This document shows, one piece after another, positions 1 through 64,000 of a DNA stretch of 64,000 nucleotides. Where the stretch lies: assembly GCA_024637195.1 (NCBI GenBank), contig JAGXFN010000015.1:1-64000 (forward strand), in the 5' to 3' direction. The first letter of the stretch is position 1; every line of letters begins with the position of its first letter. Position numbers and translations under genes: made by a program. This DNA comes from Arcobacter sp. (lineage in GTDB: Bacteria > Campylobacterota > Campylobacteria > Campylobacterales > Sulfurimonadaceae). The notes beneath the pieces were generated by a model. That model saw only the letters and a list, made by a program, of their open reading frames with translations. It was not told the origin of the DNA and ran no database searches.

Positions 1-279
1 AATGCTGAAGTTAGAGTAAGTGGTGTCGTAAAAGCGGATGTTTTTATGCAAAATATCATAAGGTCTGCCGAGCTTGTTTGCACTCTGTACATCTGGAGAA
101 TAAGGATTTCCTACCATAAACGACTCAGGGTGAGGGTGTGGCGCATCGTTGTAACCGTCTATGACTCCAAATTCTTCTTTCAAAGAGTCAAGACTGTAGT
201 ACCAGTGGGCAGGCATACATACGGCATCTGAGATAAACATACCCCAAAGAGCGTTTTCAATCTTTTGTGAATTTTTCAT
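1..279 (-). CDS. ADP-ribosylglycohydrolase family protein (N-terminal part)
   Basis: The reading frame starts at an ATG at 277-279 on the minus strand and runs off the window edge after 93 residues, so only the N-terminus is visible. It opens with a helix containing ALWGMFISDAVCMPAHWYY, which matches the first helix of the ADP-ribosylglycohydrolase (DraG/ARH) family, where a G-x-x-x-G/S-D-A-x-G-x-P pattern begins the all-helical fold. The segment PHPESFMVGNPYSPD further on is also typical of bacterial members. Such enzymes remove ADP-ribose from proteins or nucleic acids using two metal ions. The metal-binding aspartates in the C-terminal half lie outside the window, so activity cannot be judged. 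The family call rests on motif recognition only. Confidence 0.72.
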   Translation of the reverse strand, partial: MKNSQKIENALWGMFISDAVCMPAHWYYSLDSLKEEFGVIDGYNDAPHPHPESFMVGNPYSPDVQSANKLGRPYDILHKNIRFYDTTYSNFSI

Positions 280-399
280 CTTGCAACCTTTTCATTAATA
301 TATCTGCGTGAATGAATCTCTTCTTTTAAGCATTGAGGGGTGATGACAAGTGAAAATAACAGTAATTTAAAATTACACAGCCGCTGATAAACCAAGATC

Positions 400-501
400 C
401 TAGTCTGCCTCATACACCAGGTCAGGCTCTTGCACGCGACTGAGCATAAAATCGCGGCTTCTTTGGGCGAGGCGGACAGGATGCCTTTTGGGAATATTCA
501 T
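400..501 (-). CDS. small ORF, 33 aa, unknown
   Basis: A short frame runs from an ATG at 499-501 to a TAG at 400-402 and would give a 33-residue basic, then acidic peptide beginning MNIPKRHPVRLAQRSRDF. An AAAGG sequence lies about six bases upstream of the ATG and could be a ribosome binding site. It is the only candidate gene in the 286-base gap between the ADP-ribosylglycohydrolase and the thioredoxin-like gene. I recognise no family, and a chance frame is quite possible. Confidence 0.3.
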   Translation of the reverse strand: MNIPKRHPVRLAQRSRDFMLSRVQEPDLVYEAD

Positions 502-565
502 GATATACCTTTGCGCAAGAGCTTCAAAGGCTTATTGTAACACTAATTAACTTTAAATAACTGTA

Positions 566-1084
566 TTATTTATCCTGACGTCCTGCCCACCACATGCGCA
601 CACGAAGAGCCCATTCAGAGGTATAGCCGACCTCGCTAAAGGCAAGTCTGTTCTGCGCGTCATAGATGAAGGTCACAGGAAAGGCGGGAACAAGAAACTG
701 CTCTGCATAGCGGCCGTCTTGATCGTTGATGACCTTGAAGTCCAGCCCGTGCTCTTTGAGATAGGCCTTTATGGTCTCGTCGCTTCCGGATTTGACGGCT
801 ATGGTCACGACATTGTAATCGTGCGAGAGCGATTTGATGGAGGAGGCTTCGAGTTTGCAGGTCGGACACCAGGTCGCCCAGAAGTGGATAAGCAGCGGCT
901 TGTTGCGGTATTCAAGCGTAGAAAAGCTTTGTTTGTCTATGAGCGTGGTTGTGATCAGGGGCAGCATCTCATCCTTGAGTGTCGGGGCACGAAAATAGCT
1001 GATCGCATTGGACACAACAAAAAGAAGGAGCAGGGTGAGTATTATCTCTTTTGCCCAGCTCTTTAACCTTGGCGAAAAACTCAT
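566..1084 (-). CDS. membrane-anchored thioredoxin-fold disulfide oxidoreductase, ScsD/TlpA-like
   Basis: This 172-residue protein has one N-terminal membrane segment (about residues 14-30) and a periplasmic thioredoxin fold. The active site is W-C-P-T-C with cysteines at 73 and 76, in the context HFWATWCPTC. The conserved cis-proline is at about 136 (FPVTF). The residues around the active site and the short insert of the TlpA class fit the ScsD / mycobacterial DsbE-like branch better than the cytochrome-maturation CcmG branch. It probably reduces or oxidises periplasmic disulfides. Its start lies 11 bases after the ABC-F gene stop, so the two are likely co-transcribed. The exact redox partner cannot be told from the sequence. 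Confidence 0.82.
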   Translation of the reverse strand: MSFSPRLKSWAKEIILTLLLLFVVSNAISYFRAPTLKDEMLPLITTTLIDKQSFSTLEYRNKPLLIHFWATWCPTCKLEASSIKSLSHDYNVVTIAVKSGSDETIKAYLKEHGLDFKVINDQDGRYAEQFLVPAFPVTFIYDAQNRLAFSEVGYTSEWALRVRMWWAGRQDK

Positions 1085-1095
1085 CTTTCTCTCCT

Positions 1096-3042
1096 TTAGA
1101 GCTGTTGATTTTCTATCAACTCAACTTTTTCTTCAATATGAAGAAGCTCGTCTATCAGCGCTTCATACAGTGCCTCTTTGTCGGTGAGTTCCTTAGAGAT
1201 CGTACTCAGGCCTGTCTCTTGGTAGCACTTAGGATCGGCTAGACAGTTGTTGAGCTTTTCAATCTCGCCTTCGAGGACTATGATGCGTTCAGGAAGGGCC
1301 TTTAAGGCCTCTTTTTCTTTGTAGGTCAGTTTGGTGATCTCCGGTTTGGCTAACTTTCTGACCTCTTGCTTCTGTGCAGGAGAGTTTTCCATCTCCTCCA
1401 AAGAGTTGAGTATCTTTTCAATGTTAAGGTACTCGGTGTACTCCTGCAGGCTCTCCTCGATCTGGCCGTTTCCTTTGAAGATCAGCAGTTTTTTGGCAAT
1501 CTTGTCTACAAAATAGCGGTCGTGGCTGACGATGATTACCGCACCGGGGAAGCTCTGAAGCTTCTCTTCGAGGATATTGATCGTCGGAATATCCAAGTCG
1601 TTGGTCGGCTCATCGAGGATCATGATATCGACCTCTTTGGTAAAGAGAAGTGCCAGAGCGATACGGTTTTTTTCGCCGCCGCTGAGGATGCCGATCTTCT
1701 TATCGAGGTACTCGCGCGGGAAGAGAAAGTTTTTCAAGTAGCCAAATACGTGCATATTTGTCCCCTGCACCTGCACCCGGTCGCCGCCGTGCGGGCAGAA
1801 GGTCTCAATGAGGTTTTTACTGTCATCAAGCATCTCTCGGTGCTGGTCAAAATAGCCGATTTTGAACTCGCCGCGCTCTATCTTGCCCTTGTCGGGTTTG
1901 AGGCGGTCGAGAAGAAGTTTGAGCAGGGTAGACTTGCCGCTTCCGTTGGGTCCTACGATGGCAATGACATCTTTTTGCAAAACGCGCAGATTGAAGTCTT
2001 TGATCAGGAGCTTATCGCCTATAGAGTAGGAGAGGTTTTCCACCTCAAAAAGCATCTTCTGTTTGTTGACGCTCTTGTCGCGCTGGAAATTTTTCTGTTC
2101 GCGTTCCAGTTCTATCTTCATCTTTCTTATCTGTGCGGGGTTGGTCTTGGCCGTATCGCGAAGATCCAGCAGACGGGCTTTTCGCCCCTCATTGCGTTTC
2201 AAACGTGCGCGTACTCCTTTGGCATACCATTCATTCTCGGCTTTGAGGTATTTGAGCAGGTTGTCGTGCTGTTTTTGCAAGGTGCGCATGATCTCTGCTT
2301 TTTGGGTCAGGTAGTTTGAATACCCCCCGCTAAAACCGCGTATCGTTCCGTCTTCTACCTCGACGGTGCGCGTCGCAATGCGGTCGATGAAATATCTGTC
2401 GTGCGAAATGAAAAGCAGGGTGAACTTCTCTCGCAGCAGCAGCTCTTCTAAAAACTCCACCATATAGACGTCAAGGTGATTGGTCGGCTCGTCAAGAAGG
2501 AGTATGTCGGGTTTGAGAAGCAAAAGCCCAGCAAGCGCAACACGGCGCTGTTCGCCTCCACTTAGCAGATCGATGTTCTTGGTCTCAAACTCTTTGAGTT
2601 TAAAGTGCTCCAGAATGCGCTCTATCTTGTCATCAAGGTTCCAGGCACTGTGGTGGTCAAGAAAGGCCGAGACTTCGGAGTGCTCTTTCAAAAGCGCTTC
2701 ATTCTCATAATCTTCCGCAAGCTCAAGTGAGAGGGCGTCAAAGCGTACACTGGCCGTTTTAAGCTCGCCCAGTCCATCTTCTACCGCATCTCTTACCGTG
2801 GCGCCTACCTTGAACTTAGGCACCTGGTCGAGCATTTTGATATGAAGGCCTTGGCGGGTGATACGCTCGCCCTCGTCAAAATCAAGTGCCCCGCTGACGA
2901 TCTTCATCAAGGTGGATTTGCCGCTTCCGTTTTTACCGACGATAACGATACGCTCTGCCTCGTCGATGTTGAAGTTTACATTGGAGAGTATTTTTTGCGC
3001 GGAGTAGTTTTTATGAATGCCGAGAAGATCGATGAGTGCCAT
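1096..3042 (-). CDS. uup: ABC-F family ATPase, Uup type
   Basis: The 648-residue protein carries two ABC ATPase domains on one chain and no membrane segments, the layout of ABC-F proteins that act on ribosomes. The first Walker A motif is GKNGSGKST at 36-44, with signature LSGGEQRRVA and Walker B LLLDEPTNHLD. The second half has GPNGSGKST, LSGGEKNRIA and MILDEPTNDLD. A charged linker of the ABC-F kind joins the domains. The last 80 or so residues, from LTYKEKEALKALPERI, form the coiled-coil C-terminal domain typical of Uup, which binds DNA or ribosomes in E. coli. It is the first gene of a two-gene unit with the thioredoxin-like gene. A role in antibiotic protection is possible but not indicated. 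Confidence 0.9.
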   Translation of the reverse strand: MALIDLLGIHKNYSAQKILSNVNFNIDEAERIVIVGKNGSGKSTLMKIVSGALDFDEGERITRQGLHIKMLDQVPKFKVGATVRDAVEDGLGELKTASVRFDALSLELAEDYENEALLKEHSEVSAFLDHHSAWNLDDKIERILEHFKLKEFETKNIDLLSGGEQRRVALAGLLLLKPDILLLDEPTNHLDVYMVEFLEELLLREKFTLLFISHDRYFIDRIATRTVEVEDGTIRGFSGGYSNYLTQKAEIMRTLQKQHDNLLKYLKAENEWYAKGVRARLKRNEGRKARLLDLRDTAKTNPAQIRKMKIELEREQKNFQRDKSVNKQKMLFEVENLSYSIGDKLLIKDFNLRVLQKDVIAIVGPNGSGKSTLLKLLLDRLKPDKGKIERGEFKIGYFDQHREMLDDSKNLIETFCPHGGDRVQVQGTNMHVFGYLKNFLFPREYLDKKIGILSGGEKNRIALALLFTKEVDIMILDEPTNDLDIPTINILEEKLQSFPGAVIIVSHDRYFVDKIAKKLLIFKGNGQIEESLQEYTEYLNIEKILNSLEEMENSPAQKQEVRKLAKPEITKLTYKEKEALKALPERIIVLEGEIEKLNNCLADPKCYQETGLSTISKELTDKEALYEALIDELLHIEEKVELIENQQL

Positions 3043-3070
3043 GATATGTCCAAAAATAGTTGTTTAAAGA

Positions 3071-3084
3071 GACTCCTAGGAGTC
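3071..3084. repeat. perfect 14-base palindrome in the ABC-F leader
   Basis: GACTCCTAGGAGTC is a perfect palindrome lying between the candidate -10 box (3099-3104) and the uup start at 3042. On the transcript it would sit about 8 to 21 bases after the expected start, so it could act as an operator for a dimeric repressor or, less likely because it has no loop, as a hairpin. No T-run follows it in either direction, which argues against a terminator. Confidence 0.45.
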
Positions 3085-3098
3085 GTTTTAGTGGTGAA

Positions 3099-3104
3099 AT
3101 TATA
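3099..3104 (-). promoter_or_regulatory. candidate -10 box for uup operon
   Basis: The minus strand reads TATAAT here, a perfect -10 hexamer in the context GCTATAATTTCACC. It lies 57 bases upstream of the uup ATG, overlapping the region just past the stop of the small membrane protein gene. Campylobacterota sigma-70 promoters rely mainly on this element, so lack of a clear -35 is not a concern. Confidence 0.55.
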
Positions 3105-3106
3105 GC

Positions 3107-3400
3107 TTATTCAGCTTCAGAACAAAGGGTCATATGCAGATACCAGGCGGCAATGTCTTTGTCGGAGTAGGTGAACTCCTGCTGCACGCGGGGAATAAAA
3201 GCATGAAGAAGCTTGGAACGCAGTATCCCGATTAAAATAAAAGCCAATAAAAAGGCGGAAAGGGCATAATACCAGTTATAAAACCACCAAGCAACCACCG
3301 CAAAGAGATAGGCACCATAGCTTAAAAATAAAGCCAGGGCTATAGTAAGAAGCCGGCATACTTTGTTGGGCGGGGAGGGTGTTTGTGTGTAAATTTCCAT
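3107..3400 (-). CDS. small membrane protein, unknown
   Basis: I place the start at the ATG at 3398-3400 (MEIYTQTPSPPNKVCRLL), giving 97 residues; a longer frame to 3505 would run into the divergent MATE gene. Two hydrophobic segments at about 15-35 and 40-60 of this form suggest two membrane helices in a hairpin, followed by a cytoplasmic tail with several aromatic and acidic residues. I do not recognise a family. It is convergent with nothing and lies immediately upstream of uup, but a separate promoter for uup is visible, so it need not belong to that unit. Only 16 bases separate its start codon from that of the MATE gene. Confidence 0.6.
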   Translation of the reverse strand: MEIYTQTPSPPNKVCRLLTIALALFLSYGAYLFAVVAWWFYNWYYALSAFLLAFILIGILRSKLLHAFIPRVQQEFTYSDKDIAAWYLHMTLCSEAE

Positions 3401-3416
3401 ACCGAAAGTATAGCAG

Positions 3417-4757
3417 ATGCATATAGATTTAACCAAAGGCGACATCAAAAGACAGATCAAAAAAATGGCTATCCCTGCCAGTGTCGGCTTTTTCTTCCAT
3501 ACCATGTTTAATGTGACCGATACATACTTCGCCGGAATGATATCGACTCAGGCGCTCTCCGCGCTGACCCTCTCCTTCTCCATCTTTTTTATGATGATCG
3601 CTTTTGCCGGCGGAATGAGCGAGGCGGTGACGGCATTGGTAGGAAATGCTCTGGGCGAAAAGGACAAGGACAAGGCACTCCATATTGCTCTTAATGCTCT
3701 TCTTTTCGCACTGCTGCTCTCATGTGTGCTGACGCTTATCGGCCTCTCTTCTGCGCCCTATCTGATGAGTCTGCTTGGTGCAGAGGGAGCGTATCTGAGT
3801 GAGGCTTTGGCATATATCAACATCATCTTGTACGCCTCTGTTTTCTTTGTCTTGAGCTTTTTCATCAATGCTCTTTTAAATGCGGTCGGCGACACGGTCT
3901 CGTTTAGAAACGTGTTGATCTTCACGGCAATCGTAAATATCTTTTTGGACTACTGGTTTGTTCTGGGCGGCCTGGGGATAGCGCCAATGGGAATAAAAGG
4001 GATCGCTTTGGCCACGGTGATTGCAGAGTTTATCACCTTTTTATACCTCTTTTATAGAGTGCGAATGACCCCTCTGCTTCAGAGCTACAGCGCGTTTTAT
4101 GTGGATAAAAACGTCTTTGCAGCGCTGCTAAAACAAGGGCTTCCGCCGACTACAAATATGGTCCTGATGGCAGCGGGGATCTACATTATCACCTATTTTG
4201 CCGCCCCTTATGGAAAAGAAGTTGTGGCGGCGTTTGGCATCGGCATGCGCATCGAGCAGATCATCTTGATGCCGGCTATCGGCCTGAATGTCGCGGTGCT
4301 GGCCATCGTCTCGCAAAACAATGGGGCAAAAGAGTTTGAACGCATAGCGCAGGCGCTGAAGCTTGCACTTTACTACGGACTGCTGGTCTCTTTGCTGGGA
4401 ATGGTCTTGCTGATTGGCGGGGCACAGGATCTTATGCGTCTTTTTAGCAACGATGCGAATGTCATTAAAGAGGGGACGCTCTACCTGCGCATAGAGGCCT
4501 TTATCCTTTTCTCTTTTGTCGTGATATTTGTAAATCTAGCCATGCTGCAGGGGATAGAAAAGCCCGCTTTTATCTTCTATATCTCGCTCTTCAGACAGAT
4601 CATTGCTCCGATACTGCTCTTGAGCTTTTTTTCTTTTTTAGGTCTGGGGGTGATCTGGATTTGGCTGGGTATCGCCGCGATTGTGACGCTCTCGGCCTTG
4701 ATAACATGGCAATACAGCAAGGAAAAGCTTTTAGAGATGAGCTTAAGTCAAAAATGA
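3417..4757 (+). CDS. MATE family multidrug/cation exporter
   Basis: This 446-residue protein has the hydrophobic pattern of twelve membrane helices in two six-helix halves. The N-terminus, with KMAIPASVGFFFHTMFNVTD and a following Y-F-A-G-M, is the start of helix 1 in MATE exporters, and the LPPTTNMVLMAAGIY segment begins the second half. MATE proteins expel drugs or metabolites in exchange for Na+ or H+. The length fits the family. The start at 3417 has only a weak upstream ribosome site. Substrate and coupling ion are not predictable here. The gene stands alone, 43 bases before the M48 protease gene. Confidence 0.88.
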   Translation: MHIDLTKGDIKRQIKKMAIPASVGFFFHTMFNVTDTYFAGMISTQALSALTLSFSIFFMMIAFAGGMSEAVTALVGNALGEKDKDKALHIALNALLFALLLSCVLTLIGLSSAPYLMSLLGAEGAYLSEALAYINIILYASVFFVLSFFINALLNAVGDTVSFRNVLIFTAIVNIFLDYWFVLGGLGIAPMGIKGIALATVIAEFITFLYLFYRVRMTPLLQSYSAFYVDKNVFAALLKQGLPPTTNMVLMAAGIYIITYFAAPYGKEVVAAFGIGMRIEQIILMPAIGLNVAVLAIVSQNNGAKEFERIAQALKLALYYGLLVSLLGMVLLIGGAQDLMRLFSNDANVIKEGTLYLRIEAFILFSFVVIFVNLAMLQGIEKPAFIFYISLFRQIIAPILLLSFFSFLGLGVIWIWLGIAAIVTLSALITWQYSKEKLLEMSLSQK

Positions 4758-4800
4758 TAAAATGCCATTACTATGAATCAATGAAAATAAAAGGAATAAT

Positions 4801-6045
4801 ATGCTTAGTTTAGCGGTTGGAATCTATACTCTTTATATCTTGGTCCGGGTCTATGTCAGTGTGATGCAGATCGGCTATCTATCGCAAGCAAAGCTGCAAA
4901 TGGCTGTGCTTCTGGCTCCTAAAGAGTATCTGGAGGCAGGAAACTACGCCATCTCCAAAGAGCGCCTTGGCCTTGTCTCTACGATCGTTGAATTTGCCCT
5001 TTTTCTCTTTTGGATAAGCTTCGGGATAGCCTGGCTGGACGGACTCTTCCCAACACTTGCGCCTGTGTGGCATACGATCATCTTTGTTCTGGGTTTTGTG
5101 GTGTTAAACTCTCTTGTCTCCTTGCCGTTTGATCTGTATCAGAAGTTTGTCCTGGACGAGGCCTATGGGTTTAACAAGTCCACAACCGGGCTCTACATCA
5201 AAGACACTCTTATCAGTACGGCGCTGATGCTGATCTTTGGCGCTCTGGTCATCTGGGGTCTGAACGAGATTATGAGCCGTTTTGAGATGTGGTGGTTTTA
5301 CAGCTTTGTCTTTATCTTCGGTGTTATTGTGCTGATCAATATGCTTTTTCCGACGGTACGTGCGCTCTTTTTTGACAAGGTGACCCCGCTTGAAGAGGGT
5401 GAGCTCAAAGAGAGTATTGAAGAGATGATGTGCAAGACAGGCTTTGTCAGTTCAGGTGTTTTTGTTTCCGATGCGAGCAAACGTGACTCACGGCTCAACG
5501 CCTATTTCGGCGGTTTGGGAAAGACAAAACGGGTTGTTCTCTTTGACACCCTGATAGAAAAGCTCTCCGCAAAGGAACTTTTAGCGGTGCTGGGCCACGA
5601 ACTCGGCCACTTTACTCACGGCGATATCTATAAAAACATGGGGATGATGGGAATTTTACTTTTTGCGATGTTTGCGCTTTTTGGCAACTTGAGCGAAGAT
5701 CTCTTTTTACAGATGGGTGTCGCGCCAACACCGGGTGTGGTCATGGTGCTTTTTATGCTCTTTATGCCTGTTCTTGGTTTTGTGATGATGCCTTTGCTGG
5801 GGTTGGTAAGCCGTCATAATGAGTTTGAAGCGGACAAAACCGGTGCCGAGCTTGGAGGGGGAGAGCATCTTGCCTCTGCCTTGCAGAAGCTGGTGAGCGA
5901 GAACAAGAGCTTTCCACTCTCACATCCGGTCTATATCTTTTTCAACTACACCCACCCGCCTGTCATAGAGCGCCTCAAAGCGCTTGGTGTCGAGGTAGTC
6001 TCTCATCACAACGACGCGAGTGCAGGTGCATGTCCAGAACTATAG
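4801..6045 (+). CDS. M48 family membrane zinc metallopeptidase, Ste24-like
   Basis: The 414-residue protein has about six or seven membrane segments around a zinc protease domain. The zinc site is H-E-L-G-H with histidines at 266 and 270 and catalytic Glu267, and the third ligand is expected to be Glu341 in the EFEAD motif. The domain order and the SRHNEFEADKTGAEL stretch match CAAX-protease-like (Ste24) members of family M48, which cleave peptides at or in the membrane; in bacteria the role is usually membrane protein quality control or unknown. AAAAGGAATAAT before the ATG supplies a good ribosome binding site. Its end overlaps prmC by 16 bases, so the two are translated together. Confidence 0.88.
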   Translation: MLSLAVGIYTLYILVRVYVSVMQIGYLSQAKLQMAVLLAPKEYLEAGNYAISKERLGLVSTIVEFALFLFWISFGIAWLDGLFPTLAPVWHTIIFVLGFVVLNSLVSLPFDLYQKFVLDEAYGFNKSTTGLYIKDTLISTALMLIFGALVIWGLNEIMSRFEMWWFYSFVFIFGVIVLINMLFPTVRALFFDKVTPLEEGELKESIEEMMCKTGFVSSGVFVSDASKRDSRLNAYFGGLGKTKRVVLFDTLIEKLSAKELLAVLGHELGHFTHGDIYKNMGMMGILLFAMFALFGNLSEDLFLQMGVAPTPGVVMVLFMLFMPVLGFVMMPLLGLVSRHNEFEADKTGAELGGGEHLASALQKLVSENKSFPLSHPVYIFFNYTHPPVIERLKALGVEVVSHHNDASAGACPEL

Positions 6046-6866
6046 AACAATGGCTCGAATTGGGTGCGGCTCAGCTCATGGAGGTCGCCGAACGGCCGCG
6101 TAGAGAAGCAGAAATACTTCTGGAACATATTCTCAAACGCGTGCGGCTCTACCTGATCACGCATCTTGATGAAAATGTCGAGGCGGAGGGTTACATGGAA
6201 CTTGTCGAGCGGCGCGCGCTTAATGAGCCTATCGAGTACATCACCCAGAACGTCAGCTTCTTCTCTCAGGAGTTCTATATTTCGCCAGGAGCACTCATTC
6301 CGCGCCCCGAGACAGAGCAACTGATCGAAAAACTGCTTGAAAGGCTCGATCCTTTGAGCAAGGAGCATCTGGTCGAAGTCGGCGTGGGCAGCGGGATCAT
6401 CTCGATCGTTCTGGCCCAGCATCTTAAAAATGCAAACATTACGGCCACCGACATCAGCGCCGATGCGATAGCAATCGCACAAAAGAACATAAAACTCAAA
6501 GGAATGGGTGGTCGTATCACGCTGATACAGACAGACCTGATTGAGGGTATTGATACTCAGATCGACATCCTGGTCTCCAACCCGCCCTATATTGCCAACG
6601 AGATCATACTGGAGTCAAATCTAGACTATGAGCCGCAAAATGCGCTTTTTGGCGGCGAGATCGGCGATGAGATATTGCAGCGCCTTATTGACGAGGCTAT
6701 AGAGCGAAATGTCCGCATCCTGGCCTGTGAGATGGGGTATGACCAAAAAAAGAAGATCCTTGCCTACTGCGCTGACAAAAAGATCAAATCTTTGGAGTTC
6801 TACAGCGACTATGCAGGGCATGATCGCGGGTTTATCATGGAACTGTTTCAAAACAATAAAAATTAA
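6030..6866 (+). CDS. prmC: peptide chain release factor N5-glutamine methyltransferase PrmC
   Basis: The 278-residue protein has the helical N-terminal domain of PrmC/HemK followed by a Rossmann methyltransferase domain. The SAM-binding motif is EVGVGSGIISI near residue 118, and the catalytic N-P-P-Y tetrad sits at 184-187 with the family sequence VSNPPYIANEI. The preceding region contains the RPETEQL segment characteristic of PrmC. The enzyme methylates the glutamine of the GGQ motif in release factors, using S-adenosylmethionine, to speed termination. The gene starts inside the end of the M48 gene in another frame. Length is normal. Confidence 0.93.
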   Translation: MSRTIEQWLELGAAQLMEVAERPRREAEILLEHILKRVRLYLITHLDENVEAEGYMELVERRALNEPIEYITQNVSFFSQEFYISPGALIPRPETEQLIEKLLERLDPLSKEHLVEVGVGSGIISIVLAQHLKNANITATDISADAIAIAQKNIKLKGMGGRITLIQTDLIEGIDTQIDILVSNPPYIANEIILESNLDYEPQNALFGGEIGDEILQRLIDEAIERNVRILACEMGYDQKKKILAYCADKKIKSLEFYSDYAGHDRGFIMELFQNNKN

Positions 6867-6875
6867 GGAGCTAAG

Positions 6876-7364
6876 ATGATGAAGTTAAAACGAACTATGG
6901 ACATGGTCTATCTGATCTTGCTAGGAGCGACGATAGGCGGGATACTGGCGATAGGCATTATTATGACCTCGACGATATTTAACTCAGAGGCCTATATCGG
7001 ACCGCTGCTTTCGCATTATCAGGAAGGGAGCATTATGAGCGCGGGCTTTGACAAATTCTCCTACTTCTTAGGCTTTATGGGAATTGTGATCTTTGCCTAT
7101 GAGATGTTCTCCTACAAGATACTACAGCGTGACAAGACCGTCATGCTTGCGACACTTGTCGCGCTTAGTGCGATAGGGCTTTTTATCGGCGTCTATATGC
7201 CAAAGATCCTTGCAATGCAGGCCCAGGGAGAAGAAGCAACAAAGAGTGCAGCCTTTGAAAACCTGCATCTGGGCAGTGAGATCGATTTTAAGATCCTGCT
7301 GATTGCTTTGATCGTGTTGATGGGGCGCCGTCTTTATGTACTGCTGGGAAAAAAATACGCATGA
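6876..7364 (+). CDS. DUF4149-type membrane protein
   Basis: The 162-residue protein has four hydrophobic segments (about 9-29, 62-83, 92-112 and 137-155) separated by short polar loops. The LGATIGGILAIGI opening and the later FGNLHLGSE-like stretch (FENLHLGSEIDFK) resemble the DUF4149 family, small membrane proteins of unknown function. AAGGAG lies just before the paired ATG codons, and the first is used here. The gene follows prmC after 9 bases and overlaps the next ABC ATPase gene by 4 bases, so it could provide a membrane part for that ATPase, though it does not look like an MlaE permease. Confidence 0.68.
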   Translation: MMKLKRTMDMVYLILLGATIGGILAIGIIMTSTIFNSEAYIGPLLSHYQEGSIMSAGFDKFSYFLGFMGIVIFAYEMFSYKILQRDKTVMLATLVALSAIGLFIGVYMPKILAMQAQGEEATKSAAFENLHLGSEIDFKILLIALIVLMGRRLYVLLGKKYA

Positions 7365-8113
7365 TCTACTTCAAAGATATTTATAAACGCTTTGGAAAAA
7401 GAGAGATACTCAAGGGGGTTGACCTGCATATCGTCAAGGGCAAGACGACGGTTGTCCTCGGGATCTCGGGCAGCGGAAAGTCAACCATGATCAAACACAT
7501 CGTGGGACTTTTGGCGCCTGATAAAGGTGAGATCATAGTTGACGGAGAGCAGATCGTAGGCTGCTCGGAAGAAAAGATGCGTGCTATCCGCAAGGAGGCA
7601 GGGTTTTTGTTCCAAAGCGGTGCGCTTTTTGACAGCATGAATGTTTACGAGAACATCGCTTTCCCTCTGCGTGAACACACCACGATGAGCGAGGAGGAGA
7701 TCCATGAAAATGTCTTTGCAAAGCTCGCTATGGTCGGGCTCAAAGCAGAAGAGATGGCCACACTTTTTCCAGATGAGCTCTCCGGCGGTATGAGAAAACG
7801 CGTAGGCCTGGCGCGTACCATTGTGCTTGAGCCGAAGATTATTTTGTATGATGAGCCGACTTCGGGGCTTGATCCTGTCACCAGTGACCACATTACGCAG
7901 ATGATCATTAAACTTCAGCGTGAGCTTAAGGTGACCTCGGTTCTGATCTCACATGACATTCAAGAGAGTTTTAAAGCAGGAGACTATTTTGCGATGCTGC
8001 TTGACGGCAAGATCATCGCTTACGGCGATGAGGAAGAGATCAAAAACTCATCGCATCCTGCCGTCCAGCAGTTCTTGCACGGAGAGAGTGAAGGTCCTAT
8101 TCAGTTTGCATAA
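7361..8113 (+). CDS. MlaF-like ABC transporter ATPase
   Basis: This 250-residue protein is a stand-alone ABC ATPase. Walker A is GISGSGKST at 34-42, the signature is LSGGMRKRVGLAR, and Walker B is IILYDEPTSGLDP. The M-R-K-R-V after LSGG and the QSGALFDSM segment in the Q-loop are marks of the MlaF/Ttg2A group, which powers phospholipid movement between inner and outer membrane with an MlaE permease and an MlaD substrate-binding protein. Neither partner is adjacent: upstream is a DUF4149 membrane protein sharing a 4-base overlap, and downstream an opposite-strand gene. The partner may be elsewhere in the genome or may be the upstream protein. Confidence 0.82.
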   Translation: MIYFKDIYKRFGKREILKGVDLHIVKGKTTVVLGISGSGKSTMIKHIVGLLAPDKGEIIVDGEQIVGCSEEKMRAIRKEAGFLFQSGALFDSMNVYENIAFPLREHTTMSEEEIHENVFAKLAMVGLKAEEMATLFPDELSGGMRKRVGLARTIVLEPKIILYDEPTSGLDPVTSDHITQMIIKLQRELKVTSVLISHDIQESFKAGDYFAMLLDGKIIAYGDEEEIKNSSHPAVQQFLHGESEGPIQFA

Positions 8114-8125
8114 GCAGACCGAGGC

Positions 8126-8434
8126 TTACTTCTTTTTAGGACGGTTGACATCTCCAAATCGTGCTTCCCACCACTCATGCGGCGATGCCGCCTTATCTCT
8201 TATCTCTTCTTCTTTGAAACTGTACTCATAGCGGTTGCAGTACTCTAAGATGACCTGGTAGGCCTCATTGATCTGTGCACTCATCTTTTGTGCAGTGATG
8301 GTATCATCCGGGTTTTTGTCGGGGTGCCATTTTTGCATTAGATTTCTGTATCGCTGTTTGATCTCAAAGAGGGTGGCTTTGTCGGAGAGGCCAAGTAGAG
8401 TCTTGGCCTTAAGGAGTGTAGTTACGGAACTCAT
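8126..8434 (-). CDS. J-domain (DnaJ-like) protein
   Basis: The 102-residue protein consists of little more than a J domain. Helix II ends in RNLMQKW and is followed by the invariant H-P-D tripeptide at 37-39, needed to stimulate DnaK ATPase. The sequence then has a helix III (MSAQINEAYQVILEY) and a short basic tail. There are no Gly/Phe-rich or zinc-finger regions, so this is a class C co-chaperone that presumably delivers a specific client to DnaK. It lies downstream of ftsZ on the same strand, separated by a strong hairpin, and so is probably transcribed apart from it. Confidence 0.85.
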   Translation of the reverse strand: MSSVTTLLKAKTLLGLSDKATLFEIKQRYRNLMQKWHPDKNPDDTITAQKMSAQINEAYQVILEYCNRYEYSFKEEEIRDKAASPHEWWEARFGDVNRPKKK

Positions 8435-8450
8435 AAAGAGACCTTTGCAG

Positions 8451-8480
8451 GTTGATAGACTTTATAAGGAGTCTATCAAC
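8451..8480 (-). terminator. 11-bp perfect inverted repeat after ftsZ
   Basis: GTTGATAGACT (8451-8461) and AGTCTATCAAC (8470-8480) are exact complements around an 8-base loop, placed 4 bases past the ftsZ stop codon. The stem is stable, but no clear T-run follows on the minus strand, so it may act as a transcript-stabilising or weak terminator hairpin. It also lies 16 bases before the J-domain gene start and could affect its translation. Confidence 0.6.
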
Positions 8481-8484
8481 GGAT

Positions 8485-9627
8485 TTAGTCTTTTTGCTGT
8501 CGCATATAGGTCGGCACATCCAAGAAGGCTTCACTGCCTTCGAAGTTGTCACCGCCGACAACCTTCAGCATAGGGCGCTGGATATGGACTGTCTTAGTCT
8601 CTTTTGGCGTGTCAAAACTTGCATTATTCGTTGCGTTTGTGCCCTTGTTTAACTCTTTTTCAAACCCGGTGGCAACAAGTGTGATACGGACATAGTCCTT
8701 CTCGAGTGTCTCATCAGTGGTAGTTCCGAAGATAATATCCGCATCTTCATCTGCTGACTCTTCTATGACCTGCATCGCTTCGTTCATCTCGATAAGCGGG
8801 AAATCGGGGTGCATGTGGAAATGCACAAGAACACCCATCGCTCCATTGATCGACATATTGTCAAGAAGAGGTGACTCGATAGCAGATTTGATCGCTTCAT
8901 AGGCTGCATTCTCGCCTTGATGGATACCCACACCCATCAGCGCCATGCCTCTATGGCTCATAACTGTCTGAAGATCGGCAAAGTCAAGGTTGATGTCGTT
9001 TGCGCCTGAGGCCAGTATGACACCCGAAGTGCCGCTGACTGCTTGGGCAAGTACGCTGTCAACAAGTCTGAAACTCTCTTTGATGCCCATATTTCTATCG
9101 ACGATGGACATCAGTTTGTCATTAGGAATAACAACAATAGAGTCAGACTCTTTCTTAAGCTCTTCAAGACCTGCCATCGCAACCTTCATGCGTTTGCGCT
9201 GTTCAAACATAAAGGGCTTGGTCACCACTGAGATCGTCAAGGCACCGACCTCTTTTGCGATCTTTGCGATTACAGGAGCTGCACCTGTACCTGTGCCGCC
9301 GCCAAGGCCTGCTGCAACAAAAACAATATCAGCGCCCTCAAGTGCATTGCGGATGTCGTCATAGCTTTCGATGGCCGACTCTCTGCCGACATCGGGCTTC
9401 ATTCCCGCACCAAGACCTTTGGTGAGTTTTGTTCCCAGCTGTATTTTAGTACAGCTTTCAGCATGATCGAGCATCTGTGCATCGGTGTTGGCAACGATCA
9501 TCTCGATGCCGGTGATGCCCTCTTTTATCATATGCGCAATCATGTTTCCGCCGCCGCCGCCGACACCGACTACAATGATCTTAGCTCCCGAAACAGCTGT
9601 TGTCTCTTCTACACTAAATGCTTCCAT
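8485..9627 (-). CDS. ftsZ: cell division GTPase FtsZ
   Basis: FtsZ forms the cytoplasmic ring that organises division. The 380-residue protein has the tubulin-like GTP-binding signature GGGTGTG at 109-115, the upstream VGVGGGGGNMI nucleotide loop at about 20-30, and the NTDAQ segment. The T7 synergy-loop region with ANDINLDFADLQTVM supplies the aspartates that complete the GTPase site of the next subunit. The C-terminal peptide DVPTYMRQQKD matches the conserved FtsA-binding tail. The gene follows ftsA after 20 bases in the same orientation, which is the classic order. Nothing is unusual in length or motifs. Confidence 0.97.
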   Translation of the reverse strand: MEAFSVEETTAVSGAKIIVVGVGGGGGNMIAHMIKEGITGIEMIVANTDAQMLDHAESCTKIQLGTKLTKGLGAGMKPDVGRESAIESYDDIRNALEGADIVFVAAGLGGGTGTGAAPVIAKIAKEVGALTISVVTKPFMFEQRKRMKVAMAGLEELKKESDSIVVIPNDKLMSIVDRNMGIKESFRLVDSVLAQAVSGTSGVILASGANDINLDFADLQTVMSHRGMALMGVGIHQGENAAYEAIKSAIESPLLDNMSINGAMGVLVHFHMHPDFPLIEMNEAMQVIEESADEDADIIFGTTTDETLEKDYVRITLVATGFEKELNKGTNATNNASFDTPKETKTVHIQRPMLKVVGGDNFEGSEAFLDVPTYMRQQKD

Positions 9628-9648
9628 TATACTCTCTCCTTAAGTGAA

Positions 9649-11028
9649 CTAAAATAATTGTGTTGCCCATTGCCAAACCTTATTGAAAATATTTGGCTCA
9701 TCTTTTTTAATCTTATGCGACGCGATGGATGCCAATTCGCTTTTGACATCGCTATTGCGGATGTTCATGTTTATCTCTTCGTCTTCGCCGATGCTCGGGG
9801 CGATATTGCTTATATTTGGTGTCAGTCTGTCTTCCATGCTCTCATTTCGGTGGCGCATATGCTTGTTGACATCGATCTCATAAGGAGCGTATCCGCCTGC
9901 CGAGTATTTCAAAAGACCTATTGCACCGGAATAAGAGGGGTCTCTGAGCGTGTCAAAAAGACCTTCCATCTCATTGGGCTTTGCCAGACGTACCGGCATA
10001 TTGTCAAAAATGGCAACCGCGAGTTCACGCAGTCCATCCATCTTTGTAAAACCTCCGGTAAGAACGATACCTGCACCCAGATGCTCTTTCAGCCCGCTTT
10101 TTTCGATGGACTGGGCAATGATCATCAAGGTCTCTTCGACACGGGCATAGATGACATTGTAAACGACTTCCAAAGAGACTTCATGCGTCGTCTTCTCGTC
10201 GCCTATGACCGGGAGTTCAACCAGGTCATTTGATGGAGCGTGCAGACTTCCGTAGGTCATTTTCACATTGTCTGCCGTATTTAACGGCGTATGCAGTGCC
10301 ATAGAGAGGTCATTGGTGATGTGGTTTGAGCCGACACCGAGGAAGTCGTTATACCGGACAGCATTGCCTGAATGGATGACAAGGTTACATGTCGAGCCGC
10401 CCATATCGATCACTGCGGCACCCAGTTCTTTTTCATCCGAGTTGAGTGTTGCTATAGCAGAAGCGTATCCGCTGAGAACAATGTTTTCAACCTCTACGCC
10501 TGCTGCACGGACCGCTTTGCGGAGGTTGTTTAGATTTGACTTCTGCGTGGTGATGATATGCGTCTCAACTTCCAAGCGGGCAGCGTTCATTCCCAACGGA
10601 TCTTCAATAAAGTCCTGATCATCGACTTTAAAGTTATAAGGAAGGGTGTGCAGTACCTCATACTCATTAGGGATGTTCGCGTTATACAAGGAAGTCTGCA
10701 TGACGCGGTTGATCTCTTTGAGGCCGACCTCTTTGTTGGGGATGTTGACGATACCGCTTGAGTTCAGGCTTTTGGTGTAGGCTCCGGAGATGGAGACAAT
10801 TGCCTTGGTGAAGTTTGTGCCGGCAACACGTTTGGCGTCATTAAGGGCATTCTTGATCGATTTTGAGGCAAGTTCTATATTGGTGATGCTGCCTTTTTTT
10901 AATCCTTGTGCCTTGCTAATTCCGGCGCCTAGGATCTGTATCTTGTCATCTTCATCGATATCAGCGATGATAGCACAGATCTTTGTCGAGCCGATGTCAA
11001 TGGCAAGTACTGTTCTATTCAAAGTCAA
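9649..11028 (-). CDS. ftsA: cell division protein FtsA
   Basis: FtsA is an actin-like ATPase that ties FtsZ filaments to the inner membrane. The 459-residue protein starts with AIDIGSTKICAIIA, the phosphate-1 motif of the actin/Hsp70 fold. It then has the FtsA-specific 1C domain, and later VIDMGGSTCNLVI and VLTGGFTKMDGL as the phosphate-2 and adenosine motifs. The extreme C-terminus, NIFNKVWQWATQLF, is an amphipathic helix suited to membrane binding. The gene overlaps the upstream foldase gene by 4 bases and is followed by ftsZ after 20 bases, so the three form one operon. Confidence 0.96.
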   Translation of the reverse strand: MTLNRTVLAIDIGSTKICAIIADIDEDDKIQILGAGISKAQGLKKGSITNIELASKSIKNALNDAKRVAGTNFTKAIVSISGAYTKSLNSSGIVNIPNKEVGLKEINRVMQTSLYNANIPNEYEVLHTLPYNFKVDDQDFIEDPLGMNAARLEVETHIITTQKSNLNNLRKAVRAAGVEVENIVLSGYASAIATLNSDEKELGAAVIDMGGSTCNLVIHSGNAVRYNDFLGVGSNHITNDLSMALHTPLNTADNVKMTYGSLHAPSNDLVELPVIGDEKTTHEVSLEVVYNVIYARVEETLMIIAQSIEKSGLKEHLGAGIVLTGGFTKMDGLRELAVAIFDNMPVRLAKPNEMEGLFDTLRDPSYSGAIGLLKYSAGGYAPYEIDVNKHMRHRNESMEDRLTPNISNIAPSIGEDEEINMNIRNSDVKSELASIASHKIKKDEPNIFNKVWQWATQLF

Positions 11029-12497
11029 TTTCCTTTTAGATATGAAGTCACCGGATACTGTGCTTCAAGTTTTTTCAGTAATCCATCATTCAAGAGAGAT
11101 GTTTTAAGGCGTAATACATTTTTCTCTTGGGTCATATTTTCTTTTTCTAGCAACTTCTGTTCCAAAATATTAAAGAGTACGATCTTATTGCCCTTTAGCT
11201 CAATAAATCCGCGTTTTTCCTGCTGGGCAAAAAGTGCTTCAAGAAACTCGGCCGCTTCGTATTCGGCTAGAGGAGGGAGCTTGGAGATGCTCTCACGTGT
11301 TATGAACGGAGACGTTTTTCCTTCAAAAGTCGCCAGAGAGTTTTTGGCCAGTGTTCTAAGCTGGGCGGTTGTCTGCTCCGCGCTCAGAGCTGTTTTGACC
11401 TGCTCTTTGGCTTCTTCATAACTTTTTGGCTCGCTTCCCTTGCTTTCTACGAGTTTAAAGATTAAAAATTTACCCTCGATCTCTTGAGGTTTGAGGTAAG
11501 GTTTCTGCGATGTAAGTTTAGCGATCTGTTGAAGCACGTCTGGACCAAAAGGATTGCTGCTTTCGCTGATGACAAAGGCTTGTGTCGTTACTGATGGATC
11601 CAAGGATTCTTTTTTGTAGCTGATGTAAGTACGAAGGGCCTCTTTGTTCGTAGCTTCGTTATTAAGAGCAGCTGTGACTTCCGGCTTAGCCTTTTTAAAG
11701 CTTTTTATTATTCCTTCTTTGTTTACAAACGTATGTTTGCTGTTTTCATAAGCCTCTTTTAGCTCGTCTTCGCTGTAGCTCTTGATAACAGGACTCTGCT
11801 CGATCACCTCTACTTGAAAGCTTGGTTCGCTCATATACTCGAACTTATGCTCTTCCCAGTAGCTTTTGAGCTCTTCTTCGCTTGGCGAAACCTGGATCAT
11901 CGAAGCGTCTATCACCTTATAGGAGATCTTGTCGTTGATATAGATTGCCATGGAAACGGCTTCTTTTTCTATAGGAAGGGCTTGTGGAGAGAAAATGTCC
12001 ATCATCTTGTTAAGCAACAAAGAGCGTCTGACATCGCTCTCATACTGAGAAATCTTCAGCTGCGCCTGTTTTAGAACTTTTTGATAGGTCTCTTTGTCAA
12101 ATTTTCCGTCTTTGAAAAATGCGTCTGTCGCAGCGATATTACTGCTTAACTCTTTGTCGGTGACAACAAGCTTGAACTTTTCGGCAAGGTTAAGCAAAAG
12201 AGCTTCGTTGATTAGCTGGCGCAGGGCTTGCTGCTCAAGACCAAAGGCTTTGGCCTGGGCCTCATCGAACTTGCCTTGGAACATCTGGTTGTACTGTGCA
12301 AAAAGTTGGCGATAGCTTGTGTTCATCTGATGAACAGAAATCTCTATGTCGCCAACTTTGGCAACAGAATCCGCACTGCGTCCTGAAAAGCTTCCGCTTC
12401 CAATAGCGAACATCGGACCGGCTGCAATAAAGGCACCACCGCTGATCCATAGGGTGATGATTAAGTATTTACGATGTCTTTGCATCCATGTAATCAT
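11025..12497 (-). CDS. periplasmic PpiD/SurA-type peptidyl-prolyl isomerase
   Basis: The 490-residue protein has one N-terminal membrane segment (about residues 11-31) after a short basic stretch beginning MITWMQRHRKY, which is the typical anchor of PpiD. A SurA/PpiD N-terminal chaperone domain follows, marked by VAKVGDIEISVHQMNTSYRQ. The middle region is charged and helical, and the parvulin isomerase domain is poorly conserved, so prolyl isomerase activity is uncertain. The protein probably helps fold newly exported proteins at the inner membrane. It leads the operon with ftsA and ftsZ, overlapping ftsA by 4 bases, an arrangement common in Campylobacterota. Confidence 0.82.
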   Translation of the reverse strand: MITWMQRHRKYLIITLWISGGAFIAAGPMFAIGSGSFSGRSADSVAKVGDIEISVHQMNTSYRQLFAQYNQMFQGKFDEAQAKAFGLEQQALRQLINEALLLNLAEKFKLVVTDKELSSNIAATDAFFKDGKFDKETYQKVLKQAQLKISQYESDVRRSLLLNKMMDIFSPQALPIEKEAVSMAIYINDKISYKVIDASMIQVSPSEEELKSYWEEHKFEYMSEPSFQVEVIEQSPVIKSYSEDELKEAYENSKHTFVNKEGIIKSFKKAKPEVTAALNNEATNKEALRTYISYKKESLDPSVTTQAFVISESSNPFGPDVLQQIAKLTSQKPYLKPQEIEGKFLIFKLVESKGSEPKSYEEAKEQVKTALSAEQTTAQLRTLAKNSLATFEGKTSPFITRESISKLPPLAEYEAAEFLEALFAQQEKRGFIELKGNKIVLFNILEQKLLEKENMTQEKNVLRLKTSLLNDGLLKKLEAQYPVTSYLKGN

Positions 12498-12626
12498 ATA
12501 AGTTATCCTTAAATTATAATTAGAGATATTTTAGTGTGTTGAGTATTAAAAGACTATAAAGAGGACCCGGATACGCGCGAATTGTGCCAGATGTAACAAT
12601 ATATCTGGACTAAAGGGGGGCTTGAC

Positions 12627-12632
12627 TATAAT
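12627..12632 (+). promoter_or_regulatory. candidate -10 box for bioA
   Basis: TATAAT occurs 34 bases before the bioA ATG in the intergenic region between the divergent foldase and bioA genes. It is preceded by a run of G residues and no obvious -35. AAAAGGG just before the ATG is a suitable ribosome site. Confidence 0.55.
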
Positions 12633-12665
12633 TTTCCAAGCAAAAAGCTCTCTAAAAGGGAAAAC

Positions 12666-13961
12666 ATGACAAATAAAATTATCGCTGAACGCGATTTAAA
12701 GGTGCTGTGGCATCCCTGTACACAAATGAAAGATCATGAGTTTTTACCCATGATCCCCATCAAGTCGGGTTCTGGCGTCTGGCTGGAGGATTTTGACGGC
12801 AACCGCTATCTCGATGCGATCAGTTCGTGGTGGGTCAATCTTTTTGGCCATGTCAATCCTTATATCAGTACAAAGATCAAAGAACAGGTCGATACGTTAG
12901 AACATGTGATCCTGGCGGGGTTTACCCATGAGCCGGTGGTCAGACTCTCTGAGCGTTTGATTTCTCTCTCTCCGGAGGGGTTACAGCGTTGTTTCTACGC
13001 AGATAACGGCTCTTCCGCAGTAGAAGTCGCTTTGAAGATGAGCTACCATACACACAAAAACAAAGGGGAAGAGAAGCCTTTGTTTGTATCACTAACAAAC
13101 AGTTATCACGGTGAAACGCTCGGGGCGCTTTCTGTGGGTGATGTTGAGCTTTATAAAGAGACGTACGCCCCCCTGCTTATCCGCTCTATTCAGACCCCTG
13201 TTCCCATGGATACCAGCGAAGAGGCTGCACGAGTAGCTGCGCGTTCACTTGCGGCACTTTTTGAGGAGAGAAGCAGCGAGATCTCAGCACTTATTCTTGA
13301 ACCCTTGGTGCAGGGTGCGGGATATATGCATATGTATCACCCGCTTTATCTCAGCCTGGCAAAGCAGTTGTGCGAGACGTACAATGTGCATTTTATTGCG
13401 GACGAAGTGATGGTGGGATTTGGACGTACGGGAAGTCTTTTTGCCTGTGAGCAAGCGGGGATCACTCCTGATTTCCTGATTCTTTCCAAGGGCTTGACCG
13501 GAGGGTACCTTCCTCTGTCCGTCGTGCTGACAACGGAAGAGACATATGCGGCATTTTACTGTGACTATGGACTGTTCAGGGCTTTTTTGCATTCGCACTC
13601 TTATACAGGAAATGCCTTGGCCTGTGCGGCGGCAAATGCGACCTTGGATATTTTTGAAAACGAAAATATTATTGAAAAAAACAAGAAGAGTGCCGCCTTT
13701 ATGGCCAAGAGCCTGGAGCGTTTCAAAATGCTTGACAATGTCAAAGAGGTCCGTCAGACGGGCATGATTGCCGCCGTGGAACTCAAAGGGTATTCGCCTG
13801 AAGCACGTATCGGTCTGAAGATCTATGAATACGGACTAAAAAAAGGGGTGCTGCTGCGTCCTTTGGGGCATATTATCTATTTTATGCCGCCTTATATTAT
13901 TACGGAAGAGGAGATGGAGCTTATGTTTGAAACCGCCTATAGCGCTATCAAGAGTGTCTGA
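12666..13961 (+). CDS. bioA: adenosylmethionine--8-amino-7-oxononanoate aminotransferase BioA
   Basis: BioA transfers the amino group of S-adenosylmethionine to 8-amino-7-oxononanoate in biotin synthesis. The 431-residue protein is a class III PLP aminotransferase. It has the BioA-specific opening LWHPCTQMKDHE and ISSWWVNLFGH near residue 55, which together separate it from ornithine and GABA aminotransferases. The PLP-linked lysine is Lys275 in ILSKGLTGGYLPLS, and the DEVMVGFGRTG segment holds the PLP-contacting aspartate. It is the only biotin gene in the window. A small membrane peptide gene begins 2 bases after its stop. Confidence 0.95.
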   Translation: MTNKIIAERDLKVLWHPCTQMKDHEFLPMIPIKSGSGVWLEDFDGNRYLDAISSWWVNLFGHVNPYISTKIKEQVDTLEHVILAGFTHEPVVRLSERLISLSPEGLQRCFYADNGSSAVEVALKMSYHTHKNKGEEKPLFVSLTNSYHGETLGALSVGDVELYKETYAPLLIRSIQTPVPMDTSEEAARVAARSLAALFEERSSEISALILEPLVQGAGYMHMYHPLYLSLAKQLCETYNVHFIADEVMVGFGRTGSLFACEQAGITPDFLILSKGLTGGYLPLSVVLTTEETYAAFYCDYGLFRAFLHSHSYTGNALACAAANATLDIFENENIIEKNKKSAAFMAKSLERFKMLDNVKEVRQTGMIAAVELKGYSPEARIGLKIYEYGLKKGVLLRPLGHIIYFMPPYIITEEEMELMFETAYSAIKSV

Positions 13962-13963
13962 AA

Positions 13964-14062
13964 ATGGAGTTTTTTGAGGGAGATACCCAGCAGATCGGTG
14001 CTGCTGCGGGGCTTTTGATCATGATGGTCTATCTTGGATTTCAGCTTTTTCGCAAGAAATAG
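13964..14062 (+). CDS. small single-pass membrane peptide, 32 aa
   Basis: An ATG at 13964-13966, 2 bases after the bioA stop, opens a 32-residue frame ending at TAG 14060-14062. The peptide begins MEFFEGDTQQIGAA, then has a hydrophobic stretch of about 15 residues (AAGLLIMMVYLGFQLF) and ends in R-K-K. This is a sound topology for a small bitopic membrane protein with its C-terminus in the cytoplasm. The tight spacing suggests translational coupling with bioA. No family is recognised; a chance frame cannot be excluded, but the hydrophobic-then-basic pattern and the fit in the gap support it. Confidence 0.5.
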   Translation: MEFFEGDTQQIGAAAGLLIMMVYLGFQLFRKK

Positions 14063-14067
14063 GGCAT

Positions 14068-14658
14068 TTAAAATTCGAGGTTTTGGTTTTTTGTCACGGC
14101 GCCGAGCATCAGCAGGCGGCAGCTGTTCTCCAAGATAGCAAGACGTCTGGTCATGCTGTGTATATCTCTGGAGTAGGTAAATACCCCATAGCCCTTAATA
14201 ATAATAATATTTGTTTCGTTGTGGATAAAGTACTGCGGGATCTCGCTGTTTGCTCTGTCGTACCAGTCGTCAAGGTTTTTTGGGTCGTAAATGTTGATAC
14301 TTTTAAACTCCTGATTTCCAAAATAATCCTTGGGCACGATAAGCGAGTGGTTGAAAGTATATGCTGTGGTATAAGGCGGCATGGAGAAGCTGATGAACTT
14401 CGCATCTGAGACATGGGCGTAGATCTGAGAGTGGATAGCAGTGTCTATGCTTGACTCTTTCCAGCGATAATCCTTGCTGTGGCTAAGCTCGAGCAGATCT
14501 TTCTCTCTCATCTGATGAAAAATAGCCTCTTTTTTATTGATAATAAAACGGTTACTATCTGTTTTGGCGGAGATTGAGCCGTGAAACAGCCCGAAAAAGT
14601 CATTTTGAAACATTGACTGGGAGAGAACAGAGAGTTCTGTTTTGAGATGCTCGACCAT
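14068..14658 (-). CDS. class II aldolase/adducin-fold protein lacking metal ligands
   Basis: The 196-residue protein matches the class II aldolase/adducin fold along its length: FHGSISAK at 25-32 corresponds to the G-N-V-S loop, ESSIDTAIHSQIYAHVSDAK to the active-site helix, and IIIIKGYGVFT to the strand carrying the last metal ligand. In sugar-phosphate aldolases of this fold zinc is held by three histidines (92, 94, 155 in fuculose-1-phosphate aldolase) and the catalytic Glu is 73. By alignment by eye these become Phe91, Met93, Tyr157 and Asp72 here. A standard aldolase reaction is therefore unlikely, and the protein may be structural or regulatory, as adducin is. It stands alone, convergent with bioA. 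Confidence 0.72.
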   Translation of the reverse strand: MVEHLKTELSVLSQSMFQNDFFGLFHGSISAKTDSNRFIINKKEAIFHQMREKDLLELSHSKDYRWKESSIDTAIHSQIYAHVSDAKFISFSMPPYTTAYTFNHSLIVPKDYFGNQEFKSINIYDPKNLDDWYDRANSEIPQYFIHNETNIIIIKGYGVFTYSRDIHSMTRRLAILENSCRLLMLGAVTKNQNLEF

Positions 14659-14789
14659 TAAACGCCTTCGTATAAAAATCTGTGTGAGTATAGCGTATTG
14701 CAGATAAAAAGTGCAGCCTCGAGCGGCGATTAGTGATAATATAAGAGCGATTCTGCTATTATAAAGAAATTTTTTAAAAGGCCGCCAGT

Positions 14790-15713
14790 TTGCAAGATAT
14801 TCCCCATGTACCCGTTCTTTACCGCGAAGTCGAAGAAACTTTCAAGGATATCCACGCGGGCATTATCATTGACTGTACAATGGGGTATGCAGGGCACAGT
14901 TCGCTGATACTGGAGTCTAACCCGGCTATCCGCCTGATCGGCATCGACCAGGACCAGACGGCGATCGATTTTTCCACTAAGCGTCTGGCCCCTTACAAAG
15001 AGCGTGTAGAGATCAGAAAAGGGCGCTTTTCAGAAGTAGCAAAAGCAATCTTTGCCGAGCATTCCAAGGATGAGATCCGGGGTCTTTTGGCGGATATCGG
15101 TGTCTCCTCTTTGCAACTCGATGAGAAAGCGCGCGGTTTCGGTTTTGAGAGCGAGAATCTGGATATGCGTATGGATCCCAGCCGCGACTTTAGCGCAATG
15201 GAGGTGGTCAACAACTATTCGCAATGCGAGCTGGAACGGATACTCTTGGAGTATGGCGAGATAAGAAATGCCAAACGGCTTGCCACCGAGATCATAGCAG
15301 CCCGGCCTCTGAATTCGGCCAAAGAGCTCTCTGCCGTAGTACGCCCCTTTGCGCCAAAAGGCAAGAAGATCCATCCGGCGACCCTGGTCTTTCAGGCGAT
15401 ACGTATCGAGGTCAACAATGAACTGGGCGAACTTGAGGCGCTTTTGGATACGATCGAAGAGGCAGGACTGACTAAAGCGCGCGTGGCGATCATCTGTTTT
15501 CATTCGCTCGAAGACCGCATCGTCAAACAGCGCTTCAAGAAGTGGTCGATGTCCTGCATCTGCGATCCCCATGCGATGCGTTGTACCTGCGGGAACAATC
15601 ACTCTTTAGGTAAGCTTGTGATGCGCAAACCCTACGAGGCAAAGCCAGACGAGGTGAAGCAAAATAGCCGAAGCAGATCGGCAAAGATGAGGGTCTTTGA
15701 ATTTGGAATATAG
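14790..15713 (+). CDS. rsmH: 16S rRNA (cytosine(1402)-N(4))-methyltransferase RsmH
   Basis: RsmH (MraW) methylates N4 of C1402 in 16S rRNA, in the decoding centre. The 307-residue frame begins with a TTG start (HVPVLYREV follows, the normal N-terminus of the family). The SAM-binding region contains IDCTMGYAGHS, GIDQDQTAI and LLADIGVSSLQLD, all family hallmarks, and GFGFESENLDMRMDP follows. The C-terminal region has ICFHSLEDRIVKQ, also typical. In many bacteria rsmH opens the division and cell wall cluster; here it is followed by an FtsL-like gene overlapping by 17 bases, but no mur or fts genes follow. Confidence 0.96.
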   Translation: MQDIPHVPVLYREVEETFKDIHAGIIIDCTMGYAGHSSLILESNPAIRLIGIDQDQTAIDFSTKRLAPYKERVEIRKGRFSEVAKAIFAEHSKDEIRGLLADIGVSSLQLDEKARGFGFESENLDMRMDPSRDFSAMEVVNNYSQCELERILLEYGEIRNAKRLATEIIAARPLNSAKELSAVVRPFAPKGKKIHPATLVFQAIRIEVNNELGELEALLDTIEEAGLTKARVAIICFHSLEDRIVKQRFKKWSMSCICDPHAMRCTCGNNHSLGKLVMRKPYEAKPDEVKQNSRSRSAKMRVFEFGI

Positions 15714-15987
15714 CGAAAAACACGATATTTTAAGTGAGATAGACACGGTCATCGGTGTCCAAAAAGAGCTGAGTTTCGGCTATCTTGTGGCTGTTTTCAT
15801 GGGAGTTGCACTGATACTGCTCCTTGCCTTTCCCAAGATATTTTTGCAAAGTAGCATCTATTATAAAAGCCGTGACATCTCTTCCTTGGAGCGTGAATAC
15901 AAGAGTCTCAAAGAGGAACGAAAGATTATCAGCAGTGAGGTTGAACGCAAAAAGTTCAAGAATCAGATCCTGGACACACTATTTTAG
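15697..15987 (+). CDS. FtsL-like single-pass coiled-coil protein
   Basis: The 96-residue frame opens with TTG at 15697 inside the end of rsmH (a TTG at 15703 is an alternative). It has a cytoplasmic stretch of about 26 residues, one membrane helix (about 27-50) and a periplasmic coiled coil with heptad-like spacing (SLEREYKSLKEERKIISSEV). This is the topology of FtsL, the small division protein that acts with FtsB and FtsQ, and its position right after rsmH is the usual place for ftsL. Sequence identity to FtsL is not obvious, as is common for this fast-changing family, so the call rests on topology and position. Confidence 0.6.
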   Translation: MNLEYSEKHDILSEIDTVIGVQKELSFGYLVAVFMGVALILLLAFPKIFLQSSIYYKSRDISSLEREYKSLKEERKIISSEVERKKFKNQILDTLF

Positions 15988-16000
15988 GAAATTATAACGC

Positions 16001-19000
16001 ATGCTAAAAAAATTCATAGAATTTGCTATAGACAAACCACTTTTAAACCATATATTTCTTGCCTTTATCGTTCTGCTTTCTGTGTTTGCCTATATCAATA
16101 TTCCCAAAGAGATCTTCCCTCCGGTGCAGATGGACAAGGTCGTTATCTCGGGAAATTATGCCGGTACGAGTGCCGATATCTTAGATAAGATGGCGGTTAA
16201 GGCGATTGAGGACGAGCTGAAAAACATCAATGCCATGCAAAAGCTGCAGACGCAGGTGAAAAACGGCAGTTTTATGATTACGGCGGACATCAAACCCGAG
16301 GCGGATAATATCTCCGCCTTAAATGATGTCAAAGACGTGATTAGTAAAATCAAACGCGATCTTCCCTCCGACATGGATGAGCCGATCGCACGCCTGTTTG
16401 AGCAGTCTATTCCCCTCGTTCAGGTTTCCGTTTCTGCGCAAAAGCCTACAAATGAGCTGCTCGACATGGCAGAAATGCTCAAGTCCGATATCTCTGCCTT
16501 CAAAGACCTTAACGAGGTGACAATCCGCGGAGATGCGGATGATGAGCTCCTTGTAAAGATAAACCTCTCCAAGATCGAAGCGTACGGGCTCAAAAGTGAT
16601 GATGTTATCCGGGCTCTTCAGTCGATCAGTTCGATTTTTCCTATAGGAACGATTAAGGAGAGAGGTCATCATCTCTATATCAGTACGAGCAACGGTGAAA
16701 AAGAGATCGAAAAGCTCAATAATACGCTTTTAAGCATCGGAGGAAAAAAAATTCGTCTTGAAGATGTGGCGGATGTGAAATTTACGATCTCACAGCAGAG
16801 CGAACTGACTCACTTTAACGCCCTGCCAACGATCTCGATCAATATCACCAAGTCAAAATCAGGCAGTGCTATTGTCCTTGTCAAGCAGATACGAACACTT
16901 TTGACACGCTATGAACAGACGTATCCAGAGTTTAAGTTCAGTGTCTATTCAGATACGTCGGTTTGGATAAAAAACCGTTTGAATACGGTCTTTTCAAATA
17001 TCCTTTTTGGTCTTTTCCTTGTCTTTGTAGCGATGATGCTTAGCGTCAACCGGGGCATCGCCTTTGTCGTGGCTTTGGGTATTCCGCTCTCTTTTATGAT
17101 CGGACTTATCGTGACGGAGAAGATAGGCTACTCCTTAAATATGCTCTCCCTTTTGGGCGGGCTGATCGCGCTGGGGATGCTGGTGGACGAGGCGATCGTT
17201 GTCGCTGAAAACATTTACCGGCATCTGGAAATGGGAAAAGATCGGCGAGAAGCGGTTGTAGAGGGGACTCGAGAAATGTTTCCTGCCGTTTTTGCTGCGA
17301 CCTTGACGACGGTATTTGCTTTTTTGCCGCTGCTGATGATGACGGGAGAAATGGGGACTTTTATCCGTATCTTGCCGATCATGATCTCTGTCTTGCTTGT
17401 CTCTTCGCTCTTTGAAGCCTTCTATTTTTTGCCCCTGCATGCCAAAGATTTCTTGCATGTGCGCAAAGATGACCATGTCAGCCATGACATCTGGAATCGT
17501 TTTTATCGCAGATACGAGCAAAGCCTTCACTTTTTGATAGAACGCAAGAAGAGTGCGTTGGCGCTTATGTTACTCTGCATCATAGGCCTGACCCTTCTGT
17601 TCGCCAGTATGACGCGCTTTCAGCTCTTTCCTGATTTTGATGTGACACAGGTCTTCGTCTCGGGAAAACTGGAGATAAATCACGATCTTGAAGAGTCCGA
17701 GAAGATCGTCTCACAGCTTGAAAAGGTGATCTTGGAGTATAAAAAAGAGGGGGAAATCATCTCGGTGACTTCTACCGTCGGCATACGTATCGATGCAAAA
17801 AACCAGGCGCAGATGGGGGAAAATCTTTTTCATATCTTCATCGACCTGAACGAGCGTGCACCGACAAACTTTTTTGAGCGCTACATCAATCCTTATCTCA
17901 GTGTAGAGTATGATGCATCGCTGTTGACCCGCGAGCGCGAGGCGGTAGAGATCGCGGAGGATATCAAAGAACTATTGAAACCGTTTGAAAAAATTCAGGA
18001 GAACGGGGTAAACCTTTTTGATGAGCTGCGCGTGACGATACCGGGTACAGGTGTGGTCAAAAATGACGTGGAGATTGCCCTCTCACTTAAGAGCGATACC
18101 GAGCTTTTGGCGGGTTTGAAACGCATCGAAGCAGAGATGACAAAGCATGAGGGAGTCTACAATGTAGCCAACGATGCGACCGAGGGTGAAGAAGAGCTGA
18201 AGCTGCACATCAACAGCTACGGACAGAAGCTTGGGTTTACAGAAGAGATTTTGAACAAAGAACTGCGCGCTTACTATCTTCAAGGAGAGTACGGCAAGAT
18301 GTTTAATGCGTCCGGTCTGGTGCGTATCCGAGTTGAAAGCAAGAAAAAAGATGAGTACGAGAATCTGCAGCATATATCACTGAATATTCCCGGAACACAA
18401 AAACGTGTGCGCCTTAAAGAGATTGCGGATTTTGAGTTCCAGACGGCCTATGTCAGCATAGAAAAAGAAGACGGCAAACGGATACGTTCGGTCTTTGCTT
18501 CACTGGACAAAGAGAAGATTACCGCCGGTGAGCTGACAAAGATACTCAAGCCCCTGCTTCAGACCTTGAAAGAAGAGGGTTACGGGGTAGATATCAAAGG
18601 CGAACAGCAAGAAAATGAGAAGACAACACGCGAGCTTTCCCAGGCGGCAGTTATGGCGCTATTTTTGATCTTTATCACCCTGGTATGGCTCTTTGACTCT
18701 TTGGTTGATTCGCTTATTGTGCTCTCAAACGCCGTTTTTCTGGTCTGGTTCGGAGTCTTGGGCGGGCATATGTTGATGGGAATGAACATGACGATGCCGA
18801 GTCTTATTGGCGCGATCGGACTGGCCGGGGTTGTTGTCAATGACGGACTATTGATGATGCTCTTTATTAAAAAGGCCAAGAATACGGACGAGCTTGTGAA
18901 GTACGCCAGAACCCGTCTACGCCCCATCGTCCTCACCTCGGTTACGACGGTTCTGGGGCTTTTTACACTGATGTTTTTCGCATCCGGACAGGCGATGATA

Positions 19001-19126
19001 CTCCAGCCTATGGCAATCTCTTTGGGATTCGGACTGGCCTGGGCTACGGTACTAAACCTTCTATATGTCCCGCTTCTGTACAGTGTCGTTAAAAAGGTGA
19101 AGCCCCCTTTAAAAGAAGTAGAATAG
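16001..19126 (+). CDS. RND family efflux permease
   Basis: The 1041-residue protein has the RND arrangement: one helix, a large periplasmic loop, six helices, then a repeat of this. Helix 4 contains GLIALGMLVDEAIVVAENIY, where Asp396 matches the proton-relay Asp407 of AcrB and Glu397 replaces Asp408. The second half has the related GLAGVVVNDGLLMM. The family pumps drugs, lipids or metabolites from the periplasm using proton motive force, normally with a periplasmic adaptor and an outer membrane channel. Neither is next to it: upstream are rsmH and the FtsL-like gene (13 bases away) and downstream hemD is on the other strand. Substrate unknown. Confidence 0.87.
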   Translation: MLKKFIEFAIDKPLLNHIFLAFIVLLSVFAYINIPKEIFPPVQMDKVVISGNYAGTSADILDKMAVKAIEDELKNINAMQKLQTQVKNGSFMITADIKPEADNISALNDVKDVISKIKRDLPSDMDEPIARLFEQSIPLVQVSVSAQKPTNELLDMAEMLKSDISAFKDLNEVTIRGDADDELLVKINLSKIEAYGLKSDDVIRALQSISSIFPIGTIKERGHHLYISTSNGEKEIEKLNNTLLSIGGKKIRLEDVADVKFTISQQSELTHFNALPTISINITKSKSGSAIVLVKQIRTLLTRYEQTYPEFKFSVYSDTSVWIKNRLNTVFSNILFGLFLVFVAMMLSVNRGIAFVVALGIPLSFMIGLIVTEKIGYSLNMLSLLGGLIALGMLVDEAIVVAENIYRHLEMGKDRREAVVEGTREMFPAVFAATLTTVFAFLPLLMMTGEMGTFIRILPIMISVLLVSSLFEAFYFLPLHAKDFLHVRKDDHVSHDIWNRFYRRYEQSLHFLIERKKSALALMLLCIIGLTLLFASMTRFQLFPDFDVTQVFVSGKLEINHDLEESEKIVSQLEKVILEYKKEGEIISVTSTVGIRIDAKNQAQMGENLFHIFIDLNERAPTNFFERYINPYLSVEYDASLLTREREAVEIAEDIKELLKPFEKIQENGVNLFDELRVTIPGTGVVKNDVEIALSLKSDTELLAGLKRIEAEMTKHEGVYNVANDATEGEEELKLHINSYGQKLGFTEEILNKELRAYYLQGEYGKMFNASGLVRIRVESKKKDEYENLQHISLNIPGTQKRVRLKEIADFEFQTAYVSIEKEDGKRIRSVFASLDKEKITAGELTKILKPLLQTLKEEGYGVDIKGEQQENEKTTRELSQAAVMALFLIFITLVWLFDSLVDSLIVLSNAVFLVWFGVLGGHMLMGMNMTMPSLIGAIGLAGVVVNDGLLMMLFIKKAKNTDELVKYARTRLRPIVLTSVTTVLGLFTLMFFASGQAMILQPMAISLGFGLAWATVLNLLYVPLLYSVVKKVKPPLKEVE

Positions 19127-19147
19127 ACCGAAAAAAAAATGAATGGT

Positions 19148-19185
19148 GGCCGCAAGAGGATATCCCCCTCATCTTTTTAGCGGCC
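19148..19185. terminator. possible bidirectional hairpin between RND and hemD genes
   Basis: GGCCGC (19148-19153) pairs with GCGGCC (19180-19185), and GAGG with CCTC inside it, making a nested stem between convergent genes. Part of it lies in the last codons of hemD. A terminator role is likely by position but the T-run is inside the loop side rather than after the stem. Confidence 0.35.
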
Positions 19186-19818
19186 TGATTCCAGTTCCAC
19201 CGCTTTGTTGATGCATGCGGCTATAGAAGTGGTGTCGGCGATGTAGGGTTTTATCTCCGGCGGGAGGTATTTTGCCGTGGTCTCGCCTATGCAGATCGCA
19301 CTGAAGCTCTTCTCCCAGGGGTAGTGTTTTAAAAAACACTCGATCGAGGAGGGGGAGGAAAACACGATATAGGAGTTTTTAGGCAGTTTTTCTATCTTAG
19401 GTTCGAGGTCGCAGATGTTTTCATAAACGATCATCTCATCGCAGCTTACACCGCCTTCTTTGAGTAATGAAACCAGGTCGGAGACAACTTTTTTACCTCT
19501 GACATACAAGACTTTTTTACCCTGAAGCTCTTGAATCAACTCATGTGCGAAGGCATTGCCATGTTTTTTTACCCCGACAAACTCCAAATTTCCACCCAGC
19601 TTCTTAATAATTTTTGCCGTTTGGGGCGCAATGGCATATGCAGGTACTTTCTTCCACGCGCTATTGAAAGAGTGAAGAGCCTGAACAGCATTTTTTGAGG
19701 TAAAAACCAGGGCATCGTAATTCGCAAGATCAACATCACTTTTGAGATACTCTATTTTAAAAAGAGGCAGATTTTTGGCCCGCTTGACCTTTGTGTCATT
19801 TAGCAGGTAGATGTTCAT
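19177..19818 (-). CDS. hemD: uroporphyrinogen-III synthase HemD
   Basis: HemD closes the linear hydroxymethylbilane into uroporphyrinogen III in haem synthesis. I start the protein at the ATG at 19816-19818 (MNIYLLNDTK), 213 residues, because the family begins at this first strand; a frame 37 residues longer exists but would add an unusual extension. The segments VFTSKNAVQALHS, GKKVLYVRGKKVVSDLV and VFSSPSSIECFLKH match conserved HemD blocks of the two-domain fold. Sequence conservation in this family is low, but these three blocks in order are convincing. The gene lies downstream of nhaA, apart from hemA and hemC at 33.7-38.9 kb. Confidence 0.82.
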   Translation of the reverse strand: MNIYLLNDTKVKRAKNLPLFKIEYLKSDVDLANYDALVFTSKNAVQALHSFNSAWKKVPAYAIAPQTAKIIKKLGGNLEFVGVKKHGNAFAHELIQELQGKKVLYVRGKKVVSDLVSLLKEGGVSCDEMIVYENICDLEPKIEKLPKNSYIVFSSPSSIECFLKHYPWEKSFSAICIGETTAKYLPPEIKPYIADTTSIAACINKAVELESGR

Positions 19819-20046
19819 TTTGTTTATCTTTATTTTATTGAATAAGGAACGGATTGTTTTTGCCATAAAGCTTTCATGTTCTTTGTCGTAAAGATGCAGT
19901 TTTTCAATGATTTTAGTAAATCTATTCATCTTTTTATTTTACCAACAATATGTAAAATATAGGAGTAAAAAAATGATTTTTGTAGAGCTTGAAGTCTGTG
20001 TACAGATGGAAGCACAGCCATTCGCGCCCCTGCGCGAGAGCAGAGA

Positions 20047-21384
20047 TCACTTTTCTGTGAGCTTTTTGGAACTAAACCTAAGCCATAAAAAGCCAAATAT
20101 TCCTGCAAAAAGGGAGGCAGACAAGATCCCGACCTTGGCTTCAAATATGGACGCCTCGTCTCCTGCAAAGGCCAGATCCGCCACAAATATCGACATCGTA
20201 AAGCCGATACCGCCTAAAAATGCTACGCCGAATATTTGACTCATGGTGCTGTTTTGGGGAAGTTTGGCGATACCCAGTTTAATGGCAAGCCAGGCCACTC
20301 CGGCAATGCCCAGTACTTTTCCAAGTATCAGACCCAGGATGATCCCAAGAGAGATAGGCGTTGCAACCGTGTCGCCGATAGAAGAAAAATCTATGCTGAT
20401 CCCCGCATTTGCAAGGGCAAAAAGCGGTATCACGATCAGCGCCACGGGAAGGTGCATTGAATGTTCAAGCTTGGCAGATGGGGAGGTGACGGCATCAACC
20501 TTGTCTTTTATGTTCTGCAGTATCGCTTTTTGATTTTCATTGAGTTTTCCGCCAGGTTGGGCACGGCTCTGATACGTCTGCAGGAGGTTTTTTGTTCCCT
20601 GCAAAAAGCTGAGAGTAGTGAGTTTTGGTTGGGTAGGGATAGCCATAGCCGCGATTACACCGGCGATGGTCGCATGCACACCCGAGAGAAGCATAAAATA
20701 CCACATAATCCCCCCGATGATAAAATAGGCCAGCGCACTGCGGATGCCGAAACGGTTGAAGGTGACCATGATCAGGAATGCTCCCATCGCCATAAGGAGG
20801 TAGTTGAGCTGAATCTGCTCCGTATAAAAAACAGCGATGACCAAAACCGCTCCGAGGTCATCGACGATAGCCAGAGCCACTAAAAACGTCACCAGTGCTG
20901 TAGAGACACGTTTTCCGAGCAGAACCAAAGCACTGATCGCAAAGGCAATGTCCGTGGCCATAGGGATCCCCCAGCCATTTGCAGCCTCCGTGCCATAGTT
21001 GACGCCGAGATAGATCAGTGCAGGCAGTATCATGCCGCCGATGGCAGCCAGGATAGGAAGCATTGCGACCTTGATGTTGGAAAGCTCGCCGACCAAGATC
21101 TCTCTTTTTATCTCAAGCCCCACGATAAAGAAAAACATAGCCATCAATCCGTCGTTGATCCAGTGGTGGATGGAGTGGGTGAGACTCCATGAGCCAAACG
21201 CAATGCTCGCTTTGGCGTGAAACAGATCAACATAGGTCTGTGCAAACGGTGAATTCGCCAAAAACAGAGCAATAACCGTTGTCAGCATAAGGATAAGTCC
21301 CGTGGTCGTTTGTGCATGAATAAAATGTTCAAAGGGTGTCGCTATCTTATTAAACGTCTTTTCCCAAGGGGCATACAGTCTCAT
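20047..21384 (-). CDS. nhaA: Na+/H+ antiporter NhaA
   Basis: NhaA exports sodium in exchange for two protons per ion and helps hold cytoplasmic pH and sodium. The 445-residue protein has the family pattern of twelve helices. The ion-binding aspartates are Asp175 and Asp176 in LAIVDDLGAVLVIA, and the ATDIAFAISALVLLGKRV stretch before them is the unwound helix 4 region. It is longer than E. coli NhaA because of a polar insert of about 70 residues between helices 8 and 9, common in other NhaA proteins. It lies 81 bases after atpR on the same strand, next to the N-ATPase genes, and is followed by hemD. Confidence 0.95.
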   Translation of the reverse strand: MRLYAPWEKTFNKIATPFEHFIHAQTTTGLILMLTTVIALFLANSPFAQTYVDLFHAKASIAFGSWSLTHSIHHWINDGLMAMFFFIVGLEIKREILVGELSNIKVAMLPILAAIGGMILPALIYLGVNYGTEAANGWGIPMATDIAFAISALVLLGKRVSTALVTFLVALAIVDDLGAVLVIAVFYTEQIQLNYLLMAMGAFLIMVTFNRFGIRSALAYFIIGGIMWYFMLLSGVHATIAGVIAAMAIPTQPKLTTLSFLQGTKNLLQTYQSRAQPGGKLNENQKAILQNIKDKVDAVTSPSAKLEHSMHLPVALIVIPLFALANAGISIDFSSIGDTVATPISLGIILGLILGKVLGIAGVAWLAIKLGIAKLPQNSTMSQIFGVAFLGGIGFTMSIFVADLAFAGDEASIFEAKVGILSASLFAGIFGFLWLRFSSKKLTEK

Positions 21385-21465
21385 GTTTTTCCTTTAGAAG
21401 GTATCATAATCATTGGCGTGCATCATATCGAAAAGGTACAAAGGGGAGTTTTAACTTCACGCGGC

Positions 21466-21723
21466 TTATTTCCACTTTTGTTTCACCAGATAAAGAATGG
21501 CGACTTTTGCACTGAGCAGACCGGCGAGCAGATAGAGCGTCATTTCGGGAAAAAAGAAGCAGATCGTTCCCAGTGCCGCGCCCAAGAAAAGAAAGCGCAG
21601 GAAAAAAATAGCATGAAGTAGAGGTTTTCGGCATTTTTGCAGACAGATGAGCTGGAAATAGAGATGAGTGAAGTACAAAAGAGACAGAATGTTTCCTCCG
21701 ATAAAGAAAAGAAGCTCTTTCAT
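21466..21723 (-). CDS. atpR: N-ATPase subunit AtpR
   Basis: AtpR is a small membrane protein found only in N-type ATPase operons, proposed to help assemble or supply ions to the c-ring. I start it at the ATG at 21721-21723 (MKELLFFIGG), which overlaps the atpQ stop by 4 bases as ATGA, giving 85 residues. Three hydrophobic segments are present (about 4-24, 33-53 and 55-75). Sequence similarity within this family is low, so the call rests on size, topology and its place between atpQ and the end of the D-C-Q-R arm. It is the last gene of the minus-strand arm. Confidence 0.75.
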   Translation of the reverse strand: MKELLFFIGGNILSLLYFTHLYFQLICLQKCRKPLLHAIFFLRFLFLGAALGTICFFFPEMTLYLLAGLLSAKVAILYLVKQKWK

Positions 21724-21999
21724 TTTTTGTAAATAAACACTTTCCAAACCGAGTAAAGCGCAATAAAAAGGCCCAGAACGATAAGGCTGATGGTCCAGGA
21801 GGTACCGCCCATATCCGTTTCTACATTTTTATCCAGATAGCCGCCGAGATAGCCGCCGATGACCATAGGCAGAGCCACCATCCAGCCTATTGCGCCGACA
21901 ATGATGACGGTTTCCCATAAGATCCCTTTTTTGCGCCATTTTTTTATCCAGGAAGCCTTCTTGCCGATGTCTTCTTCAAAGCTGATCTTCTTTTCATCT

Positions 22000-22007
<8 letters not shown>
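21720..22007 (-). CDS. atpQ: N-ATPase AtpI-like subunit AtpQ
   Basis: The 95-residue protein has a charged N-terminus of about 30 residues (KKASWIKKWRKKGILWET) followed by two membrane helices, separated by YLGGYLDKNVETDMGGTSW. The G-x-x-G-G-Y-L-G-x-x-L-D motif at the first helix end is characteristic of the AtpI/AtpQ family. In N-ATPases AtpQ is thought to aid c-ring assembly together with AtpR. Start and stop overlap the neighbouring atpC (8 bases) and atpR (4 bases) genes, indicating tight translational coupling. Confidence 0.83.
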
Positions 22008-23770
<1,763 letters not shown>

Positions 23771-23780
23771 TTAGATAGAC

Positions 23781-23790
23781 TATTATAACT
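23781..23790. promoter_or_regulatory. overlapping divergent -10 boxes for the two atp arms
   Basis: The sequence TATTATAACT can be read as TATTAT on the plus strand (23781-23786) and as TATAAT on the minus strand (23787-23782). These lie 30 bases before atpB and 35 bases before atpD, suitable for two promoters whose cores overlap. It is the only such element in the 70-base gap. Two polymerases could not sit there together, so the arms might compete. Confidence 0.5.
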
Positions 23791-23816
23791 TAAATGATTT
23801 ATAAAAGTTGGAAAAT

Positions 23817-24524
23817 ATGAAAAATAATGTTTTTCCTGAAACAGTATGGGAAATTGAGATCATGGACTTTAATGTTGTACTTACCGACACTGTCGTGACG
23901 ACATGGGTTGTTATGCTCTTCTTGGCGGTGTTCTCTTATTTTATTTCTCGCAAGCTTACTGTTTCGCAGCCGACTAAGCTGCAGCTCTTTGCCGAACGGA
24001 TTATTGTCGCCATAAAAGATACCCTTGAGAATTCGGCCGTCATTCCAGTCTGGTCTTTGGTGCCGTTTATCGGTACACTCTGGATCTTTATCGGGGTGAT
24101 GAACCTTATCTCGCTTATACCCTATTTTCACAATCCGACCAGAGACCTGAGCACGACGGCCGCACTCTCGGTGATCGTCTTTTTTTCCATACATTATTAC
24201 GGTATCCGTTTCGGCGGACTTAAAAACTACCTCCAACGCTATATCGAACCTTCGGTATTTTTGCTGCCTTTTAATATTTTCAGCGATTTTTCGAGAATAT
24301 TTGCGATGGCGATCCGCCTTTTTGGAAATATGCTCAGCTGGGAGATGATCATCGCCATCTTGATCGTGCTGGCCGGGTTTTTAGTGCCTGTTCCCATGAT
24401 GATACTCAGTATCGTCGGCGATCTGTTACATGCCTATCTTTTCGGACTGCTCGCTTATATCTTTATTGTAGGCGGACTGCAGGCTGAAGAACGTACCTTA
24501 TCACAGGAGAAAAAACATGGATAG
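23817..24524 (+). CDS. atpB: N-ATPase a subunit AtpB
   Basis: The a subunit forms the ion half-channels next to the c-ring. I use the ATG at 23817-23819 (MKNNVFPETV), giving 235 residues; a TTG nine bases earlier is in frame. The essential arginine is Arg167 in AMAIRLFGNMLSWEM, the most conserved part of the family. There are about five to six membrane helices, and TLWIFIGVMNLISLIPYFHNPT is a conserved helix. The last helix ends LLAYIFIVGGLQAEE. It starts the plus-strand arm and its end overlaps atpE by 8 bases. Confidence 0.92.
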   Translation: MKNNVFPETVWEIEIMDFNVVLTDTVVTTWVVMLFLAVFSYFISRKLTVSQPTKLQLFAERIIVAIKDTLENSAVIPVWSLVPFIGTLWIFIGVMNLISLIPYFHNPTRDLSTTAALSVIVFFSIHYYGIRFGGLKNYLQRYIEPSVFLLPFNIFSDFSRIFAMAIRLFGNMLSWEMIIAILIVLAGFLVPVPMMILSIVGDLLHAYLFGLLAYIFIVGGLQAEERTLSQEKKHG

Positions 24525-24783
24525 TATGACTATCATCATTTCCGTTTCTATTATTACAGCAGGCCTGACCATCGCAATCGGAGGATATGGACCCTCAAGA
24601 GGCGAGGCCGATGCCCTGACAAAGGCGATCGAGACCATCGGCAGACAGCCTGAATCGGCAAATGACATTACCCGTTTGCTTTTTGTGGGAATGGCTATGG
24701 TCGAGTCTGTGGCGATTTACGCGTTGGTGATTGCACTGATCATTCTCTTTGCAAACCCGCTGCTTAGCTATGTCGTCAAATAG
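24517..24783 (+). CDS. atpE: N-ATPase c subunit AtpE
   Basis: The c subunit is the ion-carrying hairpin of the rotor ring. The 88-residue protein has two membrane helices joined by the RQPE loop at 43-46. The ion-binding carboxylate is Glu63 in MAMVESVAIY, followed by Ser64 and Tyr68, as in sodium-binding rings. Helix 1 has GPSRGEA, where Glu30 takes the position of Gln32 in the Ilyobacter tartaricus ring, giving two carboxylates per site. This pattern is compatible with Na+ but does not prove it, since an N-type ring has been reported to be proton specific. The gene overlaps atpB by 8 bases and is followed by atpF after 8. Confidence 0.93.
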   Translation: MDSMTIIISVSIITAGLTIAIGGYGPSRGEADALTKAIETIGRQPESANDITRLLFVGMAMVESVAIYALVIALIILFANPLLSYVVK

Positions 24784-24791
24784 AGCCGCCT

Positions 24792-25541
24792 ATGTTTAAC
24801 TGGTGGACCTTCTTTTTTCAGCTTGTTAATTTTTTCATTGTTCTGTATATCCTTTACAGACTTTTTTTTAAACCGCTGCAAAACATTATAAGAGCAAGAG
24901 ACGAGACGATAAGTCAAGGTCTGAACGAGATCAAAGAGGGTGAAGAACGCATCAAAAAAGAAGAAGAGCGCTATAGCGAAAAGATGAAAGAGATCGATAA
25001 TTTGCGTGAAAAAGAGATCGACAAGGCCAGAAAAGAAGCCTTGCACGAGAAAGATCGTATGATGAAAGAGACGGAAGAGGAGATTGATAAAGCCCGAAAA
25101 AAACATAGCCGGATCATTGAAGAACAGCAAAAAAAGATCGAGAAAGAGATCCGGCGCAAAAGTCTGGAGTTCAGCCTGTTCTACAGTGAAAAACTGCTAA
25201 AAGAGCTTAGCGACGAGATGCTGCATCAAAAACGCATAGATCAGTTTTTGCAGGCCTTGGAGCAAAATCGGAGCAAAGAGATTTCACAACTGAAAGAGGA
25301 GCTTGAGGGCAAAGCGTGCGCACTTGATCTTTACACTGCGTTTGAGCTCTCCAAAGATTCGCTTGAAAAGATAAAAGAACAGCTGCACGGTCTGCTTCAG
25401 TGTGACTCGCTTGAGATTGAGAGTACGCAAGATACTGCACTCATCGCCGGTATCCGTCTGCTAATCGGCAATAAAGTCTTTGACGCTTCGCTAAAGGCAG
25501 AACTGGAGCGCTTCAAAGAGAAGATGGAAAAAGAGATTTAG
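24792..25541 (+). CDS. atpF: N-ATPase b subunit AtpF
   Basis: The b subunit forms the outer stalk. The 249-residue protein has one N-terminal membrane helix (WWTFFFQLVNFFIVLYILY, about 4-22) and then a long charged coiled coil rich in Lys and Glu to about residue 140. The remaining hundred residues are longer than in usual F-type b subunits (about 160 residues) and probably replace the missing delta subunit, as in other N-ATPases, whose operons lack atpH. The c-terminal part LLIGNKVFDASLKAELERFKEKM resembles the end of delta proteins. It abuts atpA without a gap. Confidence 0.87.
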   Translation: MFNWWTFFFQLVNFFIVLYILYRLFFKPLQNIIRARDETISQGLNEIKEGEERIKKEEERYSEKMKEIDNLREKEIDKARKEALHEKDRMMKETEEEIDKARKKHSRIIEEQQKKIEKEIRRKSLEFSLFYSEKLLKELSDEMLHQKRIDQFLQALEQNRSKEISQLKEELEGKACALDLYTAFELSKDSLEKIKEQLHGLLQCDSLEIESTQDTALIAGIRLLIGNKVFDASLKAELERFKEKMEKEI

Positions 25542-27056
25542 ATGCAGAGCAACGAACTGATCGACAAGATGTTCGAAACCCTCTATCAGGCTGCCGAAGG
25601 GGAGACACAGCGCTTCAGTGCAGAAGAAGAAGGATATATCTCCAACATCAGCGACGGCATCATTGAGGTCAAAGGGCTTCCTAGCATCGGCTATTTTGAG
25701 CTCTTGGCACTGCCCCATGACATGTTTGCACTCGCACTCAATATCAAACAAGAGTCGACCCAGGCGATCGTCCTGGGCGAGTATACGCGACTTAGTGTCA
25801 AAGACCGGGTCAGGTACACCAACAAAAGTATCTCGATCCCTGTCGGCCCAGAGCTTTTAGGGAAGGTGATCGATCCCTTGGCCGTCACGCTGGACAAAGG
25901 CCGGCCGATCGCAACAAAGGAGCGCTATCCTATCGAACAAGAGGCCATTGCGATGATGCAGAGGGATTTTGTAAAAGAGCCCCTCTATACCGGGATCAAG
26001 ATCATTGACGCCATGATCCCCATCGGAAAGGGTCAAAGGGAACTGATCGTTTCGGATGCTTCGTTGGGAAAGACCTCTATAGCGGTTGACACTATCATCA
26101 ACCAAAAAGGCAAAGACGTCATCTGTATCTACGTCTCCATCGGGCAGAAAAAAATGCAGATTGCGCGCGTGATCGAGGAACTTAAGCGCTACGATGCCCT
26201 TTCCTATACGGTAGTCGTCGCGGCATCAGCCGACACCTCTTCCGGGATGAAGTTTATCTCCCCCTACGCAGGATGTGCAATCGCCGAATATTTCAGGGAT
26301 CAGGGAAAGGATGTGCTCATCGTTTATGACGATCTTACCAAACATGCGGATGCATATCGGAGCATCTCTTTGCTGCTCGAGATACCGCCCGGACGCGAAG
26401 CTTATCCGGGAGACATCTTCTTTATTCATTCGCGCCTTCTGGAGCGGGCCGGAAAACGAAGCGACAAATTCAACGGCGGCTCCATCACGGCACTTCCTAT
26501 TATCGAAACGCAGGCGGGACGTATCTCTGATTATATTCCTACCAATCTTATCTCGATAACAGACGGGCAGATCTATCTCGAAAGAGAGCTCTTCAATCAA
26601 GGCTTTCTTCCGGCGATCGATATCGGCCGTTCGGTATCGCGCATCGGCAGCAAGGCACAGCCTCCTGCGCTCAAAAAGATGGCGGTGAAACTAAAACTGG
26701 ACTATTCGCAGTTTTTAGAAGTGGAGGTCTTTACAAAATTCGGCGCCAAAGTCGAAGAACAGACCCAAAAGCTCATAGACAAAGGACGCGCACTGAGAAT
26801 AGCTCTTAAGCAGAAACGTTTTGAACATGTCAGCATGCCAAAGCAGGTCCTCATCTTTTTTCTGAGCAATGAGGGCTATCTTCAGCAGCTGCAAAAGAGC
26901 GAGATAGAAGCGTATATAGAAAAATTCATCCTTGAGATACGAGAGAGTATGCCTGATATACTCGACACTCTTGAGGTAACGAAAGAGATCGACGAGGCCT
27001 TGATTGAGCGTCTGCGCCGCGCTGCAGAAAAGTTTTCGCAAGGATGGAAGGAATGA
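25542..27056 (+). CDS. atpA: N-ATPase alpha subunit AtpA
   Basis: Alpha alternates with beta in the catalytic head and carries non-catalytic nucleotide sites. The 504-residue protein has the normal blocks YTGIKIIDAMIPIGKGQRE and YIPTNLISITDGQIYLE. The P-loop is unusual: it reads SDASLGKTS at 171-179 instead of the G-D-R-Q-T-G-K-T consensus, so the first glycine is lost while Lys177 and Thr178 remain. Other strands of the domain, DVICIYVSIGQKK and DVLIVYDDLTKHA, are as expected, and the arginine of the SVSRIGSKAQ segment is present. The gene follows atpF directly and overlaps atpG by 13 bases. Confidence 0.92.
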   Translation: MQSNELIDKMFETLYQAAEGETQRFSAEEEGYISNISDGIIEVKGLPSIGYFELLALPHDMFALALNIKQESTQAIVLGEYTRLSVKDRVRYTNKSISIPVGPELLGKVIDPLAVTLDKGRPIATKERYPIEQEAIAMMQRDFVKEPLYTGIKIIDAMIPIGKGQRELIVSDASLGKTSIAVDTIINQKGKDVICIYVSIGQKKMQIARVIEELKRYDALSYTVVVAASADTSSGMKFISPYAGCAIAEYFRDQGKDVLIVYDDLTKHADAYRSISLLLEIPPGREAYPGDIFFIHSRLLERAGKRSDKFNGGSITALPIIETQAGRISDYIPTNLISITDGQIYLERELFNQGFLPAIDIGRSVSRIGSKAQPPALKKMAVKLKLDYSQFLEVEVFTKFGAKVEEQTQKLIDKGRALRIALKQKRFEHVSMPKQVLIFFLSNEGYLQQLQKSEIEAYIEKFILEIRESMPDILDTLEVTKEIDEALIERLRRAAEKFSQGWKE

Positions 27057-27901
27057 ACAGCGCACTGCAGATGAACAAAAAGATCAAAAGTGTCAATGAG
27101 ATAGAAGAGATCGTCTCGTCGATGAAAGCATTTTCGAACTACAATGTCCAAAGCGCCAAGCGCCAGCTTCCTTATCTGCGCAGGTATGAAAGAAACATCG
27201 AAAATTCGGTGGGCGACCTGGTCACGATTTTCCCGCATTTAAAAGAAATCGAGCAGAAACTCCCTGAAAAAACGATTTTTGTGCTTTTTTTGTCCGAAGA
27301 GGGGCTTTGCGGCTTTTTCAATGAAGACATCCTTGATTTTTTCAGCGCCATTGAAAAAGAGAGCCATTTCACCCTTGTTATCGGCGAAATGGGCACGCAA
27401 GAGGCTATAGCGCGCGATCTCTCCTTCAGCCAGTCCCTCAAGGGCGCCTCTAATGTAGAGGCCATAGACAACTACACCATAGAACTCTCGACCTATCTCC
27501 ATGAACTGGTCGCAAAAGAACAACTGAGTACGCTGAATCTTGTCTATGCCCAGCATAATGATCAGGGGAGCTATGATGTCGTCAACAAGAAGATTCTGCC
27601 TCCTGATTTTTCAGAATTTTACAAAGAATCGATCAAAAAAGAGCCTCTGCTGTACCTTAAGAGCCATGATATTTTGAACGCTTTGATCAAAGAGTATCTT
27701 CACACCTCATGTTACAGAGCCTTTCTCGAATCCGTCGCCAGTGAAAACCAGGAGAGGTTCAACAGCATGAACCATGCGAAAAACAGCATCAAGGAGAAAA
27801 AAAAAGAGATGAAACTGGAGCTAAACGCCTTTCGGCAAAGAGAGATCACCCAAGAGCTTCTCGAAATCGTCAATACCTACCGCTCGATGGTCAAAATATA
27901 G
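27044..27901 (+). CDS. atpG: N-ATPase gamma subunit AtpG
   Basis: Gamma is the rotating central stalk. The 285-residue protein has the N-terminal helix KIKSVNEIEEIVSSMKAFSN, which aligns with the family's R-I-x-S-V-x-N-T-x-K-I-T-x-A-M start though it has diverged. The C-terminal helix is RQREITQELLEIVNTYRSMV, fitting the family's R-Q-x-x-I-T-x-E-L-x-E-I-x-x-G-A. Divergence is typical of N-ATPase gammas. It is the last gene of the plus arm. A 7-base inverted repeat (27903-27909 with 27952-27958) follows, with a long loop, and a new promoter for the antiporter gene is present. Confidence 0.85.
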   Translation: MEGMNSALQMNKKIKSVNEIEEIVSSMKAFSNYNVQSAKRQLPYLRRYERNIENSVGDLVTIFPHLKEIEQKLPEKTIFVLFLSEEGLCGFFNEDILDFFSAIEKESHFTLVIGEMGTQEAIARDLSFSQSLKGASNVEAIDNYTIELSTYLHELVAKEQLSTLNLVYAQHNDQGSYDVVNKKILPPDFSEFYKESIKKEPLLYLKSHDILNALIKEYLHTSCYRAFLESVASENQERFNSMNHAKNSIKEKKKEMKLELNAFRQREITQELLEIVNTYRSMVKI

Positions 27902-27960
27902 TAGACTGCTTGTCCGACTCTTTGCTCTGTGAGCTATACAGGGTTGTGCAGGCAGTCTGG

Positions 27961-27966
27961 TATGAT
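27961..27966 (+). promoter_or_regulatory. candidate -10 box for the antiporter gene
   Basis: TATGAT lies 31 bases before the ATG of the CPA2-like gene. It differs from TATAAT at one base. If used, the antiporter and CBS genes could be expressed apart from atpG. GAAAGGGC before the ATG gives a ribosome site. Confidence 0.35.
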
Positions 27967-27997
27967 TATTTGTCACAAAATGCATTGAAAGGGCAAT

Positions 27998-29251
27998 ATG
28001 GATCTTCCTGTTGATATCAATATCTTGTTTTTTCTCGGAATTTCGATCATTCTTGCCTTTTATATCGGTCAGGGCGCACGTATTATCCGGCTTCCGATGA
28101 TCTTGGGCTATATGCTCACGGGTATTCTTGTCGGCCCTTCCTTTTTGGGTCTTATCGAGTATGAAACACTTGAAAATCTCTCTTTTATCATAGACGTCGG
28201 GCTTGGGATCGTCGCATTTTCTATCGGAACGGAGCTGGATTTTACCTCCTTGAAACGGCTTGGATTAGGTCTTGTCACCCTTATCTTTGCCGAGTCATTC
28301 GGCGCTTTTTTGGTCGTTTTTTCTTTTGTATACCTCTTTTCGCAAGACATGGTGCTCGCCATTATCTTCGGTGCGATCGCTCCGGCAAGTGCTCCTGCGG
28401 GCACTGTCGCGGTGATCAAAGAGTACAAGGCCAAAGGGCCGATGACCAAGGCCCTCTACGCGGTTGTCGGATTTGACGATGCCCTGGGAATCATCATCTT
28501 CGGCTTTGCCCTGGCCTTTGCCAAAGCCTTTGTCTTTTCGCAATCTTCCAGCAGCGGCGCTGCCATAGACTTCAGCCTCTGGCAGCCGCTGAGCGAGATT
28601 CTTATCAGTATTGTTGTCGGGACTGTATTTGGATGGGCATTTGTCCGTATGTCTGAAAAACTGGGCGAAAATGGGAAGATGCTTATTCTGGTCATGGGGA
28701 CTGTTTTGTTTCTCGCCGGCATCTCGTTGCAGTTTCACAGCTCGCTTATTTTGAGCAATATGATGGCCGGTATTATCTTGAGCAATTTCAGCCACGAATC
28801 GCTGATCCAAAAGGTTCGCGCTACGATAGACATAATCCTGCCCCTGGTCTTTGTCCTCTTCTTTTTGGTGGCGGGACTGCATCTTGAGCTAGCATTGCTC
28901 CCCTCACTTGGGTTATTGGGACTTGTTTATATTGCAGGGCGTTCTGTCGGTCTGCTCTCGGGTGCGTATCTCGGAAGCGTGGCCGGAGGAATGGAAAAAA
29001 ATATCAGAAATTATATTGGCTTTGGCATACTCTCGCAGGCGGGTCTGGCCATCGGTTTGGGATTTGTCGTGAAAAACGAGTTTGCCAAGATCGCTGTAGA
29101 GTATAATCTTCCCGACATTGCAAGCATAGGTACCAGCGTGCTGATCACGATAACGGCAAGCTCTGTGTTTTTTGAGCTGATAGGCCCGATCGCGACGAGA
29201 TTTGCGCTGGAAAAAGCGGGCGAAATAGAATCTGACGAAGAGAAAGGATAG
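27998..29251 (+). CDS. CPA2 family cation/proton antiporter (Kef/NapA-like)
   Basis: The 417-residue protein is an integral membrane antiporter with about twelve to thirteen helices. The ion-binding pair is Asp160-Asp161 in VVGFDDALGIIIFGFALAFA, as in electrogenic sodium/proton antiporters of the NapA type, and the opening RIIRLPMILGYMLTGILVGP is a typical helix-2 segment of the CPA2 superfamily. The C-terminus lacks the nucleotide-binding RCK domain found in Kef channels; instead a CBS protein gene follows after 3 bases. It lies 96 bases after atpG on the same strand. Na+ or K+ specificity cannot be told by eye. Confidence 0.87.
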   Translation: MDLPVDINILFFLGISIILAFYIGQGARIIRLPMILGYMLTGILVGPSFLGLIEYETLENLSFIIDVGLGIVAFSIGTELDFTSLKRLGLGLVTLIFAESFGAFLVVFSFVYLFSQDMVLAIIFGAIAPASAPAGTVAVIKEYKAKGPMTKALYAVVGFDDALGIIIFGFALAFAKAFVFSQSSSSGAAIDFSLWQPLSEILISIVVGTVFGWAFVRMSEKLGENGKMLILVMGTVLFLAGISLQFHSSLILSNMMAGIILSNFSHESLIQKVRATIDIILPLVFVLFFLVAGLHLELALLPSLGLLGLVYIAGRSVGLLSGAYLGSVAGGMEKNIRNYIGFGILSQAGLAIGLGFVVKNEFAKIAVEYNLPDIASIGTSVLITITASSVFFELIGPIATRFALEKAGEIESDEEKG

Positions 29252-29254
29252 CAG

Positions 29255-29740
29255 ATGAGCGAGACAAGGGCTAAGATCAAGGGCAGTATCAAAGATGTAA
29301 TGCAGAGGATACATGAGCGTGTATTGCCCACGGTGATCGAAACGGCCAGATTGGATGAACTGATCGATGCGTTTGAGCGTTCGAGACACTCCCGTATCCT
29401 GTACGCCGTCGATGCAGACAATAAGTTCCTGGGTATCATCGACGTCAAAGATATCTCCCGCCATCTTCTTTTCCACTACAATGAGACGAAACTGGGTTCA
29501 AGAGAGCTGATCCGTCTCGTCACCTCCGAATACGCGAAAGACTTCATTAAAAAAGAGAGCTGTTCGGCCTTGATCGAGGAGACTTACGAGAGTGTCCTTG
29601 AGCAAATGTTTAAACACGGAGCGGATGAGATCCCGGTCTTGTCAGAAAACGGAGAGATCATCGGCGACATCACCATCATCGATATGATCGAATATTATGT
29701 CTACAAAACAGGACGGGACAAGTTAGGTATACATCTTTAA
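29255..29740 (+). CDS. CBS-pair domain protein, probable antiporter regulator
   Basis: The 161-residue protein consists of a tandem CBS pair: the first repeat covers roughly 14-70, with HSRILYAVDADNKFLGIIDVKD, and the second roughly 85-150, with ADEIPVLSENGEIIGDITIIDM. CBS pairs bind adenosine nucleotides or other ligands and often gate transporters. There is no membrane segment. The gene starts 3 bases after the antiporter stop, so the two are translated as one unit and the protein is likely a cytoplasmic regulatory partner. It belongs with the antiporter by position only; the ligand is unknown. Confidence 0.82.
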   Translation: MSETRAKIKGSIKDVMQRIHERVLPTVIETARLDELIDAFERSRHSRILYAVDADNKFLGIIDVKDISRHLLFHYNETKLGSRELIRLVTSEYAKDFIKKESCSALIEETYESVLEQMFKHGADEIPVLSENGEIIGDITIIDMIEYYVYKTGRDKLGIHL

Positions 29741-29795
29741 ATCAGAAGAGGATTAGTTCAATAACGAAGCAGAAGAGATCATGCAGTCAGACGGG

Positions 29796-29843
29796 CCAAG
29801 GGTCTTGGATCCGACTCGAAGCAGATCCCCGTGCAAATCCAAG
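29796..29843 (+). ncRNA. possible switching leader structure before rhlE
   Basis: In the 229-base gap before rhlE, CCAAG (29796-29800) can pair with CTTGG (29804-29808), while CTTGGAT (29804-29810) can instead pair with ATCCAAG (29837-29843). These two stems exclude each other. A third option pairs GGATC (29807-29811) with GATCC (29824-29828). A T-rich GATTGTTTT follows the larger stem. Alternative pairings of this kind are seen in attenuators and riboswitches, but the block matches no class I know and I could not fold it to a tRNA or 4.5S RNA. It is a candidate only. Confidence 0.25.
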
Positions 29844-29969
29844 GATGATTGTTTTCAAAACCGCCTGCGGCACTCCTGCCCGATGGCAAAAAAGAGCTTT
29901 TGATGTGCTAGAGGTGTTCTAAAGCCAAAACCCCCTAAAATACGTCTAAAAAACAAGAGGAACTCCCTA

Positions 29970-31208
29970 ATGCCATTTTCAGCACTCGGACTCTCGGCGC
30001 CGATAGAACGCGCACTTCAAAAAAGCGGCTACACCGAGCCGACACCTGTCCAGAAAAAGGTTATTCCTTTGGTGCTGAATCATCATGATGTGATGGCAAG
30101 AGCACAGACAGGCAGCGGGAAAAGTGCAAGTTTTATCCTGCCTGTCTTGGAGCTTTTGTCCAAAGATGTCCGTGAGGGAAAACCCAAGATCAGAGTATTG
30201 GTACTCACTCCCACGCGAGAGCTGAGCGTTCAGGTCGCGGAGGCTTTTTCTGCCTTTGGCGCCTTTTTGCAGAAGAAGCCGAAGGTCGTGAGCATCATCG
30301 GCGGCGAAAAAATCGGCGACCAGATGCTTGCCGTACAAAAAGGGTGCGATATTGTTGTGGCGACCTCGGGCAGGGTGCTCGATATCCTTAAAAAACAGCA
30401 GATCAATCTCTCGCATATCGACTTTTTTATCCTTGACGAAGCCGACAAGATGCTGGACTTAGGCTTTGCCGAGGAGCTTGAACTTATCTTGAAGGAATTG
30501 CCTGAAAAGCGCCAAAACCTCCTCTTCTCCGCGACCTATCCACCTAAGATGCTCGAGATCGCCGCGCGCATCACTAAAACACCGCTGGAAGTCACGATAG
30601 AAGAGGAGCCTACGGTTGAGAGTATCATCCAACGTGCCATAGCGGTCAACCGTGAAAACCGCGGTCCTTTGCTGCGAGAACTGCTCAAGAGTGAAGAGTG
30701 GGAGCAGGTGCTGGTCTTTATGGCCAACAAGAGAGCGGCGGACAATATCGCAGCGAAGTTTAAGAAGTACGGCTTTGCGGCAGACTCCTTTCACGGCGAT
30801 CTTTTTCAAGAAGAGAGGAGCGAGACGCTCAAGGCCTTCAAACAGAAAAAAATCCGTATCCTTTTTGCAACGGACATCGCTGCGCGCGGGCTTGACATCA
30901 ATGATATCTCCTGCGTGATCAATTTTGACCTTCCCCGCTCTCCGGCAGACTATATCCACCGCATAGGACGCACGGGCAGAGCAGGCAAAAGCGGGGTTGC
31001 ACTCTCTTTTATCGCTTATGAAGACATGGAACACTTTGCTCTTATCGAAAAACGCAGTAATATCAAGCTTGACAAAGAGCAGATAGCAGGCTTCGAACTC
31101 AGCGGTGAGGCCCCGGAAAAAACAAAAGGGCCCGCACCGGTAAAGGGCAAAGGAAAAAGCAAGAAAGACAAGGCGAGAGAGCAGGCGCTCAAAGCGGACA
31201 AGTTTTAA
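29970..31208 (+). CDS. rhlE: DEAD-box RNA helicase, RhlE-like
   Basis: The 412-residue protein has the complete DEAD-box core. The Q motif is in YTEPTPVQKKVIP, Walker A is ARAQTGSGKSA, the D-E-A-D box occurs in FILDEADKMLDLGF, and motif III is SAT. The second domain has FATDIAARGLDI and HRIGRTGRAGKSG. A basic, low-complexity tail of about 30 residues (KGKGKSKKDKAREQALK) ends it, as in RhlE proteins that assist ribosome assembly or RNA decay, often at low temperature. It is monocistronic or nearly so, 229 bases after the CBS gene. RhlE is preferred over other DEAD families by the core sequence. Confidence 0.88.
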   Translation: MPFSALGLSAPIERALQKSGYTEPTPVQKKVIPLVLNHHDVMARAQTGSGKSASFILPVLELLSKDVREGKPKIRVLVLTPTRELSVQVAEAFSAFGAFLQKKPKVVSIIGGEKIGDQMLAVQKGCDIVVATSGRVLDILKKQQINLSHIDFFILDEADKMLDLGFAEELELILKELPEKRQNLLFSATYPPKMLEIAARITKTPLEVTIEEEPTVESIIQRAIAVNRENRGPLLRELLKSEEWEQVLVFMANKRAADNIAAKFKKYGFAADSFHGDLFQEERSETLKAFKQKKIRILFATDIAARGLDINDISCVINFDLPRSPADYIHRIGRTGRAGKSGVALSFIAYEDMEHFALIEKRSNIKLDKEQIAGFELSGEAPEKTKGPAPVKGKGKSKKDKAREQALKADKF

Positions 31209-31245
31209 GATACACTTGCAAAGATAAAACATTATAGGAGCGTGC

Positions 31246-31899
31246 GTGTTAGATTCATATGAAGCCTTGATACCGGAGTATATCTCCAAAGAAGAATTTT
31301 TTAGATTTGGCCTTGAGAAGACAATCTTTATTCCCGATGAGAAAGTCAAAGCGGAGTGGAAGAAGCTAAAAGAGAAGATCAGTACCAATAAGACAGTCTA
31401 CATGAGAGGAATGAAAGAGACCGGCGGCAACCACCTCTTTTATGAGTTCTACGACAAGGTCTTGAAAAATAAACAGGTCCAAAAAGACCCCTCCAATACC
31501 CAGACCCCGGCAAAGATCATTGAAGATCTCACGGGTTACAAAAAGTCCAAAGACCTTCGCAATTACCAGCTGACCTCGATCTTCGGACGAAGCAAGAACA
31601 TCTTTGCCTTTGCTGCACCCTGGAATATTGTCTACATCCCCAACCTTTTGGACGCACTGCTCGGCCCAGACGCCAAAGGCACACTGGCACAAGAATATCA
31701 GCGAGTGTTTTTTGAGCACAGTGTTAAGAAGTTCAAACCCTACATCAGCGAGTTCAACGATATTGTCACCAATATGCACTTTCAGCGCGCGGTAGATGAG
31801 CATTTCCAAAGACTCTACGAGGACTCCAGACACGATAAAAATGCCGTGATAAAATTTGAGTCTGTCCTAAGAGAGGAATTTGCACCTATCGTGCTATAA
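31246..31899 (+). CDS. unknown protein, 217 aa
   Basis: The frame uses a GTG start at 31246 with AGGAG five bases upstream, a strong ribosome site. The 217-residue product is soluble, with no signal peptide and no membrane segment, and is rich in aromatic and lysine residues. Notable stretches are NKTVYMRGMKETGGNHLFYE and IFAFAAPWNIVYIPNLLDALL; the second half is mostly predicted helix. I recognise no domain or catalytic motif. It follows rhlE after 37 bases in the same direction, so co-expression is possible. Confidence 0.7.
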   Translation: MLDSYEALIPEYISKEEFFRFGLEKTIFIPDEKVKAEWKKLKEKISTNKTVYMRGMKETGGNHLFYEFYDKVLKNKQVQKDPSNTQTPAKIIEDLTGYKKSKDLRNYQLTSIFGRSKNIFAFAAPWNIVYIPNLLDALLGPDAKGTLAQEYQRVFFEHSVKKFKPYISEFNDIVTNMHFQRAVDEHFQRLYEDSRHDKNAVIKFESVLREEFAPIVL

Positions 31900-32060
31900 G
31901 AGAAGGGCAAAAGGGCGGTTTGGTTTCGCGCTTGTTCTTTTGCATGCATCCACCGACAAAAGATTAAATGCGCTTTAGCTTTTCACCTTCTGCACTCTTA
32001 CACAAGAGAGTAAAAGCTCGGTTAGGGCAAAGTTGCAAAATTGGATTAGAAGCGGCTAAG

Positions 32061-32088
32061 GCAAGTGCTAAGCTTGCTGTGCTATAAT
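32061..32088 (+). promoter_or_regulatory. candidate promoter with an overlapping inverted repeat
   Basis: TATAAT at 32083-32088 lies 30 bases before the 98-residue gene. Just upstream GCAAG (32061-32065) and CTTGC (32073-32077) form an inverted repeat that would overlap the -35 region, so it may be an operator for a regulator. The rest of the 219-base gap from 31900 holds no gene that I can support. Confidence 0.45.
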
Positions 32089-32118
32089 CTGAAAATTTTT
32101 CTAAAAGAGACAAAAAAC

Positions 32119-32415
32119 ATGGATAAATATTCAGCACTATTTGAAGACGAAGACGATATCTTCTTAGGCTCGCCAAAGAGCAAATTTTTTGACGTTGTCT
32201 TTAACGCGAACAATGATGTGGCGCGCTTTGAACTCGAATCAATGGTCAATCGCATGGCGGCAATGGAGCTCTATATGGAAGAGCATATGGACTCATTGGA
32301 AGCGGTGGAAAATAAGATCAAAGATTTACAGTATTCCAAGGCAGATGAGGTGGAAGCACACGCTAAAAACACCTACATCTTCTATATGGGGGCTATCCTT
32401 TCCAAAAGCGAGTAG
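32119..32415 (+). CDS. unknown acidic protein, 98 aa
   Basis: The start is the ATG at 32119 (MDKYSALFEDEDDIFLG), with an AAAGAGA stretch upstream. The 98-residue product is acidic and soluble, with a middle helical part (ELESMVNRMAAMELYMEEHM then EAVENKIKDL) that could form a coiled coil. No domain is recognised. It abuts the next gene directly (the stop at 32413-32415 is followed by an ATG at 32416) and leads the run ending at hemC, so it may be part of one operon with the polyprenyl synthase and hemA. Confidence 0.68.
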   Translation: MDKYSALFEDEDDIFLGSPKSKFFDVVFNANNDVARFELESMVNRMAAMELYMEEHMDSLEAVENKIKDLQYSKADEVEAHAKNTYIFYMGAILSKSE

Positions 32416-32829
32416 ATGAAAGCGATTGTCATTATGCTGCTAATGCTCTGCTTTGCCCAGGCGGCAGAGTGGAGCTATATGAAAGAGATCCGTCTAAAAA
32501 AAGATCAGCTTCAGACGGTATTGGTCAAAGAAGAGTCTGAGATTAGAGTATTGAAATTCAGATGGACGCTGTACGCCTCAGAAGGCTTGGTGATGCATCT
32601 GAATTTTAATGATCTTGCTTCGCAGTTTATCTTGTACAACAACTACAAACAAGATATGTACAAGCTGCGTATTTTGCCGAAGAGATCGGTGTATGAGCGC
32701 GTTCCGCTTTTGTACCTTGTCTTTAAAAAGTTTGATCACAAAACGAAAGAAGCGTATTTCGATATTTTAGTCGATGATCCTGAAAAAAGGGCACTGATTG
32801 AAGTTAAACCATTGAAAGAGAGTCGATAA
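32416..32829 (+). CDS. exported protein of unknown function, 137 aa
   Basis: The 137-residue product begins with a clear signal peptide: a Lys, then hydrophobic residues to about 13, then F-A-Q-A-A with cleavage likely before Glu. The mature part of about 120 residues has alternating hydrophobic residues suggesting beta strands (for example EIRVLKFRWTLY and YFDILVDDP) and a Gln/Lys-rich KKDQLQTVLVKEESE stretch. No family is recognised. It lies between the acidic unknown protein (no gap) and the polyprenyl synthase (6-base gap). Confidence 0.7.
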   Translation: MKAIVIMLLMLCFAQAAEWSYMKEIRLKKDQLQTVLVKEESEIRVLKFRWTLYASEGLVMHLNFNDLASQFILYNNYKQDMYKLRILPKRSVYERVPLLYLVFKKFDHKTKEAYFDILVDDPEKRALIEVKPLKESR

Positions 32830-32835
32830 AAGTCA

Positions 32836-33732
32836 ATGTTAGAAGCCGTAGAAAAATGTATGCTTTTTTGGATAAACGAGATGGAAAACGAGGAGATCAG
32901 TGCGCTCTTTAAACAGTTACCAAAAGGGAAGCGTCTTCGTGCAAAACTTGTGCTGAAAATCGCAGGAGAATCAAAAGAAGCCGTCAAGCTGGCTGCCGTC
33001 ATCGAGCTTATCCATGCGGCCAGTCTGCTGCATGACGACGTGATCGACGAAGCCTCTGTGCGCCGCGGTACGGTTTCTGTAAACGCAAGCAACGGCAGCA
33101 AGATCGCGGTGATGATGGGGGATATTCTCTACTCAAAAGCCTATACAGAGCTGGTAGATTTTGACCAAAAGATCTCACAGGCGGTTGCAAAAGCGGTAAC
33201 GACACTCTCGATAGGCGAATACATCGATGTGAAGATGGGCGAGCAGTTTAATCCTGACGCAGACGCGTATATTGATATGATCTACAAAAAAACAGCCTCA
33301 CTGATAGAAGCGACAGCCTATTGTGCAGCTGTTCTCGCCGGCAAAGAGGCCCAGGCATACAGCCTGTATGGGAAAAATCTGGGACTTTCATTTCAGATAA
33401 TTGATGATATCCTTGATATCATATCGGACGAAAAGAGCTTGGGAAAACCGGCGTTAAGCGACTATAAAGAGGGTAAAACGACCCTTCCGTATATCTATCT
33501 CTATGATGCTTTGGACGAAGTTTCCAGACAAAGGCTTCAAAAAGCGCACGCAAGTCAACTGGATGCGGATGAGGCCTCATGGATCAAAGAAAAGATGAAA
33601 AAACACAGATCTGTTGAAGCCTCATATGCCTTGGCTCAGCGGCTGAGCAATGAGGCGGTCACTGCTGTTTCACACTATGATGAGACGGCTCTAGTCGGTA
33701 TTATCGACGATATGATGAAGAGAGAGTTTTAA
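32836..33732 (+). CDS. polyprenyl diphosphate synthase (IspB-like)
   Basis: This enzyme extends a prenyl diphosphate with isopentenyl diphosphate units to make the side chain of menaquinone. The 298-residue protein has both aspartate-rich magnesium motifs: the first is DDVID at 67-71, followed by EASVRRG, and the second is DDILD at 190-194 in LSFQIIDDILD. The first motif lacks the two-residue insert of short farnesyl synthases, which fits a longer-chain enzyme. Length is near normal. It overlaps hemA by one base and its neighbours include the UbiD-type menaquinone decarboxylase five genes later. Confidence 0.88.
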   Translation: MLEAVEKCMLFWINEMENEEISALFKQLPKGKRLRAKLVLKIAGESKEAVKLAAVIELIHAASLLHDDVIDEASVRRGTVSVNASNGSKIAVMMGDILYSKAYTELVDFDQKISQAVAKAVTTLSIGEYIDVKMGEQFNPDADAYIDMIYKKTASLIEATAYCAAVLAGKEAQAYSLYGKNLGLSFQIIDDILDIISDEKSLGKPALSDYKEGKTTLPYIYLYDALDEVSRQRLQKAHASQLDADEASWIKEKMKKHRSVEASYALAQRLSNEAVTAVSHYDETALVGIIDDMMKREF

Positions 33733-35027
33733 TGCATTATCTGCTTGTCAGTTTTTCTCATCACAACTCGACTTTGGAGATCCGCGAGAAATTAGCTTTA
33801 AATGCTGATGAAGAAGTCCGTGTATGCCTGGAGAAGATGATTTCGCATCCTGTAATCAATGAAGCTCTGATCGTGTCGACCTGTAACCGTTTGGAAGTAC
33901 TTACCTCGGTTCAAAACGTTCTCGAAGCTACCGCCTATATTTTCTCGCTTTTGGCCAAAAACTCAAATCTCTCCATCGCCGAGCTGGAAGGGCGTGCGGA
34001 TGTTTTTGAAGACCAGGGTGCGATGCATCATCTGTTCAATGTCGCGGCCTCTTTGGACTCCTTGGTCGTGGGCGAGACACAGATCGCGGGACAGCTCAAA
34101 GACGCGTTCAGGTTTGCCTTTGACAACAACTACTGCGGACAGAAGCTCTCACGCGCGATGCATTACGCCTTCAAGTGTGCGGCAGAGGTGCGCAATGCGA
34201 CCTCTATTTCGTCAAAACCGGTCTCTATAGCAAGTGTCGCAGTGGCGAAGGCCAAGTCGTATTTCCCGAGTCTCGCGGACAAAACAGCACTGATCATCGG
34301 CGCAGGAGAGATGAGCCGCCTGTGCGCGAAACACCTTTCATCTTCGGGGACACACTGCGTCATTATGAACCGGACACGTTCAAAAGCGCAGGAGATCGCG
34401 GATGAGTGCGGCGAACTGGTCAGCGTGCGAGACTATAGCGAGCTCGAAGAAGCGATCAACGAGTATGATTTCATCTTTACGGCAACAGGCTCTCCAAAGT
34501 CCATCATCACAGACAATATGCTCAAATCCGTTTCGTTTGAGCGCCACTGGTTTGATATGGCGATACCGCGTGACATCGACAACTGCGAGATGAGCGGTCT
34601 GTCTATCCACCGCATCGATGACCTCAAAAACATTGTCAGCGAGAACCTTGCTCTGCGCGAAGATGAGGCCAAACTCTGCTATAGCATCATTGGACGCTAC
34701 ACAATAGAGTTCTTCAAATGGCTGCAATCCTTGTCCATGGAGCCTTTCATCAAGGGGATCTATGAAAAAGCGATGTCCTGCGCTGCACATGAGACAGACA
34801 GAGCAGTTTCAAAAGGCTATATTCCAAAAGAGTATGAACAACAGGCGTTGAAAATGAGTGAGCAGGTGTTAAAACGTTTTTTGCATGACGCAATACATCG
34901 TATGCGCGAACTCTCCGGTGACACGGAGTCGGACACCCTGATCGAAGCAATGAAATATTTATGGGAAACAGATGAACAAAGCGCAGACAACATACCCAAC
35001 AAGTACAAGTGTGAAGGACAACTATGA
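33732..35027 (+). CDS. hemA: glutamyl-tRNA reductase HemA
   Basis: HemA reduces glutamyl-tRNA to glutamate-1-semialdehyde, the first step of C5-pathway haem synthesis. The 431-residue protein has the catalytic cysteine Cys51 in [10 protein letters not shown], the GQIKDAF-like segment [14 protein letters not shown] and the NADPH-binding [12 protein letters not shown]. The C-terminal dimer region is as expected. It overlaps proS by 4 bases and the polyprenyl synthase gene by 1. The hemA-proS-fxsA-like-hemC order means that tetrapyrrole and translation genes share a transcript. Confidence 0.96.
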
Positions 35028-36721
35028 GATTTTCTAGACTGTATGCACCAACAACAAAAGAGGCGCCAAAAGATGCGCTGTTAGCCAGCCATATCTATCT
35101 TTCACGTGCCGGTTTTATCTCCCAGGTGGCGAGCGGTTTGTATAATTACCTGCCTTTGGGCAAGCGCGTTCTTAAAAAGATCGAAGCTGTTATCAACGAA
35201 GAGATGGCTAATATTTATGCCCAAGAAGTGGAACTGAGCTTTGTGACGCCGATAGAGTTTTGGGAAGAGAGCGGACGGATCAACAAGTTTGGCAAAGAGC
35301 TGCTGCGTTTCAAAGACAGAAAAGACAACGGCTTCGTCTTGGGACCGACACATGAAGAGATGATGGTCAATATCGTAAGAGGCCGGGTCACCTCCTATAA
35401 GCAGCTTCCGCTCAATCTCTACCAGATCAAGACCAAGTTCCGCGACGAAGCACGACCGCGTTTCGGACTGATGCGCGCACGCGAGTTTGTGATGAAAGAC
35501 GGCTACAGTTTTCATGCGAGCTATGCGGACATGGACCGTGAGTTCGATCTGATGGAAGCGACGTATAAACGCATCTTGGAGCGTTTGGGACTTGAGTTCA
35601 GAATAGTCGAGGCCGACAGTGGCGCAATCGGCGGCTCGGGCTCAAAAGAGCTGATGGTACTTGCTGACAGCGGAGAAGATACGATCGCGGTATGCGACAC
35701 GTGTGAATACGGAGCCAACGTAGAAGCAGCTGTGCGTGCGGAGCCAAAATGTGATGCACCTGCGCAGGTCTTTATTTATGAGAAAACCCATACGCCTGAT
35801 CTTAAAAACATAAAAGATCTCAGCGAGTTTTTTAACGCCGATCCTTACTACATCGTCAAAACAGTGGCAAAACGTCTGATTTTTGAAGAAAATTCCAAAA
35901 TCGTGCTTTACTTCCTGCGCGGAAGCGATGAACTACAAGAGGTCAAAGCGGTCAATGCCGTCAATGCCCTTGAGATAGCGGATGTGAGTGATGAGGAGCT
36001 TCGTGAGCTTGGACTCGTGCCCGGCTTTATGGGCCCTATAGAGCTTGAAAATATTACCATGATCTTTGATACGGCACTCAAAGGTGCGCAATCGATGATC
36101 TGCGGTGCGAATGAAAAAGACTCCCACTATACGGGAGTCGATCTGGAGATAGAGCATCTGGAGTATTTTGATCTTGCGCAAGTGCAAGAAGGCGACGGAT
36201 GCGCGCGCTGCACCGGGAAGCTCTCTTATACCAAGGGGATCGAGGTCGGCCATATTTTCAAACTGGGCACGACTTATTCCAAGCCTTTGGGCGCCACTTT
36301 CTTGGATGAGAACGGCAAAAGCCAGGAGATGGTGATGGGAACCTACGGCATGGGGGTGAGTCGTCTTGTCGCCGCGGTGATCGAGCAGCACAATGATGAG
36401 AAAGGGTGTGTCTGGACAGAGGCTACCGCACCCTACCGCTTCAATATTCTCATCTCCAATATAAAAGACGAAGAGCAGGTGGCCTATGCAGAGGAGCTCT
36501 ACGCCGAGCTTGTCGCCAGAGGCATCGAAGTGATCATTGATGACCGAAAAGAGCGTTTCGGTTTTAAGATGAATGATGCAGAACTGATAGGATTTCCCTA
36601 TACGGTCATCGTCGGAAAAAATCTAACCGACGGTATGGTTCAGATCGCTCCGCGCAGCAGCAGCGAGAAGATCGAAGTAAAAAAAGATGAGCTTTTGGCA
36701 AGGCTTATGGAGTTAAAATGA
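35024..36721 (+). CDS. proS: prolyl-tRNA synthetase ProS
   Basis: ProS charges tRNA-Pro. The 565-residue protein is the bacterial type: a class II core beginning [18 protein letters not shown], with motif 2 ([26 protein letters not shown]) and motif 3 ([15 protein letters not shown]), an insertion editing (INS) domain between them of about 180 residues, and a C-terminal anticodon-binding domain. The opening of the INS domain includes the YGANVEAA segment. The gene overlaps hemA and the fxsA-like gene by 4 bases each. Confidence 0.97.
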
Positions 36722-37134
36722 TGATGTATATTTTTTTAGGCTATCTCTTTGTCGAAGTCTTGGTATCGGTACAGACAGCAGGTCAGCTTGGTGGAATAGG
36801 CACATTTTTGGAGATCATATTTTCAGCTGCAGTAGGCGTTCTTCTCTTGCAAAACTTTAAGACTACGATGCTTGAGAGTCTGCGGGCAGTCTCAAACAAC
36901 TGTATCACAATGAAAGAGTTCCAAGAGCTGAATATTTTTGCACTTTTAGGTGCTATTCTTTTGATCTTGCCAGGTGTTTTAAGCGACCTTGTCGGTGTTC
37001 TGATGCAGTTTTCTGTGTTTAGCGCCTTGATACTGAGCCGTTTTAACAAGGACAAGGACGAATGCAAACCAAATAAAGGAGAAGATAATGTCATTGATGT
37101 TGAAATTGTTACTCACGATAACCGTCTTAAGTAG
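36718..37134 (+). CDS. FxsA-family membrane protein
   Basis: The 138-residue protein has a helix at about 1-19, two more around 25-47 and a fourth near 70-95, with the conserved [13 protein letters not shown] block of FxsA. FxsA in E. coli is linked to phage exclusion when overproduced, but the normal function is unknown. The C-terminal 30 residues are polar and acidic. The last 47 bases overlap the start of the next gene in another frame. It sits between proS and the DsbC-like gene in a continuous operon. Confidence 0.75.
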
Positions 37135-37927
37135 TTTTGTTAATGCAGATGATGCCCAGGTGGTCTCATTCTTACAAAAAGGGATAGGTTCCAACCCGAA
37201 TATTGTCTCTTTGGATATCAATGTCGTCGACAAGATCGACATGGAAAAGCCAAAAGGCTGGAAGGCCTATGTCGTTGAACTCAAGGGCAAGGCAAAACGA
37301 GGCGATCAAGAACAGCCTATCTCCCAACGTTCAATCTATTTTGTCGGTGATGGACTGATCACCTCCGATCTGTATGACCTCAAAAGCGGACAGAAAATAA
37401 ATTCATCACTTTCCCCGACGTTTAAAGAGAAATATTATGACAAAGCGCATCTTCTTTTCGGAAATGCAGACGCGGCACACAAGGTCGTGATCTTTTCCGA
37501 TCCGCTTTGCCCGTTCTGCCGCTCCTTTGTACCCGAGGCTTTGGCCTATATGAAACCATACCCGAAGACCTTTGCCGTTTATTACTACCATTTTCCTCTT
37601 AGCTCGCTTCATCCCGCGGCTGTGTCTTTGGTAAAAGCAGCCATTGCTGCTGAGCTGCAGGGAACAAAAGATGTGGTAAAGAGTCTTTACGAGGTTGAAA
37701 TCGGTGGCCGTGAAACAAATCAGCAGAAGATACTCGATGCGTTCAACCGCAGCGCAAATACCAAGCTGACACTCAAAGAGATTACGAGACCTGAGATAGA
37801 GCAGCATCTTGCACACGACATGAACGTAGCTCAGGAACATCTGGTCAATGGCACGCCGACGATATTCATAGACGGAAAAATTGACCCGACTAAAGCAAAA
37901 TACAAACATGTCAAATTAATAAAGTAG
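37088..37927 (+). CDS. periplasmic DsbC/DsbG-like thioredoxin-fold protein
   Basis: The 279-residue protein has a signal peptide ([19 protein letters not shown], cut about residue 21) and a DsbC-like two-domain layout: an N-terminal dimerisation part to about 115 and a thioredoxin domain with the active site C-P-F-C at 141-144 in FSDPLCPFCRSF. The later VNGTPTIFIDG contains the expected cis-proline. Proteins like this isomerise or reduce disulfides of periplasmic proteins. AAGGAGAAGATA lies just before the ATG at 37088, which supports the start even though it overlaps fxsA by 47 bases. It precedes hemC by 11 bases. Confidence 0.82.
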   Translation: MSLMLKLLLTITVLSSFVNADDAQVVSFLQKGIGSNPNIVSLDINVVDKIDMEKPKGWKAYVVELKGKAKRGDQEQPISQRSIYFVGDGLITSDLYDLKSGQKINSSLSPTFKEKYYDKAHLLFGNADAAHKVVIFSDPLCPFCRSFVPEALAYMKPYPKTFAVYYYHFPLSSLHPAAVSLVKAAIAAELQGTKDVVKSLYEVEIGGRETNQQKILDAFNRSANTKLTLKEITRPEIEQHLAHDMNVAQEHLVNGTPTIFIDGKIDPTKAKYKHVKLIK

Positions 37928-37938
37928 GTAGGACAAAC

Positions 37939-38868
37939 ATGGATAAATTAATCATCGCAACCCGTGGAAGCAAGCTGGCCATGTGGCAGGCTGAGCATAT
38001 CAAAGCACGTTTAGAGGCCCTTCGTCCAGGCTTGAACGTTGAGTTAAAGATCGTTATCACCTCCGGCGACAAGATACAGGATGTAGCACTTTCAAAGATC
38101 GGAGGAAAGGGTCTTTTCCTCAAAGAGATCGAAGAAGCGATGCTTCGCGGTGAAGCCCATATGGCGGTGCACTCTTTGAAAGATGTGCCGACGGTCATGC
38201 CTGCGGGTCTGCCTTTGGCGGCGATCACGCAGCGCGAAGATGTGCGCGATGCGATGCTAAGTGAAAAATATGAAAACTTAAGTGCCCTGCCTCAAGGCTG
38301 TGTTGTGGGAACCTCTTCGCTGCGCCGAAAGATGCAGCTTTTGCTGCTGCGCCCGGATCTGGTGATTAAGGACCTGCGTGGCAATGTAGATACGCGAATT
38401 CGTAAGCTCAAAGAGGGCGAGTATGATGCGATTATCCTTGCATCTGCGGGGATCAACCGCCTGGGTCTAAATGGTACAGTGAAGTATTTTTATCCTATTT
38501 TACTCTCTGAGATGATCCCCTCAATGGGTCAGGGCGCATTAGGACTTCAGACCATAGATGATAAAGAGGTCTTTGATCTTGTGCGTGAACTCAACCACAA
38601 AAAGACGGAGATGGAGGTGACGATAGAGCGTGATTTCGTCGACCTTTTGGAGGGCGGATGCCATGTTCCTATCGGTGTGAATGCGAGCGTACAGCCAGAC
38701 GGTACCGTTATAAGCCGATGTACACTGGGACTTCCCAATGCCTTGGAGATACTCAGCGATACGCTCAGCGGAGCGCAAGAGGAGTACATGACACTCGGAA
38801 AGAGACTGGCCCAACAAGTCATTGACAAGGGTGCGCACGATCTGCTCGAGCGCGCCAACAATATGTAA
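37939..38868 (+). CDS. hemC: porphobilinogen deaminase (hydroxymethylbilane synthase) HemC
   Basis: HemC joins four porphobilinogen units to hydroxymethylbilane, the substrate of HemD encoded at 19.2 kb. The 309-residue protein has the N-terminal IIATRGSKLAMWQAEHIK and DIQDVALSKIGGKGLFLKE-like stretch of the family. The dipyrromethane cofactor is attached to Cys241 in LEGGCHVPIG. VHSLKDVPT is also present. Length is normal. The gene follows the DsbC-like gene after 11 bases and precedes the UbiD-family gene by 23. Confidence 0.96.
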   Translation: MDKLIIATRGSKLAMWQAEHIKARLEALRPGLNVELKIVITSGDKIQDVALSKIGGKGLFLKEIEEAMLRGEAHMAVHSLKDVPTVMPAGLPLAAITQREDVRDAMLSEKYENLSALPQGCVVGTSSLRRKMQLLLLRPDLVIKDLRGNVDTRIRKLKEGEYDAIILASAGINRLGLNGTVKYFYPILLSEMIPSMGQGALGLQTIDDKEVFDLVRELNHKKTEMEVTIERDFVDLLEGGCHVPIGVNASVQPDGTVISRCTLGLPNALEILSDTLSGAQEEYMTLGKRLAQQVIDKGAHDLLERANNM

Positions 38869-38891
38869 GACCCCTTAGCTAAAGGCTGATA

Positions 38892-40703
38892 ATGCAAAAG
38901 ACCATCGATCTGCTACGCTCGCGTGGGGAACTTCGTGAAATCCATGATGAACTTGATATCTATTTAGAGATTCCCCATATTGCCTATGCGGAGGTGAAAA
39001 AAGAGAATTCAAAAGCGCTCCTTTTTACGAGACCTGTCAATAAAAAAGAGGGGATCGTTTATGATATCCCGGTACTGATGAACCTTTTTGGCTCATACGG
39101 GCGTACAGAGCTTCTTTTTGGACGCTCGGTCGAAGGGGTGGCGGAAGAGATAGAGACCCTGCTGCACATGAAACCGCCGGCATCATTAAAAGAGAAATTT
39201 TCTATGCTCGGCAGTTTGTTCAACCTTAAAAACATTTTTCCAAAACGCTTAAAAGGTGAGGGGAGATGCCAGGCAGTCAAGTATCTGAGCGAGGATGTGG
39301 ACCTGGCTAAGATCCCTGTCTTGACGACTTGGGAGGAGGACGGGGGTCCTTTTATCACAATGGGGCAGGTCTATACCCAGAGTCTTGACGGCGAACTGGT
39401 AAATCTGGGAATGTACCGACTGCAGGTGTATGACAAAAACCATCTTGGTATGCATTGGCAGATACACAAGGATGCGTCGCACTTTTTTGACCAGTATCAG
39501 CGCGAAGGTAAGAAAATGCCCGTTTCTGTTGCCATAGGCGCAGACCCTCTGTACACCTGGTGTGCTACAGCGCCGATGCCCTACGGGGTGAATGAGCTCT
39601 TGCTCTACGGCCTGGTCACTAAAAAAACAGCGCAGCTTGTAAAGTCATTGACAACACCGCTTTATATTCCTGAAGATGCTGATTTTGTTATTGAAGGGTG
39701 GGTAGATCCTACCCGGCTGAAAGTTGAAGGTCCCTTTGGTGATCATACCGGCTACTACACACTGGCGGAGCCTTATCCTGTCATGGAAGTCTCTGCCATA
39801 ACCCATAAGAAAAAACCGGTCTATTTGGCAACGGTCGTCGGAAAACCGCCCTTGGAAGACAAGTATATGGGGTGGGCAACGGAGCGTATCTTCCTGCCGC
39901 TGCTTAAAACGAATGCAAGCGATCTAATCGACTACCATATGCCTGAAAACGGAGGTTTTCATAACCTTATCCTGGCCAAGATGAAGCCTCTGTACAAGGG
40001 CCATGCCAAACAGTTTATGCACGCCTTTTGGGGAGCGGGCCAGATGAGTTTTGTCAAGCATGCACTTTTTGTCGCAGAGGATGCGCCGCGTCTGAACAAT
40101 TATGAGGCGATAGCGACCCATATCTTAAATAGGTTTCATCCGAGCCGTATGATGATTACCGAGGGGATAACAGATGCACTCGACCACTCCAGTCCTGAGG
40201 CTTTGGTGGGGGGAAAACTGGGTGTTGACTGTACAGGACAAGCCGTGATGGAAGCGCCTAAGATGCTCAAAGACGAAGAGCTTCTGAAAAAGTTAAAAGC
40301 CTGTGACAGCTCAATTGCGGGTGTCCGTCAGTACATGTGCCGCACACGAAATCCGATCACGGTTATCAGTGTCAATAAAACGAGCAGTATGAAAGAGGTG
40401 TTTGAAAACATCAAAGCTTTTCAGGAACAGCTTCGTATTGTTGCCTTTGTCGATAAAGAAAAAAATGATCTGAACAATCCTTATATGCTGATCTGGCGCG
40501 TTGTCAACAATATCGATGCCGGACGTGATATCTTCATCGAAGGCGATGTCGTCGGGATTGATGGAACGAACAAGAACGCGTTGGATGGCTTTGAGCGCGA
40601 GTGGCCGGGAGACGTTGAATGTACTCCATCCGTGCTTCACTCGCTCAAGAAAAGCGGAGTCTTGGATATAGATGAGGCACTAATTTATAAGTTTCAATTA
40701 TAA
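38892..40703 (+). CDS. UbiD-family decarboxylase, menaquinone (futalosine pathway) type
   Basis: UbiD-family enzymes use prenylated FMN, made by UbiX, to decarboxylate aromatic acids. The 603-residue length, longer than E. coli UbiD (about 497), with the opening TIDLLRSRGELREIHDELDI and the TEGITDALDHSSPEALVGGK and IDYHMPENGGFHNLI blocks, fits the menaquinone-type decarboxylase of bacteria that use the futalosine route, as Campylobacterota do. PFGDHTGYYT is the core motif. It follows hemC in the same operon and shares a neighbourhood with the polyprenyl synthase, giving a quinone context. I do not assign a symbol because naming varies. Confidence 0.87.
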   Translation: MQKTIDLLRSRGELREIHDELDIYLEIPHIAYAEVKKENSKALLFTRPVNKKEGIVYDIPVLMNLFGSYGRTELLFGRSVEGVAEEIETLLHMKPPASLKEKFSMLGSLFNLKNIFPKRLKGEGRCQAVKYLSEDVDLAKIPVLTTWEEDGGPFITMGQVYTQSLDGELVNLGMYRLQVYDKNHLGMHWQIHKDASHFFDQYQREGKKMPVSVAIGADPLYTWCATAPMPYGVNELLLYGLVTKKTAQLVKSLTTPLYIPEDADFVIEGWVDPTRLKVEGPFGDHTGYYTLAEPYPVMEVSAITHKKKPVYLATVVGKPPLEDKYMGWATERIFLPLLKTNASDLIDYHMPENGGFHNLILAKMKPLYKGHAKQFMHAFWGAGQMSFVKHALFVAEDAPRLNNYEAIATHILNRFHPSRMMITEGITDALDHSSPEALVGGKLGVDCTGQAVMEAPKMLKDEELLKKLKACDSSIAGVRQYMCRTRNPITVISVNKTSSMKEVFENIKAFQEQLRIVAFVDKEKNDLNNPYMLIWRVVNNIDAGRDIFIEGDVVGIDGTNKNALDGFEREWPGDVECTPSVLHSLKKSGVLDIDEALIYKFQL

Positions 40704-40878
40704 AATGTTTCATTTCGACTCACACTCAATAATTATCGTATTCATTTGTGCACTTGAGCAAATTCGTTAATTTTATTTTGGCAGGTTTAAGCCTTTAGGT
40801 ATTAGAATAAAAATAATTAATTTATGAAGATTAAGAAATTTTAGAAAAGACTTCTCTTTTCTAGTATGGAGTGTAGTT

Positions 40879-41220
40879 ATGAAATTCTCTTTTGCTTTGG
40901 TGCTCGTTTTGTCTCTGTGTTGTCTTCCCACCTTGGAGGCTGCCGTTTATAAGGGTCAAAAAGCCTATGTGAAAAAATGCCGAAAGTGCCATGGCGGCGG
41001 ACAGAAAGTGGCAGCGAGCAAGCGAATGAAAGATTGGAAACAACTTCTGAATAAAAAAAATAAAGGCTCCGGTTTGGCTAAGCTTCATTTAGAAAATGAA
41101 AAAGCAAAAGCTTCGTGGAAATACTTTGACAGCAAAAGCTACAGAAAGAGCGCAAGACATTTACGTGACTTTATGGTTGAGTATGCAAATGACAGCGGTA
41201 ATGTTCCCGCATGTAACTAA
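40879..41220 (+). CDS. small periplasmic cytochrome c, one haem
   Basis: The 113-residue protein has a signal peptide (KFSFALVLVLSLCCLPTLEA, cut about residue 21) and one haem attachment motif, C-R-K-C-H at 34-38, near the mature N-terminus. The rest is very rich in Lys and Arg. The C-terminal part includes LRDFMVEYANDSGNVPAC; Met115-like residues could be the axial ligand but the spacing is not decisive. It probably carries electrons in the periplasm. A GGAGTG before the ATG is the ribosome site. It precedes the lipoprotein gene by 105 bases. Confidence 0.82.
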   Translation: MKFSFALVLVLSLCCLPTLEAAVYKGQKAYVKKCRKCHGGGQKVAASKRMKDWKQLLNKKNKGSGLAKLHLENEKAKASWKYFDSKSYRKSARHLRDFMVEYANDSGNVPACN

Positions 41221-41325
41221 AGTAATAATCGGTATACCTCTTTCGAATTTTATTCGAGAGGTGCATACATTAATGTTTTGTTCAAATTTTTTATTTTTAA
41301 TCCTTCCAAAAAAGCCATAACAATA

Positions 41326-43305
41326 ATGTTTAAAAACTTCTTTTTTTCCCTGCGACCCCTTCTGAAAAACAGTTTACTTTTTATTGTCATGCTTTTCTAT
41401 ATAAGCGGATGTACGCTTATTCCGAAGCCGCAAAAAAGCAGAGAATATTTCCCCTCGCAGCAAAGAGCCTTGAGCGAACTGAAAAAAACGCAGGCTCTTT
41501 TTGACCGAATGCAGGGCATCGATGCGGCCTTGTATCTGAATGAAACAGATTTTTCTGCGCTTGTCGGTAAAGCATTTAATGATTTTTCGCAAAGATTAGA
41601 GGAGCTGGAACCTGAGGAGTTTTCCAAGGTGGACTTAGGAGAGATCAATCTGAACTTTTCAAACCAGCAGCTTCTTTCACAGATAGACTTTTCGTTTGAA
41701 GTGCCTTCGTTGAAGATCAAACTGCACGGCCAGCTCAATGCAGAACACAGCCTCCAAATAGGTGCAGATGAGTTTATGCTAAGTACAAAATTTAATGAAA
41801 TTGTTTTAGAAAGCGCAGATGAAAAAGAAAAATTGGAAGAAAATGGTGAAAATAAAAACCGTATTGCCCGTGCCGTAAAAAACTTTATGCACAGGATCAA
41901 TCTTGAGATCATCAACACCCCTTTGCGTATTCCTGTTGATATGAACATACTCGCTCATATCAACGGAAAAGATATCCTCCATTCAGATAACTATAAATTT
42001 CATTCAGCCAATCCTGTAAATATGCAGACGAAGATGCAGATCTACCTGCCCTATATCACCAAAAAGGGGCTTGTTCTTCTTGGGAGCAGCCGGTTAAAAG
42101 AGTCTGAGAAGGAGCGTATCAGCACAAATGAACTTGAACAGTTGTCTGCTGCGCTTCAAGAGCAGATAAATCTTGGCTTGTCCGAAACGATGGACATCTC
42201 GTTAGATACACTGCAGGGGCACTCTTCTTTTTATATGAGCAAGGCATATCTTGCCCGGCAGATGAACCTTGCTCTGGATGCAACCGACCTTCGCATAATC
42301 AATAGCTTTTTTCTTAAGATTGCTGAGCAAGAGCAGACCTTCTCAAAAGAGATCTATTTTTTTGGCAAAGAGCATCTTCCTTCATGTGAAGAGGTACGAG
42401 TGGATTGTAAGGAGCAGCTTTTTGTGTGTGATAGAAATTGCAGTGAGAGCTATGGCGTGCATCAATGTGTTTCGTGTGAGGGCATGAACAACCCTTTTGA
42501 AAAAGTACGCTGCATGAGCAAGTATGAAGCTTGTAAATCACAGCAAGAACTCCGCCTGTACGAGTGCCATAAAGAAGAAAACAGATGTGCAGTCCAAAAT
42601 ACCGAGATCGAAACGAAGTGTGCGGTCGAAAATTTAGAGCGGGTTGCAGGATGTAATGAAAAAAAAGAGAAGCTTCTTTTTTCAAACGGCGAGATACTGC
42701 TGTCCAAGATACTTTTTTCTTTCAAGATAGACAGCTCCTATGCCGTGCAGCGCATACGCCAGATCAGTCTTGATCCAGAGCTCAAAAATCTTAAGACTCT
42801 GCGCGACATCCATATCAGCGTAGACTCCAGATTGACAGCTGAGACAAAAAAAAGTCCTATTCCTGATATTGAGTGCAGACTCGGAATATCTGCGCCTATT
42901 TTGACGCACTCGCAATCAGATTATGTTTCTCAAAAAAAAGAGCGTTCACTTTCTATACAACGAGGTGAAGAGGGAGAGATGCTGCTAAAGGCCATAAGCC
43001 GACCGGATTTTTTAAGCGTACATCTCAAAAATAGTGTGTATGACCAATTGCTTGCATCGGAAGAGTTTGTGTTACGCTGCGATTACCAAAATATACCTAT
43101 GGAGCCGATACCGGCAGAGAAGCTTCTGGACAAAAAAGATATTCCTTATGCGCTGAACGTTCTCCTTGGCGAGATCGAGCTGGAGTTTAAAGAGGAGGAG
43201 CTCTCTTTTAACATTTCGCCGGTGAAGATCGGGGAGGAACTCTACTTGTATCCTGTGATGGAAAAGAAGGCGATAGGATTTAGCCGCCAGAGTAGCTTCT
43301 ACTAG
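41326..43305 (+). CDS. large lipoprotein with a 12-cysteine segment, unknown
   Basis: I start the gene at the ATG at 41326 (MFKNFFFSLR), because the lipobox ISGC places the lipid cysteine at residue 29 of this form; a longer frame to 41278 adds an odd N-terminus. The 659-residue protein has a mixed domain to about 350, then a segment at 354-443 with twelve cysteines in 90 residues (for example C-E-E-V, V-C-D-R-N-C and C-V-S-C) and a further beta-rich part. The cysteines would form disulfides in the periplasm or bind metal. No family is recognised. It follows the small cytochrome c gene. Confidence 0.75.
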   Translation: MFKNFFFSLRPLLKNSLLFIVMLFYISGCTLIPKPQKSREYFPSQQRALSELKKTQALFDRMQGIDAALYLNETDFSALVGKAFNDFSQRLEELEPEEFSKVDLGEINLNFSNQQLLSQIDFSFEVPSLKIKLHGQLNAEHSLQIGADEFMLSTKFNEIVLESADEKEKLEENGENKNRIARAVKNFMHRINLEIINTPLRIPVDMNILAHINGKDILHSDNYKFHSANPVNMQTKMQIYLPYITKKGLVLLGSSRLKESEKERISTNELEQLSAALQEQINLGLSETMDISLDTLQGHSSFYMSKAYLARQMNLALDATDLRIINSFFLKIAEQEQTFSKEIYFFGKEHLPSCEEVRVDCKEQLFVCDRNCSESYGVHQCVSCEGMNNPFEKVRCMSKYEACKSQQELRLYECHKEENRCAVQNTEIETKCAVENLERVAGCNEKKEKLLFSNGEILLSKILFSFKIDSSYAVQRIRQISLDPELKNLKTLRDIHISVDSRLTAETKKSPIPDIECRLGISAPILTHSQSDYVSQKKERSLSIQRGEEGEMLLKAISRPDFLSVHLKNSVYDQLLASEEFVLRCDYQNIPMEPIPAEKLLDKKDIPYALNVLLGEIELEFKEEELSFNISPVKIGEELYLYPVMEKKAIGFSRQSSFY

Positions 43306-43379
43306 TAAGATTGCTGTGCTTAAAGCATACCTTTGCGCTATAACGAGCATTTATAAGCTTTTTAGAGGGCCCTTTTTGT

Positions 43380-43385
43380 TAGAAT
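43380..43385 (+). promoter_or_regulatory. candidate -10 box for argH
   Basis: TAGAAT lies 30 bases before the argH ATG; it differs from TATAAT at one base. GGAGATATC lies before the ATG as the ribosome site. The GAGGGCCCTTTTTG just upstream contains a GC palindrome that could end transcripts of the lipoprotein gene. Confidence 0.4.
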
Positions 43386-43415
43386 ACGCCAACTTACAAA
43401 TCGGAGATATCGATT

Positions 43416-44804
43416 ATGCAAAAAATGTGGTCTGGTCGTTTTACTGAGGCATCGTCATCACTTTTGGATGAGTTTAATGCCTCTGTTATGTTTGATAGAG
43501 AGCTTTATCAAGAAGACATAGAGGGTTCTGTCGCGCATGCAACAATGCTTCAGGAGCAGGGGATTTTAACTGAAGATGAGCTAAGCTCTATCAAAAATGG
43601 CCTGGCACAGGTCAAAGAAGAGATCGAATCGGGCGTGTTTGTATGGGAGCTTAGTGATGAGGACCTGCACATGGCGATTGAAAAGCGTCTGACGGCCATC
43701 ATCGGCGAGGCAGGAAAAAAACTGCATACCGCACGCAGCCGAAATGACCAGATCGCCGTAGACTTCCGCCGCTATGTGCTTCGCAAGAACAAAGAGATCA
43801 TGCAACTCACCCATGACCTTATGCGTGCAATTCACACTATAGCCCAAGATCATAGTGATACGCTGATACCTGGGATGACCCACCTTCAGCATGCCCAGCC
43901 GGTTAACTTCGCCTTCCATATGCTGGCATACGGAGCGATGTTCAAACGTGATTATGAGCGTTTTGAAGACTCTTACAGAAGAAACAATGTCTCGCCTTTG
44001 GGCTGCGCCGCGTTGGCCGGTACGCCGCATAATATCAACCGTCATAGTACCGCCGAAAAGCTCGGTTTTGACTCAATAAGCACAAACTGCCTCGATACGG
44101 TCAGCGACAGAGACTTCGCGTTGGAGATCTTGTTTAACATCTCGATGAGCATGATGCATATCTCACGACTCGCCGAAGAGATGGTCATGTGGTCCTCGTA
44201 TGAGTTCAAGTTCATCACCTTCAGCGATGCCTACTCCACGGGAAGCTCGATCATGCCGCAAAAGAAAAATCCCGACGTGGCCGAACTGCTTCGCGGAAAA
44301 AGCGGTCGTACCTTCGGAAATCTCATGGGGCTTCTGACCGTAATGAAAGGGCTTCCTTTGGCCTACAACAAAGATACGCAAGAGGACAAAGAGGGTGTTT
44401 TTGACAGTGTCAAGACCCTTGAAATCTCTTTGAGTATTTTAAAAGAGGCGATGCTGACGATGAGCGTGCATAAGGAAAATATGGAATCTGCCTGTAAGGT
44501 AGGACATCTCTCTGCGACGGACCTGGCGGATTATCTGGTACAGCACTGCGATATTCCTTTTAGAGAAGCACACTTTATCACCGGCAAAGCCGTTGCAAAA
44601 TCAGAAGCGCTGGGCATTGATCTCAGCGATATCCCTTTTACAGAGCTCAAAGCCATTGATGCGCGCATAAAAGAGAACGTGATGCCGTTTCTAAGTATCA
44701 AGCATTCGATGAATGCCCGTACCTCAGAGGGTGGAACAGCGGCAGTACGCACGATGGAGCAGCTGTCACACCTAAATACATGGCTCGAAGCCAATCAAAA
44801 ATAA
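43416..44804 (+). CDS. argH: argininosuccinate lyase ArgH
   Basis: ArgH splits argininosuccinate to arginine and fumarate in the last step of arginine synthesis. The 462-residue protein belongs to the fumarase/aspartase superfamily. The signature [12 protein letters not shown] starts at residue 276 and contains the catalytic serine. The N-terminal [20 protein letters not shown] and the [15 protein letters not shown] block are standard. [11 protein letters not shown] follows. It overlaps nothing; the OsmC-family gene starts 14 bases after the stop. Confidence 0.97.
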
Positions 44805-44818
44805 TACAGGAGAGCAGC

Positions 44819-45283
44819 GTGAAAGTAAGCGTAACACACCAAGAAGGAATGAAGTTTGAAGCGAAGACGGAGAAATCCTCTTTTATTATAGATTGTCCGA
44901 CGATCAGTCCTATCGAGTACTTTTTGTCCGGTATTATCAGCTGCAGTGCGACGGATATAATCCTGGTCCCTAAAAATCAGGGCTACGAAGTGACGGAACT
45001 CTCTATAGAGGGCGAGGTCGTGCGAAACGATGCCATGCCCAAAAAATTCAACAGTCTGCATCTTGACTACCATTTCAACTCGGGTGCGCAAGATGATTTA
45101 GCGGCACGCTGGGTTATGGCAAGTATCGAGACTTACTGTTCAACGATCAATACGATCCGCGGGGTAACAAAGATCACTTACTCGATCACGCACAACGGCA
45201 AGAAGATTCGCGATAAAGCGGAGATCATCTCAGGCGAAACCGCTACAGATTTTGGGGCGCTTGAAGGGTGTTGTCCCTCCTAA
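44819..45283 (+). CDS. OsmC/Ohr-family protein
   Basis: I choose the GTG at 44819, because AGGAG lies 6 bases before it; an upstream ATG at 44780 would run 25 bases into argH and gives an N-terminus unlike the family. The 154-residue protein has the OsmC fold with conserved Cys42 in GIISCSATDIIL and a second cysteine in IETYCSTINTI. In OsmC and Ohr these two form the peroxidatic pair that reduces organic hydroperoxides. The surroundings fit the YhfA/OsmC-like subgroup more than Ohr. The tail ends in GCCPS. A terminator follows directly. Confidence 0.8.
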   Translation: MKVSVTHQEGMKFEAKTEKSSFIIDCPTISPIEYFLSGIISCSATDIILVPKNQGYEVTELSIEGEVVRNDAMPKKFNSLHLDYHFNSGAQDDLAARWVMASIETYCSTINTIRGVTKITYSITHNGKKIRDKAEIISGETATDFGALEGCCPS

Positions 45284-45287
45284 AACT

Positions 45288-45315
45288 CCAAGGAAGATCT
45301 CCTTGGTCTATTTTT
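45288..45315. terminator. bidirectional intrinsic terminator
   Basis: CCAAGGA (45288-45294) and TCCTTGG (45300-45306) pair around AGATC, followed by TCTATTTTT on the plus strand; on the minus strand the same stem is followed by AGTTTTAG. It lies between the convergent OsmC and HIT genes and suits both. Confidence 0.75.
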
Positions 45316-45670
45316 AAAAGAAATCTTTCGGATCAGCATCCGCAAAGTGTCCCCAGCTCAATTTAGCTCCGCCCAGAAGATGCCAGTGCAGGTGTTTTAC
45401 CTCTTGCCCGCCATTGTCTCCTACGTTGGTGATGACGCGGTAACCGGATTCCTTGATCCCTACGACCCCAGCAACCTCTTGAATAAAGCTTGTCATGCCG
45501 GCCATCGTCTCAGGACTGACCTCATTGAAGCTGTCCACATGGACCTTTGGGATGATAAGGATATGTGCAGGTGCTTTGGGATTGATGTCGTGAAAGGCCA
45601 GAAAATCATCATTTTCTTTCACGGTGTTAACTGGAAGCTCTCCGCTTACTATTTTACAAAAAATACACAT
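45314..45670 (-). CDS. HIT-family nucleotide hydrolase
   Basis: The 118-residue protein is a HIT domain: the histidine triad is H-L-H-W-H-L-L near residue 96, and CIFCKIVSGELPVNTV and APAHILIIPKVHVDSFNE match HinT/PKCI proteins. These cleave purine nucleoside phosphoramidates and related compounds. The domain fills the whole chain. It is convergent with the OsmC gene and diverges from pheS across 200 bases. GGGAAATTAAA precedes the ATG. Confidence 0.88.
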   Translation of the reverse strand: MCIFCKIVSGELPVNTVKENDDFLAFHDINPKAPAHILIIPKVHVDSFNEVSPETMAGMTSFIQEVAGVVGIKESGYRVITNVGDNGGQEVKHLHWHLLGGAKLSWGHFADADPKDFF

Positions 45671-45801
45671 TTTAATTTCCCTTGTTTCAAAGTGAAAATA
45701 TTATAACTAAAAAACAAAAAAAGATAAGCAGTGCCGGGTGTTTGGAGCTGTTTATTATCAAGAAGTCTAAAAATTAAAGGCGATTGTAATGCGTTTTTCC
45801 C

Positions 45802-45807
45802 TATAAT
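45802..45807 (+). promoter_or_regulatory. candidate -10 box for pheS
   Basis: TATAAT lies 64 bases before the TTG start of pheS in the 200-base gap shared with the HIT gene. A run of T residues (GCGTTTTTCC) precedes it. AAGGAAC before the TTG is the ribosome site. I saw no phe-type leader peptide in the gap. Confidence 0.55.
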
Positions 45808-45870
45808 CGCGAGAATATTCTAAGGTTTTCTCTGATTTTGGAGCGCCTTTAACCCTACTAAGGAACTACT

Positions 45871-46863
45871 TTGACCAAGTGGATAGAAAAAATTGAATCA
45901 GCGCAGACGCCTTCGCAGATCGAAGAGATAAGAATTGCTATTTTTGGAAAAAAAGGGGAGCTGACGGCAGCTTTCGCTCAGATGAAAGATGCGTCAAACG
46001 AAGAAAAACCCCGCATTGCCAAAGAACTTAACGACCATAAGACAAGACTTAATGCCCTTTTGAACGAGAAAAAAGTTTCTCTGGAAACAGAAGCTCTTAA
46101 AAAAGCGATGAAGGCCGAGGGGATTGATGTTTCTCTTTACTCGCCACGCTCAGAACGCGGCGCGACGCATCCTGTTATGGACACGATGGACAGGGTGATC
46201 GAGTATTTCACAAACCTTAACTTCTCAGTAGAGACAGGCCCTATGGTAGAAGACGATTTTCACAACTTCGAAGCGCTTAACCTGCCCAAATACCATCCAG
46301 CCCGAGATATGCAGGATACTTTCTATTTTAAAGACGAGAAGCTTCTGCGCACGCACACTTCTCCGGTTCAGATAAGAACAATGATGAACACCAAGCCGCC
46401 GATACGTATGATCGCACCGGGTTCGGTCTTCCGCCGTGATTATGACATCACGCATACACCGATGTTCCATCAGGTGGAAGGGCTTTTGGTGGATGACATA
46501 GGAAAGGTCTCCTTTGCCAACTTGAAGTTTATCTTAGAAGGCTTTTTACACCATATGTTCGGAGACGTAAAAGTGCGTTTCCGTCCGAGTTTCTTTCCCT
46601 TTACGGAGCCTTCGGCTGAAGTCGATATCTCCTGCATCTTTTGTGCGGGAGAGGGATGCCGCGTCTGTTCCAAGACCGGCTGGCTCGAGGTGCTTGGCTG
46701 CGGTATCGTTGATCCGAATGTCTTTGATGCCGTCGGGTATAAGGATGTAAGCGGGTACGCCTTTGGTCTGGGTATTGAACGTTTTGCGATGCTGATCCAC
46801 CAGATCCCTGACCTGCGCTCTTTGTTTGAGGGCGATATAAGACTATTGGAGCAATTTAGATGA
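45871..46863 (+). CDS. pheS: phenylalanyl-tRNA synthetase alpha subunit PheS
   Basis: PheS forms the catalytic half of the alpha2-beta2 enzyme that charges tRNA-Phe. The 330-residue frame starts with TTG at 45871 with AAGGA eight bases upstream. The N-terminal coiled coil contains [14 protein letters not shown], the class II motif 2 region contains [19 protein letters not shown], and motif 3 is [27 protein letters not shown] and [15 protein letters not shown] are conserved blocks. It overlaps pheT by 4 bases. Confidence 0.96.
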
Positions 46864-49190
46864 TAATTACAAAAAGCTGGTTAAACGAGTGGATCGACAT
46901 TGAGGACAAGAGCGGCGAAGAGCTGGCGAAGACATTTAATGCGATCGGTCTTGAAGTTGATCGCCATGAGGTCTATACCGTACCGAAAAAGATTGTCATC
47001 GGAAAGATTCTCTCTTGCGAAAAACACCCGGATGCGGATAAGCTCAATGTCTGTCAAGTGGACATCGGTACGGCAACGCGTCAAATCGTCTGCGGTGCAG
47101 CAAATGTTCGTGCAGATATTTATGTCGCGGTGGCAACAATCGGCGCAGAGATGCCCAACGGTATGAAGATCAAACCGGTGCAGCTCCGCGGGATTGAGAG
47201 CATCGGCATGATCTGCTCCTCGACGGAACTAGGGCTTGCTAAACTCGAAGAGGGGATCATGATACTCGATGAGAGCATCGGTGAGCTAAAACCCGGAGCG
47301 GAACTTTGCGAAAACCCTTATCTGAACGATGAACTGATCGAGCTTGAATTGACAGCAAACCGGGGAGACTGTTTGAGTATTAACGGTGTTGCCCGGGATC
47401 TTTCTGCCGCCTATGACATCGAACTCAAAGAACGCAAGAAATCTGTTCCTGAAGAAAAACAGATAGGAATAGGACGTATTTTACATCTTAACCACACGCA
47501 GCAGAGCGATGTGAACCTGATGTACAAGGCGTTTAAGAAAAACGATTTTGAGCTTCCGCTGCTTTTGCGTTTGCGTATGTCGATGCTTGAAGAGGAATGC
47601 CAGTCGGCTATTGATGCACTGCTCTTTTATGCCACCTACAGTTCGGGAGTGATACTGCGTGCCTATGGCTATAAGGCCTTCCCTATGCAACTTGAAAAAG
47701 CGCAAATTACACTGGACAAAGATGCGAACGGTTATGCGATCATCACAGGAAAAGAAAAAGCGTCGACGGTGGGTATTATCCAGTATCCTTCTTCACGCAT
47801 TACCCCTGAAGATGAGATTGTTGTTATTGAAGCCTCTTATATTCATCCTGACACGATCTCACGAAAGATGGGAGAGCATAAGATTGAGAACGGCCCTCTT
47901 TTTTATCGCACATCCCGAGGGTCTGAGCCATACTTGGAATTCGGTCTGGAGTATTGTCAGGAGCTTTTGCGCAGCTATGCACAGACGGAAGTCTTCGGCG
48001 GAAGTTTGGAGCTTCGTACCCCGCATGAGGAGCTAGTGCTTCATATGAGTATTGAAGGCATCAGCGATATTATCGGAATGGATGTCCATAAGGCGCAGGT
48101 GACTCAGCTGTTGAAAAATCTCGGATTTAATATACTTAAATCTCAAGCAGGACAGATTGTTGTCGGCGTGCCTCAATTCAGACATGATATCACTCATATT
48201 CAAGATATTGTAGAAGAGATCGTACGTCTTGTCGGAATAGACAATATCCCCTCCAAGCCTTATGCCTTTACGGAAAAACCACATCATAATGATGCCAGCA
48301 TCTTTTTTAACAAACGCAAGCACTATCGTCAGCGCGCCGCGGACTGCGGTTTTTTCGAAAGCGTACAGTTTGTCTTTAATGAAAAAGCAAAACTTAAAGG
48401 CTTCGGATTTGATCTTATTGACGAGAGACTTGATCTGCTCAACCCGATTGCGGGAACCCTTGACACGCTTCGTCCCACGCTTCTCGTCGGTCTTTTGGAA
48501 GCTGCCAGCAGCAATTCCAAGGCCGGACGTAAACAGGTCCCTCTTTTTGAGGTCGGTTCGGTCTTTGATACCCAGCGCAATGAGACGATCAAGATGGCCT
48601 TTATATTCAGCGGACAAGAGAGTGCCGAGAGCATTGAGAATCACGGCAAACCTGCCATGATTGGATTTGAAAAATTTGTACAGAAGATCTCAAATATTAT
48701 CGGAGATTTTGAACTGCGGCCGGTGGAACTTTCTCATACGCTGGCCCACCCCTACCAGTGTGCACAGATTGTTGCAGACGAGAAACCGATAGGAACGCTC
48801 TTCAAGCTTCATCCGGGTATACAAAATGAGTATGACCTTGAGAGCACTTGTCTGTGCGAGCTTGAGTTTGATGCACTTTTTTACGATCTTTGTATTGCGA
48901 AACCCTCTTCAAAATACCAGTCCTCCTCCCGTGACCTTTCTATTGTGATACCAAAGTCTCTGCGCTATACAGAGCTCAAAGAGGTGATCCAAGCGGCTCA
49001 AAGCCCTGAGGTTGTGCGTTTCTATCCGATTGACACCTATGAGAGCGAGGCGCTGGGCGAGCAGATGAGTCTGACCCTGCGTTTTATGCTCCAATCCGAG
49101 CAGAAGACACTCGAAGAAGAGGACATCACTTCTTCGATGAACTCTATCGTTGCCGCTCTGAATGAAAAACTGGGAATCGCACTACGATGA
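46860..49190 (+). CDS. pheT: phenylalanyl-tRNA synthetase beta subunit PheT
   Basis: PheT holds the tRNA-binding and editing parts of the synthetase. The 776-residue protein begins with the EMAP-like OB domain carrying [15 protein letters not shown] and [11 protein letters not shown], followed by the B3/B4 editing region with [11 protein letters not shown] and the B5 and catalytic-like domains. The C-terminal ferredoxin-fold anticodon domain (about 690-776) opens with [14 protein letters not shown]. Length is normal. It overlaps aroA by 4 bases, so the pheST-aroA-ispH genes form one unit. Confidence 0.96.
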
Positions 49191-50467
49191 AAAATGCAAC
49201 AATTTACTCTGCGGCAGAGGCCTTTAGCCTAAAGTGCGACCAGATTGCACCGGATAAGTCGATCTCTCACCGCTGTGCGATGTTCTCACTTTTGGCAAAG
49301 GGCGAGTCGGTCATAGAAAACTTTTTGCGTGCGGAAGACACACTGAACACCCTGCAGATCGTAAAAGACCTGGGTGCCGAGGTCAAAGATGATGGTCAAG
49401 TGATCCGCATCAGGTCAGAAGGAATAAAAGAGCCGTTTGATATCCTCGATTGCGGAAATTCGGGGACGGGAATGCGTCTTTTCTGTGGTCTTTTGGCCTC
49501 GGCAAAGGGACATTTTATTCTCACAGGCGATGTGTATCTCAAGCGCCGTCCGATGAAGCGTGTGACGCAGCCTTTAAGAGATATCGGTGCATTTTTAGAC
49601 GGAAGAGAGGAAGGGGATTTCGCCCCGCTAAGCATCCGCGGCGGTTCATTAAAAGCCTTTGACTATCAGAGCAAGATCGCCTCGGCTCAGGTCAAGTCGG
49701 CGATGATCTTGGCGGCACTCAGTGCAGACGGAAAATGTAGCTACACGGAGCCGGAACTAAGCCGCGACCACACGGAGCGTATGCTAAAAGGAATGGGCGC
49801 CGAACTTGAAGTGAAGGGTTTGACAACGAAGATCACACCGCTCAAAGGGCTTCTTGAACCGCTTCATATCCGCGTACCAGCTGACCCCTCATCGGCCTTT
49901 TTCTTTGCCGTGGCCGCCGCTATAACGCCGGGAGCAGAAGTACTGATCGAGGGGGTGACCTTCAATCCGACACGTATTGAAGCCTTTAAGGCACTTGAAC
50001 GGATGGGAACGCAGATCTCTTATGAGCTTAAAGAGCAGAAGTATGAGCCCACAGGAAACATCCGTGTTACATATGCCCCGCTAAAGGCGATAACGGTCGA
50101 AGAAAACATCTCCTGGCTTATCGATGAATTGCCGGCACTCTCAATCGCTTTTGCCTGTGCGCAAGGAGTGAGCACCGTCAAAAATGCCGAAGAGCTGCGG
50201 GTCAAAGAGAGCGACAGGATCACAAGCGTGGTTACCAATCTAAACCATTGCGGTATCAAGACAGATGAGTTCGAAGACGGCTATAGCGTGAGGGGCGGGG
50301 TGCTGCAACCGGCCTTGATCAACTCATATGGCGACCACCGTATTGCGATGAGTTTTGCGATAGCAGGGCTGCAGTGCGGAATGAAGATCGAGGATATCGC
50401 GTGCATTCAGACCTCATTTCCAAACTTTTTTGATATTTTGTCCAAAATTACGCGGGTTGAACTCTAG
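49187..50467 (+). CDS. aroA: 3-phosphoshikimate 1-carboxyvinyltransferase (EPSP synthase) AroA
   Basis: AroA joins phosphoenolpyruvate to shikimate-3-phosphate in aromatic amino acid synthesis. The 426-residue protein has the substrate-binding segments [17 protein letters not shown] and [15 protein letters not shown], the [10 protein letters not shown] loop and [10 protein letters not shown] near residue 340. Class I or II cannot be judged safely by eye. It lies between pheT (4-base overlap) and ispH (12 bases). Confidence 0.96.
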
Positions 50468-50479
50468 AAGGGAAAAACA

Positions 50480-51310
50480 ATGAAGATAAGATTGGCAGAA
50501 AACTACGGATTTTGTTTCGGCGTAAAACGTGCGATAAAAATTGCTGAAGATAATGTCGGTGCATCGACCTTTGGTCCATTGATCCACAACTCCAAAGAGA
50601 TCGAGCGTCTCAACATTGACTTCAAGGTCTCTTTGGTCGAAGACATCTCAACCTTCAAGCCCGGAGACAAGGCTGTCATCCGCACACACGGAATACCTAA
50701 AGATGAACTCTCGGCGCTAAAACAGAAGAAGATAGACGTTATAGATGCCACCTGTCCTTATGTGACAAAACCCCAACAGATCTGTGAAGAGATGAGCAAA
50801 GAGGGGTATGATATTGTGATCTTTGGCGACGTAAACCATCCGGAGATCAAAGGGGTTATGTCGTATTCTCAAAGCGGAGCGACGGTCGTGGAGAGTGTTG
50901 AAGAACTTGAGGGAAAAACATTCAAAGACAAGATCGCTGTCGTTGCCCAGACGACGCGCAAGGTCGAAGAGTTTATGAGCGTCTGCAACTATCTTATGCG
51001 CACGCACAAAGAGGTCCGTGTTTTCAACACGATCTGCAACGCGACCTTTGACAACCAAGACGCGATACGAAAACTCTCCAAAGAGTCTGATGTTATGATC
51101 GTCATCGGCGGAAAAAACTCCTCAAACACCAAACAGCTGCACTCTATTTCCAAGGAGGAGTGCCCGGATAGCTATCTGGTGGAGGGGCCAGATGATCTGG
51201 AAGTCTCCTGGTTTGTAGGTAAAGAGGAGTGCGGTGTTAGTGCCGGTGCTTCGACCCCAGACTGGATCATCAGGCAGGTAACGCAGATGATAGAAAAACT
51301 CTCTGCCTAA
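50480..51310 (+). CDS. ispH: 4-hydroxy-3-methylbut-2-enyl diphosphate reductase IspH
   Basis: IspH makes isopentenyl and dimethylallyl diphosphate at the end of the methylerythritol phosphate pathway, using a 4Fe-4S cluster. The 276-residue protein has the three cluster cysteines: Cys12 in NYGFCFGVKRA, one in VIDATCPYVTKPQ and one in NTICNATFDNQ. The VIIGGKNSSNTKQL-like block (VIGGKNSSNTKQL) and GVSAGASTPDW are family marks. It feeds the polyprenyl synthase at 32.8 kb. A hairpin follows the stop. Confidence 0.96.
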   Translation: MKIRLAENYGFCFGVKRAIKIAEDNVGASTFGPLIHNSKEIERLNIDFKVSLVEDISTFKPGDKAVIRTHGIPKDELSALKQKKIDVIDATCPYVTKPQQICEEMSKEGYDIVIFGDVNHPEIKGVMSYSQSGATVVESVEELEGKTFKDKIAVVAQTTRKVEEFMSVCNYLMRTHKEVRVFNTICNATFDNQDAIRKLSKESDVMIVIGGKNSSNTKQLHSISKEECPDSYLVEGPDDLEVSWFVGKEECGVSAGASTPDWIIRQVTQMIEKLSA

Positions 51311-51312
51311 AA

Positions 51313-51345
51313 AGCCTGCCAGTCTATAATAGAAACAGGCAGGCT
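51313..51345 (+). terminator. hairpin after ispH
   Basis: AGCCTGCC (51313-51320) and GGCAGGCT (51338-51345) are exact complements, 8 bp, with a 17-base loop. It follows the ispH stop by 2 bases. There is no T-run right after it, so it may be a weak terminator. Confidence 0.55.
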
Positions 51346-51436
51346 GGAACAGTTTAAATCTTCACATTTTTAATTTTTAACTTATAACTTTCATAAATTT
51401 GTCCCTCTTATAAAGATATAGCAAGAAACAATTAGC

Positions 51437-51442
51437 TATAAT
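51437..51442 (+). promoter_or_regulatory. candidate -10 box for rpsA
   Basis: TATAAT lies 36 bases before the rpsA ATG and is followed by an A/T-rich leader with AAGGGATATTTGT as the ribosome site. It would let rpsA be driven apart from the aroA-ispH genes. Confidence 0.6.
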
Positions 51443-51477
51443 TTGCAAATTTTTATTTGTAAACAAGGGATATTTGT

Positions 51478-53136
51478 ATGGCTCAAGAGCTCGAACCAAT
51501 GGAAGAAGAAAACTTTGCAGCGATGTTTGAAGCATCAGAAAAACGTTCTGAAGAATCAAACCGTATTGTTGAAGGTATCATCGTAGAGATCCAAGAGGAT
51601 AAAGCACTCGTAGATGTGGGTGAAAAACTAGAAGGTCTTTTGTACCTTAATGAGATTCAAGATGAATCAGGTGAATTAAAGTATAAAATTAATGACCGAA
51701 TTCAGGTAATGATTACAGGATTTCGTAACGAACGTCCAAAGATCTCCCACCTAAAAGTGCTGGAACAACTTAAAACACTAGAGTTTATCAAAGCGCACAA
51801 AGATGATTATGAAGACCTCATTATCGAAGGTACTATCACGAAGAAGAACCGTGGCGGATACATCATCGAAGAGGACGAGGTCTCCTTCTTTATGCCGCGT
51901 TCACTCGCAGCGTTGAAAGATGACGAAGATGTTATCGGGCGCAGAATCAAAGCCGCGGTTATCAAGATCGACGAAGATGAGAACTCAATTGTTCTTTCCC
52001 GTCGCAAACTTCTGAATGAAGACCGCAAAAAACGCAAGCAGATCATCGATGCGCTTCTTGAAGAAGATACGGTTGTCGAAGGTACGATCAAAAAGATCAC
52101 TTCGTATGGCATGTTTGTTGATATCGGCGGTGTAGACGGTCTTGTCCACTATAATGAGATCTCTTACAAAGGCCCGGTCAACCCTTCAAAGTACTACAAA
52201 GAGGGCGATGTCGTCGAATGTAAGGCTATCTCTTACGACAAAGACAAGCGCCACCTTTCACTCTCTATCAAAGCGGTAATGTCTGATCCTTGGGAAGAGG
52301 TTGAGTCTGAACTCGATGAGGGTGATACGATCACAGTTACGGTCTCTAATGTTGAGCCTTACGGGGTCTTTGTCGACCTTGGTAATGACATTGAAGGTTT
52401 CTTGCATGTGTCTGAAATCACATGGGACAAGAACATCAAATCGCCAAAAGACTACCTTGAAGTCGGTCAAGAGATCGATGTTGAAGTCATCGAAATCGAT
52501 CCGAAGAAACACAAGCTTCGTGTATCGCTTAAATCACTTCAGCCTAAACCGTTTGATGAGTTTATCAAGACCTCACGCGAGGGTGACATCATCAAAGGCA
52601 CAGTAACAACGCTGACTGATTTTGGAGCATTTGTGAAGATCGGTGTGGTTGAAGGTCTTCTTCATAACCAAGACTGTTCATGGGACAAAAACACAAAATG
52701 TAAAGATCTTTTCAAAGTCGGTGACGAAGTTGAAGTGAAGATCGTTAAGATCAACCGTGAAGAAGAGAAGATCTCTTTGAACCGCAAGGCACTCCTGGAG
52801 AGCCCGGTTGACAAGTTTGCCAAAGAGCACAAGATCAATGAAATCGTTAAGGGCAAGGTTCGTGACATCAAAGACTTCGGTGTATTTATTTCACTTGAAG
52901 ACGATATGGACGCGCTTATCCGTAACGAAGATCTTGAGCCATTGATAGCTGAAGAACTTAATGTAGGCGATGAGATCGAAGCGGCTATCGCAGTGATCGA
53001 CGTCAAACGTGATCGTATCCGTCTTTCTGTCAGAAAACTTCAGCGTCTTAAAGACCAGGTCGCTCTAGACGAAGTCAATGCTCAAGATGACGGAGGGAAC
53101 CTTTTAGGCGACCTGATCAAAGACCAGCTAAAGTAA
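51478..53136 (+). CDS. rpsA: 30S ribosomal protein S1
   Basis: S1 binds mRNA on the 30S subunit and helps start translation. The 552-residue protein contains about six S1 RNA-binding repeats, visible as repeated KGTVTTLTDFGAFVKIGVVEGL-type sequences; examples are EGTIKKITSYGMFVDIGGVDGL and VTVSNVEPYGVFVDLGNDIEG. The acidic N-terminal residues lead into the first repeat. The length is close to E. coli S1 (557). A separate promoter is visible upstream. A gene of unknown function follows 4 bases after the stop. Confidence 0.95.
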   Translation: MAQELEPMEEENFAAMFEASEKRSEESNRIVEGIIVEIQEDKALVDVGEKLEGLLYLNEIQDESGELKYKINDRIQVMITGFRNERPKISHLKVLEQLKTLEFIKAHKDDYEDLIIEGTITKKNRGGYIIEEDEVSFFMPRSLAALKDDEDVIGRRIKAAVIKIDEDENSIVLSRRKLLNEDRKKRKQIIDALLEEDTVVEGTIKKITSYGMFVDIGGVDGLVHYNEISYKGPVNPSKYYKEGDVVECKAISYDKDKRHLSLSIKAVMSDPWEEVESELDEGDTITVTVSNVEPYGVFVDLGNDIEGFLHVSEITWDKNIKSPKDYLEVGQEIDVEVIEIDPKKHKLRVSLKSLQPKPFDEFIKTSREGDIIKGTVTTLTDFGAFVKIGVVEGLLHNQDCSWDKNTKCKDLFKVGDEVEVKIVKINREEEKISLNRKALLESPVDKFAKEHKINEIVKGKVRDIKDFGVFISLEDDMDALIRNEDLEPLIAEELNVGDEIEAAIAVIDVKRDRIRLSVRKLQRLKDQVALDEVNAQDDGGNLLGDLIKDQLK

Positions 53137-53140
53137 ACGT

Positions 53141-53623
53141 ATGCACACAATGCTTGCAAAATGGCTTTTTCCGGCAATCTTTGTCGGAGTGGCCATCTTT
53201 CTGGTTCTCTTTTTGGTTCAAGTCAATCAAACAGATGCAAGCATTTATGCACAAAAGGCAGATATCCCCAAAGCCCAAGAACTGTCTTACATTCCAAGCC
53301 GAGAAAAATGGATAGAACGTTTTTCCGAGCATGAGAATGAAGGATTTTTTTACCCGGTCACAGAAATCTTTGTGCAACTCGATCTCAAAGAGCCGCCGGA
53401 AAAGACAAGCATCTATCAGCTTCAAGCAGGCGATCTTGATCCGTATCAACTTTTTTGCCTCAAAGAGGTCTTAGCACAATACAAAATCACTTATAAGTTT
53501 GAGCAAAACAAGAATGATATGAAGCTTGTTATCTATTCAAAAAACCTGTCTCAACTTCAAAATATAGTAAAAACATTGAAAGATTATGCTATAAATGCAC
53601 GCATAATTAAGATAATAAAATAA
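53141..53623 (+). CDS. unknown membrane-anchored protein
   Basis: The 160-residue protein has one N-terminal membrane helix (LAKWLFPAIFVGVAIFLVLFLV, about 5-26), so it is a single-pass protein with the rest outside the cytoplasm. The outer part contains PSREKWIERFSEHENEGFFY, a proline-rich LKEPPEKTS stretch, and a C-terminal mixed alpha/beta part ending DYAINARIIKIIK. I recognise no domain. It follows rpsA after 4 bases and precedes serA by 58, a place where Campylobacterota genomes are known to carry such a gene. Confidence 0.68.
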   Translation: MHTMLAKWLFPAIFVGVAIFLVLFLVQVNQTDASIYAQKADIPKAQELSYIPSREKWIERFSEHENEGFFYPVTEIFVQLDLKEPPEKTSIYQLQAGDLDPYQLFCLKEVLAQYKITYKFEQNKNDMKLVIYSKNLSQLQNIVKTLKDYAINARIIKIIK

Positions 53624-53681
53624 AATCAGCGCCCCAAAACATTAAAAAAATATTCTGGGGCGGCTTGAAAGAGGGTAATTA

Positions 53682-55265
53682 ATGTCAAAGCCAAAAATAG
53701 TCGTTTGTGACCATATCCATGAAGCCGGTCTTGAAATGCTTAAAAACGATGATCAGGTAGAGTATGTCTTTGCTGCTGATGTTGACAAGAGTGCACTTTT
53801 AGATATTATTGCGACAGCAGACGTCGCCATTACACGCAGTTCAACGGATGTTGATGAGAAGTTTATTAACGCGGCAAAACAGATGAAAGCTATTGTCCGT
53901 GCAGGCGTTGGTGTGGACAATGTTGATATAGACGGATGTTCAAAAGAGGGCATCATCGTTATGAACGTGCCGACTGCAAATACGATTGCCGCGGTAGAGC
54001 TGACGATGACGCACATGCTCTCTTGTATGCGGATGTTTCCATACTCCCATGACCATCTAAAAAACCAGCGAGTCTGGAAACGTGAAAAATGGTATGGTTA
54101 TGAGATGAAGGGCAAGCGCCTCGGTATCATCGGTTTTGGTAATATCGGAAGCCGTGTCGGTATCCGTGCTAAGGCCTTCGAGATGGACGTTGTGGCTTAT
54201 GATCCTTATATCTCCTCTTCAAAAGCGACTGATCTGGGCATGAAATATACGAGCAATTTTAACGATATTCTCTCTTGCGACATCATTACGATTCATACAC
54301 CGAAGAACGAAGAAACCCTTAATATGATCGACGAAGCGGAAATCGCCAAGATGAAAGATGGTGTTGTGCTGATCAACTGCGCACGCGGCGGTCTCTACAA
54401 TGAAGAGGCACTTTACAATAACTTGAAATCTCGAAAGATCCGTTTTGCGGGCATTGATGTCTTTAATAAAGAGCCGGCAACAGATCATCCGCTTTTAGAG
54501 CTTGATAATATCATCGTTTCGCCTCACCTGGGCGCAAACACCTTTGAGTCGCAATACAATATCGGTGTCCAGGCTGCCGAACAGGCGCTAAACGCGGCCA
54601 AAGGTATCGAATTTAAGAATGCCTTTAACCTGCCGATAGACGAGAGCAAGATCCCTGCCTTTGTCAAACCATTCTTGGAGCTGACCCAAAAGACAGCCTT
54701 CTTGGCAGCGCAGATGAACAAGGCGCCGATCAAGTCGATCAAGATAAGCGCGCAGGGTGATATCGCTCAGTACCTTAAATCGATGATGACCTTCGCAACT
54801 GTCGGTGCCTTGACAGAATCTGTAGGCGACAATATCAATTATGTCAATGCAGAGTTCGTGGCGCAAGACCGCGGCATCAGCTTGGATTTCAAAGAAGAGG
54901 CAAATACAAGCATCTACAAGAACAAGATCAGAATCAAGCTGACGACAGAAAAAGATGTGATCTCGATCTCTTCGACGATCTTTGAAGAAAATGTCCAGCG
55001 TATCGTAGAGATCAACGGGTTTGATCTTGATATCGAGCCAAAAGGCAATCTTATCATCTTTAAAAACACGGATGTCCCGGGGGTCATCGGTCATGTCGGT
55101 ACTACATTGGCCAAGCACAATGTCAATATCGCTGATTTCCGTTTGGGCAGAAGTGACAGCGAAGCACTTGCTGTCATTGTCGTTGACTCCAAGGTCTCCA
55201 AAGAGACACTCAAAGAGCTTTCTGAGCTAAAAGCCTGCATCAGCGTAGACTACGCGCGTATATAA
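53682..55265 (+). CDS. serA: D-3-phosphoglycerate dehydrogenase SerA
   Basis: SerA oxidises 3-phosphoglycerate as the first step of serine synthesis. The 527-residue protein has the D-2-hydroxyacid dehydrogenase fold: RLGIIGFGNIGSRVG for NAD, NCARGGLYNEEAL with the catalytic arginine, and SPHLGANTFES with the catalytic histidine. An allosteric substrate-binding domain and a C-terminal ACT domain (from about 460, with DVPGVIGHVGTTLAKHNVNI) show the long, serine-regulated form. It is preceded by GAAAGAGGG before the ATG. A short hairpin follows. Confidence 0.96.
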   Translation: MSKPKIVVCDHIHEAGLEMLKNDDQVEYVFAADVDKSALLDIIATADVAITRSSTDVDEKFINAAKQMKAIVRAGVGVDNVDIDGCSKEGIIVMNVPTANTIAAVELTMTHMLSCMRMFPYSHDHLKNQRVWKREKWYGYEMKGKRLGIIGFGNIGSRVGIRAKAFEMDVVAYDPYISSSKATDLGMKYTSNFNDILSCDIITIHTPKNEETLNMIDEAEIAKMKDGVVLINCARGGLYNEEALYNNLKSRKIRFAGIDVFNKEPATDHPLLELDNIIVSPHLGANTFESQYNIGVQAAEQALNAAKGIEFKNAFNLPIDESKIPAFVKPFLELTQKTAFLAAQMNKAPIKSIKISAQGDIAQYLKSMMTFATVGALTESVGDNINYVNAEFVAQDRGISLDFKEEANTSIYKNKIRIKLTTEKDVISISSTIFEENVQRIVEINGFDLDIEPKGNLIIFKNTDVPGVIGHVGTTLAKHNVNIADFRLGRSDSEALAVIVVDSKVSKETLKELSELKACISVDYARI

Positions 55266-55274
55266 CCCTTACAG

Positions 55275-55291
55275 CTGCCCATAAGGGGCAG
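55275..55291. terminator. hairpin between serA and the LapD-like gene
   Basis: CTGCCC (55275-55280) and GGGCAG (55286-55291) form a 6-bp stem with a 5-base loop between convergent genes. A T-run is not clear. Confidence 0.45.
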
Positions 55292-55332
55292 TCTCCTGGA
55301 AACATCTTCTTTCTTTTGTGAAATCTTCTGGA

Positions 55333-57234
55333 CTAGATCAGTTTCGGCTTGCCCAAGAGGCTGCCTTGAAAATATTTGATACCGATGGCCTGCAGCGCTT
55401 CTTTTATTGTTTGATCTTCAAGATTTGTGGCTATGATCTTAATATCTAAACTTTCGATCAGGATCAAAAGGGCAGGGTTGTTTTGGCCTTGGAGCATGTT
55501 ATGCAGATAGATGCTGTCGATTTTTATATATTTAGGTTTAAGCATCTGCAAATAATTAAGGTTGCTTTCTTCTTCTATGCTAAAACGATCGATTCCAAGA
55601 TTGTGTCCGTAATGACGGAGCATGGCCGCAAAGGCAAGCGCCTCTCTTAAAGAGCCGAGGAGACTAGGATTGGAGAGTTCAAAATTAAGCACTCTTTTGC
55701 CGGACAAGCCCGCTAGACGCTCTTTAAGCCACTGTATCATTCCGGGCTCTTCAATAAAACGCAGCGAGATGTTAAATGCTATCTCCCGCTCTTGCAAAGA
55801 ATTCTCTTTGAGGGCATAGTTAATCACATTCTGGTCCAGTTTGGTGTCAAGATGCATTTTATGGACCAGTGGAATAAAGTCACCTGCGGTGTGCAGGTTT
55901 TTATCTTCATCGTAAAGCCTGACATAGGCCTCGGAATGAAAGATGTCTCCATTAAGGTCATACACATCTTGCAACGCCAAAGCGATAGAGTTCTCTTTTA
56001 TTCTGTTCTCAACGATCTTTCTGTCAATGTTGTCTCTTTGCGGTTCTTGCGAGCAGACAGAGGTGATACTGTTTTTCTCGACAGAAGAGAGCTCTTTTTC
56101 GATTTTGTTTAGAAGAAGAGCAGAAGTGTCTTGTGCAGTGTAGTTCAACTGCAGAAGTTTTACAGCGCAATCGCAATCTTGAGCCGATGAAGCTTCGATG
56201 GTCATGATCGCCTTAGCCAAGATCTCATCTGAAACCTTTTCGAGATCATTGTTTTGCATGCGAGGGAAGATAACCGAGATTTTTGTCCCGTCTATGCGCG
56301 CGACTACGGCTTGTTTCTGCTCTTTTGTCTCCTGGGCAACACTCTGCGAAAGCTCTTGGATAAGCGTGTCTACATTTTCATGGCCCAAGACTCTGTTGGC
56401 TTCAACAATACCCTCGATATAAAGCGTAAGAATAGTTCCCTTGGAATCTGCTTCCTCAGAAGAGAGAAAGTCATTAAGTTTGAGCTCAAAAAAGTTGCGG
56501 TTTCCCAGCCCGGTCAGTTTGTCCTTGTAAAGAAGTCTGTGGTTCTCTCTGGCCGAATCAGCTTCTCGTGCAAAAATATCTTTGACCTTGGTGACCATCT
56601 TGTTCATCGCCAGGGTTACCTCTTTAAACTCTGTTGTAGAGGGAATATTCTTGTTAATGATAAAGTTGTTGTTGCTGACAGCTTCGGCTTGCTCTTTTAC
56701 GCGTGTGAGTGACCTGAGTAAAAATCTGAGCATAATATACAAAAGAGAAAAGGTGACCAAAGCGATCAATGCAAAACTTTTGAGTAGCTCCCGGAAGTTC
56801 TCATAAAGTTTGATATGTGCATTTTCCTGCATCGGTATTACCTTGATCGTACCGATGGGATTCCAGCCAGAAGAGACGGTTGCTGTTGCGAGGGGTGACT
56901 TGAGCGTGTACAGTGATCTGAACCAGGCAGGAATATCTGAGAGTTCGCTGGGCATCTGACGTTCATGGATAAGCTTATCGTTCGCATCAAGCAGAACGAT
57001 CTTTTGAAAATATCCGCTGTCAAAGAGGGCATTGATCATCGTAGCCATCGTGGAGAGGTCGCCCTTGGCGTTGGCAAGAGAGAGGCTCAGTGAAGAGGCA
57101 GTGTTTTGCGCATTGTTTGCCAGTTCAGCTTCTGCGTATCGTGTGGAGGATTGAAAATTCAGGGCCATGACGGCTAAGAGTATCAAGAATAAAAAAAGCG
57201 ACATTATCGTAGTGATCTGTTTAAATAGACTCAT
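55333..57234 (-). CDS. LapD-like c-di-GMP receptor with degenerate GGDEF and EAL
   Basis: The 633-residue protein has a membrane helix (about 8-26), a periplasmic LapD/MoxY-type domain with IPAWF at about 101-105 and SSGWNP at 121-126, a second helix (about 153-172), then a HAMP-like linker, a GGDEF and an EAL domain. Trp124 fits the Trp of LapD that holds the protease LapG. The GGDEF motif is replaced by D-G-T-K-I at 315-319, and the EAL motif reads E-A-Y at 435-437, so neither synthesis nor breakdown of c-di-GMP is expected. Such proteins bind c-di-GMP and pass the signal across the membrane. It overlaps the LapG-like gene upstream by 4 bases. Confidence 0.83.
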   Translation of the reverse strand: MSLFKQITTIMSLFLFLILLAVMALNFQSSTRYAEAELANNAQNTASSLSLSLANAKGDLSTMATMINALFDSGYFQKIVLLDANDKLIHERQMPSELSDIPAWFRSLYTLKSPLATATVSSGWNPIGTIKVIPMQENAHIKLYENFRELLKSFALIALVTFSLLYIMLRFLLRSLTRVKEQAEAVSNNNFIINKNIPSTTEFKEVTLAMNKMVTKVKDIFAREADSARENHRLLYKDKLTGLGNRNFFELKLNDFLSSEEADSKGTILTLYIEGIVEANRVLGHENVDTLIQELSQSVAQETKEQKQAVVARIDGTKISVIFPRMQNNDLEKVSDEILAKAIMTIEASSAQDCDCAVKLLQLNYTAQDTSALLLNKIEKELSSVEKNSITSVCSQEPQRDNIDRKIVENRIKENSIALALQDVYDLNGDIFHSEAYVRLYDEDKNLHTAGDFIPLVHKMHLDTKLDQNVINYALKENSLQEREIAFNISLRFIEEPGMIQWLKERLAGLSGKRVLNFELSNPSLLGSLREALAFAAMLRHYGHNLGIDRFSIEEESNLNYLQMLKPKYIKIDSIYLHNMLQGQNNPALLILIESLDIKIIATNLEDQTIKEALQAIGIKYFQGSLLGKPKLI

Positions 57235-57848
57235 AGTTTGTTCCTTTTAACACGTTGGTTGAGTTCTTCCCATTTTTTATGGGTGCTTTGCTGAGTGGAC
57301 GAATTTTCTATCGTATCGACGTTAAAGTTGTAGACGGGAGTGAGGTCGCTGCGATTAGAAGCAGTTTCAATATCTGCAGCGATGTTATCTAAGACCAGAG
57401 GATCGGATTGGGGTGATTCAAAATAGCTAAGAACCATATGAGGACGTTTGAAACGTTTTGAATTGACATAGGTGAAATAGAGTCGCTTCGGATCAACCCC
57501 AAGCGTTTTCAGTGCAAAATATTTTGCGATCACATAATCTTCAGAATCTCCTTTATTACGCGCTAAAAACTCCAATGGCGTTGCCCAATAATCTTCTTGC
57601 TTCCAGTTTTCTATGTCGCTGAGAAAAGGGATGGCATTGAAAAAATCATTGACCAGCTTAAGTTTGCTGCGTTCAGAGATAGGTTCGGCATTGCGAAGCA
57701 TCTTGTTGTAGGCAAGATAACGGCTTACGACGAAGCCGCCATACTTGCGTTCGGCTTTTTTCATCACTGCTTCAGAGATGCTCTGCCCATTGAAAGCAAA
57801 GGCGGGCAAACTGAAAAGAAGTAAAATCATTAATTTTAATATTGGCAT
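57231..57848 (-). CDS. LapG-like transglutaminase-fold protein with Cys-to-Ser change
   Basis: The 205-residue protein has a signal peptide (LKLMILLLFSLPAFA, cut about 18). It matches the BTLCP/LapG family by WKQEDYWATPLEFLARNKGD and the following D-Y-V-I-A-K-Y. LapG is a calcium-dependent periplasmic cysteine protease that releases surface adhesins when LapD lets it go. The catalytic cysteine in G-D-C-E-D is replaced by Ser102 (codon TCT, bases 57543-57545); His137 in RPHMVLSYF and Asp154 in LVLDNI remain at the expected spacing. Proteolysis is therefore doubtful. It lies upstream of the LapD-like gene with a 4-base overlap. The adhesin target is not in the window. Confidence 0.83.
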   Translation of the reverse strand: MPILKLMILLLFSLPAFAFNGQSISEAVMKKAERKYGGFVVSRYLAYNKMLRNAEPISERSKLKLVNDFFNAIPFLSDIENWKQEDYWATPLEFLARNKGDSEDYVIAKYFALKTLGVDPKRLYFTYVNSKRFKRPHMVLSYFESPQSDPLVLDNIAADIETASNRSDLTPVYNFNVDTIENSSTQQSTHKKWEELNQRVKRNKL

Positions 57849-57974
57849 TTTTTATTTTAGCATTTTCAAAGAATAAATCATAGGATTATTTGAAAAAGTT
57901 CTAAAACAGAGGGAAATTTTTCCTTTTTTCAAATAGATCTGAGGCTAAACCTTTCTTATTTTTTACATTTTGGA

Positions 57975-57980
57975 TAAAAT
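57975..57980 (+). promoter_or_regulatory. candidate -10 box for efp
   Basis: TAAAAT lies 29 bases before the efp ATG, one base off TATAAT. GAGGATACGCG before the ATG is the ribosome site. The gap of 161 bases also serves the divergent LapG-like gene. Confidence 0.4.
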
Positions 57981-58009
57981 TTCAAAAATGATATTTATGA
58001 GGATACGCG

Positions 58010-58576
58010 ATGGCAACCATTGGAATGGGTGATATTAAGAAAAACGTGCGTTTAGAGATCAGCGGTGTCCCGTACAAGGTTGTTGATTTTCAACACGTAA
58101 AGCCGGGAAAAGGCGCAGCCTTTGTACGCATGAAAGTAAAAAGCTTTATCAACGGAAAAGTGATCGAAAAGACGGTGCATGCCGGCGACAAGTTTGAAGT
58201 ACCCAATATTGTCTACAAGACTATGCAGTATCTATATGATGACGGCGAAATGCTTCAGTTTATGGACACAGAGACTTATGATCAGCTAGGTCTGACTTAT
58301 GAGCAGTGCGATGATGCGATGAAATGGCTAAAAGACGGAACCAATGTGGATTTGGTACTTCATAATGAGAAACCGATCTCCGTAGACGCTCCTGAGATCA
58401 TGGAGTTACTGATCACAGAAACACCTCCCAACTTCAAAGGCGATACCTCCAGCGGTTCAAAAAAACCGGCTACCTTGGAGTCCGGCGCTGTTGTTCAGGT
58501 TCCTTACCATGTTCTTGAGGGTGATTTGATAAAAGTCAACACCATAGACGGCGAATACCTCGAAAAAGTAAAATAA
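58010..58576 (+). CDS. efp: translation elongation factor P
   Basis: EF-P helps the ribosome through polyproline stretches. The 188-residue protein has the three-domain EF-P fold, with the modifiable residue Lys34 in the loop KPGKGAAFV, as in E. coli, where EpmA adds beta-lysine. The [15 protein letters not shown] block and [22 protein letters not shown] are typical. A lysine at this place, rather than arginine, suits EpmA-type modification or none. It is monocistronic. Confidence 0.96.
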
Positions 58577-58590
58577 TCCACACGCCAAAA

Positions 58591-58606
58591 AGCGGCTATA
58601 GCCGCT
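58591..58606 (+). terminator. hairpin after efp
   Basis: AGCGGC (58591-58596) and GCCGCT (58601-58606) pair around TATA, 14 bases after the efp stop. A pyrimidine-rich stretch (CTTCTCTTCTTC) follows rather than a T-run. Confidence 0.45.
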
Positions 58607-58666
58607 GACTCTTGGCTTCTCTTCTTCTTCTTTTGTTTCTTATTCTTCATGATAGTTTAATTTTGT

Positions 58667-58672
58667 TATAAT
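58667..58672 (+). promoter_or_regulatory. candidate -10 box for the DJ-1 family gene
   Basis: TATAAT sits 30 bases before the ATG at 58702, in a T-rich stretch typical of Campylobacterota promoters. AGGAG lies close before the start. Confidence 0.55.
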
Positions 58673-58701
58673 GCCTTTACAATTGATTGACAGGAGCTAT
58701 G

Positions 58702-59253
58702 ATGGCAAAAGTTTTAATTCCACTTGCAGAGGGTTTTGAAGAGATAGAAGCGGTAAGCCTGATAGATGTTCTACGCAGAGCAAAAATAGAGGTCATAGTT
58801 GCCGGCGTGGGCGCCATTCAAATAGCAGGCGCTCACGATATTCAAATCCAAACTGAGTGTCGACTCAGCGAGGTAACCAGCAGGGAGCTCGATATGATCG
58901 TCTTGCCCGGAGGCTGGGGAGGCACGAAGGCCTTGGCGGATGATAAGGATATTTTGCGCCTTTTAAAGGAGATGGATGCAGATGAGAAGCTCATAGGTGC
59001 GATCTGTGCGGCTCCTTTTGTTTTGAACAAAGCGGGTGTCTTGAAGCAAAACTACACCTGCTATCCTTCAGTAGAAGAAGAGATCAGAGAAGAGGGATAC
59101 ACCAAAGAGCACAGTGTCGTCATAGACGGTAATGTCATGACTTCCAGAGGACCGGGAACGGCGATCTGTTTTGGACTGGCAATCGTAGAAAAATTAAAAG
59201 ATACGCAGACAGCAGAAGCTTTAAGAGAGGGACTGTTAGCCGAGTATTGTTAG
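58702..59253 (+). CDS. DJ-1/PfpI family protein
   Basis: I choose the second ATG at 58702 (MAKVLIPLAEGFEE), 183 residues, because AGGAG is five bases before it. The family block AKVLIPLAEGFEEIEAVSL opens the chain and the nucleophile cysteine is in IGAICAAPFVLNKAGVL. EGYTKEHSVVIDGN and TSRGPGTAICFGLAIVEKL are also typical of the DJ-1/YajL/Hsp31 group. Members act as glyoxalase III, deglycases or stress chaperones; which applies is not seen here. Confidence 0.88.
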   Translation: MAKVLIPLAEGFEEIEAVSLIDVLRRAKIEVIVAGVGAIQIAGAHDIQIQTECRLSEVTSRELDMIVLPGGWGGTKALADDKDILRLLKEMDADEKLIGAICAAPFVLNKAGVLKQNYTCYPSVEEEIREEGYTKEHSVVIDGNVMTSRGPGTAICFGLAIVEKLKDTQTAEALREGLLAEYC

Positions 59254-59311
59254 AAAGAGAGGCAAAGATGAAAAAGATGATTTTTTTTATCTTTCTCTCA
59301 TGCAACTTGAC

Positions 59312-59317
59312 TATAAT
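59312..59317 (+). promoter_or_regulatory. candidate -10 box for dnaE
   Basis: TATAAT lies 29 bases before the dnaE ATG in the 92-base gap after the DJ-1 gene; it is part of the TTGACTATAATAAAG sequence. AAAGAG before the ATG is the likely ribosome site. Confidence 0.55.
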
Positions 59318-59345
59318 AAAGAAAATAATAATCTAAAGAGTTTTC

Positions 59346-62300
59346 ATGTCTGTACAACAATTTACCCACCTTCATCTACACACCGAATACTCCCTTCTTG
59401 ACGGCGCCAACAAGATCACAAACCTTGTCGAAGAGGTTAAAAAACTGGGAATGACATCGGTGGCGATGACAGACCACGGAAACATGTTCGGCGCTATCGA
59501 TTTTTACAAACAGATGACGGCTGCAGGCATCAAACCTATCATCGGGATGGAGGGGTATATCCATAACGGGAAGAGCTTGGACGACAAGACCTCAAAGCAG
59601 CGCTTTCATGTCTGTCTTTTTGCTAAAAACCAGGTTGGCTATGAAAACCTGATGTACCTTTCCTCAAAGGCCTATATTGACGGTTTTTACTACTTTCCGC
59701 GGATCAACAAGCATGAGCTTCGGGAGCACTCCGAAGGGATTATCTGTACCTCCGCCTGTCTGCAGGGCGAGGTCAACTGGCATCTCAACCTTCAAAACGA
59801 GCGAAATGTAAAAAATGGGGCAGGAGGATACGAAGGGGCAAAAGCTGTCGCTCTGGAGTATAAAGATATCTTCGGAGATGATTTTTATCTCGAGATCATG
59901 CGCCACGGCATCGGAGATCAGCTTTTTATTGATGAGCAGATCCTGCAGTTAAGCCGCGAGACGGACATCAAGATCGTTGCGACAAACGACACGCACTATA
60001 CGTATCCCGACGATGCACAGTACCATGAGGCCTTTATGTGTATCGGGATGAATAAGCTTTATGACGATCCTAACCGTATGCGCCACTCTGTTCACGAGTT
60101 TTATCTCAAATCACCCGAGCAGATGGGGCGGCTTTTTGTCGACATTCCCGAGGCGATAGCCCACACCCAGGAGATCGCAGAGAAGTGTCAGCTGGAACTC
60201 AAGCTTGGCGATCCTATTCCTCCCAACTTCAAGTTTACACAAGAATATGCACGCGCAGAAGGCTTGGAAATTGACTGTGAAGATGATGCACCGTTAGACG
60301 CTGCCGCAAGCGGTGAAGACAAAAAAAAGTGGATGGGCGCGGCTGATAAAAATGATGCGGACTATTTTATCCACCGCTGCAAGATCGGTCTGGATAAACG
60401 CTTGCAGCATGTGCCGTCTGAGCGCCATGATGCGTACCGTGAGCGCTTGATCTTTGAGATGGATGTCATCAACTCCATGAAGTTTCCCGGCTATATGCTC
60501 ATTGTTTGGGATTTTGTCAAGGTCGCCAAAGAGATGGGTATTGCCGTAGGTCCGGGGCGCGGTTCAGCTGCCGGATCTCTCGTCGCCTACTCCTTGGAGA
60601 TCACGGACATTGATCCGATGAAGTATGACCTGCTGTTTGAACGTTTTTTGAACCCGGAGCGTGTATCGATGCCCGATATCGATATGGACTTTATGCAGGC
60701 ACGACGCGGTGAGGTTATCGACTATGTCGTTGAGAAATACGGACGCAATCAGGTCGCACAGATCATCACCTTCGGCTCTTTGCTGGCAAAAGGGGTCATA
60801 CGTGACGTTTCACGGGTTCTGGATGTTCCGCTTTCTCAGGCTGATAAGATGGCCAAACTGATCCCTGACGAGCTGGGCATAACCCTCAACGGAAAGATGA
60901 AAAACGGGGAGCTTACGCCGGGAGCTTTTCAAAAAGAGCCGAAGTTGCGCGAACTGATAGAGACAGATCCGACAGCGGCGCGGGTGTGGGAATTTTCAAA
61001 ACGTCTGGAAGGCTTGAAACGCAATGCGGGGATGCACGCGGCGGGCGTGGTTATCTCCAACCGCGAGCTCTGGTACAAGACGCCGATCTACAAACCCTCA
61101 GGCGAAACGACCTTTGTAACCCAATATTCGCTCAACTATCTTGAGGATGTGGACCTGATCAAGTTTGACTTTTTGGGGCTTAAAACGCTTGATGTCATTG
61201 ACTCGGCGATCAAGCTGGTCAAAGGCCGTTATGATGTCGACGTCAACTGGCATGAGATCGACGAAAATGATGCAAAGGTCTATCAGGTCATCCAAAGCGG
61301 CGAGACGATCGGAATGTTCCAGATAGAATCTTCGGGTATGCAAGACCTTAACAAACGTCTAAAACCTTCAAGTTTCGAGGATCTCATTGCGGTCCTGGCG
61401 CTTTATCGACCGGGTCCGATGGAGTCGGGGATGCTTGATGACTTTATCGAGCGAAAACACGGACGACAGGAGATCGTGTATGTTTTTGAGGCGCTTGAGG
61501 AGATACTCAAGCCGACCTACGGGGTCATTGTCTACCAAGAACAAGTCATGCAGATCGTTCAGACCATAGGCGGAATGAGTCTCGGCGGAGCGGATATCGT
61601 GCGCCGTGCGATGGGTAAGAAAAAAGTCGACGAGATGCTCAAGTACAACAAAGAGTTCTCTCTGGGCGCTCAAAAACAGGGCTTGGACTACAAAAAGGCT
61701 TCAGAGCTTTTTGATCTTATTGAGAAATTTGCCGGATATGGTTTTAACAAATCGCACTCGGCAGCCTATGCCATGGTCACCTTCCAAACGGCCTGGCTCA
61801 AGACCTACTATCCACAGGAGTTTATGGCTGCACTTTTAAGCTCAGAGAAGGACAAGGTGGAAAAGGTCGTCAAGTACATCGACGAAGTCAAACGCATGGG
61901 CATGGAACTCTTGCCTCCTGATATCAATGATTCACAGTTTGAGTTTTCAGCAACAAAAAAAGATGAGCAGGATGTTATTCTCTTTGGACTGGGGGCTATC
62001 AAAGGTGTGGGGGAGTCTGCAGTCGAATCAATTTTAGAGGTGAGAGAAAGCGCTCCCTTCAGTGACTTTAAAGATTTTGTCAACAGAATAGAACCGCAAA
62101 AAGTCAATAAGCGCGTTTTAGAATCGATTATAAAGTCAGGCGGATTTGACCGTTTCAAATACTCGCGTCGCGCACTTTTGGAGCAAATAGAGACGATTAT
62201 ACAGACGGCAAAAGACGCGGCAGGCGCACGCAAAAATGCGGTAGGAAGTCTTTTTGGGGATGATGCGGAGATTACAGAAGTCGATCTTAAGCTGAACGAT

Positions 62301-62951
62301 GCCCCGGAGTTTGATCTTAAGCAGATACTCGAATTTGAGAGGGATACCCTGGGATTTTACGTATCAGGACACCCTCTGGACAGTTATCGTGAAGAGATGG
62401 ACCAGCTCGACTATACACTTTCGTCCGAAATAGACAATATCAAAGATGGCTCCACGGCGATTTTTATCGGAAAAGTGGAAGAGATCCAAAAAAAGATCTC
62501 CAAAAAAGGAAACCAGTTCGGCATTGTCAGTCTGATGGATTTTCACGGAAATATAGAGGTGATGCTTTTTGCAGACAAGCTTGACCAGCTCGAGGCGATG
62601 GAGCTGAACGAACCGGTTGCTTTCAAAGTAAAAGTCACCCATACTGAGATGTTCACACGAATCTCGGTTGTGAAGATATTTACGCTCAAAGAGGTTAAAA
62701 AAGAAGCGAAGAAGGTGCAAACGAAGATCATGGAAAAACCGCAAGAGCCTCTGCTTATCACTGTTCGTCTTTCGCGCAACCTCCAACAGCTTGAAGAGCT
62801 CTACCGCTTGATCAGACAAAACCCGGGCTCACGTCAAATGAAACTCTGTATCACTTCAAAGCTGCAAAACGTTGTGCTTGATTCGGCAATTCGCGTCGAT
62901 AGCAAGATCATACTTGAAATTGAAAAGATGAGCGATGTCAATGTCGCCTGA
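59346..62951 (+). CDS. dnaE: DNA polymerase III alpha subunit DnaE
   Basis: DnaE is the main replicative polymerase. The 1201-residue protein begins with a PHP domain (FTHLHLHTEYSLLDGANKI) and has the polymerase active site PDIDMDF with Asp444 and Asp446 plus the preceding GPGRGSAAGSLVAYSL. Later blocks are VVYQEQVMQI-like (VIVYQEQVMQIVQ), GYGFNKSHSAAYAM in the finger domain, and an OB fold near the C-terminus with GNIEVMLFADKL. It is slightly longer than E. coli DnaE (1160). The next gene overlaps it by 17 bases. Confidence 0.97.
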   Translation: MSVQQFTHLHLHTEYSLLDGANKITNLVEEVKKLGMTSVAMTDHGNMFGAIDFYKQMTAAGIKPIIGMEGYIHNGKSLDDKTSKQRFHVCLFAKNQVGYENLMYLSSKAYIDGFYYFPRINKHELREHSEGIICTSACLQGEVNWHLNLQNERNVKNGAGGYEGAKAVALEYKDIFGDDFYLEIMRHGIGDQLFIDEQILQLSRETDIKIVATNDTHYTYPDDAQYHEAFMCIGMNKLYDDPNRMRHSVHEFYLKSPEQMGRLFVDIPEAIAHTQEIAEKCQLELKLGDPIPPNFKFTQEYARAEGLEIDCEDDAPLDAAASGEDKKKWMGAADKNDADYFIHRCKIGLDKRLQHVPSERHDAYRERLIFEMDVINSMKFPGYMLIVWDFVKVAKEMGIAVGPGRGSAAGSLVAYSLEITDIDPMKYDLLFERFLNPERVSMPDIDMDFMQARRGEVIDYVVEKYGRNQVAQIITFGSLLAKGVIRDVSRVLDVPLSQADKMAKLIPDELGITLNGKMKNGELTPGAFQKEPKLRELIETDPTAARVWEFSKRLEGLKRNAGMHAAGVVISNRELWYKTPIYKPSGETTFVTQYSLNYLEDVDLIKFDFLGLKTLDVIDSAIKLVKGRYDVDVNWHEIDENDAKVYQVIQSGETIGMFQIESSGMQDLNKRLKPSSFEDLIAVLALYRPGPMESGMLDDFIERKHGRQEIVYVFEALEEILKPTYGVIVYQEQVMQIVQTIGGMSLGGADIVRRAMGKKKVDEMLKYNKEFSLGAQKQGLDYKKASELFDLIEKFAGYGFNKSHSAAYAMVTFQTAWLKTYYPQEFMAALLSSEKDKVEKVVKYIDEVKRMGMELLPPDINDSQFEFSATKKDEQDVILFGLGAIKGVGESAVESILEVRESAPFSDFKDFVNRIEPQKVNKRVLESIIKSGGFDRFKYSRRALLEQIETIIQTAKDAAGARKNAVGSLFGDDAEITEVDLKLNDAPEFDLKQILEFERDTLGFYVSGHPLDSYREEMDQLDYTLSSEIDNIKDGSTAIFIGKVEEIQKKISKKGNQFGIVSLMDFHGNIEVMLFADKLDQLEAMELNEPVAFKVKVTHTEMFTRISVVKIFTLKEVKKEAKKVQTKIMEKPQEPLLITVRLSRNLQQLEELYRLIRQNPGSRQMKLCITSKLQNVVLDSAIRVDSKIILEIEKMSDVNVA

Positions 62952-63420
62952 GTCGACAATCACAGTTCTAGCGCGCTTGAATGAACTCTTACAAGCGCGC
63001 TATCAAGAGCAAAATGTGAAGGTAAAAAAATTCAGGCAGCTGCAGATGATGTTGCTGCTTCTCTCTTTTTCTGTGGGTATCGTTCTTTTTGTCCTCTACT
63101 CGCCTTCACTCTTTCAGATGGGATATATCCTGATAGGCTTCAACCTTCTTTTTTTTGTCGGATTCAAGCCCCGCTCTTTCTATAGCAAGAAAAATCTTGA
63201 GCAGATCAGGCTGCGTATTGCCGATCTTCAGTCACGGCTAAAACAATTTATAAGTGGCGAAGAGGTGAGTTTTGACGGACAGAAGTGCTCACTTCGCGAA
63301 GAATGGATCTTTGATAAATGGGGTATGCACACAGAAGACAAGCGCATTGACTATGGAGAGTTTTTATATGACAAACATGTCAAAGGTCTTTATATCGAAG
63401 CCTTAAGAAATAAAAAGTAA
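62935..63420 (+). CDS. unknown two-helix membrane protein
   Basis: The 161-residue frame starts at the ATG at 62935, inside the end of dnaE (an ATG at 62941 is an alternative). It has two hydrophobic segments (about 38-60 and 62-80) joined by a tight turn, so both ends are probably cytoplasmic, and a C-terminal soluble part with basic residues, including IRLRIADLQSRLKQFISG-like helix. I recognise no domain. It is translated with dnaE by overlap. Confidence 0.65.
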   Translation: MSMSPESTITVLARLNELLQARYQEQNVKVKKFRQLQMMLLLLSFSVGIVLFVLYSPSLFQMGYILIGFNLLFFVGFKPRSFYSKKNLEQIRLRIADLQSRLKQFISGEEVSFDGQKCSLREEWIFDKWGMHTEDKRIDYGEFLYDKHVKGLYIEALRNKK

Positions 63421-63432
63421 ACCTTCATCTGC

Positions 63433-63438
63433 TATAAT
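63433..63438 (+). promoter_or_regulatory. candidate -10 box for the ankyrin gene
   Basis: TATAAT lies 80 bases before the ankyrin gene ATG in the 98-base gap after the membrane protein gene. The leader that results is long for such a small gap, so another promoter is possible. AAGGGTG before the ATG is a suitable ribosome site. Confidence 0.4.
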
Positions 63439-63518
63439 AAAAGATACTAAAACAGAGCGCAAGGTGTTCCTGTGTTTAAACGATGATATCGTCCTTCTGC
63501 TCGCAAAAAGGGTGTAAA

Positions 63519-64000
63519 ATGCCAGGTTTAAAATTTTTCTTTTCTTTTCTTCTTTTTACGGCACTTATGTCTGCGGACACTCTACATCAGGCCGTAAAAG
63601 ATATAAACGAGCCTAAAGTGCACCAGCTTGTTGAGGCCGGTGCTGATGTCAACGCAGTGGATCTAAAGGGAAGAACCCCGCTTCATCTCGCAGCACCCAT
63701 CGGCCGCCTCTCTCTTGTACAGTATCTTGTTGCGCAGGGAGCAGATATCCATCTTAGAGACAATGCGCACAAGACGCCTCTGGTCTATGCTATTGAAAAA
63801 AACCATATTAAAGTAATCATTTATTTAAGCGAAGAAACAAGAAAATACAAGGCAGAAGTGAAGACCGATCTTTTCAGTGCAGTCAGGACGGGAGATATCG
63901 AACAGGTTAAGCTGTTTTTGCAAAGCGTTGATGTCAACAGCACAAACAAGGATGGGAAAACAGCCCTGCATATCGCCTGCGAGTACGCAAGAGGAGCCAT
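63519..64000 (+). CDS. exported ankyrin-repeat protein (N-terminal part)
   Basis: The frame starts at the ATG at 63519 and runs off the end of the window after 160 full codons. Residues 1-19 form a signal peptide (PGLKFFFSFLLFTALMSA) with cleavage likely after Ala, so the repeats are exported, probably to the periplasm. Ankyrin repeats follow: the pattern VNAVDLKGRTPLHLAA near 50 and KDGKTALHIAC near 145 show the consensus D-x-x-G-x-T-x-L-H-x-A, with a third, weaker repeat between them. Ankyrin repeats mediate protein binding. The end of the gene is outside the window. Confidence 0.82.
   Translation, partial: MPGLKFFFSFLLFTALMSADTLHQAVKDINEPKVHQLVEAGADVNAVDLKGRTPLHLAAPIGRLSLVQYLVAQGADIHLRDNAHKTPLVYAIEKNHIKVIIYLSEETRKYKAEVKTDLFSAVRTGDIEQVKLFLQSVDVNSTNKDGKTALHIACEYARGA

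Follow-up and report, generated by a model that had tools for sequence, protein, structure and literature searches.

A serine-bearing LapG homologue and its LapD partner in Campylobacterales: a candidate pseudoprotease–receptor pair

The window, i.e. the whole stretch of 64,000 nucleotides from Arcobacter sp. (Campylobacterales; contig JAGXFN010000015.1) analysed here, encodes homologues of LapD and LapG on the same strand, in reading frames that overlap by 4 bases (Table 1). LapD–LapG is a model for the control of attachment by c-di-GMP via proteolysis, in which LapG cleaves LapA-type adhesins at [T/A/P]AAG, between the alanines; arginines at this site prevent cleavage (PMC3032545, PMC13090378). 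The adjacent LapD-like receptor reported in the initial annotation is confirmed by the overlapping gene, and lapD adjoins lapG in all five genomes of the genus that carry this pair. In the window genome (G000), as in G001 and G003, lapG and efp are only about 150–160 bases apart, and no adhesin gene intervenes.

Table 1. Features of the lapD–lapG locus in the window.
Feature	Position	Strand	Remarks
D-3-phosphoglycerate dehydrogenase (serA)-like	53682..55265	+	identity read from sequence; also near lapD in G004
LapD homologue, 633 aa (LapD_MoxY_N, HAMP, degenerate GGDEF, degenerate EAL)	55333..57234	-	W124 (GW motif) and D72 kept
lapG homologue (Peptidase_C93/BTLCP), 205 aa	57231..57848	-	profile and structure matches
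codon 102, TCT = Ser	57543..57545	-	plus strand AGA; TGY (Cys) in 171/180 homologues
gap, 161 bp, between lapG and efp	57849..58009	.	divergent LapA-like adhesin gene, on this side of lapG in G004, absent here
elongation factor P-like (efp)	58010..58576	+	identity read from sequence; same neighbour in G001 and G003

The lapG homologue starts with ATG, and its N-terminus resembles a signal peptide. The protein matches Pfam Peptidase_C93 (1.3e-10) as well as the NCBIfam LapG profile (8.8e-49; 165.7 bits, below the 320-bit equivalog cut-off), and aligns over the whole domain with the LapG proteins of Pseudomonas fluorescens (4u65, 7e-38) and Legionella pneumophila (4fgo, 7e-31). Its AlphaFold2 model has a mean pLDDT of 90, and the best PDB match of the model in Foldseek is P. 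fluorescens LapG (4u65_E, E 2.4e-17, TM 0.85 by target length), which places the window protein in the Peptidase C93/BTLCP family by both sequence and fold. It had been noted from the sequence that Ser102, within G-D-S-E-D, stands where LapG proteins have cysteine, while His137, Asp154 and the rest of the fold are kept. This description holds: the codon reads TCT on the coding strand, and Ser102 aligns exactly with the catalytic Cys of 4u65 and 4fgo. The three residues lie within KGDSEDYVIAK, RPHMVL and LVLDN, respectively. Because the Cys of the Cys–His–Asp triad is missing, the window protein is classed as a LapG homologue and not as a LapG cysteine protease.

Apart from the nucleophile, the window protein shares with the LapG proteins of P. 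fluorescens and L. pneumophila the fold, the GDxED loop, His and Asp, the signal-peptide-like start and the pairing with a lapD gene; it differs in having Ser for the nucleophile Cys and in that the adhesins linked to such pairs bear T-E-A-G or are absent. The acidic residues beside the nucleophile position (D101, E103 and D104), a putative Ca2+ site, are invariant. In DvhG of Desulfovibrio vulgaris, D316A/E318A, which alters the residues flanking Cys317, leaves the protein inactive (PMC13090378), as does Cys-to-Ala replacement in LapG and DvhG (PMC3032545, PMC13090378). The DvhG/DvhD system belongs to the same family, being built on a C93 protease that acts on T1SS adhesins with [T/A/P]AAG; it differs from the window pair in that DvhG has an active Cys and its receptor is a dCache/HD-GYP protein unrelated to LapD (PMC13090378). 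The literature searched contained no account of a LapG that lacks the catalytic Cys. Pseudoproteases in which the nucleophile has changed from Cys to Ser in an otherwise conserved fold exist among papain-like proteins, in a family, organisms and partnerships other than those of LapG.

The partner protein carries a periplasmic domain that matches PF16448 (4.2e-29). The LapG-anchoring W124 is invariant over eight LapDs, and the LapDs of the Ser pairs retain both W124 (corresponding to W125 of P. fluorescens) and D72; alteration of W125 or D72 in P. fluorescens LapD abolishes LapG binding (PMC4359373, PMC3032553). The GGDEF domain is degenerate (RIDGTK), while the EAL domain is partly so, reading EAY, with Arg for the second Asp of DDFG and with the switch-loop Phe kept, as would be expected of a predicted c-di-GMP receptor. 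The LapD_MoxY periplasmic domain, HAMP, degenerate GGDEF and EAL domains, GW-loop Trp and D72 are thus shared with known LapD receptors, whereas GWxP or GWxL replaces the GWxQ of the Pseudomonas and Legionella proteins, and the Glu of EAL is kept (EAY) rather than the motif reading KVL.

Serine at position 102 is a restricted feature. Among 180 distinct LapG homologues from the order to which the window organism belongs, the nucleophile position is occupied by Cys in 171 and by Ser in the other nine, and a class-wide search for GDSED[YF][VA] returned only two TCN-encoded and three AGY-encoded matches among 397 genomes, so the idea that Ser characterizes the LapG family as a whole was rejected. 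Within the genus, a marine one represented by six genomes, five genomes carry an orthologue of the Ser-LapG, and GDSED is read in all five, the other four being 89, 66, 65 and 63 % identical to the window protein. The initial annotation had proposed looking in relatives for a clade that has Ser but is otherwise conserved, and had set cysteine in all other copies of the clade as the contrary outcome; the former was found, in that every copy in the genus has Ser. Ser is encoded by TCT in three orthologues, by TCA in one and by AGC in G004. Going from TCN to AGY or back takes either two changes by way of a different amino acid or a re-gain, which suggests that selection acts on Ser itself. Pairwise dN/dS values among the Ser copies are about 0.07–0.24 (pairs with saturated dS excluded), and these copies evolve under purifying selection. 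Of the positions conserved to 85 % or more among Cys-LapGs, residues 102 and 40 (C102, A40) are the only ones at which the Ser clade of the genus differs consistently.

This conservation bears on two of the simpler explanations. A sequencing or assembly error at position 57544, raised at the outset since a single base separates TCT from TGT, is ruled out by the presence of Ser in four other independently assembled genomes and by the use of two codon classes, AGC among them. It is also very improbable that the pair has been inactivated and is decaying. The loss of the nucleophile, the disappearance of the adhesin from the locus in three genomes and that of the transporter from G001 and G003 would all fit such a course, but the reading frames are open in all five orthologues, lapG and lapD always occur together and Ser is never swapped for another residue. 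The existence of five species copies under purifying selection, with two Ser codon classes, argues strongly against decay.

The Ser pair arose within the genus. The LapG tree places the Ser clade of the genus on one side of a branch with a support of 100, beside the genus' own Cys paralogues with modest support (81; 59 in a smaller tree). The LapD tree gives a clearer picture: LapDs from Ser pairs form the sister group (99) of the LapDs that accompany Cys-LapG in G004 and G002, which shows that the Ser pair originated by duplication of a Cys-LapG/LapD pair inside the genus. According to the same tree, the second LapG/LapD pair of the window genome, on contig C10, has a Cys-LapG and is of another lineage. 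The C10 locus (L047 9751–17941) is a canonical Lap locus with Cys-LapG, LapD and a 1478-aa adhesin that combines a retention module with T-A-A-G; a LapB-type transporter is encoded a few kb downstream (G000:C10:150977–153091).

The coexistence of Ser-LapG and Cys-LapG in G000, G002 and G004 raises the possibility that the former is a decoy, which would occupy LapD or compete for the adhesin and thereby tune the active Cys-LapG of the same genome. The conserved LapD-binding surface would permit this, and mixed LapD–LapG pairs from two species have been found to bind (PMC4359373). Such a role is nevertheless quite unlikely: the Ser-LapG comes with a lapD gene that overlaps its own gene, the Cys-LapG of the window genome is of a different lineage, and no Cys-LapG at all was found in G001 (100 % complete) or G003 (99 %). 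Neither a retention-module adhesin nor a LapB-type transporter was detected in these two genomes either, and all of these absences are provisional because both are draft MAGs and the assembly of repeat-rich adhesin loci is poor in such drafts.

Two relatives reveal the adhesin of the Ser pair. Its gene lies beside lapG in divergent orientation in G004, whereas in G002 it lies on another contig and encodes a protein 66 % identical to the G004 adhesin. Both have T-E-A-G in place of T-A-A-G, so that Glu precedes the scissile bond; the two species are related and a single event may lie behind both, and one of the contigs has low coverage. Among adhesin N-termini from Cys-LapG genomes, T-[AGS]-[AS]-G occurs at residues 98–124 in 41 of the 43 that were scored (8 % in shuffles), and it is found in none of the five adhesins from Ser-LapG genomes (Fisher p 1.2e-5, but only about two independent events). 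The scoring was automatic and the script left four further loci unscored, for which the raw listing gives TAAG (L247), TTAG (L272), no site (L209) and no adhesin reading frame (L242). NF033682 adhesin matches in G001, G002 (C323) and G005 were rejected as FecR-like false positives.

The replacement of TAAG by TEAG, together with the disappearance of the adhesin from three genomes' loci, favours a binding role over proteolysis; this substrate argument rests on the relatives, because no adhesin is seen in association with the Ser pair in the window genome. The best explanation, to which we assign a probability of about 0.6, is that the Ser-LapG and LapD constitute a conserved pseudoprotease–receptor pair that would act as a c-di-GMP-gated binding switch. 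Ser is fixed in the clade while the fold, His, Asp, the acidic residues and the LapD Trp are kept, and the linked adhesins bear Glu or are gone. We infer that a duplicated lapG–lapD pair of the genus was turned into such a pair and that its Ser-LapG no longer cuts LapA-type adhesins. At high c-di-GMP the Ser-LapG would bind the periplasmic domain of LapD, and at low c-di-GMP it would be released; the released protein may dock on an adhesin retention module and leave it uncut, or the Ser-LapG may act mainly as the protein co-ligand of LapD. LapG has been described as a co-ligand of LapD that, together with c-di-GMP, drives the receptor into a high-affinity state (PMC5231407), so that a binding-only LapG could still signal. 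The persistence of the pair in G001 and G003, where no transporter, retention-module adhesin or Cys-LapG was found, supports the binding switch.

Some features point the other way. His and Asp are intact in the copies of the genus, although a pure pseudoenzyme would not need them, and TEAG, in which T, A and G are retained, might be a cut site that has been re-tuned. Ser102 might accordingly be a working nucleophile, making the protein a serine protease in the transglutaminase/BTLCP fold (Ser102–His137–Asp154) under LapD/c-di-GMP control, with specificity for T-E-A-G. The intact triad partners and acidic neighbours, the strict retention of Ser over two codon classes and the sharing of TEAG by both visible linked adhesins are compatible with such an enzyme. 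However, Cys-to-Ser changes in papain- and transglutaminase-like enzymes usually abolish activity, a pseudoenzyme could equally carry Ser, the most isosteric substitute, and lapG is kept in G001 and G003 in spite of their apparent lack of adhesin and transporter. We therefore regard a serine-using protease, the main rival reading, as rather unlikely, even if sequence alone does not separate it from a binding role. Of the three options originally put forward for the pair, namely a binding-only switch, a serine-using enzyme and an inactivated pair, the first is thus favoured and the last has lost most of its ground.

A second group of unusual LapG homologues is consistent with the binding switch. 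In the Arcobacter-like G442 and G453 and in G493, from another family, GDSEDFV is combined with Tyr for His137; triad catalysis is very unlikely in these proteins because both nucleophile and base are gone, and this Ser/Tyr clade is, judged by its residues, a clearer candidate pseudoprotease than the LapG of the window. In G453 and G493 the gene is part of a complete Lap operon, which also encodes LapD, a membrane-fusion protein and an ABC transporter. A TAAG-like site is missing from the adhesins of the Ser/Tyr operons, or replaced by N-P-A-Q-G in the case of G493, in which no LapG other than the Ser/Tyr copy was found. As a separate clade in full Lap operons whose adhesins likewise lack the standard site, these proteins would lend support to the switch. 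A common origin with the Ser clade of the genus is not rejected by the LapG tree (p-AU 0.58) while it is rejected by the LapD partner tree (p-AU 5e-5), and separate origins are therefore favoured, not proven. An initial reading of the LapG tree as showing three clear origins of Ser was accordingly softened. A pair without Cys and a clade with two substitutions suggest that the receptor–ligand half of the system can persist after proteolysis is given up. The Ser pair thus makes it possible to test whether LapG–LapD binding signals in its own right, a possibility to which the co-ligand finding already pointed (PMC5231407).

Several further variants were encountered during the survey. Loci of the Ser/Tyr clade in other families of the order are L044 1182–1817, L045 1210–1839 and L046 1186–1830. 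Tandem Cys-LapG pairs occur in several genomes of genus g2 (L048–L052), and in G495 (L042 508–1859) a long-branched Ser copy lies beside a canonical Cys copy and lapD; tandem pairs were rejected as the source of the Ser copies, all being Cys except that of G495. In L161, L164, L165 and L166 (genus g2 of the same family), LapG-like proteins keep Cys and His, with the triad Asp changed to Gly (ILGN for VLDN). The cut-site variants TGAG and TASG are found in Cys-LapG genomes (L203, L204, L205, L208, L211, L248 and L265), and the TGAG adhesins of L203–L205 and the TASG adhesin of L248 adjoin serA, which is also the neighbour of the pair in the window.
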